From the NCBI RefSeq assembly GCF_025602895.1, contig NW_026516244.1, positions 310,001 through 374,000 on the forward strand: 64,000 nucleotides of DNA, read 5' to 3'. Within the stretch, counting starts at the first letter, position 1; each line of letters begins with the position of its first letter. The notes beneath the pieces are model-generated. The model was not told the origin of the DNA. It did no database searches and saw nothing but the letters and a program-made list of their open reading frames with translations. Source of the stretch: Polychytrium aggregatum (Eukaryota; Chytridiomycota; Chytridiomycetes; Polychytriales). The position numbers and the translations under genes are program-made. Below, piece by piece: positions 1 to 64,000 of this stretch.

Positions 1-3000
1 GGCAGGTCCCGCCGGCATCTGGAAGGGAAGGTCGATGTCGAGCGAGTCCTGGATGTTGTTGGAGCGGCGGCGGCGCGACAGGTGTCCCTCGGCGACCTGG
101 CCAACGGGCTGGACGGTCTCGTTGACCATCTGCGACCAGCGGTTGGTGTTGGGAATCTCCTGCTCCTGGCTGGGGAGATTGACACCCCAGGGCTCGTTGC
201 TGACGACGCGCAGACGGACGCCTGTGGCGGAGGGCTTCTGGAGGATCTGTGATGGAGGTCGGGGACGGGAGGCTACAGGAGATGGAACATCGATAAGCCA
301 CTGTTTGTGGGGTCATAGGATTGTTACTTGTGCAAAGACACACTTACAAGAACTACTTTGAGGAGACATTGATGGCGCTTCAGGGGCCGGTGGCTTTGTC
401 GAATGAATGTGGTGTTGAGATGTCAGAGATGTGTTTGGCTGTCAGTCAGCCTGCGAGCGATGGCTACCACATCGACACAAATGTGCCGTCGCGATGTCGC
501 CGAGCACACCACTGTCGGCTCTGCCCGATTGACTTACCGCCAGAGGTGCCTTCTTGGTGATGCGCACGTCGATCTCGGGAAGCTGCGGCGGTGCATCCGA
601 GGCAACCCGTCGGTGCCGTGACTCGGAGCCGTCGCGCGAGTATTCGGAGGCGGGGTTTGAGTCTGAAGTCTGTCGGAGCATGTCGAGGCTCTGCTGGGTG
701 CGCTGCACCTCCGAGTCGGTGCTGTGGGTCAGCCGCGACGAGGCCCGAGAGAAGAACGACTCGTCGTCCGAGGACATGGACTGCAGCGACTTGCGCTTGT
801 CAACACTCTGCGTGAGCTGGTTGAACTTGTAGAGGAGACGGGCACCGACTGTTGGAGCAGCCAGGGACGGCGTGTCGGAGGACAGAGTGCCGAGCATGCA
901 AAGTAGAGCCGCACGAGCGGAGGGCAGAACGAGTCAGAAAGAGAGGCAGCATGCGGGCGGCAGGCCAGAATGGGCGACGGACGATACTGCGTGCCATGGA
1001 CAGCAGCCGGTCGAGCACACTCGACACACCCAGCACTCACAGGAGCGGCGCTTGTTGGATGTGCTGTTGTCGCGGCCGAGGTTGACCGAGCGGTGGCTCT
1101 CCATCGAGCTGCGGGCCGAGGTGGGCGACGGCGGCGGCTGGTCTCGGGCGTCGGCCATGGCAAAGTAGCTCTGGTCGGCGAGAGGAGGCTTTTCGGCTTT
1201 TTCTGCAGTCAGGAGGCAGGCGGGAGGCAGGTGGGAGGCAGAGATGGTGGGATGATGGCAAGGTGATGAGTGGGTGTGTTGGCGGAAGGATACCTCCGAG
1301 CGACCGACGATGCTCTCCTGCAGACAATGTTATGTTTGTCCCGGCCCAGGCAGCGTTCAGCACTGCACCATTCGGCACCGATTCGGCACTGCACCCATCT
1401 GGCACCGATTCGGCGATGCCTCCCACACTGCATTCCGCACGGCATTCCGCACGGCGCCCGCCGCACCCAGCCAGGCACTCACTTGGGACAAACGTCGGCT
1501 TCAGGATCTTCCAGCTAAACTCCACAAAGTTCAGCAGCGCGTTGGCAAACAGCTGCGAGTTTGAGATCAGCGAGCTGTAGATGGCCCGGGCATCGTGCCA
1601 CTTGCCGAGCTCGGGGTCCCACTCGCGCAGCTTGATGACGTCCCGGAGGATGCCCGAGGCGCCTTCCCACACCAGCACCGAGACCTTCTCGTACTCGGTC
1701 AGGGTCGTCTTGTCGGTCATGTTCTTGAGGATCTGGTCGTTGTGGGTGGTGATGATGGCCTCGATCAGCGACGTCAGGTAGATGGACGCCTGGATGATCT
1801 GGGCCACCAGCGGCGAGGCGTCGTCGCGGGAGCCGAGGGGCGTGCTGGGCCGCGAGTCCTTGGGATCCTTGGACGGCTTCTTGGGGGTCAGCAGGATGTA
1901 CGGCGTCTGCAGCAGGATGTTGAGAACCTCGGTCTCGACGTGGGCAAAGGGATTGGCGCCCTTGGGCAGGGTCTGGGAGGAACGGCGGTGGGGAGGAACG
2001 GCGGTGGGGAGGAACGGCGGTGGGGAGGAACGGCGGTGGGGAGGAACGGCGGTGGGGAGGAACGGCGGTGGGGAGGAACGGCGGTGGGGAGGAACGGCGG
2101 TGGGGAGGAACGGCGGTGGGAGGAGCGGCGGTGAGGAGGTGAGCAACCGAGCATGGTCATGAGTGAGTGGGCGAACGAGAGCGAGGATGTGGGATCGCCG
2201 GAGCGACAGACGGTGCCAGCGGCAGATGTGTTGAAGCGGATGTGTTGAAGCAGATGTGTTGAAGCAGATGTGTTGAAGCAGATGTGTTGAAGCAGATGTG
2301 TTGAAGCAGATGTGTTGAAGCAGTGGATCCACCACCCCCAGCATCCACATCCACATCCACATCCACATCCACATCCACATCCACATCCACATCCACATCC
2401 ACATCCACATCCACATCCACATCCACATCCACATCCACATCCACATCCACATCCACATCCACATCCACATCCACATCCACATCCACATCCACATCCACAT
2501 CCACATCCACATCCACATCCACATCCACATCCACATCAGACTCACCTTCGAGTCCACGCTGTTGGCGTTGTTCTTGCCGCGGGTCCCGTTCAGGTGCACC
2601 TGGACATCGTCAAAGAGCTGGCGAGCGTCCATCCGCTGGATGATGCGCAGCGTCGCCAGGATCGGCTGGATCTCGGCGTGGGGCTGGAAATAGACGGCGT
2701 CGCCTGTCAGGGACTCGGGCGAGGCGTAGGTCGAGCCGGAGCCGGCAAAGGGGGCCAGCAGCGCCAGCGACGAGGCTGCGGTCGACGCCAGGGTCGACTG
2801 CTGGCGCAGGTACTCGACGGTGTTGACAATCCGGGACCATGTGTCGGTCGAGGTTTGGTATGGGGCTGCCAGCGGGCCGGTCGAGGGCCGCCGCTGATTG
2901 TCGCCCTGGAGGGTCTGCTTCCGCATTTCTGAGGAGAGACTCTCCCTGGAGCTGTGGGACGACTTTGACAAGAGTGTGGAGGATGAAGAGGACTTTGAGA

Positions 3001-3313
3001 CCGACTTGGCGTATGAGGACGACGCAAAGCTCTTCAGCGATGAGAGCGAAGTCGAGGGGCTGAGGGTCCGAGGAGAAGATGCTTCTGACGAGGCCGCGGG
3101 AATAGAGGAGGGTATTGACAGCGAGGACTCTGTCGGCGCCAGGAATGAGGCGGAGTTCAGCGCGGCCTTGCGCACCAGGAGCTCCAGCAGGTCTTGCTGA
3201 GCAGCAGGGGTCAGGGTGTCGAACAGCTGCATGGTGTCCGAGATCCCCGCGTCGTAAACAAGCGCGGCGCGAGAGACCTTGCGCTTTTTTTGATGCAACA
3301 TGTCGATGAGCAT
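1..3313 (-). CDS. Uncharacterised serine-rich protein, 5 exons, 3' end beyond window
   Basis: I do not recognise this family. Exons run 3313-2546, 1972-1483, 1202-1041, 848-538 and 246-<1, and all phases agree (0, 1, 1, 0). The ATG at 3313 opens with MLIDMLHQKKRKV; an in-frame ATG at 3406 would add 31 residues of NPSP repeats. Exon 1 is Ser-rich, then predicted helical. Exon 2 is a helical stretch (about residues 257-419). Exons 3-5 are basic and serine-rich, consistent with disorder and phosphorylation. No catalytic motif, signal peptide or membrane segment is visible. Intron 1 (1973-2545, 573 nt) is made almost entirely of tandem arrays, is a multiple of three and has no in-frame stop, so its retention would stay in frame. 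The next gene upstream on the same strand is PSMD5. Function is unknown; gene reality is well supported by consistent splice sites. Confidence 0.75.
1981..2137. repeat. 16-bp tandem repeat in intron 1 of the first gene
   Basis: The unit AACGGCGGTGGGGAGG repeats at 1981, 1997, 2013, 2029, 2045, 2061, 2077, 2093 and 2109, after which it degrades. On the sense (minus) strand it is pyrimidine-rich and lies just upstream of the 3' splice site at 1973, so it forms an unusually long polypyrimidine-like tract. Confidence 0.9.
2224..2321. repeat. 14-bp tandem repeat, 7 copies
   Basis: The unit AGATGTGTTGAAGC repeats seven times with one base change in copy 2 (GGATG...). It sits in the middle of the same intron, between the 16-bp array and the hexamer array. 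Confidence 0.9.
2342..2537. repeat. Hexanucleotide (CATCCA)n array, about 33 copies
   Basis: An almost perfect CATCCA hexamer covers about 196 bp and starts only 8 nt inside the 5' splice site of intron 1 (GT at 2545-2544). On the sense strand it reads as alternating Met-Trp codons. Reading frames over it give (MW)n, (DV)n, (HP)n and (ST)n strings, which are artefacts. Confidence 0.95.
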
Positions 3314-3406
3314 GGCTGTGGGGCGTGTGGTTCGGCGGGGTGGTTGTTTTTGTGGCGATGGATTTGGCGATGGATTTGGCGATGGATTTGGCAGTTGATT
3401 TAGCAA

Positions 3407-4282
3407 TGAGATTCTGCGACTGGGCTGGCGCTTTGATGTGGCCAGATGGGAGCCTGAAATGTGGACTGTGGACTAGATTGAGAGACGGGAAAGGGGCCCT
3501 CAGCACTGATTTGAAATTTCAAAGGAAAGCAAGCGACGAAAAGTGCGAAACGAGAAAGGAGAGAAACGAAAAACAAAAGCAAGCAAACAATAGTCGACGA
3601 AGCAACTGTCTGGTGCCCGAGACAGGGATGGGGATGGACCGCAGAGATCTGCAGAGATCCGCGAGAGGGAGGGATGAGGGTGATGATGCTGCCTGGACTC
3701 GAGAGGGGGTTGGGTTCCCGCACGTTCTGGCAGAGGCCGCGGGTGCGATGGCCGGCCGATGCTGCATTTATCGGCTCGCCCGGCTTTCTCCTTTGCCTTC
3801 GCGTCGCGCATGGAGCCCTCGGACACCCCCCGGCGCCTTGTTGATGTGACACCCCGGCGGCCGCGTTGCAGCCAGAAAACGATCCCCCCCTCGTGTGACA
3901 GCCACCCTGTCCCACCCAACGCGCGCCGTCACGCGTCCGGTGGCCGCTGCGCACCTCTCCAAGTGACCCCTCGCCGATCCTTTCCTGGCCGTGCAGGGAC
4001 AGGGCCTCCCGCAGACATGCTGCGAAATGCTCGCTCTGGGAGGTTTCGTGTTGGCTCTTGGGCGTCCGAAGCCGTCCGGGCTGCTTGTGCGGGCCGCTCG
4101 TCCTCGTCGGCCGCTGGCACGGATCTGTCCCCACCACCACCCAGCGCACCCCATCCCGGCCGGCCTCCTGCTCGGCAGCCAGCTGTTACTTTGTTGCTTT
4201 GGCTGCTCCTGTCCTTGGCGGGACGGGTGGACAGCGACGCAGAACCAATCGCCGTTGGACACCCACCGGGAGGCACTGCCGC
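3407..4282. other. Intergenic spacer (promoter of the first gene, 3' flank of PSMD5)
   Basis: This 0.9-kb GC-rich spacer lies between two minus-strand genes. Reading frames on both strands are of low complexity and lack splice-consistent continuations. I see no RNA gene or repeat in it. Confidence 0.6.
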
Positions 4283-7168
4283 TCAGGCTGACTCGAAGGC
4301 CACATGGGGCACAAGTGGCATTGAAAATGGCCCCTGCTTGACGTATTGCCGGAACTGGCCGAGGACTGCCGGATCAAACAGCGTCTGGACAGCGTTGTGG
4401 GCGACGACCGTTTGAGCGATGGCAAACCGCCATTCCTGCGAGCAGAGAGCAGAGAGCAAAGAGCAGACGAGCGGTGTGGGTCAGGGCTCGATGCACTCGG
4501 TGGGCTCGCCAAAGCGCATCATCTCTCACTCACCTTTCCGCTGTGGGAGGTGTCCATTGATCTGTCAAGCAGGAACGTGAGAAAGTCGGGATGCTGGCTC
4601 AGCTCCTGCCCGGCCAGCAAAGAAACACAGCCGGTTGGCTCTGGGTTAGCGTTGCCAGGCTCTGTCGTCGGGCTCTGTCTCCCCATGCCTGGCAGTGCCA
4701 GTCTCTTGTTGTCGAGGTCAAGCCGGCAGATCTTGTTTCGCAATCATGAGTCACCCTACCTCCAGCCCCCAGCGGTGGGCGGCAATGCTTTTTGTGAGTG
4801 CATAGGCCGGGATGCGTGTCTCGTCAAAAGCGCTCCGCAGGTCGGCCTGCAGTGTCTTGACCATGTCGAGCAAGGCCCGCACTTCTCGATAAACAGCATG
4901 GGTGCTGGCATCGTCGCTATGAATCCCATGAGAAAGGCGGGTGGCGAATCGGAATGGATCAGAACGGGCCGCATCGTCATCGACTGCGGATGGGTCTGAG
5001 TGTCTGTGGGTCCCTGGGTCTGGAGATCTTTCTCACTCTCCTTCCTTTCGATGCAGCCGAGCACGGAGCGTTCTCGTTTTCCAGCTGCTGAGCACGCAGA
5101 CAGTGCTCCTCGGCGGAATGCACGGCCTTATAGTCTGCGGTATCCCGATTGTCAGCGGCAGCGACAGCGGCCCATCACCAACTGCAGGCGTTGGTTGCAG
5201 GTGTCGGCGGCCATCCTGACAACGAGCGACCCTCCTTCGGCGCCGACGCAGAGCCGATATGCACCAGGATCATCCGGTACTCTCGAGGACCCCCTCCTGC
5301 ACAGGCCAGGCCAGGGGACCATGTGTCGTGCTTCTCGCCCTCCGCAAACCTGACCCCTCGCCGCAAGAGCTCCACTTACGTCGCCGAAAGTATGCATGAC
5401 AGGGCCTTGATGCAATGGATCCGAAGTGAGCCGCTGGATCGCTTGACGGTGTACGCAAAGTTGCCGAGCAGCGACGGGCGAGCAACCAGCAGCCGGATGC
5501 CGGCCTCGGTGCTCACCGCATTGCCAAGAAAGACCACTGCCGATTCCTGCAGCTCAAGGCGATCGCAGTCAAGATACTTCTCGATCGAGTCCAGGAGCCG
5601 GTATTCGCTCTCGAACGACTCGATAAGATTCTCCTGGAACGATGCAGCACCGACGGGCAGCCCGAAAGGTCGTGTAGATAGGGTTTTCAATCGAGATGTG
5701 AGATGTGATTCGATATCCGGGAGATGCGATTCGATATCAGGGAGATGCGATTCGATCTCTTGAGAACGGAGCTGTATGGGCAAGGCAGACCCCGCAAGCA
5801 TCACCCGCCCGTCAAGCTCTCAGATCATTACACCGGACGACAGTTTACCTGCTCCGCAGCAATTGCCGAGAAAAACTTCAAGATGGCCGACTTGAGCAGC
5901 ACAGCATCAATGTCATCGAAATTGCCGTCCTGGACCGCCAAGGCCAGCCGTGCGAGCGCACCCGATCGTCGCAAAAAGACGAGAGAATGGCCCGCCATGG
6001 CCGTAAAGAGTTCCAGCACGGCCATCTGCGACAGAACATCATCCGAGCCCAGCTCCTCGATGAGCTGGAGCAGGACCCCGCTCTGGTTGATTCGCTCGTA
6101 GGCCTCCGACGAGACCGCCGAAAGCTGTGCGGCCAGGTCGTAGACACGGAACTTGATCGTCTCGCTGCACGTTAGCAATTGCTCAAAGGGCTCGGCAATG
6201 CATCCAAATAGCCTCTCGGATCCTTGGGGATGTGCGCAGATCTGCTTGGCGATGTGGTTTAAGCGACTGACTCAGACTCTTTGTCCAGACCCAATGGCGG
6301 CATATCTTCCAGCGCAGGCCACACAACCAGGACAATTTAGAACTCAGAGAGGGACGGGACAGACGATTACCTTGACCAGATAGCCGGCGATCTTGGAGGC
6401 AACTCGGAGCTCCGAGAACTCGAGCGAGTACAAAATCAGGGTCATGAGATCGACCGAAGGCAGGTATGGCTCCTGGGCCCCGGCCGCTGTTCTGTCAAAG
6501 AGAACCTCCAGCGCTTGGAGCACCAGAATCCGAACCGAGGCCTGGGGATGCTGGATGCCGGTGAGGAACAGAGCCTGGGTATTCGAATGCAGTCGATCAG
6601 CAGCGATACGGGCAAAAGTGGAGTGGAGGGGAGGCATTGGGCATCATAGCGCAACGATACCGTTCAACGATACCGTTCGATGGGAAGCAGATTGTCCGTG
6701 GTGGCTCGTTCGGGAGCCCAAGCAATTTTCAGATCGTCCCTCTCTGTACCTCAAACTGTGAGACGATCTGGTCGGTGCTCATGACATCCAGAAAGTGCGC
6801 AAGGATCTTGCAGATGTCGTCATGAAAGCCCGGCGAGCCCGACTGGCCCAGCAGATCCACGATCGGTCCGCTCGACAGACCCAGTTGGGCAGTGAGCTGG
6901 CGCTTGCGCTCAACGCCAGATGTTCCTGGTTCATCAGCAAGGGCAAGTGGTAGCAGATGTTGGAACGAGTTAACGGCGGCTCGATAATGGGGGGCGGCTC
7001 CGGTTTGGTGGCGATCGACTCATGGCAGGCGGAGGGAAAGTGCTCACCATCCAGAGCAGAGGCGATGGTGCGGATAGCATTGGCTAAGACATCGGGTTCA
7101 GGCGAGGAGGCGAGGACGACAGCAGCGGCCTCGTCGAGCGACATGGTGGCAGAGGGACTGAGGGTCAT
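4283..7168 (-). CDS. PSMD5: 26S proteasome non-ATPase subunit 5 (S5B), regulatory-particle assembly chaperone
   Basis: Exons 7168-7048, 6925-6750, 6574-6371, 6241-5849, 5633-5380, 5003-4760, 4605-4534 and 4435-4283 give a 538-residue protein; human S5B is about 504. The family binds the C-terminal domain of Rpt1 and chaperones base assembly of the 19S particle in the cytosol and nucleus. The whole protein reads as armadillo/HEAT-like helices. The best family signature is in exon 4, with a KFRVYDL segment followed by SGVLLQLIEEL and later ILKFFSAIA. The C-terminal exons end in a conserved-looking tail (LFDPAVLGQFRQYV, then GPF). Initiation could also be at the second Met (7144, MSLDEAA). The exon 4 acceptor could shift by 3 nt (6244), and the exon 5 acceptor at 5633 was chosen because it aligns best. 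No catalytic residues are expected. Confidence 0.88.
5701..5758. repeat. 21-bp tandem repeat in PSMD5 intron 4
   Basis: About three imperfect copies of a 21-bp unit containing GAGATGCGATTCGATATC. It lies in the intron between PSMD5 exons 4 and 5. In frame it would encode IESHLPD repeats, but placing it in the intron aligns PSMD5 better. Confidence 0.75.
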
Positions 7169-7640
7169 GGTGGAAGTCGAGAGATGGTGGACAGAGCCGG
7201 GGGGGGGGAGAATTGGCGGGGGCTGGGTCCTTGGCCGATTCGGAGCCAGAAAGCCAACCCAAGAGCCAGGGTGCCCTGGCTTCGTCGCGGATTTGTCCTG
7301 GCCCAAGCGGATGCTTGAAGCCATGGGCCCGGACAGAAACGACGGCGATACCGCCCACCAAGTGTCCGCCAGTAGCCGCACCCACCAGTGTCGAACCGTT
7401 CGGCTCACGACCAGTCCTTGGAGTCTTGGACGGACTCCATGCAGCAAACCAACACCATGAGACAGACTGATATGCAGAATACTGATTTCATGAACCAGGC
7501 TGATTCCGTGGGACGAACACCCAGGGCGATGATGACCCACTTGATCGCTGTTGGCCAAGTATGATATGATCCGACCACGGCGTGCTAAGTCCGAAAGAAA
7601 CGGTGTGTTCTAACACGCTGAATCTGCTTGTATTGGTACA
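7169..7640. other. Intergenic spacer
   Basis: This 0.47-kb region lies between the PSMD5 start and the 3' end of the next minus-strand gene. It has a G9 tract near 7200. No gene, RNA or repeat was recognised. Confidence 0.6.
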
Positions 7641-9492
7641 CTACAACTTGCGAGGACGGCTCGCCGGCCCCAAGACCCCAAGATTCCCCGACATTGGCCG
7701 GATGCCCAGTCCCAGGCCGTACCGGCCCTGTCCAAAGGCCGGATATGAAAAGGCACCGGAGCCGGAGCCGGAGCCGGAGCCAGGGGACTGCGACAGGTGA
7801 GCAGCACCATTGACGTCGTTGCTTCCGGGCTTCCGGGCTGCCGCATCCGCGGCGTCGCTGTTGCTAGAGATGACTTGCTCCTTGTCGTCGTCGTCGTCGT
7901 CGTCGTCGTCGGTCTGATCAATGCTGATGTCATCGATCATGTCAATATCGCTGTCGGCATCGGGGACAGCGGCGGGGGTATCTGCTTCAAGAGGTCGTGC
8001 TGTGTGCGTGAGATGGATGGTATCGCCGCGAGGATCCAGGAGGGGCGACTCAAACGCCACGTCGGATCTGTCGGTTTGAACTGCTTGCTCGGTGGTCGTA
8101 AGCCCGGCGGGCAACGCAAGCGGTACCGGTTGTCCGCCTTTGAGAGCATCGCCGTCGTCATCGATCTCATCGTGGTTGCCCTGAGCAGCGGACTCGGGCT
8201 CATGAGTCGGCAGAGGCTTCTCACTCCCCAGAGACCGAGGACGAGGCGAGGTATCCGGTCGAACCAGAGGAGCGAGCCCAGTTTCATGAGGAGGCGGGTC
8301 GGTTCCTTGGGCCGCCCGGGTCAAACGCAATGAGGGATGTTCTGACTGTACTTGTGCCTGAGCTGGTGCTGAGGAAGCAAGCTCGGCCGCATTCGGCGGC
8401 GGCCGTCGCCACTGCAGGAGTCCCGGCGGACCGGTGTCGTCCATGGATACTGAGTTGACCGGGGAGAGACCGTCTCCAAACGAGCCAGGGCCGAGGCCAC
8501 CGGGATCGGCGGGATAGGGACCGATCTCATTGTCGTCGCGGGAGGCGACAGCGTTTTGGAAGCACTTTGACCAGGCAATGCGCTGCTTCTGGCTCGAGGC
8601 GCTCTGATGGTGATCTGCGAGGGGCAAGAACAAGTACCCATTAGTTTCAGCAGTGCCGATCCATGAAAGCAACAACAACGCCAGGGACGGGAGGAGGAAG
8701 AGCAGCAGATATCGGCTGTGCCTGGATGTCCAGACACCAAGGTTCAGGCCCCAGAAGAGACAACATACCATCCCGCAGATCCGGTCCCAGCTCCGGACCC
8801 GTGATGAGCGATATCTCGCATTGGTCGATCAGACGGTTGACCGTCAGACAGATGCGCTCCAGCGACTCGCTCATCTGCCTGGCCCGCTCCATTTCCTCCT
8901 GGACGATCTGAAAGAGCGGATATTCGCCGCTGTCCTGCGCGGGTGCCAGCCTGAGGTACTCGTCCCAAGACTCTGGATGCGCCTCGGCGACAGATTTGAG
9001 GTGGCTCCACGAGAGATTGGTTTGGGTTTCCGCAGTCTGGTGCGCTGGCAGGGGCTCGAGGTGGACGAGTGTATCGTCGTCGGTGCCTGTGGATTCATCG
9101 ACCGAGGGTGCTATCGAAGCCGGAGCCGGGGCAAGCTATTCCGGGAGCATCGAACAGAGCGCATAGTAGAATTGAGCAAAGGAAGGGGAGGGAGTTAAGA
9201 AAGCTGGTCCCAAGGGACCGAGAGAGTTGTGATTCAGGTCAGCGAGATGTGGACATCAGCATCATCGCCAGGCAAATGATAGCCGGAGATAGGGGTGGTA
9301 ACCGATGCATTCGGAATGCATGCGCCAGGTAACGACCATTGGCCATTCCAGCGTGCAGGAGGAGTCAGCGTCGCTTGCCTCGACAGGATGCTGGTGCCTT
9401 TTCTTGAGGGAGAAGGGGCCGAAGCTCGTCCGCTTGGACTGTTTCTGTCCCGACCGAGAGGAGAATGGCAGGGGCGGCGTCGACAGAGACAT
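7641..9492 (-). CDS. Uncharacterised acidic low-complexity protein
   Basis: I do not recognise this family. The last exon 8614-7641 joins through a good intron (8768-8615, phase 1) to an exon running from 8769 up to an acceptor near 9135. That exon is the only ordered-looking part, with a WDEYLRLAP segment and a helical stretch around QIVQEEMERARQMSES and NRLIDQCEIS. The last exon is Pro/Ser-rich and has a nine-Asp run (DDDDDDDDDK, codons GAC, near 7890) and a (GS)n run encoded by GGAGCC repeats near 7770. An upstream ATG at 9492 begins a basic segment (KQSKRTSFGPFSLKKRHQ) that may be exon 1, but no strong 5' splice site was found, so the N-terminus is uncertain. The acidic and Ser/Pro character would suit a nuclear scaffold or transcription factor, which is inference only. 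Confidence 0.6.
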
Positions 9493-9844
9493 TGCTGCTG
9501 CATAGGTGGTTCGAGAGCAAGTGGGAGGGTGAGGGTGAGAGAGAGAGAGAGAGGCAGAAAGGGGAAGCCAGATGAAGGATGCGAGCAAGCCTCCCAGAGG
9601 AAGAGAGAACTGCAGTCCCCTCCTCAAAAACGGGGTGAAATGGGGCAAGCCTGATTTCGAGGCGATTGGCAACTTTGTTCATGCCCCTCCCCCCTCCTCG
9701 AACATGGCCAAACCTTACAGCGGCCGACTTTACTATAAGCCAACCTCGCCAACCTCGCCAAGACGAAAGGGGGATGAGTCGCCGTTCGGATATATTATCA
9801 AATCGCTCGCACTCGGAGTGCGGCGCTGACCTCGGACAGGAACT
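9493..9844. other. Intergenic spacer
   Basis: A 0.35-kb spacer between two minus-strand genes with a short GA-rich stretch (9535-9552). No further feature is seen. Confidence 0.55.
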
Positions 9845-11383
9845 TCAGACCATATTCACTTTCCTGGGTAGAACCTTGTATACCAGCAGCAACACCATTG
9901 TTTCGAGCGCAAGTACAGAGAGAATTGCTGATCGCTGAAGAGCCATGCCTAGATTCACATAGATTTTGATGACTGCCAGGCTGCTGATAAAGATGGCTGT
10001 AAAGACAACCCTGGGTGGCAATCGACAGGTCATCAACAACATGGTCCGGCCAAGTGGGATTGTGGTCCGGCAAGAAAGTCGGTGCAGCGAGCCCGGCCCT
10101 GAAGTCGGCCCAGAAACCAAGTACAAAACGCAGACATACCAAAGAACAATTTGGGCGTAGAGCAAGCGATGGGCAAGGAGCGAGATTTCGGCCTTGGTCA
10201 GGTATTGGCTATCGCACTTGCTCTCGGTCTGTTGAGGCTTGACATCGTCGTTGAAGGGCAGCTCGCCAATGAGTTTTGGCGGACTCAAGGCTGCCAGCAG
10301 CTTATCGAGGCGAACCAGGATACCGAATGTGAGGGCAAAGACTGATCCAGCGTAGATGAGCGACAGCAAAGCCTGGAACGCTGGTCGCCACGAATACAGT
10401 AACGGGAATTGTGTCGAGGCCATAAAGGCAACGAGAACCGCTGCCCAGACAACGTAGAAGATGTAATCCTGCATCGATTGTGACGGTGGATGCAGAAGGC
10501 AGTCAGCACCATCCTGGGCGAAGCAGAGGAGCTGAGAGGACGAATGTGCTTTCGGAGACTTTGAGAATGACTGCCGATATAGCCGCTTACACACACCGAC
10601 CGCTTACACCACGATGCTCATCAACTTGTCCTACCAGTATCGTTGCATATCCCAGAATGTGTCTGATGTTTCGCAGCCTTGAGTGAATCACAAAGGTAGA
10701 AACGCCAACCGAGATGCCCAGCATTGCGTTGTAGATGCGCGAGATGTTGTTGATTTTTTGTGTCTGAAGTAACAGCGTCCGTGAGTGAATCGTCGTTTTG
10801 GATGGTTCGGCGAGTGGTAAGCCATGTGCAAGGGTCTGGAAGGCTATGATGCAGCTTCATCAAAGGTGCTGCTCTGAAGCAAGACACAATCCAGACGCAG
10901 CCCGATTCCACCGAGCAAAATCTGGATCTGTCAGTGGCTATTGGACCACGCAGTCTTGTGGAGATGGGCTACGACTCAGTCGCGGGGCGTGGAACAGGAA
11001 CAGACACGAATCGGCCGAACGAACGAGCAGACGCACCAGGTCCGGATCCGAGTCGCCGTTGAGGGATTGCATTTGCGATTCGACGTTGTAGCTCTCGAGC
11101 ACAATGAAGAGCGTTTGGGTCTAGAGGGACGGGCGGCGGTCAAAGTAGTTAGGTGGAAGGATGCTCGGGGCCGGACCAGTGTGTGGAGCCAGATCAGTCA
11201 GCATTGCGATCAACGAACCACCCAAACGACAAAGAGGATGGCCCAGTTGAATACCGTCCGGCCGGCCGCCGCGGTAACTCGTAGCGCGATGAAGTACATG
11301 TTGTATATATGGTTGACCCCGGCTATGCCCAGGGCCACGTACTGGACGATCACGCTTGTCGTGATGTCGATGTCCTGAAACAT
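9845..11383 (-). CDS. Predicted seven-helix membrane protein of unknown family
   Basis: Exons 11383-11222, 11120-11037, 10763-10635, 10468-10140 and 10010-9845 join with matching phases to 289 residues. Seven hydrophobic stretches are visible, in order around VIVQYVALGIAG, FNWAILFVVW, YNAMLGISVGVS, YIFYVVWAAVLVAF, LLSLIYAGSVFALTFG, VVFTAIFISSLAVI and ILSVLALETMVLLLV. No cleavable signal peptide is seen. The long loop between helices 5 and 6 is charged and polar (PFNDDVKPQQ). The topology resembles a GPCR or other 7TM sensor, but I see no family motif (no DRY, no retinal-binding Lys context), so no function is assigned. The ATG codon is followed by TTTCAG, which could itself be a splice acceptor, so a further 5' exon is possible. 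It is divergent from the GH16 gene. Confidence 0.7.
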
Positions 11384-11721
11384 GGCGGGCCGTTGGTTAC
11401 GAGAGCAAGGAGCGCAACAAGCCGCCAGCGAGAGCTACCCCGTTCGGTCGGATGTGGCCATCATCCACAACGATGCTGTACAGATGTGCGCCGGAGGAGG
11501 TTTGCTGAGAATGGGAGCACTGCCTTGAATTGCCGCCCCCCTCCTCGATTGGCAGAGTCTGGTCGGTGACATCACCCGCCCAGATTGGGATGGGAAATCC
11601 AGACCAACATGTGAATGGGTTGGACTTGCGGCAGAGCGACATGCCGGTTGAGATACAGGACGTCCAGAGGGAACACATCATCCAACGGCAGTGGTCGATG
11701 TGCACATCGATGTGCACTCGT

Positions 11722-11797
11722 TCTTTGCACACCCCATTGATCTTTGCACACCCCATCGATCTTTGTACACCCCATCGTTCATTGCACACCACATCGT
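11722..11797. repeat. 19-bp tandem repeat, 4 copies, upstream of GH16
   Basis: The unit TCTTTGCACACCCCATCGA repeats four times with a few changes in the divergent promoter region. An in-frame ORF runs across it towards the glucanase, but the repeat is more likely promoter or 5' UTR sequence. Confidence 0.8.
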
Positions 11798-12105
11798 TTC
11801 GAACACACCGTAATTGGATCCACCCAACCGCACACCGACTTCTCGCCTCGATCCGCCACCGCCGCCAAGCCCTTGTCTCCCGCCGGCCGGGGCCCCTTGT
11901 CGCCCTTGTCCCCAGGCCGTTTCGTCCACTCGATCGTCCGCCCATTCATTCCGTTCCCCCGCCTTATTTTTCAAGAGCTCGGTCCACCCCCCGCCTCCAG
12001 CGATCCGTTTTCTTCCCACCGACCCATCGCCCCAGCCTTCGTCTCTCGTCCTTCGCCCCCCTCCTCATCTCGTCGCTGCTGCCATCGCTACTCCGTTCGT
12101 CCGTC

Positions 12106-13311
12106 ATGTCTGGCTACACCCTCGTCGACACCTTCCCCTCTGGCTCGGGCTTCTTCGATCGCTTCACCTTCCTCAACGGCCGCACCAACGGCGAGGACGA
12201 CTTTGCCCTGTACCAGAGCCGCGCCAATGCCACTATGCTCGGGCTCATCTCCAGCGACCCAAACTCGCCCACGATCATCCGGGTCGACAACTCTTCGGTC
12301 CTGGCCGCCGATGCCATTGGCCGCCCCAGCATCCGCATCCACTCGATCCAGACCGTCACCACGGGTCTGTACGTCTTCGACATTGGCCATGTCCCCGTTG
12401 CCTGCGGCACCTGGCCTGCTCTGTGGTTCAAAAAGACCTCTGTCCAAGACCCCACTGCCACCGAGATCGACGTTTACGAGACCATCGACTTCCGAAAGAC
12501 CAACGGCATCGGCTTCTATTCCAACGGCAATTGCTCGGCCTCGACCCAGTCCAGCCAGCTCCTCAACCTCACCCAGACCACTCTCAACTGTGGAATCGAC
12601 CCCAAGAACCGCGCCGCCCTCAGCGGATGCAACTACAATGACCTGCCTATCAGCTCCGCCGGCACCGGCTTCAACCAGCAGGGCGGCGGTGTCTACGCCA
12701 TGGAAATGACGTCCAACTACATGAACTATTACTACTGGCCCCGCTCACAGATCCCCAGCGATCTCACCAGCGGAAACCCCAACCCCTCCGGCTGGGGCAA
12801 GCCCTATATCAACTTCCAGTTTGACTGCTGCTCCCCGGATCTGTTCCAGGGCCTGAACTTGATCATCAACACCAATATCTGCGGCGAGTGGGCCGGCACC
12901 GCCAAGGATGCCGAATGCGCCAGCCTCTGGTCGGGCGAAAAGGCCTGCAACAGCTACATCGCCGCCCACCCCGAGACCCTGAGCGAGGCCTACTGGGCCT
13001 TCAACTCGGTCAAGATCTACCAAAAGGCCCAGGACCCCTTTGCTCCCAACCCGTCCGTCACCTGCCCCGCCGGCTCTGTCGTCACCGCGACCTTGAAGCA
13101 GTCCTCGATCGTTCCACCGACCCCTGCTGCCACCCGCCTCGCTACCACCGTCATCCCCATCATAGCCTCGTCCCGGACCATCGGCATGATGACCACTGTC
13201 GTGCCCGTCAAGAGCACCAGCAAAAGCGCCGCTGCCTCGCTGGCCCCAGCCCAGAGCTCCATGCTCGTTGGCGCCCTTCTGTTCTGGATGCTGCTGCGAA
13301 GGCTCTTCTAA
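12106..13311 (+). CDS. GH16 family endo-1,3(4)-beta-glucanase-like protein with GPI-type tail
   Basis: A single long exon from ATG 12106 encodes 401 residues. The mature-type start YTLVDTF and the GH16 catalytic signature EIDVYET (Glu120, Asp122, Glu125) are clear, as is WPALWF just before it. Family knowledge: retaining hydrolysis of beta-1,3/1,4-glucans through paired glutamates, acting outside the cell or on the cell wall. The C-terminus is Ser/Thr/Ala-rich and ends in a hydrophobic segment (SMLVGALLFWMLLRRLF), as expected for a GPI attachment signal. Oddly, no signal peptide follows the assigned Met. The frame is open upstream and reads a hydrophobic LLISSLLPSLL stretch immediately before it, so secretion probably starts from an upstream exon or start that I could not fix. 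An ATG at 11530 gives an unlikely 593-aa frame. Confidence 0.85.
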   Translation: MSGYTLVDTFPSGSGFFDRFTFLNGRTNGEDDFALYQSRANATMLGLISSDPNSPTIIRVDNSSVLAADAIGRPSIRIHSIQTVTTGLYVFDIGHVPVACGTWPALWFKKTSVQDPTATEIDVYETIDFRKTNGIGFYSNGNCSASTQSSQLLNLTQTTLNCGIDPKNRAALSGCNYNDLPISSAGTGFNQQGGGVYAMEMTSNYMNYYYWPRSQIPSDLTSGNPNPSGWGKPYINFQFDCCSPDLFQGLNLIINTNICGEWAGTAKDAECASLWSGEKACNSYIAAHPETLSEAYWAFNSVKIYQKAQDPFAPNPSVTCPAGSVVTATLKQSSIVPPTPAATRLATTVIPIIASSRTIGMMTTVVPVKSTSKSAAASLAPAQSSMLVGALLFWMLLRRLF

Positions 13312-13993
13312 GGCCGGACACGGCCATATTTGGCTGTCGAGTCTTGCTTGGCGGTAGAGGCGACTGCAGTTCATCTGATCGGCGCCGTTGGCCATCCAAG
13401 AGGCCGGACACACAACTCAAGATCTATGCTATTTGGGCTTCATCATGTCCCCCTCATTTACTTTTGCATATTCTCGTTCCAATGCGATTCTGCTTTTCTC
13501 TTTCTGCTTTGTTTCCCCCCCCCCAAACATCAAGTTAGGTCCGTCTCGGTTGACTCCGAGCCTCCTAACCCGCTCAAAATTGCATCGCGAGCGTATAGTG
13601 CACATTGAATCCGCATATGTTCCATTCCGCAATACTAGCTGCACTCTCATTGAGATATAGAATTCCTTTGAATAAAAGCAACCTTCGTTTCATATGAACC
13701 CTGTCTATCTCGACCAACTTGCCAATGCCATGTTTCAGTTTCGCACGATCTCGCTGAGATATGGCTCATGGCATGAAAGGACACGGCATGACATGACATG
13801 ACATGACATGGCATGAAATGGGTGGCCATTGATGCCGACGGTCAAAGCAGATGTATTCAGAGGCCAGAAGCAGGTTGCCGTAGACCACAATTGCATCCAC
13901 ATACGCGGCCGTGCGAGGGCAGGCGGAGGAGGACGAGGACGAGGACGAGGGAGGCTTCGGCCAGCCGAATGCAGCACACGGAGCTGCTGTGGA
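13312..13993. other. Convergent intergenic region with (ACATG)n
   Basis: 3' flanks of GH16 and DTWD1. It contains AATAAA at 13671, possibly a distal polyadenylation signal for the plus-strand gene, and four perfect ACATG pentamers (13791-13810) flanked by GCATG. No gene recognised. Confidence 0.55.
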
Positions 13994-15552
13994 TCATAGC
14001 TGGCTGTCCTTGGCCAAGTCTCCCACCAACTCGAGCGAGCCGCAGCTACTGCCATCTTCGTCGCCAAGCTCCGCCTCCGCGCCGTGTTCATCCGACAGCG
14101 GCTCTTGCTCCTCGCCGGCATTGCCGTCGGCGGGCTCATCACTGCCGTAGTTAATGTACCTGTCGTGCCCGAGCTTGCGCGAGGTGAAGTTTCGCTCTGG
14201 GTTGCGGCGGTAGTAGCTCTGGATGACATCAAAGTTGACCTTGAAATAGAATAGGAGGTTGTCGTAGCGGCCATCGTACGGCCCAGCCGTGGACTCGAGA
14301 AAGGCTGAGTAGTAGTCGCGGTAAAAGTAGTAGATGGCCTCGATGGTAGCTAGATGGAAGTCGTCGTGCGGCTGGTATCGCCAGAAGAGCGTCTTGCGGG
14401 CAGCGATTCGCACCGGACGGAATCCGCACCCCGAAAGCACATTGGCCATGTTTCTGCTCTGCTTCCAGGTTCCATCGATGACCACAAGCTTGTCGAACGA
14501 GCCAGGCTCGACTTGGTCCAGGGTGACTGAATCCTGAAGGGTTGAGTTGTTGTTATCAGCAAGAGAGACAAGTACATCTGAACCAAACCTTGGACATGAA
14601 GGCCGTCGTTTCAAAGTGCACGACGAGTGCGAGCCGTCGCTCTCCATGACGAAAGCCGAATCATGAATCTGCAGTCCCGTCCAGAAAGGACGTGGCGGAC
14701 TGTCTCTGTGATGCCAGAGTTGGAGGCTAGTCCGATTAGGAGCCTCGGCCCGACGATCGGTGCGACGAGCTTTGATGCCATGGCGATGGAAGAATATGCC
14801 TACCCATGAGGGATACAGGAGCAGCACCCGTTTTGGGTCTGGGTAGCGCTGGGCCAGGGATTTATGGTCGCCCTTGGCGAGCCGGTCGACATAGATCTCG
14901 GTTTGGTCGTCAGCGACAAGCTTTGCGTGGGTCGACGTCGTTTTGCCAATCAGTTCCGAAGGATGGCGGTAACTGGATGGGATCGCCGAGGATGAGGATG
15001 AGGATGAGGATGAGGATGAGGATGAGGATGAGGATGAGGATGAGGATGAGGATGAGGATGAGGATGAGGATGGTAAATGAGCAGGCAGCCTGCTCCAAAC
15101 ACACTTTTGTCAACGACATGGGCCAGGGCGGTCACAGGGACATACATATCCAGGCTCACAGGCAGATCGACATGTGGAGGTGTGTGGCCCAAGGGGACGT
15201 TGCACTTTGGGCAGATCAGCTTGAAGCTGCGGAGACAGTTGCCGCACTTGAAGCGGCCGCCAAGAGCCACATCGTGGGCCGAGTCGATTTTGAACTGGTC
15301 AAAGGGCGATGCCTCTGGCAGGTCCAGAGATCCCGCTGGGAGGGCCCATGGACAGTGGCATCAGTCGAAATGGCCCGGAGCATTGCCTGGCGAGGCTCTG
15401 ATACAGGCACGACCAGGACTCCAACCGTGGGACGTGCAATTGGCCGAGGTGATCATGCTGCCCACACTCGATTGTGCCCTGGAATACTGCTCAGAGTTCA
15501 TCTTCCTTCGTACCTGTGTTGCATTCCAATGCAATCGATTCAGTGACGCCAT
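13994..15552 (-). CDS. DTWD1: DTW-domain tRNA-uridine aminocarboxypropyltransferase (DTWD1 type)
   Basis: Exons 15552-15514, 15312-15146, 14972-14804, 14639-14589 and 14533-13994 give 321 residues in frame. DTWD1 transfers the 3-amino-3-carboxypropyl group of SAM to a tRNA uridine (acp3U in the D-loop). The zinc site CGNC..CPKC (Cys36, 39, 47, 50) is present. A KTTSTHAKL segment follows, then the defining DGTW motif (162-165), then family-typical LFWRYQP, TIEAIYYFYRDY and YDNLLFYF. The C-terminal 60 residues are acidic and not conserved. Exon 4 (51 nt) is the least certain join. Intron 2 (15145-14973) is largely a GATGAG hexamer array. It is divergent from UPRT. Confidence 0.88.
14988..15072. 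repeat. Hexanucleotide (GATGAG)n array in DTWD1 intron 2
   Basis: About 14 near-perfect copies. The array begins 13-16 nt upstream of the branch and acceptor side of the intron on the sense strand, where it reads as CTCATC repeats, so it is again a pyrimidine-rich tract next to a 3' splice site. Confidence 0.93.
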
Positions 15553-16008
15553 GGCTGTCGGCAAGGATGTCCGAGTCCAGACTCAGACCGAGAGCATCGA
15601 TTTCGTTGCTTGGATCGGCTTATATACGGGAACATGGACAGTCGAGACAGTCGAGATAGTCGAGAGAGGCATCAGGAGCAGCGCCGGAGCTGGAGCACGG
15701 TTGTGTGGCCACCAAAGATGCGCGAGCGGATGCGAACGACGCTGGGGATCGAGAAGCACACATCGGCATGCGGGCTATGGAGTGCGAACGGGAGGCAGCA
15801 TACCGCTGTGAGACATGGCTGGCGCAGACGGTTGTGGAGGGGCCGGTGTGTTCGCGATGAGTACCCGAGGCGATCAAACCTCAGCGGATCGGAGCAATCG
15901 ATTCGCAGCGCCGGCGAAACGATTCCCAGAGCCCAAAAAAAACGCTCGCTCTGCCACCGACGCCGCCGATTGGCCGGCTGTGTGGGCGTGACTCCCACAT
16001 GACTGGCC

Positions 16009-17911
<1,903 letters not shown>

Positions 17912-18034
17912 CGTCTCACTGCACGGGGCTCCTCCTACGCGCTCGACTTGGCCAGAGCAACCCCGATCCTGGGAACTTGTCCTTGCATGATGGTTGTGGA
18001 AGGAGAATATGGGTTTGGCTGAAATCGAATATTG

Positions 18035-18040
18035 AATAAA
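18035..18040 (+). terminator. AATAAA polyadenylation signal for UPRT
   Basis: AATAAA lies 124 nt beyond the UPRT stop codon in the convergent gap before YIPF6. Position fits a 3' end signal; not otherwise tested. Confidence 0.5.
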
Positions 18041-18190
18041 GCACATGCGATATCCACACATCTCACGCGCCGCATTGGCACTGAAGCCCGAGCGAAGACA
18101 AGCCACAACTCGGGCTGTGATCTGCACCGACGGCGTCGCATGTGCCAATCGAGGCGACGTATGCTCCCATTCGAAGAATCGTCCAGGAAA

Positions 18191-20192
18191 TTATCCAACA
18201 ATCGATTTGGATATCAGAATCTGCACCAGCCAAGTTAACGAGCCGGATGGCACAGGCGGAAGAGAGACATAGAGGTGAGTTCGACCGGCAACAATGAGCC
18301 CGGCATTGTTCACGGTTGCGAGCAGGACACAGGCGGCCGAAAGCCCACGCAACAGACACAGCATCCGCGATTTGCACAGAGTGTAACGCACCAGCCAGGC
18401 AATGATGAAGTAGAACAAGATCATGGGATAGAGAGCCAGCGCACGGCGGTTGCTCAGATTCAGGTCGCCCAGAAAGCCGACAGATGCTATTCATGGTGAT
18501 TCCGGTTGGGCCAGAAGGATAGACTAGTCAGCTTTGAATTCTTTAGCACTAGTTCCCCTCCCGCCACAGACACTGCAGGGGCTATGCGCTGCACTTACCA
18601 TAGCACGACCAGACAAAGGCAAGCCCAGTCAGGATGGCCCGGATCAAGAAATACGGCAGAAAGAGCGATGCAATCGAGCCAGCCACCAGCGGGAAGATGC
18701 AGTATCCCAGAACGCAGACGCTCTGGAAAAACGAGCTGTATCGCCCGAGCGGAGTGAGGACACGGGTGAGTGCATGCGTGGGCAAGTGAGTGCATGCGTG
18801 TGAGAGCCAGATAATCAGAGCACCAATGGTCATCGATCAGCAGGGCGCTATGGCATGAACTCGTCCTCAACGATCGATCCATCGCTTGTCTGCTATCCAC
18901 ACATTGTCATGACGGCGCGCAGTGTACGTCCCAAAGAACTTACAGTTTGCCGCCCAGGAGCTTGGAGTTGAGCGTGACGACGCCGGCACCGCACCAGATG
19001 ATCACAAAGATACCAGTGAATACCGTCGCAGATTGCTCCTTGGGGGCCGTGAGGCTCAGGCGGCTTTACCAAAACGAGATGCGAGGATGGTTATCGATTG
19101 GGCCGCCGATAATTCAAAGAGCCAGCGCCGCCCTGTATCACGCCCGATATCCGCCCACCGCACAATCGCGGGATACTACGCGGCCCCACAGTGTCGAAAG
19201 CCGAGCCGAGCCGAGCCGAAGATCCGATTGCAGGTAGGAGACCGTCGCTGTGTCGGTCAGCGTCGCACTTACATCGAAAGGACCAGGCACAAGAGCAGCG
19301 GGCCCCAGAGATCCCCTGGAGAGTGGAGCGAGACCCATGGTCAGCGGTCCGATCAACGAAGCAAAGAGGCGGCTGCAGATGGATTCGCGTCTGTTTCAGA
19401 TGCGGCTCGAACTCACAGTCTCGGAGAATGTTGGCATTGGCCTTGTGCGGAACAATCACCAGTTTCATTTTCTCCCAGATGTTCTTGAGATCGCGCATCT
19501 GATGGCCAACGGAGGCGAGAGCCACAGCAAGTGCATCGGCGGATGTTGTTAGCGACCTTGCCTGTCAGTGCATCACAGTTCCATACGGTCTCGATCATGT
19601 GGCAAGATGGCGAAGATTGACCCGACAACGGGACATAGTCCGTCGACACTTGGATATCTGCCTTGCCGCAGCGAGACACAGGGCCGTCCAGAATACTGGC
19701 GGGCAGCAAGCCAAAGTCGTTCCGAGGGACTGGCCAGGGCTCTACTGCGACCTCGTCATTATACTATGTCGCTGGATCCGACGAGCCGCTCTGGGCGCTC
19801 AAGCAGCTACAGCAGCTGCCCTTGGCCCTTGGCGGCCGATGCGTGCCAGTCGAGCTGCCGAGACCTTTGGGCCTGATGTTTCGAGAGAAGGCAGAGAGGC
19901 TGGCTCCCGACAGACCTCTCGAAGACGCCAGAGGACAATCAAAGTGACCGGCAGAGCAATCAGTAGCCACAGTAGCACTTACGATGGTAACGGATACGGG
20001 CTCGTCAAGGGTGTCTTCGTTGACCCTGGAGGTCTGCCCGGCGCCGCCGTAGCTTCCGCTGCTGCCGGCGGTTGGATTTTGGCCAATTCGGCCCTCAAGC
20101 GAGTCTGAGACCTGGATCGTTACGGAGGCCGCTGCGAGATCATCGTTGCCGTAGCTCGGCGCCTGTGTCGGAACAGAGGAGTACGAGGCCAT
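18191..20192 (-). CDS. YIPF6: YIPF6-type Yip1-domain Golgi membrane protein
   Basis: Exons 20192-19983, 19498-19417, 19315-19273, 19054-18944, 18735-18599 and 18486-18191 give 292 residues in frame. Yip1-domain proteins are multispanning ER/Golgi proteins that bind Rab GTPases and Yif1 partners. Recognisable blocks: TLDEPVSVTI, MRDLKNIW, ILRDWDLWGPLLLC (the DxWGP motif of YIPF6), VVTLNSKLLGGKL, SFFQSVCVLGYCIFPLV and NRRALALYPMILFYFIIAW. About 45 residues beyond the usual end of the family are encoded after the last helix, either a true extension or a missed intron at a GTGCGT just after IIAWL. The N-terminal 65 residues are polar. The start codon lies 4 nt from the divergent Fanzor ORF. Confidence 0.87.
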
Positions 20193-20196
20193 CGTC

Positions 20197-21399
20197 TTGG
20201 GCGGCAGGCGGAGGGCGAGTAAGATGCAGGGCAAGCCGGCAGGTGGATGGAGGCAAAAGGGCTGGGCGGAGCGCGCCAGGTCGTTCCTTGGCGAGCCCTC
20301 GCGGCTGCTCGTCTCGAATATGAATACACGCTGTAGACCAAAGGTGCAGCAAAAGTTGGAATGGATCCGCGGTCGGTTGACGGACGGTGTCAACAACCAG
20401 GATCGTCTCTGGCGCAGTTGCTTCAAGCTGCGTAGCTCCCTCTTCCGTGACCGGGATATCAATCACAAGCTGTTCAACTACGAGATCAGCACCGATGGCA
20501 TTGGATGCACCATCGGTCTCGTCAAGTTTGTGCCTCGAACCGATCGCACCGAGACCTCCGAGCCTCCTCCGACTGCCGAGCAGCGCATCCAGGCCCACAT
20601 CGGCGACCCAGACCCCAACCGTACCACTTGGATTGGCATCGATCCTGGAGTCGGCTCCATCTTCACGGCGGCCATCCAAGCACCGGGCCAACAAGACGAG
20701 GTGGTCTCATTCTCCAATGGTCACTATCAGCACATGTATGGCCACAAGTCCAACACCAAGTGGCACAATGCCAAGAAGAAGCAACTCGGCATCGAGACCT
20801 GGATGTCGACCACCCCCTCGCCCAAGGTGCAGTCCTCGGAGGCCTTCAAGGTCCATCTCACCCATGTCCTGCGACCGGAGCTGCGAGTGCAGCTCGACTT
20901 TCACCTTGGCAAGAAGGCCCGTCACCATCGCTTCACGGGCCACAAGAGGCGCCAAGTGGCCGTCGACAGGATGTGCAAGGCCGTCCTGAAGCACGCCCCG
21001 AGGGAGAAGGATGTGGTGATCGCCTTTGGCAATGCATCATGGCGACAGGGCAAGGGCTATGCATCCAGCCCTCGGAGGCAGCGGTTTGCTCGGTACTTTG
21101 AGCAGTTCGAGCACCACCGACGCCGTCCCAATCACCATCATGGAAGCGTCAAGGTAGTCTCGACGAACGAGTTCAACACCTCGCAGGTGTGCTCCAAGTG
21201 CCTGGAGCCAGTTCGGTTGGAAGGACTCGATGCGCCCAGTGTTGCGAATTCCCACTTTGTCAGGAGCTGCAAGAATCCCAGCTGCCGGACAGTGTGGAAT
21301 CGCGACGTCAATGCGGCGCGCAACATGATCACAGTGTGCAGGTCGATTGTGGAGACCGGAGGGCGACCGGCGGTCTTCACTCGGAGGCTGCCAAAGTGA
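20197..21399 (+). CDS. Fanzor (eukaryotic TnpB-like RNA-guided nuclease), probably 5'-shortened
   Basis: Intronless 400-residue ORF in an intron-rich neighbourhood. Visible elements: RuvC-I GIDPGVGS (Asp149), RuvC-II region VVIAFGNASW where the canonical Glu is absent, an alternative Glu (Glu325, STNEFNTSQ) about 46 residues later, a zinc ribbon (Cys332, Cys335, Cys358, Cys363), and RuvC-III WNRDVNAARN (Asp370). This arrangement is the hallmark reported for Fanzor, whose members are programmable RNA-guided DNA nucleases carried by eukaryotic transposons. Fanzor-like similarity appears to begin near residue 45 (RPKVQQKLEWIRGRL). The first ATG lies in the YIPF6 promoter, and Met42 (20320) is an alternative. 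The N-terminal domain expected of full Fanzors is missing, so this may be a truncated copy or may use an unseen upstream exon. No frameshift or stop interrupts the nuclease core. No terminal inverted repeat was found. Confidence 0.85.
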   Translation: MGGRRRASKMQGKPAGGWRQKGWAERARSFLGEPSRLLVSNMNTRCRPKVQQKLEWIRGRLTDGVNNQDRLWRSCFKLRSSLFRDRDINHKLFNYEISTDGIGCTIGLVKFVPRTDRTETSEPPPTAEQRIQAHIGDPDPNRTTWIGIDPGVGSIFTAAIQAPGQQDEVVSFSNGHYQHMYGHKSNTKWHNAKKKQLGIETWMSTTPSPKVQSSEAFKVHLTHVLRPELRVQLDFHLGKKARHHRFTGHKRRQVAVDRMCKAVLKHAPREKDVVIAFGNASWRQGKGYASSPRRQRFARYFEQFEHHRRRPNHHHGSVKVVSTNEFNTSQVCSKCLEPVRLEGLDAPSVANSHFVRSCKNPSCRTVWNRDVNAARNMITVCRSIVETGGRPAVFTRRLPK

Positions 21400-21496
21400 T
21401 CTGTTATATTTCTTATGGCATAGTTAGACGCATGCCATCACATACTACGCTATCAATTGCGGGTTTCCCGTTGTCAGGGCCGATATTAATAGTTTA
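21400..21496 (+). other. Fanzor 3' flank with two hairpins (candidate guide-RNA region)
   Basis: This AT-rich 97-bp stretch directly follows the Fanzor stop. It contains ATGGCAT (21415-21421) paired with ATGCCAT (21432-21438) across a 10-nt loop, then CGGG-TTT-CCCG (21460-21470). In TnpB and Fanzor elements the guide RNA is typically encoded at or beyond the 3' end of the nuclease gene. Assigning that role here is inference. Confidence 0.35.
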
Positions 21497-21539
21497 GTGC
21501 AGGTCGATTGCCCTCCCAGCAACCGACGAGCAGCCCAGC

Positions 21540-22049
21540 TCATTGCATGGGCGATCCAGAGGATGCGGCTCTCGCTCGCAGGCGGCCACTGGCATCATGG
21601 TCGCAGTGCGCCCAGACAAATGCAATCGAGTATACCGGAGAGAGCAGCCCACTGGTTCTTGCATGCACATCGATGGCCAGGGCCAACCTCATCACACTCG
21701 CCCAAGGACCGAGCTGTTGCTCAATCATCACAGCCCACACCGTGGACAGAGCGTTGCTAACAGATGCGGATGGGGTGTCGCGACCCATCGCCGGTGTGAA
21801 TGCAGCCAAGAAAGACGACTGCAGGGAGTGCAGATCGAAGATCACATCGTATCGGTCGTCCGTGTTCAAATCGAATTGGATGTCTGTTTGGCTACATCGC
21901 TGGTGGCAAGCAGTCGTTGGCGACAGACCGGTGGAGGATCGGCGGGCCACTCAGAATGTGCATGCAGACATTTGTTGTTCGTCCCAGGGTTGTGTCGATC
22001 GTCAGGGCCTGGTCATTCACTGTCGGTATTCTTCGAGGATAGATGCCAT
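21540..22049 (-). CDS. Candidate small gene, unrecognised
   Basis: ATG at 22049 (MASILEEYR) splices 22021 to 21891 (GTGAAT..GTAG, phase 2) into an open frame ending at 21540, giving 126 residues in frame. The segment after the junction (DIQFDLNTDDRYDVIFDLHS) looks protein-like; the rest is less convincing. I recognise no family. It ends about 30 nt from the Fanzor 3' flank and starts about 120 nt past the PRKRIP1 stop on the same strand. Treat as possible. Confidence 0.35.
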
Positions 22050-22170
22050 TCGACGACCTCGGTGTCAAACAACAACGTCTCTGGCTGTCCACAGGCTCAT
22101 ATCAAAACAGCCGCTGCAAATCAAACACGCCTCTGGTCTTCGGGCCACCATATCCAGACTTTCGATCGGG

Positions 22171-22996
22171 TCAGTCGCTGGTCTGGAGCTTGATCTTTTT
22201 CGCTTCCGTATCGGCACGCTCCTCTGCCTCGTCGTCGCTCTGGTTGGCTTTGGCATCTTGGGCGCCGTTGCCTTCGTCTTGACTCTTTCCGGTCTGCTTC
22301 TGCTTGTGGCGCTGATTCTGCTTGCGTCTGTTTCGCTTCTCTCGGTTCTTGGCCGTCTTTTCGTCTTCTTTCTGTCGGATGGAGTCCCATTGTTCGTGAA
22401 ACTCTTTATTCTCCAGCTCCTGTGTCGTCGAGAGAAGGAGTCGAGGATCGAATCGGTCAAGAATGGGGTCGGATTGATACGGAACGGGGCCAGATCGCTC
22501 GGCGGTCAGGCTCGGTCGCATTCGATAGGATACACTTTGGAAGAGCCGCTCCTTCAGACCATGCATTTCTCACCCACCTGTCGCTCCTTCTCGTCGAGAA
22601 GCTTCATCCGAAACTGCTCCTTTCTTCGCAACGCTCGGTAGACATGGAATTCGCCACTGCCTGCACCGGCGCTGGATCCTGGGTGGCAGATGCGGTTCAA
22701 ATATATGCGTGAGCGATCCCGCTGGCCTCATCCGATCCATAGATCTTTGTGTCTGGTACCAGAATGCGCCGTGCAGCATCGATCGCTTGGGGATTGTGGA
22801 GAGGGGCATCGTTACCGGTGACGTTTCTGACAAAGTCCTTGGGGCCCTTGTATTCCTTTTCTTTGGAAACTTTGATCTCAATGTCCCTATCGACCCGCTT
22901 CATCAGCCTCTCGATCTGATCCTTCTGGGCGTCGACGGCGCTCTTGGCTTTGTAGCCGCCGGTGCCCTCAGCGTCGTTTTCTGTGGCTGTCGACAT
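22171..22996 (-). CDS. PRKRIP1: PRKRIP1 homologue, spliceosomal (C*-complex) coiled-coil protein
   Basis: Exons 22996-22816, 22678-22575 and 22419-22171 give 177 residues. The family is a small nuclear protein that braces the remodelled step-II spliceosome. The diagnostic block GSSAGAGSGEFHVYR, followed by ALRRKEQFRMK, is intact and spans the first splice junction. The third exon starts ELENKEFHEQW, continues as a basic helix rich in Lys/Arg and ends in an acidic tail (DDEAEERADTEA). The N-terminal half (QIERLMKRVD, PKDFVRNV) also fits the family. Divergent from SAP30BP with only 212 bp between start codons. Confidence 0.9.
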
Positions 22997-23208
22997 GCGG
23001 TGAGACGGCTCTGGGGGGGGGGTGCTTGGAAGAGTGTGAGCAGCAGGGGCAGGTTGATCAGCAGAGGCAGCGGTTGATGGATCGGATTCGATGTGCAGGC
23101 GTCGCCGAGGCCAAAGTCGGATTTTGGAGGCCGCTGTGGATGCTGGCGCTTTCTCGCCAATCTCGCTCGGCTTCCCGTCCTCCTCCCAGGACCAACCCAG
23201 GACCGGCC
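22997..23208. promoter_or_regulatory. Bidirectional promoter between PRKRIP1 and SAP30BP
   Basis: 212 bp separate the two divergent ATGs. It contains a G9 tract near 23014 and no ORF. No TATA box seen. A shared promoter is inferred from spacing only. Confidence 0.5.
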
Positions 23209-25350
23209 ATGAGCGGCCTGCTCGGACTCGCATACAACAGCGACAGCGACAGCGACGACGACGGCCGGCCACGGAGCCCCAAGAGTGAGTATCGCTGCCG
23301 TGTCCAGCTTGCAGTCAAACATGAGGCCGCCGCTGATGGCTCTGCCCTCTCGAATGCACAGCGCTCGGGGGACTGGTTGACTATTCAGACGCCGAAGATG
23401 CCGAGGTCGCCGAAGATGCTGAAGATGCCAAAGATGCCGATGATACCAAAGATGCCGATGGTGGCGGGCATCAAGCCAGGGCACCATTGCCAGTAGGTGG
23501 AATGCATCAAAATCGACCGATCTTGCTGCCATTGGGTCGATCTCGGTGCAGTCACGTCGAGATCTCAAGCATCATGCCTCTCCCTCCCCCGACACCGGCT
23601 CGTCTGGGTGGACTTGATGGCCAGCTGGTGTCTGTCGAGTGAGGCCGCTGAATGAGGATCCCACTCAATCCCTCATCTCTGGCTTGCTGCGTATATGCCT
23701 GTCCGATGCGTGCTGATTTGATTCAATACTTTTCCATCGACAGATGCACGATGGTCTGAGTTTGTTCCCGATTTCGTCCTTCATTGGCTCGTTGATATCC
23801 AAGTGATCCTGGTCTGCGGTGTGATATAGATCCATAAACCAGCAACTCTGAATGATGGCTCACCTTAACCGCATCTCTCTTCGTTTCCATCATCACAATG
23901 ATCTTCCTGGGTAAACAACTGGAATACCGGCAATGCTGCCCTTGGGAACATGTTGGAATGATAGAATCCATCAACGGCGATCACTCCAAACCGTATGCCA
24001 TTTCTGCCGATGCCAGTGAAAACGTCGAGACTGATGCGACAAAGGAAGCAAATCAGCAAATGACAGACACACGAAGCACCAAGGACCAAATACATGGCCA
24101 GATGCCGGCTCTCGAGCTTGAAACTGAGCACTGCGATCCTGGAGCGACAGGGCATCCACTCCACACACAAAGCGATCCAGCCGCATCCGGGGACGAGATC
24201 AAGCCAGAGGCCGTCACAGAGCTCGAAGTGATCCGGGCAGTCCTGAAACCCGATCCAATCGAGGGCTTGGACAACTACGGTATTCCGCCAGAGCCCGAAG
24301 GAGAATGTGACCCCGAAATCCAGGTAGACTCAAGAACACAGGCTTGGCACCTTAATTCGTTTGCTGGCTCTGGTACTTTGGCACATCATGGAGAGCCAAA
24401 TCATGCCTATTACTTACCAAAGTTCCTCTGTGGCTCAGGCCAAAATCGCCCACTTCATTGAGCTCAAGGAACGAGGCACCCGGCTCAACGACACATTGAC
24501 CAAGATGCACTCATTTCGTAATCCGTCGATCATGAGTAAGCTGATAGAATATCTGGATCTCGATGAATATGGCTCAAACTATCCCAAGGATATGTATGAC
24601 CCGCATGGCTTTCCTCCAGAAACCTACCATGATGAGCTTGGTGAGCTGCCCAATACCTGGGCCAGAAGGCCAGGCGCATGTCATTATCGCTTTGTATGCA
24701 ATTGGACAGGCACTGAGCACTCGCCCATCTACGAGCGTCCTTCATAGCGGTGCACTCATCCGATCGACTCTCCAGTCAAAGCGGCCTATCTTCGAGCCGC
24801 GAATGTCTCTGCAGCCTCCGCAGTACCCATAACCTTTGCCACATCGGCAACGGGTCTGCCAGGAACTCCCGGAGGCTCAGCCACTGGGGCCCCGGCATCT
24901 GCTGCCCCTTTCAACGTTGCTGCGGCCATTCAGCAAGCGCAACGGAAAGCAGCTCAATTCACGTCTCTGAAGCGAATGAAGGACGAGCAGGGTTCCCAGA
25001 ATCCTCATGGCGGCCAAAATCCAACCTCTGGCGGACCCGCGATAGGGGCCGGTGCGCTGGCTGCAGTCGCCAATCTCAGCAAACGTAAGCTCTGCGACAC
25101 CGCTGTTCTGCTATGCCTTGTGACTATCATCAAGCAGCTCTCTGATTGATGTCATCAAATCGATTTGCTGATGCGTCTCTGAATGCTTTCCGTGACACGC
25201 TTCTCTTGGCAACCATACCTCCCCTTGACAACCATGGCAATCATGGCAATCATGGCAATCATGGCAGTCCAAGGCACCAGCTCGTCAGCACCACCCAAGC
25301 AGAAAAAGACCAAATGGGACAGCGAGAGCCGCCGACCACCACGTCTGTAA
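23209..25350 (+). CDS. SAP30BP: SAP30BP/HCNGP-family splicing regulator
   Basis: Exons 23209-23284, 23362-23492, 23562-23638, 24017-24323, 24439-24640, 24776-25084 and 25268-25350 give 394 residues with all phases consistent. The family works in the nucleus with splicing factors, including recognition of short introns in animals. The N-terminus is acidic (MSGLLGLAYNSDSDSDDD, then GLVDYSD). The HCNGP core is clear: YGIPPEPEGEC, KMHSFRNPSIMSKLIEY and GSNYPKDMYDPHGF. The C-terminus ends with the family-typical KKTKWDSESR. A GTAAGC at the very end leaves open one more short exon; the stop used is at 25348-25350. Intron 6 contains a 9-bp repeat. Confidence 0.88.
25230..25265. repeat. 9-bp tandem repeat in the last SAP30BP intron
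   Basis: Four copies of AATCATGGC (the first as AACCATGGC) end at the final 3' splice site of SAP30BP, so the acceptor AG (25266-25267) is next to the repeat. Confidence 0.85.
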
Positions 25351-25577
25351 GCCTATGAGCTTTGGTAATGGTATCTGACCAGCACCTTTGCTGCCGACAG
25401 AGGGAGAGAGAGGGGAGGGATACGCCGGTAATGCCCGGAATGTCGAAAGAATGAGCTTTACTTTCCAACACTGCTCCGACAGCGACCCTTGCTCTATCAG
25501 CCCGCAACGGCGGGGGTGTTGGCGAGTGCTTTGGCATATAAAATCCACATTCGATGGGGCACAGGGGCCGCTCTTGA

Positions 25578-28500
25578 TCAGAAGGTCATGGTTTTCTCCT
25601 CGGCTTCTCTCTTAAGCCGCAACATGACAAGGTTTTCTTCGCCAAGATCCTTGACCCATGTCTTGAAGTAGTCTGTGTACGACTTGAGGCTGGTTTTTTC
25701 GTAGTCTGGGGCGCATAGCACGGGTACAGTCAATAGGCCAAGCGGATGAACACATGGTTGCGCGAGACACCACCCATGTCTAACTCATAGATAGTTGTCA
25801 TTGCCGGGTGGAAAGATGGATATCGGGCAAGTCCATTGCCGGAGAGTATGCCATGTGTCGGTGCCGGTCTCGTTTGGCTGTTCCTGGCTGTTCCTGATGC
25901 CAGGTCCGGGGCCATCACGAGCTACGGCATCGGCGACACATCATTTGAGCACGCACACAGTCCCCTGTCAGCGCCTGTCGATCTGCCTGCCGCGAGCACG
26001 ATCGATCATGTCGTCTAGGCGAGACATCAGACCGTCCAGCCAGCATGCTGCCATCTACTGACCGGGAACACGGCTGTCATCCGCAGAGCCTTCGTCTTTC
26101 CTTTGCTTTTGATACTCGGTCAGCTCCACAATCAAATCATCGACAGTGGGCACCTTGGCAGGGTCAAAGTTTTCGCACTCCGCTGCGTTGATGGGGACAC
26201 AAACTCGGCCTGCATCGTTGGCATCACGCTGGCTTAGGTCATATCGGACAAAGGGGCACAAGCGGGTCCAAGCCATACCACCCGATGCAAAAAGGGCCCG
26301 AAAGATACGCACCTGTCTTGGGATGGACACAAAAGGGGCTCTTCAACAAGTGATTTAGACCCACGGAAACGTTCGAATCGAGGCGCGGATACAGGAATTG
26401 GAACATGATTTCTCGCTCCAGCCACGGTTCGGCCTTCAGCTTGGGCTGTATAAATGACCGAGCAGCAAGGGATCAGTATATCGGTGATGCGGGACAGCAC
26501 TTCGAGGAGGTCAGATAAAGACGTGTCGCGAATCTGGCTCCATGATCGATAGAGCGCCGCCCGGACAGTTTGTTTGTACATTTTTGATTGCGCTGACGAG
26601 ATCGGCCCATCGGTCATATCCAGTCTTGTTTGAGTTGCTCCATTTGCTCACGAGCTCCGCACGGATTTCTGCTCAAAGATGGCGCGTTAGCAACCCTCAA
26701 TCGTCTTGGTGTGCTCCATGAACCTGCCGAACCTGGCCGCTCAAGTCTGGGCTTACGTTCGTTGGAAATCATGTCGAGAATCTTGGTCCATGTGTTTGGG
26801 CCGTCCAAGATTCCCATGTCCTCGAGAACCGTTTGCTCAAAGTGCCGCTCGAGGACCTTTTGCGCTCGGCTTTCGATCAGCAGGCAGTCGCACATGTGAA
26901 ATCGAGGAGAACAGTCAGTCTCGCCCATTGTCTGCTCAACGCGATCGGCATATCAGAGTCGAGCTCACTCACACAGTGGGAGCCATGCTAATCCGGGATG
27001 CACGAAGAGCTACCTGAGTGAGGGATGGCCGTTGCGCAGATTGACTTTCTTCCCGGCTTTATCGCCGCCCTGAGCGTGGTGATGAGTTCAACAAAGTATT
27101 CGCACTGTGTCATGTGGCCATATAGCCCACCGCCCTGGGAGCAGAGACAGAGGGCGTTCACAGGCTGTACAGAGAGGTACCTTGACGACTTCCAAGTAGG
27201 ATACAATCGATCGCCGCTGTTCGGCCGTGAGCTTCCGCGCACGCGCATCGCACACCCAGCAGTGGACACCACGACGACCACTATACACCCAGAGTCGATG
27301 ACTGAAGCCAAAGTCGTCTGTAGATCGGATAAGGAAATCAGAACACAACGCCCGGCAGCGGTTGTTGTAACACCCCAGCGTATATGTGGCATTGCAACTT
27401 ACCTTCGAGTGCGCGGTCAATGATTTTGATGGCAATTGTCATGAAGCTCCAACACTTGTGACAGATATCGGCACCACTGACAGCGGTGAAGAGAGGGGAC
27501 ACATGGTTTCGTGTGAGATAGTCGGTGACACGGGAGATGCGAAGCTCTGTTCTATCTCACAGCGTACTGATGAACCATATTGATAAGCAGAATCGTCGCC
27601 ACAAGCAGAGTCCGTGTGTGGTCAAGCATACCTGCAACAGGTGCGAATGTCATCGTAATCCGTCATATCGATATCAAACACAAGCTCGTGTTCGAGGGGC
27701 TGAAGCGCACCCGGCTTGACAAGCTTTCGGTCCGAAGGCTAGTGGTGATATGCAACCACAGTTGATGATGAGTATACACAGCGAATGCATTCCCTCCAAG
27801 CGGACCGGCGGTCTGAGCGGGCCAATACGAGTGCTCTCTTCGCCACACACAACGGTAGCCTGGCCCAGCAAGTTTCATCCAGCTCGCTCTGCTCCCCAGC
27901 AATTCCCAACCTTCATATTATACACCGCGCCCAAGTCGATCTTTTCGGGGCATTTGCTGATGATGTTGTTTCGGAGGTCGGCCTCATCCTTGAACGACTG
28001 GAAGCGAATGTAGACGTCGTTGGCGAGGGTAAAGCTGAACTCGCGGTTGGGAAAGTAGTGCTTGTAGACTGGTCATGGTGGATCAAATCGCTCCAATCAG
28101 CGGCCGAGCAGAGGAGCGGGGACTGAGTCGAGACATATACTGGACCATGGGCAGGCTTGGGCAGAGCCGCTTCACGGCGCGCGCCGAGATGTATACGCTC
28201 GGGAGACCGTACCGTTTCCGTAAGAGATCCATTTGTAGTAGTCTTTGAAAGGGAACATCCGCATATAAAAGAACTTGAGTGCGGAGCCTCCAAGGGTGCC
28301 CGGAGCTGAGAAGGAGGTCGGCGAACCGAAGCTGATCGACAGGGGGTGTATACATACAGAGCCGTCAGTGTTTTGGGAGTGGGGTGCTGAGTGTACAAGT
28401 TAAAATAGTATTTATATAATGACGGTACAAATCTAATACCGGCGCTGAAGCCACAGGAGCACACATATAGGCACGAGAGTCGATTGGCGGATGGGCAGTA

Positions 28501-28841
28501 TGATCTGGCTACGCCGGCGGGGAGAGGTTTGATCTAATCGGACGATACCGCTCCCTCAGCCCGGAATCGATCCATCGAAGGCGTGCCCAGACTCACCTTT
28601 TTATCACCTTCTGCTCCTTTTGTGCATTGATGATGGCGTCTAAGTCGATATTTCCGAGCATCTCGTCGTCGAGGCCGTCGTCGAGGTCGTCGTCGAGTAG
28701 GAATGTCGCTGTGGGCGGCAGATCAGCCGCCGCTTCTGTGGAGGGTGCAGGGACATCCGTGGCCCCAAGATGACTCTGCTCTGTTGGATCTGCTGACTCG
28801 GACATTTGGATTTCGGTCGTATCGCCTTGGTTCCCGATCAT
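25578..28841 (-). CDS. PRIM1: DNA primase small (catalytic) subunit
   Basis: Twelve exons: 28841-28597, 28331-28213, 28068-27911, 27738-27632, 27476-27403, 27317-27181, 27069-27014, 26869-26757, 26668-26580, 26445-26313, 26209-26063 and 25705-25578. They give 501 residues with every phase matching. This subunit of Pol alpha-primase synthesises RNA primers in the nucleus. Landmarks: [32 protein letters not shown], the catalytic pair in [11 protein letters not shown] (Asp196, Asp198), ICHKCW zinc contacts, [34 protein letters not shown], and a final [10 protein letters not shown] helix. The first exon adds about 80 residues not seen in human primase, acidic near its end ([11 protein letters not shown]). 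An alternative Met is at 28805. The first exon joins in correct phase, but its membership in this gene is the weakest part of the model. Confidence 0.9.
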
Positions 28842-29229
28842 CGCTGACGTTGTCTTGGCTTTGGTGGTATAGATCAGCCGAGAGAGAGAAAAGCCCCGAC
28901 CGCTCTCTTGCGGAGCACCTTCCAAACTGGGCAAATGAGGTCACGTGGGTAGTTGGCGATGCAGATCGGCTGGGTTCCTGGACAAACAGATGCCTGTTCA
29001 CGCCGCAACGAGCGATCTCGCTCTGCGCTGCGGGGCCAACCAGCATAGCCGCTCAGTACGCCTTGAATCGACGTGTGTGTATATTTCAGGACTTATGGAC
29101 ATGGATGCCGGTGTACTCGAGTGTGACGTATTTGGGCAACACTGGGTGCAGCATGCCTCGGCCGTGCTCCGTTGGCCCACACTTGCCTTCTCGGCTTGAG
29201 GGCAGCCAGTCTCTTTGGGGCGTCATGAG

Positions 29230-31815
29230 TTATATTTTGAGCGACGATGAAAAAAGTGTGTCCAGAAACCCAAGCACCTCGGTGATCTTCTCCTGGACGT
29301 TCAGCTCGTCTCTCATCTTTTGCTTCATAGACGAGAGCAGCTCGTCGATTATGATGGACTGACCGATGACTGAGCCATACATATCTGCAAGGGTCGGGGC
29401 AGCAACACCCAAGTTGGTGAACGACACCGCGGGCAAGAAGATGTCGAGTGAGTGTGAGCCGGACGCCTGCACCTTGGTCATCCTTGCGAGAGATTCCGAA
29501 GGCTCCGGAGCCGGCGTCAAAAGCCAACACGAATGACTCACCCAGAATAAGATTTGAGATGTCAATCAGGAGCGACGAGTATCTTGGATTGGTGAGGTTC
29601 TTCATCAAGAATCGCACCGTGGGCTCGAGGGAATCCTCATCTCGTCCTCCCAATGCAATCTTCAAGCCATCGCGGTGAATGAGCTCCTCCAACAAGCTAA
29701 TGATCAGCACCGGTTGGTTCTGAATGAAGATATCAGCCAAAGTTAGTAGGGAAGGGGCTGTGGTGAACAGTCCGACTTGGGGCTGTTGTGGTGGACGCGA
29801 GAACCACAGCTCCCAATAAAACGTTTGACGAGGCAGGGTAGGCATCAGTCGCGCACTACACGAGTGTCTTACCGTGGCGAGCACGGCATCTAGCGCGCTG
29901 CCGTACTGGAAGGTTTTGAGATATTTGTCGTAGCTGCGGAGCCGCTTCTTTCGCCGCGATTCGATTTTCAGGTCATCGCTTCCAGGCAGATTCTTTGAGC
30001 CACGGATAAAGTATTTGTAGGTTCCGCCTCGCAGCTCCTCAGTCTGGCGCTGGGCATTGACGAGCTCCTGGGTTTTTACAACGCGTTGTCGAATCGACAA
30101 CAGGCCCGATGTCATACCCACAACCAAATGAGTGTCGTCCGGCTGAGGGTTGGGTTCGTTGGGTAGAGTTCGTTGTGCATGGGGGGAGGTCGAGAGTGTG
30201 AAGATGTGAAAGTGTAAGTGCCCAATCTGTTGATCGATCGCAGCTTGGCATGCCAATATATTGGCGTCGGTCTCGAGCAAGGGCGATGTGCATGCACTTA
30301 CCGATAGACCAATACTCAGGATAGGAGCGGGGTATTTGACGCTGTGTGTGATTTTGTAGTCCTGAACGTTATAGATCTTGACATGCTGATCCAGAGACGC
30401 CGTGAGAATTCGAGAGTAGCTTCCATCAAAGCACATGGATGTGATCGTCTTTTGATGATTCGATAGAGACTGGATCAGGCGGCCACCGCCAAGTATGTCC
30501 CAAATCTTCAGATGGGCCCCGCCTACGTGAGTTTTGAGCACGATGAGCTTTCCGGGACAGAGTTGTAGCAAGGAGATCGGGTTTGACATCAAGGGCATGT
30601 GCACGGGTGTGGGAGGGGGATACCATCGCCTGACAAACATGGGTCGAACGTACCAGCTGAGGCTACAAGGCCACCGCCCGGGAACATCAGCACCGATTCG
30701 ACCGGGAATCCGTGGTTCATCGTAGCCACACAGACCTTGGCTCTGGCGTCCCAGAGCTTGACGGTGTGATCATATGAGCCCGTGAGAACCAAGTTGCTGT
30801 TCTCTTGCGACACCATGCCGCATCGAACATAGTCTTCGTGCTCGTCAAAGGTGACAATGTTCTCGCCAACAGGGACATCCCAGAGCTTGACCGTTTTGTC
30901 GTCCGAGGCCGAGAGCACTTGCGTCTTTAGGGAGGAGAATTTGGCGACTCGTACGCCACTGGATTACAGCCGAACCATGACAGAGCGATCGAGAGGCCAG
31001 AATCGACAGAGTTGATGGAACAACCAAGGACAAACATGCCAGGCGACCGAGGGTTGCCGAAAGCGGCAGAATTCGGGCGAATACCCCAATGGGGTGGTCG
31101 AGGCGAATCAGGAGTTAGTTGTGAGGAATCGCCACTTTGAACGTGAATGGCGCTGGCCGCAGACATGCCGAGATGCCGACATGCTGACATGCCGAGTGTC
31201 AGGATGCTCTGATCATTGCCCAAGCACGTCTGGCTGCCTCGCTGCCTCGCCGGTTGGCTGCCTTGCTGCCGTGGTGCTCGAGATCGACACTCACTCTTTG
31301 TGTCCCTCCAGCGTTCTCAGGATAGCTCGGCTGTTGAGGTCAAAGACCTGGACGAGGCCACTGGCATCGCCCGCAACCAAGAGCTTCCCGTCATCACGAA
31401 TCGTTCCAGAATATGCCGTATCCTTGAATCGTGAGATGGACTTTTTGACAGAGTGCGTTGTTTGGCTGTAGATCTGGACTCGCGCTGAGCTCGTCACGGC
31501 AAAGTCAAAGGGAGCGACTGGCGAAAAGTGGATTCCAGTAACCGCGGCGTACTCTTTGACCAGGATAGGACTCTGGAGTCACCGGTACAGGTACAGGCGA
31601 AAGGAGGCGACGATGCATCAGAGGGAGATTGGGTCAGCGGCCTGTCTGTCACTCATCGAGTGGCAGCTGATGGCGTCTGCGACGTGGACGATCCTCAGAC
31701 AGCGAGCTGGACCGAGATGCACCTTGAACTTTCTCCAGTACCGGGTCTCGGCCGTCTGTCGGGTCTGCAGGCGGGGATACTTTTTGATGCCGAGCTTCTT
31801 GTAGTCGGACGACAT
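29230..31815 (-). CDS. UTP15: UTP15, WD40 subunit of the t-UTP/UtpA complex (rRNA processing)
   Basis: Exons 31815-31723, 31572-31295, 30958-30654, 30522-30302, 30142-29873, 29719-29542 and 29384-29230 give 499 residues. UTP15 acts in the nucleolus in pre-18S processing and in coupling to rDNA transcription. The N-terminal WD40 propeller is obvious (SRFKDTAYSGT, KLWDVP, YVRCGMVS, TGSYDHTVKLWDA, GGGLVASAGG, LTASLDQHVKIY). A linker (KYFIRGSKN) leads to the helical UTP15 C-terminal domain (SLLEELIHRDGL, ALGGRDE, NLTNPRYSSLLID, VIGQS). The N-terminal MSSDYKKLGIKKYP fits the family. Divergent from uL23m. Confidence 0.93.
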
Positions 31816-32201
31816 GTCGGGCTGTTGATCTTGCTGTTCGTGCCAGACGGCGGACCGGCTGGGCGCGGGTCAAAGGTCGTTCCCAAAAAAAAGGTGCTCG
31901 GCGGCCGAAATGAAATTAATCATCTCACAGTCCCCGCACTCGAACCAGCGCAGGCCGGCTCCTTGGCCGCAATTGGCTGGCTGCCGCCGCGCAGCAAGGT
32001 GCAAAATTTTGATCGCCAACAGCCTCTGCGTCCTGCACATCATCATCATCACCATCATCATCGCCAGCAGCAACCAGCAGCAGCCAGCAGCAGCCAGCAT
32101 CCGACGCCGTCAGCCATCGACATCACCGCGCCAGCAGTGACGACGCCCCAAAAACGACATCCGCTCACGATCCTGGACTCACGCCTGAAACATCACACAT
32201 C
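31816..32201. promoter_or_regulatory. Bidirectional spacer UTP15/uL23m
   Basis: 386 bp lie between the divergent start codons. It holds an (ATC)n run (32040-32060) and CAGCAGC repeats (32065-32095) but no TATA box. A shared promoter for a rRNA-processing gene and a mitoribosomal gene is inferred. Confidence 0.45.
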
Positions 32202-32882
32202 ATGCCGTTCCCTTTGCCTCGTAAGTCGACCGAGCTCTGTGACGATGGGACGAGAAGCTGCAACCTACTCGCTAGAGCAAACTCCTGAGCAAATCAGAAA
32301 TACCGCCGCCCAGATCTTTGACTGCTAACCGTATCATCGCCTCCGTATTCTGCCGATGTCAAACGTCCGCTCAATCGCCTCCGTCACGGGCCGATCGCGA
32401 TGGCCGGCGCTCTCCCGCCCTGGCGATGGCTCCTCTGCCAATGTCCCCGACACTCTCGATCGACAGCCGCCTCCAAGCTGTACTTTCCGTCCTTTAGCAT
32501 CAAGCTGATCCGGTCAAATCTGCCGCCGCACCAAGCCGTCTTCAAGGTCCCCCCTCAGCTGAACAAACTGGACATCTCCTCATATCTGCAGGCTCTTTAC
32601 AATGTCAACGTGACGGATGTGCGTACCATGAACTACCTTGCCCGGAGCTGGAAGGACCGAAAGGGCCGTGAGAAGAATGTGGCAGCCTACAAGAAGGTCA
32701 TCATCACCATGGAGGACGACTTTTACTTCCCTCCTCTGGCAACGGCCGATGATGGCGTCCAGAAGCTCCCAACACGAGCAGACATTGTCCCGACCCGACA
32801 CCATCCCAAGAGCAAGGCATTTGCAGACATGAAGCTCGATAAGAAGACCAAAGCTGAGGCCGCGGCCGCATCGTCAGAGTAG
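32202..32882 (+). CDS. MRP20: Mitochondrial large ribosomal subunit protein uL23m
   Basis: A 19-nt first exon (32202-32220, MPFPLP) and exon 32467-32882 give 144 residues. The uL23 core is clear: KLYFPSFSIKLIRSNLP, VFKVPPQLNKLDI, LYNVNVTDVRTMNY and KVIITMEDDF. It binds domain III rRNA near the exit tunnel of the mitoribosome. The C-terminus is Lys/Ala-rich. An ATG at 32400 in the same frame gives an alternative start reading through the intron, but the spliced N-terminus matches the family better. No strong mitochondrial presequence is visible; internal targeting is possible. Confidence 0.85.
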
Positions 32883-33114
32883 ATTGCCTCTAGAGTGCAC
32901 TGGCGATTTGCAATCGGTCCCGTTGACCAGCCAAGATGAAGGGGACGGTTGTTGCTGAGTTGGGTGCTGTGGGCCATGTGCTGCTGGTTTTGGTTGCTAT
33001 GGCATTTCGTTGCCAAGGCCATTCAAAGGCCGTCCCATTCATCATTCGCCCATGGCACCTCCCGTTTGCTAGCACTCCCACGATGTCGCGCGGTTTGTTC
33101 AATACCAATTTCCT

Positions 33115-33167
33115 TGGACACGCTGTTTGGTCATGGTGGATGAGGGTGTATTCGGGACCCGGAGAAA
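33115..33167. repeat. Dispersed repeat copy A
   Basis: The segment from TGGACACGC to GACCCGGAGAAA is about 80 percent matched, in the same order, by 53427-53485. Shared blocks include TTTGGTCA, GGTGTATTC and the GGACCC..GAGAAA end. It lies in the 3' convergent gap between uL23m and TM9SF. Confidence 0.6.
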
Positions 33168-33321
33168 TTCACTCGCCGAGCCCGATAACAGGCCTCCACC
33201 CCTCATTTCAGTTTCCTGTAAATATGCGGTCAGTGACATACGGCGTAGGGCGCCTCGTGGGCGTGTTGTGGCTCTACAGCTTGCTGCCCACCAAGTGGCC
33301 TAGAAGCTCTCCTCGAATAGC

Positions 33322-36300
33322 TCAGTCGATCTGGGAACAAAGCCATCGATGGTATTAGCACGTCTTGTCACGATGTGCACTGGTGTGTGGCTCTCGGTGG
33401 TCAGATGCAATCCGCTGTGATGACTTGTATTGCGTTCCGGTGATACATACCTTCACGTTGGTGTAAATTCTGCGGATGAAACGCTCGGCAACGAGGTGGC
33501 CGATTGTACCGAGCAAAACAAACATACCAAAGCATGCCAGGCCCGTATATCCAAAGTACCAGATGATCTGAAAGGCGCCATACATCCTGTGGACCGGCCG
33601 GAGTGAGTCGTGGCGACAGGATGAAACTCAAAAGGCCGACCCATTGCCAATCAAGCGCAGGCCGGGCTGGGGGAGGGGTCGACATGCTGCGACGCTTACT
33701 TGGACTTGACTTGGAAATAGTAGATCGAATACAAAAATATGTAGAATGCGGTCGATCCGCCCGCAAAGAAACTGGTCCAGTGCCATCGATGGTCTTCAGA
33801 GTTCAAAAACAGGTCTGGTGGGCAGATGGAGTCAGTCCTATACGCGATCATCGACAGCCTCCTACGAAGACACAGCCGGATGGCCCGGACCCGGATTTGC
33901 TCTCTTGGCTTACATGTCGAGACGACAGCCACACAAGCAGTCACAATGCCGAGGATAACGAATACACCCTGTCGCAAAGATCGGGACGGCGGTTAAAGCC
34001 ACGATTGATTCACCAGATGAGTATAGATCGGCGACATATCTGACATTTGCACAAACGTATCCAGGCCCATCCGAGCCTGCGACCCGAGTCGACACCTGCA
34101 TTTCTCAGTCCACTTCGGTGACTGCTCATTCGATCGCCTTACCAGCATGAATCCATATACATAGTAGATTTTGTATCCCCAAAATGAGGAGAAGATAAAG
34201 TACATCTCGATGAAGATCGAGCCAAATGGAAGAATGCCAGAAGCCATGATGATAAACGATGGCTCGGCATACCAGGGCTTCTCCGGAATCGGCCGAGGGA
34301 TCTGAGCGGCGAGGCAAGTGAGTATGAGCAAGCATTGCATCGATGCCATGTGGTGAGTCCCGGATCGAGGACGTCGCTCTCAGCCTTTGACTGGAGTCGC
34401 CTGTCTTCCGATAGCAAGCCCATCGCAAGAGACAAGCGATCGGATTTCCTGCCTACCGGGTTGACTCGACAGGGGAAGTTGGGTTCGCTTGACCAGTTGC
34501 GACCCATGATGGCTCCCAGCAAGGTGAGTGGAAACACAATAAAGCACCAAATGGCTGTAATCGCGAGCATTGTCGTGAAAGGGATAGCCTTGGACGACGA
34601 ATACGAGATCGACACAAAGTTGACCAGAAAGGACACGATGCCGACCGAGCCTGGCCACAGGCCGGCCGTGACCAGCATCGTCAAGGTCCAATTTTTGCCT
34701 ACAGACCACAGACGGTAGCGGTGATCAGCAGCGACTCTGGAGCTTCCGCCGAAAAGCGCAACAATCGTAGTTGCTCGCCCGCATACCTCCGTATTTGGCA
34801 AAGTAGCTTCCGCTGAAGAAGCCCGAGATAAGTGCCGTGAGCGCATACAAAAATATGCCCACGGTGAGCAGCGTCGCGCGCCTGGTTGGAGACAAAGTTT
34901 GGTGTCGTTAGTACAGATGGTGAAGCACAAAGGGCAGAGCGGCATTCGCACACCGGATGCCGATGCTGTTGTGCCACAACCAGGACCAACGGCGCCCCTC
35001 CCCGACGGAAATCTTACTCCGTATATAGATCTCCGACGATCGCATACGTCAGCAGGACAAGGATCAAACATCCCATTTGGATGCCCGTCCCCACGAGCGC
35101 CGATAGGATGCTCAGATGGGCAGGGCGGCGAAAAACATCGCCGTGAACCTGCTTCCATCCATACTCATCGCCAAGATCGCGATCCTGTTATACCCAGACC
35201 AAAAAAATCACTGGTTAGATGTTGATCCAACGAGAGCGCGGTGTACTTGGCTGAAACCGACAGACTGCAAAAAGTTCCTGGCCGCATCTCTCCAGTCGCT
35301 CGCAAGCCAGTTGAACCCACCAGATCGAGAAGATTGTCCTCGATGTTGTATCGCGAATAGTCGTGTTTGAGGGTCCGCATCAATATCAGAATGACCAGTC
35401 CAGCGAGGAATATCACCATCATGAAGGAGTTGAAGATAGAGAACCAATGAATCTGGAATCATTTGCAGCCGAAGATGGTCGGTGTGAGCCACATGAGTCG
35501 GGCCAGCAGCGGCGTCTAATCCCGGCTGTGTTGCCGCTCCAGCGCACACATAACGGATCAAAAGTCTTCAAATCGTGAGCATCGTTCGTGCTCCCTGTCG
35601 ATATCTTACAGCCCTGCCTCAGCGTACCTTGTGCTCGAAAAAGTCACTGTCCAGATATCTTGAGAAGCGGGTAGAGTATGGGTCCGATGTTTCGGTCCAT
35701 TCAACCGAATACGTAAAATCAATGGACAAGGTCCCATCGAGATGGCTCGGCAGCAACACCGGATTCGAGCTGTGCAGCCATCGGGAAACACAGGGTTAGC
35801 ACCTCGACACAGGCACGGACTGAGGCACGTGGGATGGCTGTTGCTCACCTTGCCACCTCTGCATGGATGATCTTGACAGCGCATCGATTGGGACATCAGT
35901 ATATCCGTCAGCCAAAGAAAACGGGCATGGGACCGTGGATCCAGGGGCACTCGTGCATAAGTCCCGTGCCTGATAAGTGAATTTGGGCGAATGGAAGGCT
36001 ACCTGATCACCATTGTACGAAAGTTGGAAGGTCTTGTGGGTGTAAAGATACAAGTCGGGTGTCGGCTTCTGGTCATCGATATGCCCAACATAGTCTAGCA
36101 CGGTGACGTTGTTAGGGTCATTTGCGACGATCGATGATGGCCAACGAAGGGAGCCTCTGATTATACAGCTGCTCTCCGTCTGCAGCAGAGTCTGGCTGCT
36201 CATAATGCTTAGGATCGGATTGCTTGCTACAGATCAAATTTGAACACGCCACTGTATCGCCGATCGCCTCGAGCTCGATCATATGAAACCAGCTTACCCC

Positions 36301-37313
36301 ATATCGGCAAATCGTCTGGAGCCGCAGAAGCAAGATGAATTGGTGGAGTAGGAGCACATTGCGAGTCAGTTCGAGCCGGTTGGGCGAAAACAAGCGACCC
36401 AGGCGCTGCTCTCGTCTGTCCCGACTGGACGATGCTTCAGGAGACAACAACCTCGGCCTCACCAATGAACATCTGGTACCAGTAGTTGTTTCGGACAGAG
36501 TAGCGAAAGAGATTGATTTCCTTGCTGTGAAGTATCGTCGAGCAAAGGGTGGTGTTCTGACGATCCTCTGGGACGAGCGCGGCCAGGGTCGGATGGTTGG
36601 ATGGTTGGATGAGATGGAGTGGTGCATGGGATGGAGTATTCAAAGGAACGGCGGCAGATTGAGCCACAACGCCCGGCGAGTTGGGAGGGCTCGATTGCGG
36701 GCTGGATGCAGGCAGGACCTCAGACACTGATGCAATCAACCCCACTCCCAAATCTATACGCCGCTCCAAGCGTGAGCGGACTCGGACTACATACGTGCAA
36801 ACTTGATGTCTGCACCAAGCCCGATCAGCTCGACGCCGAGAAGAGCCTCGCCCAGGGTTTCGTGGTAATGCTCGACGTCCTTGGAGCCGAGGCAGAAGGG
36901 TAGTTGGGTGTATTCATACGTCTCTTGGCTATTTGCATAGGGACCGACGGTATTCATCCATACGACGACCTCTTCACTGTCTCGATACTGGATGACAGTG
37001 ATGTACCAGCATTAGATCAAGGCAAGGCAAGGCAAGGGGGAGACCAAGGGCCAGATGCTTCCGCGGAATATGCCAGGACAATGACAACATCACAAGCACA
37101 TGGCACGGCAACACATGGCTCCAACGGCACCGCTGGTCGGTTCGGCCCCAGGGTAAAAGTCGATATCGTCGGCAGTGCCGATCCAGAAGTAGCCTCTGGC
37201 AGCAGACTTACCCTGTGCGAATGCTCGTCGGCCCATGCCGCCTGGATCCAACACAGAATCACAAGCAGAGCCACGAGAGCGATCCTCGGGCACCGCATGG
37301 AATCAAAGGACAT
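33322..37313 (-). CDS. TM9SF3: TM9SF3-type nonaspanin (transmembrane 9 superfamily)
   Basis: Sixteen exons: 37313-37212, 36987-36795, 36567-36463, 36315-36298, 36094-36003, 35871-35849, 35769-35628, 35452-35321, 35184-35018, 34881-34787, 34698-34457, 34301-34143, 33968-33914, 33814-33700, 33586-33451 and 33330-33322. They give 594 residues; human TM9SF3 is 589. Nonaspanins sit in Golgi and endosomal membranes and sort membrane proteins. A signal peptide ([17 protein letters not shown]) is followed by the luminal domain ([26 protein letters not shown]) and the first helix ([14 protein letters not shown]). Next come the cytosolic HDYSRYN and [11 protein letters not shown] motifs and eight more helices including [38 protein letters not shown] and KIYYVYGF. 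The protein ends in YTNVKID. Exons 4 (18 nt), 6 (23 nt) and 16 (9 nt) are micro-exons confirmed by protein fit. Confidence 0.93.
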
Positions 37314-37460
37314 GGCTTTGCCGGTTTCGAGGATCGATGATGGCAGCAAGCGCTGTGTCGGCGAAGGGTTATGCGCAGAGATGGCGGCCAAGGAGCAAGC
37401 CGATGTGGGCTGCTGGATCAGGGAGCAGCGCGGCCTTGTCGCCGACGCAAGAGGCAAGGC

Positions 37461-37513
37461 GCAAGGAGCAAGGAGCAAGGAGCAAGGAGCAGGAGCAAGG
37501 CACAAGGAGCAAG
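37461..37513. repeat. AAGGAGC heptamer repeat
   Basis: About six imperfect AAGGAGC/AAGGCGC units in the spacer between the divergent TM9SF3 and ATP14 genes, about 240 bp upstream of the ATP14 start. Confidence 0.75.
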
Positions 37514-37752
37514 TGCATCTATTAAATTAATTACCGGCTTCCCTCGGCTCGAACCGCACCGGCCAGCCGGATCTCCTCGCCGGCTCTCGGTCGCGCCTCG
37601 CTCCCCGCCTCGCTCCTCGCCTCGCTCATTTTTTTTCGTTTTGCGTGAGGCGACTTGTCAAAGCATTCCTCGACAGCCCGAGAATCGGTTTGCTTGCGCT
37701 TCTTCCTCGATCTGCCTTTTCGCACAAGCCTCGGTCTCGACACACGTCTGCC

Positions 37753-39385
37753 ATGTTCCGCGCTGCCCGCTCTGCCATCGCCCCCATCAAGGTACCGCTG
37801 TCCGTTCGCTGCGTCTCGGCCGTGCTCCTTCCAGGCAACCAGGCGCCCTCTCGTTGCTCGGCTTGCGACTCGACCCGGCCTCGTCGTCACCAAGATATGC
37901 ATTATGGATCGCGCATCTGGCGTCGCTCTCCGGCGGCCACGTATGCATCAGCGGCATGGGGAGTACCACTCACCCGTATATCCACTGCCCGTCTCTTCTT
38001 TGCCGGCATTTCAGGCCGCCGTCGCTTTCCGCGTGGCTCCGACCCCCATCCGCGCCATGTCCACCCAGGCCCCCGGTATAGAACTGTTGCATCCGACTTG
38101 TGACTCAGCTGTCCATGTGCAGCCCATGCTGCCCGATGGCCCGATCCCCCTCCATCCTAATCAATTCTCTTCTGCTTGATGTCCGAACGATGCGTTTCGT
38201 CGACGATATGATTCTGGATATGGCTCATGTCCAAACGGCTGTGCTGCTGGACTCTCCTCCTCGATGTCGACCTGAATGCGTGTCATCTGCGACGGAACAC
38301 TTGATGGAATTGCCGACACCTACCGAACCTGGGACTGGATGATTGTTACGGCTACTTTGCTGGAACCATATCATGGGCGGCATGGACAATGGACTCGGAT
38401 ATGCGCCTTGGGACCAACGCTGTGCTATATCGGTCGATATGCTCAATGATGTTTGGTTCGGCAACTCGTCTATTAGACTTCATCCAGAAGCTGTACCTGG
38501 ATGCCATCCGTGGCTACGTGCCCAAGGAGGTTAGATTCTGAGTGTTGCATGCGGCTCTGGTGCGGAACGATACAGAACCAAGATGCGACCGACTTCCAGC
38601 TCAACTTTAGCTGATCAGCTCGTTGTCTTGAATTTGTCAACTCGATCTAGACCACCGAGAAGGTTGCCATCCCCGATAAGTTCACCGTTCCTGCCCCCCC
38701 TCCCAAGGTAATGTTTGATTACTCGTTGGACACCACCAGAAGCAATGTCTTTGGTTGTGGTATCGTGGAGCTCTCTTCTCGTAGACGTGCATTGTCTGCG
38801 AATGGCCTCATGGACAACGGACACAGATAAACTGTGCTGTTTGCTGACATTGCTGGATGATACTCTAGCCCGAGCTGGAGACTGCCCCCGCCCGCGCTGT
38901 TCAGGGTGAGGAGGCCTTTGCCGAAGAAGAGTGGCCCGCTCTGTACAACGCCATCGATGATCCCCACAACTACAACGGTAGGTGCTTCCCGACGACAAGA
39001 ATCATGGCAACGTCAAAGTGCCGGTGTGTCGGGCGTCGTTGGCTGTGCTCCTTCCCGTATCAGACTCTCGCCGCCCATGGATGTGGTGCTTGCACTGTTA
39101 TGTTTCGCTGACAACCGATCACTACCATCTCCATCTCCATCTCCATCTCCATCTCCATCTCCATCTCCATCTCCATCTCCATCTCCATCTCCATCTCCAT
39201 CTCCATCTCCATCTCCATCTCCATCTCCATCTCCATCGCCATCGCCATCGCCATCTCCATCGCCATCGCCATCGCCATCTTTCCTCTGCAATTGTCCAGA
39301 TGAGTGGGACTTCACCACCGACAATGACGACGGTGCTCTGCTCCCCCAGCGTCTGAAGCCCGTCGACTACGACGCCCACCACTAA
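37753..39385 (+). CDS. ATP14: Mitochondrial ATP synthase subunit h
   Basis: Exons 37753-37791, 38015-38075, 38477-38529, 38651-38707, 38869-38977 and 39300-39385 give 134 residues in frame. Subunit h (F6-like) is part of the peripheral stalk of F1Fo-ATP synthase on the inner mitochondrial membrane. The N-terminus is a typical matrix presequence (MFRAARSAIAPIK, later RAMST). The family helix is DFIQKLYLDAIRGYV. A Pro-rich linker (FTVPAPPPK) follows, then an acidic WD-type tail (EEEWPALYN, DEWDFTTDNDD), matching the layout of yeast Atp14. Exon 3 (53 nt) carries the diagnostic helix. Intron 5 is mostly a CTCCAT array. Confidence 0.82.
39125..39280. repeat. Hexanucleotide (CCATCT)n array in ATP14 intron 5
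   Basis: About 26 copies; the last eight are mixed with CCATCG units. The array ends 20 nt before the 3' splice site (AG at 39298-39299) and is pyrimidine-rich on the sense strand. Confidence 0.95.
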
Positions 39386-40287
39386 ACTGCCTCGGCCCAA
39401 CCCGACGGACAAGCTCGATGTCGAACCGATTGATTCGCTAATGTAGTTTTTGTCGAGCCCGACCTCCTTCCAGCCTGCGCGCGCACGAGCGAGGTATCCA
39501 GGAATTGCCACCTGATAGCCCTCATTGCGGCGTCCGCAAATATACATTCACAACACAGCTGCAGTTCCGCATCGTGCTGGCGCATGAGCACGGATTCTGG
39601 TGACAACGTACGTCCCTTGCAACCACCATGAATCGAGGTGGTCCGGAGGGCACGGCCAGTGGGATGTGCTTCATGGTGTGGGAAAGGAGCACTATGCGGG
39701 CAGCCTCCCGCCAACACCGACATCCATACATCCCGTCGGTGACCATCCTGCCGGTGACCATCCCTCGATGACCATCTGCCGGAATCCGCATCCTTCTGGA
39801 AGCGCTCGTGTCCGCCATCCCCAGAGTGCCCCCACATGACCAAGCGAACCCTGACATGGCGTGACACCACAGCGACGCGGGCCAACAAAAGGGCGGGGCT
39901 GCTGGACGCCGACCCCGCCTTCTCCAAACGCATCTCGACCCCACCGGCCAGTCCTCTCTGCGTCTGCCCAGCAACAAGCAAAGCTCGAATATCCCTTGGT
40001 AAGATCCACGCCCGTTCGTCTCTCCTTCGGCCAACATTGCAGATCATCCGTCGCTGCATTCTTCTCGCTGCAGCATCTGGATCGAGCTACCGGATCAGTA
40101 TCTGCGGCCTTCCCTCGCTCTCCCGCTCGATTGAGCATGATCCAGATCTGCACCTTTCACGCGCCTCTTACCCTCTTGTCTATACTCCAACCCAGCTTCA
40201 ACCAATCCCTTCCATCGAATCACTACACATTCGCTCTGCGACTCCGAAGCCTGCGTTAGCATTCCATAGTCCTCTCCAAGCGTCCGA
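39386..40287. other. Intergenic spacer upstream of SVF1
   Basis: 0.9 kb between two plus-strand genes. A short GGTGACCATCC repeat lies near 39735-39775. Open frames on both strands do not resemble proteins I know and lack splice-consistent continuations. No RNA gene seen. Confidence 0.5.
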
Positions 40288-42318
40288 ATGAACCCAGGTG
40301 CGATGAGATGTCATGAGGTGTTGTGTGGCGGATATGATCCTTGCCGGGCGGACTCGTTTGATGCACGGGTTACCATCCTTGGTGGTCATCTCTGTCATGC
40401 CATGTCGTATCATGCCATGTCATAGCGGCGATTGCTCTACATCGGGCCTGTGTATGTCCGGATGTGCATGCACTCCAATGCTGGGTCCGGTGCTGCTGCT
40501 GCATGACCGATACTCATTGCAGCCGACTGTGATGTCCAGAAGCGCCTCTACGGATGTATTGCGTCTAATTGTTTGATTCGCTGTGGATCGGTGCACTAGC
40601 AACCATCGATCGCATTGATCTTCCCGTTGAGGAACTAAAGTGGCGCCTCAATGTGAGTGGGGCCAATGAAGCCTTCAATTACTACCTCACGATGGACGAG
40701 GGCCACGTCGCATGTATTCAGGTAGGAGCAATCGCCCGTCCTCTCGACTGAGTCGAAACGAAGCCTGGTTTTATAGTATCACGAGCAGAGCTTGCACAAG
40801 CGCTTTCATATGCCTGTTATATACTCACCCGATCTGCATTTCCCACTTCCTCGTCTCGGTCGCTGGCTGTGGCTGCCCTCGTGTACACTCGTACTGCTTG
40901 GCACTCGAAATCACAGATAATCTACTCGACTCTTGGGTATGTCGATTGATTTTGCTTCGAATCTGATATGAAGAAGGGTGCACTGCTATTGAAACTGACG
41001 ATGGAGGGAAAGGCGATGGCCAAGAGCGGAGATATCATGAGACGAGTGTTGCCCCAAGTTCGTGATGCCATGCGATCGGTGCTCAGAGATCCGTTTTGGC
41101 TAATGCTGACCCCATATGCCCGTTTGATCTGGGACACCAGCTGGAGCCCCTCTGTCCAGGTAAGCTGTTGCGATTCAGTTGTGATAGCACGCCATATCGC
41201 ATATCGCACATCGCACAAATTGAGCATGCGTCGGCTGCAATGCCCCCCGGAACTCAATTTCCCTTGCACTCCGCGGCCATGCTTCTACATCTTATGCATC
41301 ATGTGCCAACCTAATAGGTCTCGGGGCGATTTTATCATGCCAACGGCCAAAACTACACCAAAACCGCATCATTTGCTGGCACAGCCATGGTGCTGTCTCC
41401 TGATCGACACTCTGCCACCTGTGAAAAGTCGACGTTCTTCTTCAATCCAGACACCTGGACATGGACCATCTCTTACCAGAGCAGCGCGCCTGACGAGCTG
41501 TCGATGGAACTTGAGTTTGTTGCCACCGATCAAGGCTGCCAAATTAACGGCGGACAGAAGAATTTCTTCATAGACAAACCCGCCAACGGCTACGTGCTTA
41601 GCCAGTTTATACCCAAGGCCAAGGTCAACGCTACCATCAAGGTGGATGGCCAGACTCTGACGGCGCCGCATGCTCAAGGCGCCATCCTGCGTTACATTCA
41701 CAACAAGCCCACACTCCCTGGTCGATGGAACTGGGTCAACTTCCAGACGAACCAAGATTCACTTTTGTTGCTCCAGGTGAGTTCTCGAGCCGATTTGCTG
41801 CTTGAAGGTGTGTCGATTGAGCGGTGGAAGCCGTCATGGCCTCCTGAGGACCCAAAGTCATTCTGATCCATCCAATCTGCGGCCGTATCCAGTTTGAGAT
41901 GCCCGATGGCTATGAATACGACATTGACGTGTCGAGCGAAGGCATCTTGGTCCTGAACGACAAGACCGTCGCGGTCACTCTCGAAAATTGCGCCACTCAC
42001 ATCGATCCCGAGCCCGACAGCACCAACGGATATCTAGTCCCTTCGCGTCTGCACTACGAGTGGATTGGGAAAACAAAGGATGGCCAAGAACTCAAAGTCC
42101 TCCTCGAGACCCCGGCCGCACACATGCGCGGCCGTATCGATGTGCTGAGCGAGCTGCCTTACTTTTTGCGAGTCTTTCTCCAAACATTCGTGATGGCCCC
42201 ATACATCTACCATTGGGTGGAAAAAGCCAAAGTTTCGGTCAAAATCGGCGATGAAGTACGCATTCTCGAAGGTTCTGCTTTCTTGGAGACGACGTTTACG
42301 TACAAAATGGATGAATGA
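40288..42318 (+). CDS. SVF1: Svf1-like survival factor (lipocalin-fold, oxidative-stress protein)
   Basis: Exons 40288-40297, 40600-40721, 40917-40936, 41141-41159, 41318-41776 and 41893-42318 give 351 residues. Svf1 proteins are fungal tandem-lipocalin proteins linked to oxidative-stress survival and sphingolipid (ceramide) handling. Visible family segments: VEELKWRLNVSG, GHVACIQIIYSTLG, GWSPSVQVSGRFYH, LSPDRHSATC and, in the second half, GRWNWVNF, YHWVEKAKV and LEGSAFLETTF. Three exons of 10, 20 and 19 nt rebuild the conserved QIIYSTLG-GWSPSVQ stretch, which supports them. The 10-nt first exon (MNP) is the least certain. The frame is open and in phase throughout. Confidence 0.82.
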
Positions 42319-42906
42319 GCCCGCCAACTTTAAGGCGCAAGGTTTTGCTCGATCAATTTACGTAAATATAGTTCTTTAAAACGTAAACGGGGACACCGAG
42401 CGATGGTCATGGTTGAGAAAGAGAGTGGTGGCTAGTGAGCGGCATCCATAATGGGGTCTCATCCAACGATTACGCCGCCGTTGCTGTCGCCAGCGTCGCC
42501 AGCAATTTCAAGTCGGAAGCCGCGTCCGTAGATCCTGCGTGCTCGAGTGAAACCGTCTGTGATCATCGTCAAAGCTCATTCAGAATGAAATAGACAGCAT
42601 CAACTGTGATGGAGGCACTTCCCAACCCAGCGCCAGTGCTTCTATAGGGTGCGCAATCTGCATTTGAGCAGCGGTCGAGGGGACACGTCTTGCAAGACTC
42701 TCCCTTCCAGCACTGCCAATATGAAGCCCAAGACGAGCTCGCCGTCGGGTCGTTGTTGCAGGTGCGTGGCTAGCATTGCTGATCGACCCAGAGTATGGGA
42801 TCTCGCCACAAAATGCTCAAAGAGATGGCTGAAAACGGTCTTATCTATTGTAGATTCACGGAGGGGGGGAGTTGGACCGGCGGTATCGCCAAGCAAAGGA
42901 TGGATT
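42319..42906. other. Convergent intergenic region SVF1/CYS3
   Basis: 0.59 kb between convergent genes. It contains TTTAAAACG-rich AT sequence just after the SVF1 stop (42350-42385), plausible 3' UTR. No gene recognised. Confidence 0.55.
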
Positions 42907-44818
42907 TTAGAGCTGAACGGCCTTCTCGAGAGCCTGCTTGATATCGGCAACCAGATCGTCGCCATCCTCAATCCCAACCGACATTCTAATCAGACTATCA
43001 GTCACCCCGAGGGCTGCACGGGCCTCAGGAGTGAGCGAGGCGTGGGTCATGACCGCCGGCAGCTCGGCAAGACTCTCGACACCGCCCAGGGACTCGGCAA
43101 GGGCAAAGAGGTTGAGGGCCGAGAGGAACTTGTTTGAAGTCTCGAGGTTGCCGTTCTTGAGGCGGAACGAGAGCATGCCGCCAAAGCCCTTTTGCTGGCG
43201 CTTGGCGAGCTCGTGCTGCTTGTGCGAAGGAAGGCCTGGATAGATGACTTCGGAGACCAGTGGCGAGGCCTCCAGGAAGTGCGCGATTCTGATGGCGTTC
43301 GCCTCGTGCTGCTTCATGCCTATATTCGATGCGTACCCCACCACCGAAACCATCAGTTCTACGGAATCATGTCGCCAGGAGATTTAGCTGTGAGACACAG
43401 TTCATCACGACGGGCGGCTTACGGAGGTGAAGGGTCTTCAAACCACGGTTGGCAAGGAAGCAGTCAAACACGCTTGGGACACCGCCGATCGAGTTTTGAA
43501 GGAATCGGAGGCGAGCGTAAAGATCCTCCCTGTTGGTGATGGCGACGCCCATGACGCAGTCGGAATGGCCATTGATGTACTGCGAAAGCACATTGACGGA
43601 TTATTACAGTGCTCGCACGGGGCATCGCCATTTACAGAAGAGTGAACACCGCCATGCTCCTGTAGCTGGGGTAGCACTCACCTTGGTAACAGAGTGAACA
43701 ACAACGTCGGCACCGAGTTCAAGAGGATTCTGCAAACATCAAGGGCATTCGGGTTAGCAGAGGATGTCATCGAGAAACAGCACAGGACCTCGACGGGAGC
43801 CTCGAGGAAGGTAGCTCATCTTCCATCTAGAATCGCGCAGTACAAGATCGCCAGCAGTGTACCTGGAAGAAAGGGCTCATGAAAGTGTTGTCGACAACAA
43901 GGAAGACGTTGGGATAGGAGTGGGCAATCTCGGCGACAGCCTTGATGTCAACCAAACGCAGGGTGGGGTTGGCTGCCGCAACGCGAGCAAAATTGGCAGT
44001 CGTTAGCAATCAAGGGGCAGTGCTGCTGGCTCCCATCCGCCTGAGCGTGTTTTCATCGCTTCTGTTCAAGCAATCGTAAGCGCTGCTCTCAACAGTGTGT
44101 AGAGTCGATCGCAATCTCCTCCTCCCTCCTTTTACTCACTGGGAGACTCGACCCAGATCATCTTGGTGTTGGGCTTGATGGCCGATCGGAGATTTTCGGG
44201 GTTGTAAAGGTCCACAAAGGTGACGTCGATGCCGTTGTTGCTGGCGACCTTGGTGAAGTACCGGAAGGTGCCGCCATAGACATCGTTGACGCTAACGACA
44301 TGATCGCCGGAGGCGAGCAGACCCGTGACGTTGGCGGTAGTGACGGATCCCGAAGCATAAGCCAGACAGTGCTTGCCGTTCTCAAGAGCAGCAACGGCGG
44401 TCTCGAAAGCCGTGCGGGTGGGGTTGCCAGCACGGGAATAGTCGTAGCCCTTGTGGACACCCGCGGCCTCCTGGGCAAAGGTGGTGGAGAGCGAGATCGG
44501 AGGAATGACGGCGCCGGTAACGGGGTCTGTGCAAGGCGGCGAGAGGGGAATAGGGAGATGCGGGGTCAGAGAAGATGCGGGGTCAGAAAAGATGCGGGGT
44601 CAGAAAATGCACATTCCACTGAGGAGTTTGCAGGGCAACCGCTTGGCCACTCCCGAGGCATCAGAGATGCGATTGCGGTGCGTGTCGCCAAGCCAGATGT
44701 GTGTGGATGCGACAGCAACTCGCTTGCAGACCGGTAAGCGCATACCGGGCTCCTGGCCGGCGTGAATCGCGCGGGTAGCGAACTTGAAGTCGGAGTAGTC
44801 CTGCTGGTGGTGGGCCAT
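42907..44818 (-). CDS. CYS3: Cystathionine gamma-lyase (reverse transsulfuration)
   Basis: Exons 44818-44746, 44526-44140, 43972-43863, 43729-43682, 43579-43423 and 43319-42907 give 395 residues; yeast Cys3 is 394. The PLP enzyme cleaves cystathionine to cysteine, 2-oxobutyrate and ammonia in the cytosol. Landmarks: [59 protein letters not shown], and HSVTKYINGHSD with the PLP lysine (Lys206) as the last codon before intron 4. Also [37 protein letters not shown] and [10 protein letters not shown]. All phases match. A TATA-like TATAAA lies about 105 bp upstream. Cystathionine gamma-synthase is a close relative, but the [10 protein letters not shown] start and overall length favour the lyase. 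Confidence 0.92.
44556..44606. repeat. 17-bp tandem repeat in CYS3 intron 1
   Basis: Three copies of AGATGCGGGGTCAGA plus a two-base spacer, at 44556, 44573 and 44590, lie 30 nt upstream of the exon 2 acceptor in genomic order within intron 44527-44745. Confidence 0.85.
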
Positions 44819-44921
44819 TGCGACGGGAGTGGACAGTGCGGAAGGTGCGATGGGCTTTGGAGTGAGGCGAGCGCAGATCTGATCGGCGAGGGCGACAGAG
44901 GTCGAGACGAGGCCGCAGGGA

Positions 44922-44927
44922 TTTATA
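44922..44927 (-). promoter_or_regulatory. TATA box candidate of CYS3
   Basis: The minus strand reads GATATAAAT about 105 bp upstream of the CYS3 ATG. Position is plausible for a core promoter; no other element assigned. Confidence 0.45.
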
Positions 44928-47500
44928 TCCCAACTGGGGTCGTTTGCTTTTTGTCAGCGGCCTTGTGGATGCAGCGACGCGCAATCCAGCCCCACAGCGT
45001 TGCGACACAGAGCAAGCACGCCGGCACCGCCGTGCGGCTGTCTTGCGCAAGTCCGCCCCGGAGTGAGGCCACTGCGGGCTGCGGCGACGCTGATTGGCCC
45101 CGGAGGGTGTGGGGGCGGCCACGGGGCGGATGGCCATCCGGCCCTGGACGGGAGGGCCGGCACGCCGGGACTCGGTGCTGGCGGTGCTGGCGGTGCAGAT
45201 CAGCAGCCGGTGGCGTCGCTGGGCGGCCTCCTGGTGCTGAGGCAGTGGCGGCGGCTTTCATACTCCTGTGTCGGTGCAGTGCCATTCCGGAGTGAACTCG
45301 ATGAACGCTGGGGCAGCGTGGCTGTGGGCCGACTCTGCACAGCCAGCTCCAGCCAGCTCCAGCCAGCTCCAGCCAGTCCAAGCGTCAATGCTGTTGGTTG
45401 ACATATCGCAGCTGGCCACGGAGTGCTCAGACGCCCTCGGTTTGACCCTCCCAGCCTATCACCTTCCGCCCTTGCACTCTGGCGCTGAAGCAGCCGCTTG
45501 AGCCCAGGCGGTGTGACGAGTGAGAACTCTAACACATCCGAGCATGGTCTGCGAGACGTGCGTGGGAGATAGGGAGGGCAGACGTTGGTCGACTATTTTC
45601 AGAAACCCGGGGCTCCCACACAGTGAACAAAGCGAGAAGGCTTCACTGTTCGAAGCCAGTTGATGATATTGCACTTACAGGGTGGATCCGGTGGCTCATG
45701 ATTACAACATAACTGCAAATCGGTCTCATGGCTGAGTCTGAGCGATTGAGTCTGGACCACACCTTAAATGCCGGTATTGCAGTTGAATAATGATGGCGGA
45801 TAGATCTGCCCCAGAAGCCCACACGATGACTCAACGGATACGCTGTATATATGTGTGTGTGTGCGCATCGGCTGTGACAAACAGCAAAAGGTATGCACGA
45901 AATAGGGCAGGTTGAGTGCGATAACAAATATCCAAACAGAGTCATTGAATATACTTCCCGGCTCGCCCAGCTTCGGACCCGCACCTAGGTCTGCTGAGGA
46001 GCTGGGCGACTAAGGTATGGGTTAATGACTCAGCTTGCCCTTATACCTGGATGCCTCAAGGACAGCTTCGGTCCGCTACCTCAGCCGATACGAAGCTTCT
46101 TCAGCACCGAGCACTCAAAGCAGATGAAATCCAAGTCCATTTTCAGCCCAAACAGCGGTCTGCCCAGAGGTCGCCCTGACCCGCTGTACTCCCCGTCGCC
46201 ATGCAGCTCTTGAAAGCCCACACCCGATACCGATCGTCCGCTCCACTCCACTCCACCCCACTCCACCCCACTTTGGTCAAGCTCGGCTTGCTCCAACACC
46301 CTGCCTATCACCCCTCCTCTGACTCAACTTTTTTTTTCCGTATTGGCCTCTACATTGATCGGGTTGGTATTGGTACTGGCCGTGCTCCTGTCGGCCAATC
46401 TCCGCCTCCTGCGCCACACCGACCCTCTCTACCCTTCGGTGCAGGCCCCGAGCCTGACTCGGCCATGTCTCCTCCCACCGCTCGCATCTGAAAAATGGCG
46501 CGGGATTTTGGTCCTGCGCTGGGCTCCAAATTCAGCGCATCACCCATGTCCCCCGAGGCTGCCCTTGAGTCGAGCTGGGAGCTAGTGGCCTTTCCAGAGA
46601 CGCTGGAGGCAGGAGCGAAAGAAACCAAAGGAGCGATAACAGCGAGTAACCGTGATCGCTGTTACTGCACAGCGAGCACAAATAATACTTTACTAGTGGT
46701 TGTGATGTGGCAACAATACTCCAGAAAGCATAGGGGAGCTTCAAAACCGGTAGTGTATTGGTGTTCGCCTGGAACACTAACGCATCTGTGTCGGTCACAC
46801 CATCGACACTCCTCAAACTACCACCCCGAAGCACCGAAGCTCAGAAATCAGTAATATCAGTATCGTGTTTATTTCTTTATCGCCATCGTCCTTGGAGTCG
46901 CGTTGGTCCAAGCATAAACTGACTCATCGGCGGTTTCGCCCCGGAGCATCAGATCTCGCGATTGCTGGGTTGAAACCCTCGTTGCGAGCGTGACTCAGTG
47001 CCGTAGCACCCAAACATATTATTCGCCTTTCGTTCCCAAAATTCCACACCCCCCCAATACCCACTCTCTCCCCTCACTCGCTCACTCCCTCTCTCCACCT
47101 TCGCCCTCCTCCTAATCTCTTCCTCTGGACGGGCAGCCGCTCACCTGACACTCGGACTGGCTTCACCCGTGACCATATCGTTTGTCTCTCCTTACCCGCG
47201 CATAAAGGGTGCACTCCCCAGCTCATTCCGCCATTTTCAGCGTGTCTTACACTTGCAGTAGCGATCGCAAGTATTTTGCCCTGCTGTGTGGCTCATTGGG
47301 TTCTTCGCGGGCGCGGCCATCCGCAGCCAAAAACCACTGTCTCCCTGTCCTTATCGGCAGTCTCTGTGAGGGTAAATTCACTTGCACATACTCATTTCCG
47401 AGCAGCAATCCGCTGCAATTTGGTGGTACAGTCGAGACTGGCGGGACTGAGGTTCGTTCCCCCATCGCTTGGAAAGGGCGGGATGGCGACGGTCTGGTCG
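44928..47500. other. Gene-poor 2.6-kb region
   Basis: No confident gene. It contains an AGCCAGCTCC decamer repeat at 45341-45376, a perfect 10-bp stem TCGCCCAGCT/AGCTGGGCGA (45963-45972 with 46000-46009), and a 9-bp stem TAACAGCGA/TCGCTGTTA (46637-46645 with 46656-46664). One stretch on the plus strand (46495-46650, starting MARDFGPALGSKF, later ESSWELVAFPETLEAG) looks coding-like but could not be extended by splicing. The complementary strand is also open there. It may be the remnant of a gene or a lineage-specific exon. Confidence 0.45.
45341..45376. repeat. 10-bp tandem repeat (AGCCAGCTCC)
   Basis: Three perfect copies plus a degenerate fourth, about 520 bp upstream of the CYS3 start codon. 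Confidence 0.85.
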
Positions 47501-47508
47501 TATATATA
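47501..47508 (+). promoter_or_regulatory. TATA box of the J-domain gene
   Basis: TATATATA lies 77 bp upstream of the ATG at 47585 in a region otherwise lacking such motifs. Spacing fits a fungal core promoter. Confidence 0.6.
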
Positions 47509-47584
47509 GCCCGCTACATTTCTCCTGGGGTCGAGCACCATCGGCCCCGTAGTCCGAATGATTTCAGTCAGTCTTAAAGTCAGA

Positions 47585-50500
47585 ATGAAGTTCCTTGAAA
47601 TTTTGCTGCTCTTGATCTTGATCATGAAACTCCTCCAACAGCCATGCGTTATCGAGACGGTAGGCAGTGCAGCGGCCTGAGTGCCCGTTGCTCACTCGTA
47701 CTGAGTCTCGGCTTTACGTCAGATCTGAGTCTCTGGTTCAGTTTCCTGTTTTTAGACTCAACCCCTTTGTGTGCTCAACCTTTTCTGCTAGATCCATGTT
47801 ATCGAGGCTTCCCTGAGCTCAGCGATGCCGATCGGCACTCTTGCTGGAAGCGTGGTAGGCCCTTGCTGTTCATCAAGCCCTTGCCTCATGCACATACACA
47901 TCTCCAGCATCTCTCGCCGGGAGCTTGCAACCATGCTAACGCTCAACCTTTGTCCTATTAAAGCGATACCATGCCACCGACAGCAACAACCTCGAGGCTA
48001 CGACGTCTGGCAAGGCATGTCAATTGAGAGTCAGCGGCGCGCCAGGGTGCTAAGGGATGTGGCGTCTGAATGAGTCATTCTCGCACGATGCATCCTTTGT
48101 GTCTATGACTTGATAGAAAAGAGACTCGTCATGTTCAGCCGGTGATAGCTTGCTTTCATCGAGATCGGTATACCCGCCTCTCGGACACTCTCGATCATCG
48201 ACCCTTAACATGCCCTGACTCTCTCCAGTCCGATATTGGAGTCACAAGCACCCAAAGCCGACCCTGTCAAATTGCCGCTCACCTCCGCAAGGTAAAGTAG
48301 CCTTATGTTTTGCTAGCGATGATCGAGGTTAGAAGCACTGTCGGCTCTACCGGCCCAGTGAATGAACATCGCTGTTTCGATTGCGCTGCATCTCTAGGAG
48401 CTCGAAGCTCAAGAGGACCAGACCCCATACATCACTACAGAGTCGACCAGGATCCTCCAAATGGTAGGGCGAGTTCGCTATCATCCACGCCTTGTGGTAT
48501 TTTTGTCCTTTTGCACAGTCGCAGTGCCGATTTGACCGAGATGACCGCAGCTCTCCCTTGGTGCTGATGCTTCTGGGTGCTGATGCTTCTGGGTGCTGGG
48601 GCTTTTGGGGTGCTGGGGCTTTTGGGGTGCTGGAGGCTCGGCTCTGACTGTTTTCATTGTGGCTATAGGCAATGTACCTATCCAATGGAATCCAGCCCCC
48701 AACCACGCAGGTTCGCCGCAGGACTGTTCATAAACGTGCTTGCTGTCGTAGATAGAAGATCTGATGCGTTCTGTTTTCCAGACCATCGCCCACGGCGCAA
48801 GTGTGGCTTATGTTGCCGAAAGCAACCTGACTCTGAAGGTTATTGAAGCTGTATGTAGAATTGCTCTTGCTCGACACAGAGCGGCTGGCTTTGTCCACAG
48901 TGATCGGCGCGGGACGTCCGCGCGAGTTTGCATCGTTGATTGCGAACATCGAGCATGGCCATTGCCCTAACTCCTATATCGATTGGTAACAGCTCGCAAT
49001 CATCTTCCAGCTGATGTTCATTATGGTCATCTCACTGCTCGCCATTGCATACTGCACTGGCTACATGGACCTCTTCAGCATCGTGTCCTGTTGCTCAGAC
49101 GATATACAGGTGGGCGTGGATATATTGAACTACAGAATTTACGGCCGCTTTTATTCATCTCCTGCGATACGTGCATCCACGGCTCTCGATCTGGCTAACC
49201 AATGTGCGATTCTGCATAAACTCTGCTGGACAGGCGACCGCCGATACTACGGAGCAGAATAATGCGCAATCTTGTAACTGTTTCGATGGACCCGACTCTT
49301 CTTTGGAAAGCCATTCCGACCAGTCAGACAGCGCCTCGACTCTTGATGCCGAATTAGAATCCAAGCCAGAAGTGACCAAGAAATCCAAGAACGAAGATTC
49401 GATGGAGCAGGGTAGCGAACATAGCCAACCACCCAGTCCCGAGCCCATGTGCGATGCTGCTCAATATGACAATGATACTCAAAGCCGGGAGCCAGCCCCG
49501 GAGCAGCTCGCTGGTGGCTCTGTTAACTCTCCTTCCGTGGATGCCAACCCGACATGGAGTTTTGAGGCCACCACGAGTGAAGTTCTCAGACAATATGACA
49601 TTCTTATCGAGAAGGCCAACGAATCTGTTGACTACGAAGAAATAGCCCGCCTATGCGGCCTTGCTAGCATGCTCATGGTGATGTACACCGCCGTTGTCAC
49701 TGATCCCATCAGACTCAGCTTGGGGCACTACAACCATGCGATGTCATACTATTTGGTACGGAGGCTGCCTGCATCATCGGTCAGCCGCGCACACTCAGCC
49801 TCCGGCACTAACGAAATCTTCTTGTGTGGGGACGATTGGTCTCTAGTCGGACTCGTATTTCGAGGCTCTCTTCTATGTCACAAAAGCCCTCAGCATCCTT
49901 GAGAATGCCGGCTTGTTGCCACAGACATATGAGCAGAGTCTGAACGAAGATAGCCGCATCAGCTCATACTATATGTTGCTACTGAAGGGCCAGGTTCTTG
50001 TGGAAATCAACAAGTCTAGTGAGGCCGCTGAGTATGTCAAAATCATCGAGGGAATCTACCTCGATAATATACACTGTGAGTCGCTCTGTTCGATGGCTTT
50101 CATTGCTGTCTTCGTCTCGATCATAGTTCTAACTACTGCCTCACACCAGCAAACCACTTCTTGAGCCTCAAGGCCGACGCGTTGACTCGAATCGATCAAT
50201 ACGAACAAGCACTGGAGGCCTTGAAGGATATGGAGGGCACCTACGAAGGAACGCTGCAAATCTATTTTGAATTGAAGGCCAGCTGCGCTATAGGCCTTGG
50301 TCCGCGATTCCTTGGGATGGCCGTGGAGGCTCTCGCGAACCTCGCGAACCTGGCGCCCGACAGTGAGTGATGCTGTAGCTGCGGGCTCTACCGGTCACAG
50401 TTTTGAAAGAGTCCCGTGGTGGCTCGCACTAAAGCCCACGGCTACTACCTGTCTTGTTAGGGTTCGGTCATATCTTCAATGACTATAACCAACGACTCCA

Positions 50501-50848
50501 AACGATAAACTGGGCGATGGACATGCTGCAGCTCAGTGAGGAAAGCGTTTTCGGACAGGACTCGAGCCTGGCCTTGAAGGCCGTCACAAAGGCATACCGA
50601 GTCATGAGCCTCAAGTACCATCCAGGTGAGTAAACTAAGACGATCCTGCAATCCAGCAACATGTCTCACCAGTGTCGTTTACCAACCGTTTTGTCCATCT
50701 TGCCGCTTGGACAGATAAGCATCCCGAGGATCAGGAGACGTACACAGTCAAATTCCAGCACTTGCAGAATGCCTACCAGCACATGGAAGCCACTATCAAT
50801 GAACAAGACAAAATCAACATGGAACTTGCAGCACGACCAAAATGGTAG
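47585..50848 (+). CDS. Membrane-anchored helical-repeat protein with C-terminal J domain
   Basis: Exons 47585-47659, 47792-47854, 48229-48291, 48398-48463, 48782-48850, 48993-49109, 49234-49755, 49847-50075, 50150-50362, 50461-50625 and 50715-50848 give 571 residues, all phases matching. The N-terminus is a signal peptide (FLEILLLLILIMKLL). A short lumenal-type region is followed by a membrane helix at about 113-137 (IIFQLMFIMVISLLAIA). Next are a 120-residue Ser/Glu/Asp-rich disordered stretch and a helical repeat region resembling TPRs (YFEALFYVTKALSILEN, YYMLLLKGQVLVEI, DQYEQALEALKDM). It ends in a J-like domain with an intact HPD (526-528) in MSLKYHPDKHPED. J domains stimulate Hsp70 ATPase. 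With a cleaved signal and one helix the J domain would face the cytosol; topology is inferred. I cannot match it to a named DNAJ orthologue. A further small exon between 47855 and 48228 is possible. Confidence 0.72.
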
Positions 50849-51561
50849 AGAGTTGGCCTGATGCTATTTTTTGCGCGATTTGTCAGTAAAGATTCGGTTG
50901 CTTGCCTTGGAAAGTGCAGCCTTGAATACAGTGTCGACCCCTGTTGGAGTGATCGACTTGCAAACTATGACATGGATCGATGGGTTGTTAATTGCCAGGT
51001 GCACTCGCCAGACATCCTCCATCGAGAAGGTCCTTCACTTGGTGATGCCTCTGCTAGATACGGGATCACCCAATGTACCGAGTAAGCCTGAGTCAGCGAA
51101 GACTTGGTGCCTATCTCATCCTTTGCTATCACAGGTTGGGTGATTATTGAGGATACTGGATAAATGGAAGGGCAGATTGATGACTGGGTGGACGAATCGA
51201 TGACTGGATGAGTGAGCGAACGCGCGAATTTCCCTGTTGCAGAATGAAGTGCCCGTTGTCCCGACAGTTAGTGCTCGTGGGTGCCGCAGACAGGGCGCAT
51301 TGGTTTTGAATATTATGCTGCATCCAACGCGAAGTGGGTGTCCTGTCCCTGAGAGGGGATGGGTTTCTTGAGAGCAAAGCGTATCGTATATGTCACTCGG
51401 CTTTTGAAGGAGCCGCTCCGATTTGGATGAGAAAGAGGAGTGGACCTCTCCTTTTTTCTTTTCGGCAGATTCGACCCGATCAACACGGCTGCGAATCTCT
51501 TGTGCAGCAGTCTCTTGCTTCTCTCATCTGCTCACCTCCCCAACCCAAGAAGAGCATCATA
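50849..51561. other. Intergenic spacer
   Basis: 0.7 kb between two plus-strand genes. A short GATGACTGG repeat lies near 51178-51208. No gene or RNA recognised. Confidence 0.5.
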
Positions 51562-53273
51562 ATGTCAAGTCCAGATGGAGCGGGCTCGTCCCAGATCCAG
51601 CGAGGGCGCTCAATGTCCGAAGTCGCCGACGAGAGCCAGTCCAAAGCAAGTCTTACAAGCAGCCATACCCTCCCGAGAGCAAAGGGCTCTAAAGGTTCAA
51701 CGCCTGCATTGTCGGCGAGACAACCGAGCAATCTTTTGTTCGCAACGGCTGCTTCAGTCCCCAGCGACATCCAACGAATCTGAAACTGCCCTTTCTGAAT
51801 ACTAACGCGAGGATGGTGCTATCTTGGCCAGTCAATGTCGACCAACAGGGCCGGAGCTTTGAAGACCTAACCTTGGACGACTTGAAGACATTGCAAGACG
51901 CTTCACTGGCACGGCTCAATACTATCTTCCAAGAAACAGGAAGCAAGTGCATCGACAAGAGCCTCATCCGAACAATCAACGAGCAGACAGGGTTCTGTTC
52001 GAAGCGTCGATGGTGGCCCCTGAAGGGCAGCAAGAAGGAGCCGATTGTCCCAGGTAGCTATCGCAGAGGCGGCAAAAGGACCATCTACTCGGTGTGGGGC
52101 ATATCCGCTGAGTCACCTCCCGAGGTGACTCGGACACTCTCGGATATTTGCCATTGCCTTGTAGCTTGCTTGGGTCCCTGCTGACCCTCGCTTTGATGTG
52201 CCCTTCCACGCACTGCCGCGCATCAAGTCTCGATTTCAAAGTGTCAGCTCGTACGGGCAGTTCAATTCGCGGGCGTGCCGTATCATTCAAGCACCGAAGC
52301 CGTCAATTGTCGTAGAATACCGATTCTTCTGCACGAATGCATGCGAAAGATCCGGGAATCAGGGCTCGGCACAAACGGCCTGTTTCGGATCAACGGCTCG
52401 GAAAAGAGGATCCAGGCTCTTGCTCAACAATTCGATACGGCGCCGACGTATGGTCTGGGATGGTTCGTATTCATAGCAATGATATCTCCATCGGGAGCTT
52501 TGTGCAATCAAAGCTCGTTGGGCGGCTGGAACGTAAATCGATCCGGTTGCCAATGCAATCCGACCATAGGCGACTCGATCGCGGGAGTGCTCACCTTTTC
52601 CATGATTTGATCATAGTACTTTCGAAGGCTGTACTAGCTACGATGCCGCAGATCTACTAAAGCGATACATACGGGAGCTCCCAGAGCCCTTGATACCCAC
52701 CGAACTCTATCCTTTGTTTCTGAAAGCCATCGGTACGAGTCTTGCCCATGAGCAGTCGAGAGCTAAATCGCAAAGGCATTCCAGGTCTCTAGGGCCGCTG
52801 CCGGATTGTCGTCGATCCCTGCGACAAAGATATTGGCCTTGAGCAATCCAAAGCAAGGACGCAGCTCATTACTCTGCGGTGTTATTCGTTGCCTGGTGTG
52901 TCCAGACCTTCCCTGTGAAAAGGCGATGCGAATCCGAGCCTTCCGATTCTTGCTGCTACTATTGCCCCCGCCACATATTGTTGCCTTCGAGAGCATTCTA
53001 TGTCTCGTTGGCGAAGTTGCAGCCAGGTCGAGTGAAAACCAAATGACGGCCCACAACCTCGCGCGGATCTTTGCCCCAAACATCCTTCGCTCAAAGCAGC
53101 AAAAGCAGTCGCTCGACGAATACGAGCGATGCTCCTTTGTGACCGAGTATCTGATTGAACACTGGACGCAGTTTTTGCTCACTGGACCGGAGCTCAAGCC
53201 CTTTGAAATCCTGGATGCCTCGTATCTGACACAGTTCCCAGGACCCCGGCCTGAGACAGATACGAAAGCATAA
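51562..53273 (+). CDS. RhoGAP-domain protein
   Basis: Model: exons 51562-51694, 51832-52091, 52165-52250, 52316-52447, 52638-52732, 52830-52880 and 52939-53273, 363 residues in frame. RhoGAPs switch off Rho-family GTPases by supplying an arginine finger; here it is Arg184 in NGLFRINGS. Other domain landmarks: IPILLHECMRKI, ADLLKRYIRELPEPLIP, FLLLLLPPPH and NQMTAHNLARIFAPNIL. The first 130 residues are Ser/Thr-rich then helical (FEDLTLDDLKTLQDASL) and carry no recognised lipid-binding domain. Two splice donors are weak (GTTCAA at 51695, GTTATT at 52881), so the N-terminal join and the sixth junction are tentative. The intron at 52092-52164 contains a perfect palindrome. Confidence 0.78.
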
Positions 53274-53708
53274 CTGAGCAACGTAGACCTTTTACTCTCA
53301 GGAAAACGGGCCGCCTGTTTCAATCGTGCCCCTCGACTGACTCCGAGTGAGGTCCTAGGGTGGGGTCTCCGCGATCATTCTGTCGATACGATACATTGCC
53401 AACGGCAACCACAGTGCTGGCCTCCCTGGACACACGATTTGGTCAGGATGGACGATGGACGGGGTGTATTCAGGACCCAGAGAAAAAACAACGAAACCCC
53501 TGACTCAAAACAGGGTGTACCGTTGTATTTTGAGAAAGCTGTAGCCTTTGCCGCTCGTGGCCCATTACAGTCGGTCAGCCACTTTCTGGCTTCAGAGGCC
53601 TGAAGCCTACTGAACTTTCATAGGCACCAGTGGGCAAGCCATGCGATTGTTCCCGTCCTTACACTCGGTCGATCTCCTGTGGCGATGATCGACTGGTATT
53701 GATGTGTC
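53274..53708. other. Spacer with dispersed repeat copy B
   Basis: 3' flank of the RhoGAP gene. 53427-53485 matches the repeat at 33115-33167. No gene recognised. An A-rich run (53483-53495) lies at the repeat end. Confidence 0.5.
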
Positions 53709-53778
53709 GACGTGTGAGTGTAGTGCATCCACTCGATGTGGGAGTGTAATGCATCCACTCGATGTGGGAGTGTAGTGC
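53709..53778. repeat. 26-27-bp minisatellite, left part, interrupted by the gypsy element
   Basis: Units of the type GTGCATCCACTCGATGTGGG followed by AGTGTA repeat here. After the element the array resumes at 59696 with AGTGCATCCACTCGATGTGG, so the retrotransposon landed inside it. Confidence 0.85.
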
Positions 53779-54163
53779 TGTGATGATCATGCACGTTGGG
53801 AACACGTGTGGACTGCTGCGCGTGATGCACCGTGAGTCATGTTTGTTTGTCTTGGCGTGTATTCCCTGATTGGCTGGCGCCGATGACTCTTACTTCGCCT
53901 CCGACTGCGCTGTGCTTCGCCCCTCTCTCTAGCAGCTCCGCCTCCCTCGCACCCCCATCTCGTCCCTCGTTTGTCGCTCCACCCCTCTCGCCCACTTTCG
54001 CCCTTCGGTTTCCCTCTTGGCTATAAAGCCCCTCCTTTCTTGCACCCATTTTGTATCTGCAGTTCGAACAACACTTGTTGTTATCTGATAAGTCGTAATA
54101 TAGCTTATCGTTGTTCGCCAAGCACCTGGTCGTCCAGTGTCGTTGCTTGTCGTGGTCCTCACA
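53779..54163 (+). repeat. 5' LTR
   Basis: 385 bp, TG..CA ends. It contains a TATA box (TATAAAG, 54022-54028), with AGTTCGAACAA starting 33 nt beyond it (54061), the likely 5' end of the transcript and R region. Confidence 0.95.
54022..54028 (+). promoter_or_regulatory. LTR TATA box
   Basis: GGCTATAAAGCC in the LTR, 39 bp upstream of AGTTCGAACAA. The same element is at 59554-59560 in the 3' LTR. Confidence 0.8.
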
Positions 54164-54165
54164 TA

Positions 54166-54176
54166 TTGTTCGAACT
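54166..54176 (+). other. Self-priming primer-binding site
   Basis: TTGTTCGAACT, 2 nt after the LTR, is the exact reverse complement of AGTTCGAACAA (54061-54071) at the presumed transcript 5' end. There is no TGG start as in tRNA-primed elements. The arrangement matches the self-priming mode known for Tf1 and related chromoviruses. Confidence 0.75.
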
Positions 54177-54283
54177 CCCTCTCTCTGTCTGACCACCTGC
54201 TTGGCTGAGGCTTCGTTGCTGCCCTCATCCTTCTATTCTCTGTTGTCTTCCCTGCATCCTCGCTCCCCACTTTCAAAGCCCAC

Positions 54284-55267
54284 ATGGACCAACTCCAGGC
54301 CCAAATCGTTGCCCTCCAGGAGGAACTGGTTCTCCTCCGGACCACACATTCTTCCGCCGCCCCACAGCTCCCGCACATGCCGACCCCGGACAAGTTCGAC
54401 GGCACCAGGTCAAAGTTCCGCCCCTTCGTCAACCAGTGCCGCCTGCTCATGATGCTCCAGGCATCCAGGTTCCCGTCCGAGCAAGTCAAGGTGGGTTACG
54501 TCTTGAGTTTGCTCACTGGTCCGGCCCTCCAGTGGGCGACTCCCTTGATCGAGTCGAACGATCAAATCCTGCACTCGTTCGACTCGTTCATGGAACGCTT
54601 TCGCCAAGCGTTTGACGATCCCGACCGCACCCACACTGCCGAGCTGCTCCTTTCCTCCATGGCACAGGGCAACCGCTCGTGCATGGATTATGCCTCAGAG
54701 TTCCTCCGCGTTGCCGCCGACCTTCCCTGGAACGACGAAGCCAAGATCTCCGCCTTCCGCCGTGGCCTGTCGAGGGAGATCAAGCAGCGCCTCTCCTTCA
54801 TCGACCCTCTCCCTCTCCGCTTGGTCCCGTTCGTCGAGCGTTGCCTCAAGATCGATGCACGCATCATCGAGCTCAACAACGAGCTCCGAAACACTGGCCC
54901 TGTTTCCTTCGGCACCCAGGCCTTCAACTCCCGCACCCCGTCCTTCCAGCCGCCCGCCCAGGAGCCTCCGGTTCTCTACTCCGAGCCGATGCAGATCGAC
55001 GCCGCCGTCGTCAGCCGCCTGACCCCCGAGGAGAAGAACCGCCGCTTCCAGGAGCGCCTCTGCTTCCGCTGTGGCAAGCCCGGCCACGTCGCCAAGTCCT
55101 GCCCCCTCAAGTCCGGCTCCCGTGCTCCCGCCTCTGGTTCCCGCTTCCCCGGCTCCCGTCCTCAGGCTCCCGGCTCCCGTCCCCGTTCGAAGGTTGTCCG
55201 AACCATCGTCTACGATGATGGTGAGGAGGAACACTTCGAGTCGGGAAACGACCAGGCCCAGATCTAA
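54284..55267 (+). CDS. gag: Gag polyprotein of the gypsy element
   Basis: 327 residues. It begins with a short coiled coil (MDQLQAQIVALQEELVLL). The retrotransposon gag core follows (KFDGTRSKFRPFVNQC, GPALQWATPL, FMERFRQAF), then a linker and one CCHC zinc knuckle (Cys260, Cys263, His268, Cys273). The tail is basic, rich in GSR and PGSRP. Gag forms the virus-like particle and the knuckle binds RNA. The last ten codons carry the frameshift heptamer, and the TAA stop (55265-55267) is inside the stimulatory hairpin. Confidence 0.93.
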   Translation: MDQLQAQIVALQEELVLLRTTHSSAAPQLPHMPTPDKFDGTRSKFRPFVNQCRLLMMLQASRFPSEQVKVGYVLSLLTGPALQWATPLIESNDQILHSFDSFMERFRQAFDDPDRTHTAELLLSSMAQGNRSCMDYASEFLRVAADLPWNDEAKISAFRRGLSREIKQRLSFIDPLPLRLVPFVERCLKIDARIIELNNELRNTGPVSFGTQAFNSRTPSFQPPAQEPPVLYSEPMQIDAAVVSRLTPEEKNRRFQERLCFRCGKPGHVAKSCPLKSGSRAPASGSRFPGSRPQAPGSRPRSKVVRTIVYDDGEEEHFESGNDQAQI

Positions 55268-55285
55268 GTGGAGGCTTAGATCTGG
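55243..55285 (+). promoter_or_regulatory. -1 programmed ribosomal frameshift signal
   Basis: Slippery heptamer G_GGA_AAC (55243-55249) is in correct register with the gag frame. Eight nucleotides later a perfect 11-bp stem follows, CCAGATCTAAG (55258-55268) with CTTAGATCTGG (55275-55285) around a 6-nt loop. The pol frame is -1 relative to gag and open across this point, while gag stops 16 nt after the heptamer. Confidence 0.88.
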
Positions 55286-58200
55286 AGCCGTCTCCCCTTC
55301 CTCCAGAAGCAAGCGTCGATGGTAAGGAGCATGAGGTAAGTGTCGAACGCATGGCTATGTGTGGAATGATCAATGTAGTCGGTGGTGGATCGCACTCTGT
55401 CAAACCCGCCTCTTCTAAGGGCACATCTGGCTCCCAGATGTCTTTGACAGAGCTCCCGATCTCCACACCACCTGCGAACTTGGTCATCTGCTCGAACCAT
55501 GCTGCCGACACTGATCTCTGCTCCGAGCCTTCTTCGTGCGTCTCGTCGATTTCTTCGTCTTCTCCCGTTTTCTCCGCTTCTCTTGTTCTCCCTTCTGGTC
55601 GCTCCCTCTCTTGCCAACTTCTCGTCGATTCTGGTGCCTCCGGCAACTTCATCGACGAGAGCTTTGTTGACCGCTTCTCGGTCCCCCTCGTTTCCAAATC
55701 CACTCCCCTCCCTGTCCAAGGTGTCGATGGCCAGCCACTTTCTTCCGGCCCCATCACTTTTGAGACGGAACCCCTCAAGATTGTTCTTGGGGACTACACT
55801 CAACACCTTTCCTTTGATGTCATTAAGTCTCCCCACCAACCTGTTATCCTTGGCTATCCCTGGCTGCAGTCCATCGAACCCAGGTTCCACTGGGCTCGTG
55901 GACTCCTTTGCCTTCCCCGTCCTGCAAACCACATCCTCAAGGTTGTGGATGCCTCTTCCCTCCCTTCCGTTTCTTCCGTTTCTCCTTCTCCCCTTCCTCT
56001 TGTTGGCGACACACCCAATGTTTTCCCTCGTGCCTCTACCGACACCACTGTGGTGCTCGCTTCTTCGCCTCGCACCGTTTGTACTCGCGAAGATGATCAG
56101 AATAAAGTGATCGCTCAACGTTATTCTGATTGTGTTCCGAGTGAGGTGCCCTGTTCCTGTGCTGCTCGTCCTGGTCCCTCCGGTCTCGTCTCCGTCCGTC
56201 CTGGTCTCCCCGGTCCCGTTGCTCCCAGCCCCGCTCCTGTCCGTGTCCAAGCGATCAGGTACAAGTCGTTGGAGCAGTCCGTCCTCGACACACAGTCTAG
56301 CCCCGACCCCCTGACTGTGTTCCAAGTCCTCGTCCTTCCTGCCACCGATCCGGATCCGACGCCCCTCTCGACGTCGATCCCCGAGGAGTACAAGTCGTTT
56401 GGCTCAGTCTTCTCGAAGCAGGAAGCCGATTCGTTGCCCCCGCACCGGACGTACGACTGCCCGATCGACCTGGAGCCCGGCAAGACCCCCAAGTTCGGAC
56501 CGCTCTACTCCCTGTCAGAGCCCGAACTCAAGGCCCTTCGTGAATACCTCGACGACAACCTCGTCAAAGGGTTCATCCGTCCTTCGTCCTCTCCCGCCGG
56601 TTCTCCGATCCTTTTCGTCAAGAAGAAGGACGGCTCTCTGCGTCTCTGCGTGGACTATCGCGCATTGAACACGATCACGGTCAAGAATCGTTACCCCTTA
56701 CCGTTGATCAATGAGATGCTGGACCGAGTCCGGGACGCGAAGGTGTTCACGAAGCTGGACCTCCGCGGGGCCTACAACCTGCTGCGTATCCGCGCAGGCG
56801 ACGAGTGGAAGACGGCCTTTCGCACTCGTTACGGCCAGTTCGAGTACTTGGTGATGCCCTTTGGACTCACCAATGCTCCGGCCACCTTCCAGCACTTCAT
56901 CAACGATGTCCTTCGTGATGAACTGGACAACTTTGCGATTGCCTACCTTGACGACATTTTGATTTACAGCGCTGACCCCACTCAGCATGCAAATCACGTC
57001 AAGCAGGTCCTGGCCAAGCTCCAGGCTGCAAAGTTGTACTGCAAGCTGGAGAAGTGCGAGTTCTCCAAGGACAAGGTCTCATTCCTCGGCTACGTCATCT
57101 CGCCCAAGGGTATCGAGATGGAACGAGCAAAGCTCTCCGCCATTGTCGACTGGCCCGTCCCCCGCAATGTCTCCGACCTTCGCTCCTTCATTGGGTTCTC
57201 GAACTTTTACCGTCGCTTCATTGACGGATATGCCAAGATCGCCGGTCCGCTCACGCTCCTGTTCAAGAAGTCCCAGGTCTTCCGCTGGTCCCCCGACGCC
57301 CACAAGGCTTTCCAGTCCCTCAAGGAAGCCTTCGTCTCCGAGCCCGTCCTTGCGCACCCCGACCCATCCAAGCCCTTTGTCGTGGAGTCTGATGCCTCAG
57401 ACTTTGCGATCGGATGCGTCCTGTCCCAGCGCGGCTCCGATGGCCACCTGCACCCGTGCTCCTTCCACTCCCGCACGCTCATGGATGCTGAACGCAACTA
57501 CAGCATCTATGAGAAGGAGCTCTTGGCCATCAAGGAGGCTTTCGAGGTCTGGCGACACTACCTCGAAGGTGCCCAACACCCAGTCCAAGTCCTTACCGAC
57601 CACAAGAACTTGGAATACCTGGCGTCGGCCCGCATCCTCAACCAGCGACACGCCCGGTGGTCGCAGTTCCTGTCTCGGTTCGACCTCCGGATCCAGTACC
57701 TCCCCGGTCCAAAGAACGGCAAGGCCGACGCTCTCTCCCGCCGCCCGGACTACGTCCCTCCGTCCGCACCTGTGTCCAAGGAGCCTCCCCCGTTGCTGCC
57801 ACCTTCGTCGTTCGCCTGTGCCGTCCGTCGCTCCTCGGATGCAAGTTCCACTCGCCCTGTGGACTTGCTCAAGCTCATTGCCGAGGAGCAACCCAAGGAC
57901 CCGTCCCTGGACCAGCTCCGCAACGATCCCAAGTATGTCCTGAAGGATGGTCTCCTCACCTTCATGGACAAGATCGTTGTGCCCGAGTCGTGTCGAGTCC
58001 CCGTCCTCAAGTCATGCCACGATCCTGTCGCTGTTGGACATCCTGGCATTCGGCGGACTCGGGCACTGATCTCGAGGCAGTTCTGGTGGCCCTCAATCCG
58101 CAAGGATGTCCAGGCTTATGTCTCGACGTGCGACACTTGTGCACGCTCGAAAGTCCCTCGACATAAGCCGTTTGGATACTTGCAGCCCCTCCCGACGGCA

Positions 58201-59310
58201 TCGCGACCCTGGTCTCTGGTGACGATGGACTTTATCACCGACCTCCCCGAGTCCAACGGCAAGACTTGCATCTTTGTCGTCGTCGATAGCCTGACCAAGA
58301 TGGCCCACTTCCTTCCCTGTCGGTCCCTCCCAAGTGCCGAGGAAACAGCGTCGCTGTTCCTCGACAACATCTTCCGTCTCCACGGTCTCCCGGACAACAT
58401 CGTCTCGGACCGAGGAAGCCAGTTCACCTCGCGGTTCTGGCAGGCCCTGTGCTCAGAACTCGGCATCAAGACCAGTCTGTCCACGGCGTTCCACCCCCAA
58501 ACCGATGGACAGACTGAGCGGGTCAACCAAGTCATCAACCAGCATCTCCGCTGCTACACCTCGTACCAGCAGGATGACTGGGCGATGCTGCTCCCGCTCG
58601 CCGAGTTCTCATACAACAACCTCGAGCACACCTCGACCAAGGCCTCCCCGTTCCTGGCGACTTACGGCTTCAACCCTCGATTCGAGTCTCCGGTCCTTCC
58701 TTCCAGCCTCGATGTCCCCTCCGCGACCGACCGAGTCGAACACCTTCAGCACAACTTGGCGTTGCTGAAGGAGAACCTCGAGAAGGCCAAGGCGGACTAC
58801 AAGCGCTTTGCGGATGCCCACAAGTCCGACGCTCCCAAGTTCGCTCCTGGCGATCAAGTCTGGGTCCTAACACGCAACATCAAGACCACCCGTCCAAGCA
58901 AGAAGTTGGACTACCAGCGCATCGGACCCTACAAGATCGTCGAAGCCATCGGTTCCCTCGCCTTCCGCCTCGACCTTCCCAAGGATCTCAAGATCCATCC
59001 GGTGTTCCATGTCTCCCTCCTTGAGCCCCACAAGTCGAACACCCTCCCCGGCCGCATCCAAGACCCTCCTCCGCCAGTCCGCGTCGACGACCACTTGGAG
59101 TATGAAGTCCAGGAGATCCTCGACTCCAAGCTGGTCCGCGGTAAGTTGAGCTATTTCGTTGATTGGAAGGGCTACTCGACTGATCATCGCAGCTGGGAGC
59201 CCGCCAACTACGTTAACGCTCCCGACAAGATAGCCGACTTCCACCGCCGGTACCCCGACAAGCCTGGACTTATTGTTCGCAGGAGTGGCCGTAGTTTGGG
59301 GAGGGGATGA
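55249..59310 (+). CDS. pol: Pol polyprotein (protease, RT, RNase H, integrase, chromodomain)
   Basis: The frame is open from the frameshift site. Its first Met is 55351, and from there it runs 1,319 residues to TGA at 59308-59310, abutting the 3' LTR. Order from that Met: aspartic protease near 94 (LLVDSGASGNFID); RT with LDLRGAYNLLRI and the YLDDIL catalytic motif near 535; RNase H (VESDASDFAIG); integrase HHCC zinc finger (HPGIRRTRALISRQFWW, CDTCARSK) and DDE core (MDFITDLP, VSDRGSQFTS); then a GPY-type region. The C-terminal chromodomain (LSYFVDWKGYSTDHRSWEP) has the aromatic residues expected for methyl-lysine binding. No stop or frameshift breaks it. Confidence 0.95.
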   Translation, partial: RPGPDLSGGLDLEPSPLPPEASVDGKEHEVSVERMAMCGMINVVGGGSHSVKPASSKGTSGSQMSLTELPISTPPANLVICSNHAADTDLCSEPSSCVSSISSSSPVFSASLVLPSGRSLSCQLLVDSGASGNFIDESFVDRFSVPLVSKSTPLPVQGVDGQPLSSGPITFETEPLKIVLGDYTQHLSFDVIKSPHQPVILGYPWLQSIEPRFHWARGLLCLPRPANHILKVVDASSLPSVSSVSPSPLPLVGDTPNVFPRASTDTTVVLASSPRTVCTREDDQNKVIAQRYSDCVPSEVPCSCAARPGPSGLVSVRPGLPGPVAPSPAPVRVQAIRYKSLEQSVLDTQSSPDPLTVFQVLVLPATDPDPTPLSTSIPEEYKSFGSVFSKQEADSLPPHRTYDCPIDLEPGKTPKFGPLYSLSEPELKALREYLDDNLVKGFIRPSSSPAGSPILFVKKKDGSLRLCVDYRALNTITVKNRYPLPLINEMLDRVRDAKVFTKLDLRGAYNLLRIRAGDEWKTAFRTRYGQFEYLVMPFGLTNAPATFQHFINDVLRDELDNFAIAYLDDILIYSADPTQHANHVKQVLAKLQAAKLYCKLEKCEFSKDKVSFLGYVISPKGIEMERAKLSAIVDWPVPRNVSDLRSFIGFSNFYRRFIDGYAKIAGPLTLLFKKSQVFRWSPDAHKAFQSLKEAFVSEPVLAHPDPSKPFVVESDASDFAIGCVLSQRGSDGHLHPCSFHSRTLMDAERNYSIYEKELLAIKEAFEVWRHYLEGAQHPVQVLTDHKNLEYLASARILNQRHARWSQFLSRFDLRIQYLPGPKNGKADALSRRPDYVPPSAPVSKEPPPLLPPSSFACAVRRSSDASSTRPVDLLKLIAEEQPKDPSLDQLRNDPKYVLKDGLLTFMDKIVVPESCRVPVLKSCHDPVAVGHPGIRRTRALISRQFWWPSIRKDVQAYVSTCDTCARSKVPRHKPFGYLQPLPTASRPWSLVTMDFITDLPESNGKTCIFVVVDSLTKMAHFLPCRSLPSAEETASLFLDNIFRLHGLPDNIVSDRGSQFTSRFWQALCSELGIKTSLSTAFHPQTDGQTERVNQVINQHLRCYTSYQQDDWAMLLPLAEFSYNNLEHTSTKASPFLATYGFNPRFESPVLPSSLDVPSATDRVEHLQHNLALLKENLEKAKADYKRFADAHKSDAPKFAPGDQVWVLTRNIKTTRPSKKLDYQRIGPYKIVEAIGSLAFRLDLPKDLKIHPVFHVSLLEPHKSNTLPGRIQDPPPPVRVDDHLEYEVQEILDSKLVRGKLSYFVDWKGYSTDHRSWEPANYVNAPDKIADFHRRYPDKPGLIVRRSGRSLGRG
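59297..59310 (+). other. Polypurine tract
   Basis: GGGGAGGGGATGA immediately precedes the 3' LTR and includes the pol stop codon. It is the expected primer for plus-strand DNA synthesis. Confidence 0.8.
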
Positions 59311-59695
59311 TGTGATGATCATGCACGTTGGGAACACGTGTGGACTGCTGCGCGTGATGCACCGTGAGTCATGTTTGTTTGTCTTGGCGTGTATTCCCTG
59401 ATTGGCTGGCGCCGATGACTCTTACTTCGCCTCCGACTGCGCTGTGCTTCGCCCCTCTCTCTAGCAGCTCCGCCTCCCTCGCACCCCCATCTCGTCCCTC
59501 GTTTGTCGCTCCACCCCTCTCGCCCACTTTCGCCCTTCGGTTTCCCTCTTGGCTATAAAGCCCCTCCTTTCTTGCACCCATTTTGTATCTGCAGTTCGAA
59601 CAACACTTGTTGTTATCTGATAAGTCGTAATATAGCTTATCGTTGTTCGCCAAGCACCTGGTCGTCCAGTGTCGTTGCTTGTCGTGGTCCTCACA
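59311..59695 (+). repeat. 3' LTR
   Basis: 385 bp, no difference from the 5' LTR seen by eye; followed by the AGTGC target duplication. Confidence 0.95.
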
Positions 59696-59700
59696 AGTGC

Positions 59701-59886
59701 ATCCACTCGATGTGGGAGTGCAGTACATTCACTTGCCCTCTGAACAACTCCATACTAACTCGATATCAAGATGCTTGGCCTTCTCGGGTCGCTTGGCTTC
59801 CCGGCACTGTGAGCACACCTGGAGATCGAGTCGCTTGAATCGCCGTCGCCTGGGTGGCGTTCTTGATTCAAAACACTGAGTGTTTA
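59701..59886. other. Resumed minisatellite and short ORF fragment
   Basis: The first 25 bp continue the interrupted minisatellite. The minus strand then holds a short open frame (59929-59729) that starts in the palindrome (FVTQYRHALA) and goes on to a Cys-containing basic segment (LDLQVCSQCREAKRP), probably a fragment of another mobile element. Confidence 0.4.
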
Positions 59887-60039
59887 TGGCCAGCGCGTGA
59901 CGGTATTGGGTAACAAAGTATTTGATCAACGGTCAAAATCAAGGTGTCCCATTACAGGCGATCCAATATAAAACGGGACACCCGGGATTTTGACCATTGA
60001 TCGAATATTTTGTTACCCAATGTTATCGCGCGCTGGCCA
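59887..60039. repeat. 153-bp imperfect palindrome (head-to-head transposon ends)
   Basis: Left arm 59887-59950 (starts TGGCCAGCGCG, includes TTGGGTAACAAA and GGTCAAAATC, ends GGTGTCCC) is matched at about 84 percent by the reverse complement of 59975-60039 across a 24-nt spacer. The mariner ORF starts at the outer end of the right arm. Confidence 0.85.
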
Positions 60040-60845
60040 TGACCATTCGCCACACATCCGACTTTCGCACCGCCGCATTGCGATGCTACGCCCTCATCCA
60101 TAGCCTGCGTAAGGTCGCCTCCATATTCAGTGTATCCAAGAGCACCATCCATCGATGGCACCGAGGATGCAAGCTGGATGACCCATCCCGGGTCCCAGCT
60201 CGCAGATCCACTTTCTTCGAGCAGGCATGTCCAGTCATTCGCACCCTGATTGAACAGGACCCGTTCCAGACTGGTCCTGTGTTGCGATGCAAGCTCGAGT
60301 CCATCCTCCAGAGGAAAGTATCACTCTCACTCTGCCACACTGCCATCCACCGAGCAGGTCTCTCACACAAGAGGGCAACACACCTCTACAAGTCCAAGCG
60401 ACTGGATGAGCGAGTGGCACAGTTCAGGGACCGAGTCCGTTCCATCGACCCGCGACGATTCGTTTTTGTCGATGAGACGGGGATCAGGAAATCCATTTTC
60501 CCTCTCTACGGATACTCACCGAAGGGCGTCCCACTCCGTCAGCGCAATCACATGAAACACAAGTCTGTCTCGGCTGCATTTGCCATCAACCACTCTGGTG
60601 TGCTGCATCGCATGTACATCCCCACATCATTCAAGACACACTCGATGGTCGAGTTCTTTGAGCGAGCGACCTTCCCAGACGACTCTGTGGTTGTGATGGA
60701 CAATGTCAGCATGCACAAGACAATGGCTGTCCTGGACTGCATCGAGCGCCGAGGATGGTCAGTGATCTTCACCCCACCTGCCTCACCCGACTTCAATCCC
60801 ATCGAGAACTTCTTTGGGGTTGAGTCCCCACCGATTTGGGGTTGA
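60039..60845 (+). pseudogene. Tc1/mariner (IS630-type) transposase, 3' truncated
   Basis: From ATG 60039 (MTIRHTSDFRTAALRCYAL) the frame reads an N-terminal HTH (LRKVASIFSVSKSTIHRWHR), a second DNA-binding segment and the DDE/D catalytic core. First Asp in FVFVDETG, second in SVVVMDNVSMHK, third acidic residue in SPDFNPIENFF. These cut-and-paste enzymes act in the nucleus on TIRs at TA sites. Similarity ends at about 60812, where unrelated sequence (TTTGGGGTTGAG repeats) adds a few spurious codons before a stop. The C-terminal end of the enzyme and the right TIR are therefore missing. Catalytic residues are present, but the copy is probably dead. Confidence 0.8.
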
Positions 60846-60867
60846 GTTCCTCCAATTTGGGGTTGAG
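60813..60867 (+). repeat. TTTGGGGTTGAG repeat, 3 copies, at an element boundary
   Basis: Copies at 60813, 60835 and 60856 (spacing 22 and 21 bp) begin exactly where transposase similarity stops. They precede a TATA box (60983) and the next ORF. They may be the left end of the element that carries the Fanzor-like ORF. Confidence 0.7.
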
Positions 60868-60982
60868 CTCCCCAATCACGCCGCCGTTCTCACGTTCACA
60901 TCCCTGGCTTGAACCTCTCGGCGATTTTTGAACAGGGTCACTTCCCCAACCAGCCCGCAAAGACGGGCTCCTGCTCTCGGGT

Positions 60983-60988
60983 ATAAAT
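60983..60988 (+). promoter_or_regulatory. TATA box before the Fanzor-like N-terminal ORF
   Basis: GGTATAAATG lies 132 bp upstream of the ATG at 61115 within the presumed mobile element. Confidence 0.5.
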
Positions 60989-61114
60989 GCCACACCTTCG
61001 TCCTGCTGCTTTCTTCCCTCATCTCGCCTTGATTTGATCATCGCGCCATTGTACGATAAAAAAGTCTCTGCTCTGACCAGTACCACTGGCAGGCATCCAG
61101 CATCCTCTGCCCCC

Positions 61115-61941
61115 ATGCCTCCGAAGCGCAAGGGTACCGGTGATGGCCAGCCTCGGCCACCCAGGCCCAAGAAAGCCAAGTCACAGTCGGAGCCTGTCTC
61201 TGGTTCGTATTCTGATCCCACACATGCTTGTTTCTCTGTTGCTCCGTCGCTCACCACCACTGCTTCTGCAGATCCAATGGATGTCGATCCCACCGAGCCT
61301 GGTCCATCTACTTCCTCGAGTACCGGCAAGCGATGTCGCCAGTGCGATGGCACCGATCACGAGCGAAGCAACACCAACAAGTGTCCCAAATACCGGCCCC
61401 TCAAGAGTTCTGTCGTCCCACTCGTGGATGGAAGGTCATCCGCCCCTCAGTTCAGCTGCTTCAAGCAGACCATGGATGGCTGTTGTCTCAATCCCGCTCT
61501 CCGCGACAAGATCCAGGCCACCGTCGAGGCCATGACCCAGATCCAGTTCGAGGCATCCAGGCTGCTCAACCTGCACATCCTGAGGTGCATCGAGCAGGAT
61601 CTTCCCGTCCCCGTCATCTCCAGGGCCACCCCTGCTTTCGTTCGCCAATGCTTCAAGATCGTCCAGGACGGTGCCCTCTCCCCGACCGGGGACAATGAGA
61701 AATACAACGAGCATCTGGTCGCTTCCTTTCGCGACTACCAGACCACTCGGCACGCAGACCTGCCTCCGGCCCCTCGTCTGCCTGATGGTGCTCACAGTCA
61801 GCTTCTCACACTGGCTGTCAATGCCTATGCTGCCAACTGCACCACCCACCTCGACCTGGCCTACTGGAGACTCCTTCGTCGCTTCTGTGCTGCCGTCTTC
61901 CCAGCCAACAAGCACAAGCACGAAGCCATCGAGGCCTGTCT
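61115..61941 (+). pseudogene. N-terminal half of a Fanzor-like gene, cut by an LTR
   Basis: The ATG at 61115 opens a basic, NLS-like segment (MPPKRKGTGDG, PRPKKAK), then a Ser/Pro linker. A CCHC-like knuckle follows (CRQCDGTDHERSNTNKCPKY), then a helical region (IQFEASRLLNLHILRCIEQ, FVRQCFKIVQDG, NCTTHLDLAYWRLLRRF). This order resembles the N-terminal domains of fungal Fanzor proteins as I recall them. No RuvC part follows, because at 61942 the sequence switches to an LTR and ends after 11 LTR-encoded residues. Length before the break is about 276 residues. Assignment to Fanzor is by pattern only; other chytrid mobile-element proteins with a CCHC knuckle are possible. Confidence 0.5.
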
Positions 61942-62081
61942 TGTGATGACCAGCATCACAACGGACCAATGAGATTGTCCCGCATGCTCTCGCCCTCCGC
62001 ACCAATCATGAGTCCCCACGTGTTTGTTTGCCCCCATGCATGAGCACGCGCCGTTGCCACCCGCGTCTACTGGTTTCCTGC
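61942..62081 (+). repeat. LTR fragment, first 140 bp of gypsy-2 LTR, plus orientation
   Basis: TGTGATGACCAGC to GGTTTCCTGC is matched exactly, as far as I compared, by the reverse complement of 62361-62500. It interrupts the Fanzor-like ORF and is itself cut at 62082 by an inverted copy of the same LTR. Confidence 0.85.
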
Positions 62082-62500
62082 TGTGAGGAGTGAACAAGCG
62101 CAAGGACGAAGACCAAGTGCTTGGTATGAGCTTTATTAGCTTTTAGCCCCGAACACCAAAGAACAAGTTTTGTTCGAACTGGTGTTCAACATAGGCTCAG
62201 ACATGCAGGGCTATTTATAGACCGGGAGAAGGTCGAGGGGCAAAAGTGGGCGAGAAGGGTGGAGCATCACAGAGAAGCGAGAAGGGGGTGCGAGAGTGGC
62301 TGGTGTGCAAGCGAGAGAGGCTTGGCACAGCCCGGGGACATGTGCCGAGCGGTGGGGGAGGCAGGAAACCAGTAGACGCGGGTGGCAACGGCGCGTGCTC
62401 ATGCATGGGGGCAAACAAACACGTGGGGACTCATGATTGGTGCGGAGGGCGAGAGCATGCGGGACAATCTCATTGGTCCGTTGTGATGCTGGTCATCACA
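62082..62500 (-). repeat. 3' LTR of gypsy-2
   Basis: 419 bp with TG..CA ends. The internal TATA (minus strand, around 62213-62220) is followed by CAGTTCGAACAAAACTTG. The pol stop TAG (62501-62503) abuts its start. Confidence 0.88.
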
Positions 62501-64000
62501 CTATCTCCTCCTCAAACTACGGCGTGTTCCATCTTGAGTTCTCCTGGGGCCAGGCTTGTCTGGGTAGCGTCGGTGGTACTCCGCGGCCACCGTTGGGGCA
62601 AAGACAATGTCGGCGGGCTCCCAACTTCGATCGGTGACCGGGTAGCCTTTCCAATCGATGAGATAGTGCAGCTTTCCGCGCACGAACTTGGAGTCTAAGA
62701 TCTCTTCGACCTCCCACTCCAAGTTCCCATCGATGACCACCGCAGGGGGCGGCGCTTGCACCCGACCCGGAAGCGAGTTCTTCTTGTAGGGCTCAAGAAG
62801 AGACACATGGAACACCGGGTGCACCTTTATGTCCTTTGGCAAGTCCAGGCGGAAAGCCAATGTCCCGACGGCCTCGAGGATGGTGAATGGTCCAATCCTC
62901 TGGTAATCCAGCTTCTTGCTTGGGCGAGTGGTGCTGATGTTACGAGTCAGCACCCAGACTTGATCGCCCGGACGCAAGTCGGGAGCCTGGGACCTCCGGA
63001 GATCTGAGAAGTGCTTGTAGTCAGACTTTGCCTTCTCAAGATTCTCCTTCAACAGTGCCAGGTTCCGCTGGAGATGTTCAACCCTCTCCGTGGCAGAGGG
63101 AACATCAGGGCCGCCAGCGATAACGGGGACTTCGAACCTTGGGTGGAACCCATAGGTTGCCAAGAATGGCGAGGCATGTGTTGACGAGTTCTCGAGGTTA
63201 TTGTAAGAGAACTCGGCCAACGGCAGCAGCTCGGCCCAGTCATCTTGCTGATACGACGTGTAACAGCGCAGGTATTGGTTGATGACCTGGTTGACCCTCT
63301 CAGTCTGTCCATCGGTCTGGGGATGGAAGGCCGTGGACAGACTGGTTTGGATCCCGAGCTGCGTGCAGAGTGCCTTCCAGAACCGAGAGGTGAACTGACT
63401 TCCTCGGTCTGAAACCACTGTGTCGGGGAGGCCATGGAGACGAAAGACATTGTCGAGGAACAGTGACGCAGTCTCCTCCGCCGACGGCAGTGAACGCCAG
63501 GACATAAAGTGTGCCATCTTTGTGAGGCTGCATACCACCACAAAGATGCAGGTGTGACCCTTGGACTTTGGCAGATCAGTGATAAAGTCCATGGTCAGTG
63601 TCCCCCAGGGTCGATCGGCTGTCTGGAGTGGCAACAGGAACCCAAACGGCTTGTGTCGCGGAGCTTTCGAGCGTGCACAGGTGTCGCACGTCGAGACGTA
63701 CTCTTTGACATCTTTCCGATAGGTTTGCCACCAAAACTGTCGCGATACCAGAGCCAGAGTCCGTCGGATGCCTGGATGACCCACAGCGACTGGGTCATGG
63801 CACGACTTGAGCGCCGGAACTCGGCACGACTCTGGGACCACAATCCTGTTCTGGAAGGTGAGGTACTGGCCATTCCAGACGAACTTCGGGTCACGACGGT
63901 ATTTGTCTAGACCGGGATCCCGAGCCTGCTCTTCGGCTATGAGCTGCAGCAAGTCCACAGGGTCACTGCGACTTGCAACCGAAGAGCGGGCGTCTCTGCT
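62501..64000 (-). CDS. pol: Pol of gypsy-2, integrase and chromodomain part, N-terminus beyond window
   Basis: Open through the window edge; about 500 residues visible. Integrase zinc finger HPGIRRTLALVSRQFWW..CDTCARSK, catalytic Asp in MDFITDLP and VSDRGSQFTS, AFHPQTDGQTERVNQ, GPF-type region and chromodomain (LHYLIDWKGYPVTDRSWEP). It follows the first element's pol closely along its length. One change of note: VVVCSLTKMAHF where the first element and most relatives have VVVDSLTKMAHF. The frame has no break. Purine-rich GAGGAGGAGATAG precedes the LTR. Confidence 0.93.
   Translation of the reverse strand, partial: SRDARSSVASRSDPVDLLQLIAEEQARDPGLDKYRRDPKFVWNGQYLTFQNRIVVPESCRVPALKSCHDPVAVGHPGIRRTLALVSRQFWWQTYRKDVKEYVSTCDTCARSKAPRHKPFGFLLPLQTADRPWGTLTMDFITDLPKSKGHTCIFVVVCSLTKMAHFMSWRSLPSAEETASLFLDNVFRLHGLPDTVVSDRGSQFTSRFWKALCTQLGIQTSLSTAFHPQTDGQTERVNQVINQYLRCYTSYQQDDWAELLPLAEFSYNNLENSSTHASPFLATYGFHPRFEVPVIAGGPDVPSATERVEHLQRNLALLKENLEKAKSDYKHFSDLRRSQAPDLRPGDQVWVLTRNISTTRPSKKLDYQRIGPFTILEAVGTLAFRLDLPKDIKVHPVFHVSLLEPYKKNSLPGRVQAPPPAVVIDGNLEWEVEEILDSKFVRGKLHYLIDWKGYPVTDRSWEPADIVFAPTVAAEYHRRYPDKPGPRRTQDGTRRSLRRR

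Follow-up and report, generated by a model that had tools for sequence, protein, structure and literature searches.

The window, a stretch of 64,000 nucleotides of the chytrid Polychytrium aggregatum, contains on its plus strand an open frame whose core, judged from its sequence, is the RuvC/zinc-ribbon nuclease core of a Fanzor1 protein. The frame lies within a chimeric element, in which a piece of one Fanzor-bearing transposon of the same genome (Fz-A) follows a segment like the left end of another (Fz-B). The features are listed below; residue numbers such as D149 are those of the initial annotation of this DNA and start at the TTG at 20197.

20155 to 21399, plus strand: stop-to-stop open frame of 414 aa, with ATGs at 20224 (the first) and 20320 (the next)
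20296 to 20379, plus strand: 5' segment like the Fz-B left end, about 90 to 91% identical to Fz-B copies and 98% to two other chimera loci
20371 to 20398, plus strand: chimera junction, GGTCGGTTGACGG joined to ACGGTGTCAACAACC; 8 exact occurrences in the genome and one site with 2 mismatches
20380 to 21448, plus strand: C-terminal portion of the Fanzor gene of Fz-A, from about residue 453 through the stop codon, with 49 bp of 3' region, about 93 to 96% identical to other copies
20641 to 20643, plus strand: RuvC-I Asp (D149; GIDPG, with the DPG motif), aligned to SpuFz1 D383
21169 to 21171, plus strand: E325, the relocated RuvC Glu, aligned to SpuFz1 E541 and lying six residues ahead of the zinc finger
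21190 to 21285, plus strand: zinc ribbon, Cys332/335 and Cys358/363 (codons at 21190, 21199, 21268 and 21283), PF07282
21304 to 21306, plus strand: RuvC-III Asp (D370; WNRDVNAARN), aligned to SpuFz1 D606
21415 to 21438, plus strand: hairpin just past the stop codon, in place as in Fz-A; candidate part of a guide-RNA scaffold
21449 to 21506, plus strand: right end with an imperfect terminal hairpin, differing from the fetched full-length Fz-A right ends

The frame had initially been placed beside a YIPF6 gene. YIPF6-like stretches were seen by eye on the minus strand, with an ATG at 20192, some 100 bp away from the element. In Pfam, five flanking ORFs searched up to 0.01 had no Yip1 match, and three flanking ORFs searched up to an E value of 1 gave only TACC_C at 0.11, below its cut-off; the identity of this neighbor was thus not confirmed.

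Identity of the open frame

In the window frame, Pfam placed the zinc ribbon in PF07282 (Cas12f1-like TNB) at 7.1e-10, above the cut-off. When a profile made from the window ORF and 50 homologues was searched against solved structures, the best matches were SpuFz1 (chain 8gkh_P; 1.7e-55), GtFz1 (1.9e-42) and PpFz1 (2.6e-42), and the mimivirus TnpB-like protein L79 followed behind all three Fanzor1 enzymes at 1.4e-11. The family membership proposed in the initial annotation was thereby upheld. The codons of the catalytic and zinc-binding residues that it listed were checked and found to be real, and the three acids fell on D383, E541 and D606 of SpuFz1 (numbers counted by hand, with an offset of 394 from the tagged chain), which are described as metal-binding acids (PMC10432273). 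It was also correct that the RuvC-II position (AFGNASW) holds no Glu and that the catalytic Glu is relocated: a Glu six residues before the zinc finger is given as the "alternative" place in Fanzors, along with a DPG motif (PMC10711439), and the window frame fits this with GIDPG at 20641 and E-x6-C from 21169 to 21190. By inspection, the frame also contains the published Fanzor1 motif D-X(125,275)-[TS][TS]XX-C4-X(5,50)-RD (PMC3627910), with 178 residues between D149 and T328 and 5 from Cys363 to RD. Because of the Pfam and profile matches and the alignment to SpuFz1, this set of residues is far beyond what chance would give.

The parent elements Fz-A and Fz-B

Searching the genome with the window core gave 101 scored matches, of which 60 lay in frames of 800 aa or more. 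Full-length Fz-A is about 3.74 kb long; its inverted ends, flanked by TA duplications, enclose a Tc1-type transposase and a Fanzor of 790 aa. Among seven loci fetched at length (L032 to L038), which were picked for long frames, a transposase frame of 313 to 325 aa was present in four (L033, L034, L036 and L038), upstream of and in line with the Fanzor; that of L033 matched PF13358 (DDE_3) at 6.8e-23, and in L038 the exact motif searched for is altered. L035 was without a transposase frame, L037 had a 261-aa part, and L032 was cut at the left. The Fz-A left-end sequence occurred 394 times in the genome at up to 3 mismatches and 0 times in the control. In the loci analyzed, TA followed 22 of 24 Fz-A right ends (25 matches were found, and the L036 row, being Fz-B sequence, was excluded) and preceded six of seven left-end matches. 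By its predicted DDE transposase, terminal inverted repeats and TA duplication, full-length Fz-A is a Tc1/mariner-type element. Elements of this type with a Fanzor1 gene, chimeric Fanzor elements and Fanzor transposons with hundreds of copies have already been described (PMC3627910, PMC10711439); Fz-A is therefore another case of a known element type, and the window locus is a degenerate derivative of it. As side observations, the Fz-A copy of L036 is nested inside an Fz-B right end at a TA, and at L038 another end-like sequence directly adjoins the Fz-A right end.

The Fanzor of Fz-B (L071) is 856 aa long. Using as a query P0003, a P. aggregatum record that is 100% identical to the genome over 281 aa, 138 scored matches were obtained of 980 candidates, and many of these matches lay in frames about 300 aa long. 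Many of these short derivatives match P0003 only from about residue 57 to 79 on; the RuvC-I Asp of P0003 is residue 30, before the matched part, which is mostly free of stops. From their alignments, these are internally deleted, amplified Fanzor derivatives.

Absence of the N-terminal lobe

Homology of the window copy to Fz-A starts at 20378/20383, which corresponds to about residue 453 of the 790-aa parent, and a tblastn search with the full-length relative P0002 covered only residues 326 to 676 at this locus. The predicted model of the window protein spanned only SpuFz1 residues 292 to 633, compared with 18 to 633 for P0002. As modeled, the window copy is without about the first 450 residues of the parent, so that of the N-terminal REC and WED domains of Fanzor1 it retains only the C-terminal part of WED. 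Upstream of the homology, the first 75 or so codons of the frame from 20155 are read-through of the flank and of the foreign 5' segment. The first 55 or so residues from the ATG at 20224 are non-homologous, and residues 1 to 54 of the model had a pLDDT under 50; 239 of its 391 residues, including much of the RuvC part, reached 90 or more.

These results do not support the initial reading of an intact nuclease, since the copy has no REC, an incomplete WED and ends of other types. The "compact" protein of about 360 residues is a truncated piece of a 790-aa parent with a non-homologous read-through at its N terminus, and a complete compact Fanzor was rejected for the absence of the N-terminal lobe. 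That the catalytic set is kept does not imply function, because this would be expected anyway for a recent copy. The encoded fragment would probably fold as a RuvC/zinc-ribbon domain and would be unable to work as an RNA-guided nuclease, because the regions that recognize the TAM and hold the guide-target duplex, REC and part of WED, are missing from it.

Chimeric structure of the locus

The exact junction string was found eight times in the genome and not at all in the control, or at five loci if suspected allele pairs are counted once. The junction loci are C51/C142, C323, C334, C356/C367, C375/C396 and C52, the window copy being C356. Contig pairs that share the junction resemble alleles or duplicate contigs, and the printed flanks differ between loci. 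The window copy is missing the outermost 18 bp or so of the Fz-B-type left end. Its right-end type was found at eleven other places, including the twin C367 and chimera loci. One of the eleven (L057) retains at least 1.5 kb of Fz-A sequence; this right end may therefore belong to an Fz-A subfamily, in which case only the left join is foreign. A plain 5'-truncated Fz-A copy was rejected because both ends, which lie beyond the Fz-A homology, are common to other loci.

No target-site duplication was recognized by eye around the chimera, where the outermost left end is missing. Transposition of the chimera thus rests on the shared junction with different printed flanks, and the same junction at five or six loci indicates that the chimera probably moved. 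The initial suggestion that the copy arrived by transposition held insofar as it sits in mobile-element DNA; the copy itself is a broken chimera with no recognizable target duplication.

Taken as a whole, the evidence makes it highly probable (about 0.9) that the locus is what is left of a transposon: a chimera, truncated at its 5' side and non-autonomous, that holds the nuclease half of a Fanzor1 gene. In this remnant an Fz-A piece is joined to an Fz-B-like left end, a join found at five or six loci, and is followed by a different right end. The simplest reading is that the join arose once; related elements would then have supplied the transposase that moved the chimera in trans, and the copy beside the YIPF6-like gene would later have lost its outermost left end. 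A 3' hairpin region of guide-RNA type may persist in the remnant, which would then compare with the Fz-less "ghost" loci known from Spizellomyces. Two observations count against a remnant: the frame is open in the allele-like copies C356 and C367, and in C51, C142 and C323 the core derived from Fz-A is likewise open as far as the stop. These last three copies each have one TGA in the matched stretch, upstream of the Fz-A core, and in the C375/C396 copy the match is in broken pieces.

A second Fz-A piece lies farther along the window.

59952 to 61948, plus strand: whole piece, from the Fz-A left end (TACAGGCGATCC...) to the cut
59994 to 60821, plus strand: transposase within this piece, up to residue 276
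61115 to 61948, plus strand: N-terminal 278 residues of the Fz-A Fanzor, in frame, with the break at 61948

The N-terminal and C-terminal Fanzor pieces thus lie apart in the window, and parent residues 279 to 452 were matched in neither. Just before the Fz-A left end, at 59741 to 59826 on the minus strand, is a scrap of the C-terminal region of an Fz-B-type Fanzor.

Exchange among copies

Linkage between variants was computed from 46 two-state sites in 23 Fz-A copies (L006 to L030 minus L025 and L028, whose match began further upstream in the query). Mean r2 was 0.63 under 20 bp, 0.06 at 20 to 60 bp and 0.03 to 0.06 beyond, and 83 to 98% of the site pairs more than 20 bp apart had all four combinations. 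When positions were shuffled 1,000 times, no shuffle gave a decay as strong as that observed. The ten Fz-B copies examined (L061 to L070) were similar, with r2 values of 0.54, 0.20 and then 0.12 to 0.14. Variants often occur in linked blocks, such as 20447 to 20466, which makes exchange likelier than repeated mutation. Near linkage equilibrium beyond about 20 bp suggests ectopic gene conversion among the copies.

Between C356 and C367, 38 of the 42 differences in 4,242 bp fall in 20436 to 21048, and at 32 of the 38 each of the two states recurs among 28 other copies (L003 to L030); of the remaining core states, two are private to the window copy and four to C367. Likewise, 28 of 38 substitutions between C268 and C302 (recounted) lie inside the Fz-B piece, and all seven between C51 and C142 lie inside the element; C396 and C375 differ by only five substitutions, and C381/C187 was left out for its 498 indel columns. 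These differences between allele-like pairs fit recent ectopic gene conversion at some loci. Mixing during assembly or polishing is another possible source of the divergent C356/C367 core. Two Fz-A pairs argue against blanket mixing of this kind, being nearly identical: C121/C361 (frame of 806 aa) has 0 mismatches and 2 gaps in 2,501 columns, and C223/C252 (frame of 380 aa) has 1 mismatch in 2,301. PF03184, chosen as a non-Fanzor transposon control, had no match in this genome or in 14 control genomes and was uninformative as a control. Among the matches listed in a search of the open-licence literature on Fanzor and gene conversion, none was on topic by title.

The left-end TTA

Exact Fz-A left ends were preceded by T in 173 of 179 cases (TTACAGG...) and by another base in 6, duplicate contigs included. 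There was no matching preference on the other side, where the base after the right-end TA was C in 7, G in 7, A in 5 and T in 3 of the 22 Fz-A rows that have this TA. If a transposase favored palindromic targets, symmetry would be expected. The one-sided TTA resembles a Fanzor TAM, which would act on the left side only. In Spu-1, the TAM is CATA and a conserved CA precedes the left end (PMC10432273); by analogy, we infer that TTA is the TAM of the Fz-A Fanzor.

A speculative extension of these observations, which we regard as doubtful, is that cleavage by the P. aggregatum Fanzor shapes its own transposon family, both by TAM-dependent retention of left ends and by break-driven gene conversion. 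Insertions would be retained only where a Fanzor TAM stands at their left end, giving the asymmetric TTA, and RNA-guided breaks in copies or empty sites would drive short-tract ectopic gene conversion. Dispersed copies would thereby approach linkage equilibrium, chimeric derivatives would arise, and old truncated copies, such as that in the window, would be partly overwritten on one haplotype.

The 3' hairpin and selection

In Spizellomyces punctatus, the guide RNA comes from about 80 nt between the stop codon and the right end, and 134 Fz-less ghost loci are reported (PMC10432273). The corresponding stop-to-end stretch of one Fz-A copy (L034) folded somewhat better than shuffles, with a z score of -2.16 and an equally good fold in 6 of 200; the window's own 3' fold was weaker, with z = -1.44 and 18 of 200 shuffles doing equally well. 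A 4-pair stem after the stop, also present in the window, was paired in 97.1% of cells over 17 copies. One of its pairs was changed on both sides, in four of these sequences; shuffles reached this count of two-sided pairs in 418 of 500 cases and the covariation score in 0 of 500. Rfam gave no match up to an E value of 1 for 20000 to 22000. The 3' stretch of Fz-A and the window is therefore regarded as a lead to a guide-RNA region, not proof of one.

Among seven Fz-A copies, a sample biased by the picking of open frames, pN/pS was 0.31, and the full Fz-A Fanzor gene looks constrained. Private changes in the chimeric copies (C356, C367, C51/C142 and C323) comprised 4 silent and 12 replacing, compared with 28 and 37 in the 23 Fz-A copies, a contrast in the direction of lost constraint that was not significant (Fisher P = 0.26). 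Since variants are exchanged among copies, any such selection test is blurred.

Discussion

The kept catalytic and zinc residues, the open frame and the confidently modeled RuvC part (pLDDT of 90 or more at 239 of 391 residues) could be taken to mean that the protein of about 360 aa is a minimal, functional RNA-guided nuclease. A nuclease domain might act without a REC lobe, which would count against the remnant reading. However, REC is absent and WED partly missing, the parent in the same genome is 790 aa long, and the N-terminal 55 or so residues are low-confidence read-through. Moreover, TAM recognition in SpuFz1 depends on residues of REC and WED (PMC10432273), and we consider a working compact enzyme extremely improbable. 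The fragment might instead have been domesticated, as a dominant-negative or trans-acting modulator of full-length Fanzors, an idea to which its openness in both allele-like copies, the junction common to five or six loci and the open cores of C51, C142 and C323 would lend themselves. The TGA upstream of those three cores, the broken C375/C396 copy and private changes that lean, not significantly, to the replacing side all speak against such retention, which is very unlikely.

A role for the 3' hairpin region, from which guide RNA into the right flank would be made and used in trans by full-length Fanzors, is a tentative proposal and on present evidence an unlikely one. It draws on the Fz-A fold being better than in shuffles (z = -2.16; 6 of 200), on the first hairpin kept in the window, with its one pair changed on both sides, and on the guide RNA origin and 134 ghost loci of S. 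punctatus (PMC10432273). On the other side, the full-length Fz-A right end is replaced in the window copy, the window fold is weaker (z = -1.44; 18 of 200) with no Rfam match in 20000 to 22000, and the single covarying pair may be one event.

As described in published accounts, SpuFz1 and its element Spu-1 (PMC10432273, PMC3627910) share with the elements studied here the Fanzor1 D/E/D triad, the relocated Glu and the C4 zinc finger. Spu-1 is like Fz-A in having terminal inverted repeats with a TA duplication, a short structured region downstream of the stop codon, fixed left-flank bases (CA in Spu-1, T before TA in Fz-A) and further copies without the full gene; it is described as having no transposase inside its repeats (PMC10432273), whereas Fz-A has one. 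The window copy differs from Spu-1 in its absent N-terminal lobe and other ends. PGv-1 and PUl-1 (PMC3627910) are described as combining, like Fz-A, a Tc1/mariner transposase and Fanzor1 with TA duplications; they are from other hosts, Fz-A is at high copy here, and the window copy is no more than a fragment. The S. punctatus ghost loci (PMC10432273) are likewise non-autonomous derivatives that keep the post-stop region, but in the window element about 1 kb of Fanzor coding sequence is retained, the right end differs, and the guide RNA is putative. The open-licence literature found contained nothing on Fanzor in Polychytrium. TTA left ends and copy-to-copy exchange are two features that go beyond the known element type.

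The tempting reading of a compact Fanzor is thus corrected, and the interest of the locus lies in the parent family and not in the window copy. Sorting RuvC-only Fanzor pieces from full enzymes requires the copy family and not the motif. The P. aggregatum genome, with transposase and Fanzor in one transposon, hundreds of left-end matches, TTA as the predicted TAM and a predicted guide-RNA stretch, makes Fanzor biology open to study at scale, and the pattern of exchange among copies makes it testable what a Fanzor does for its transposon.
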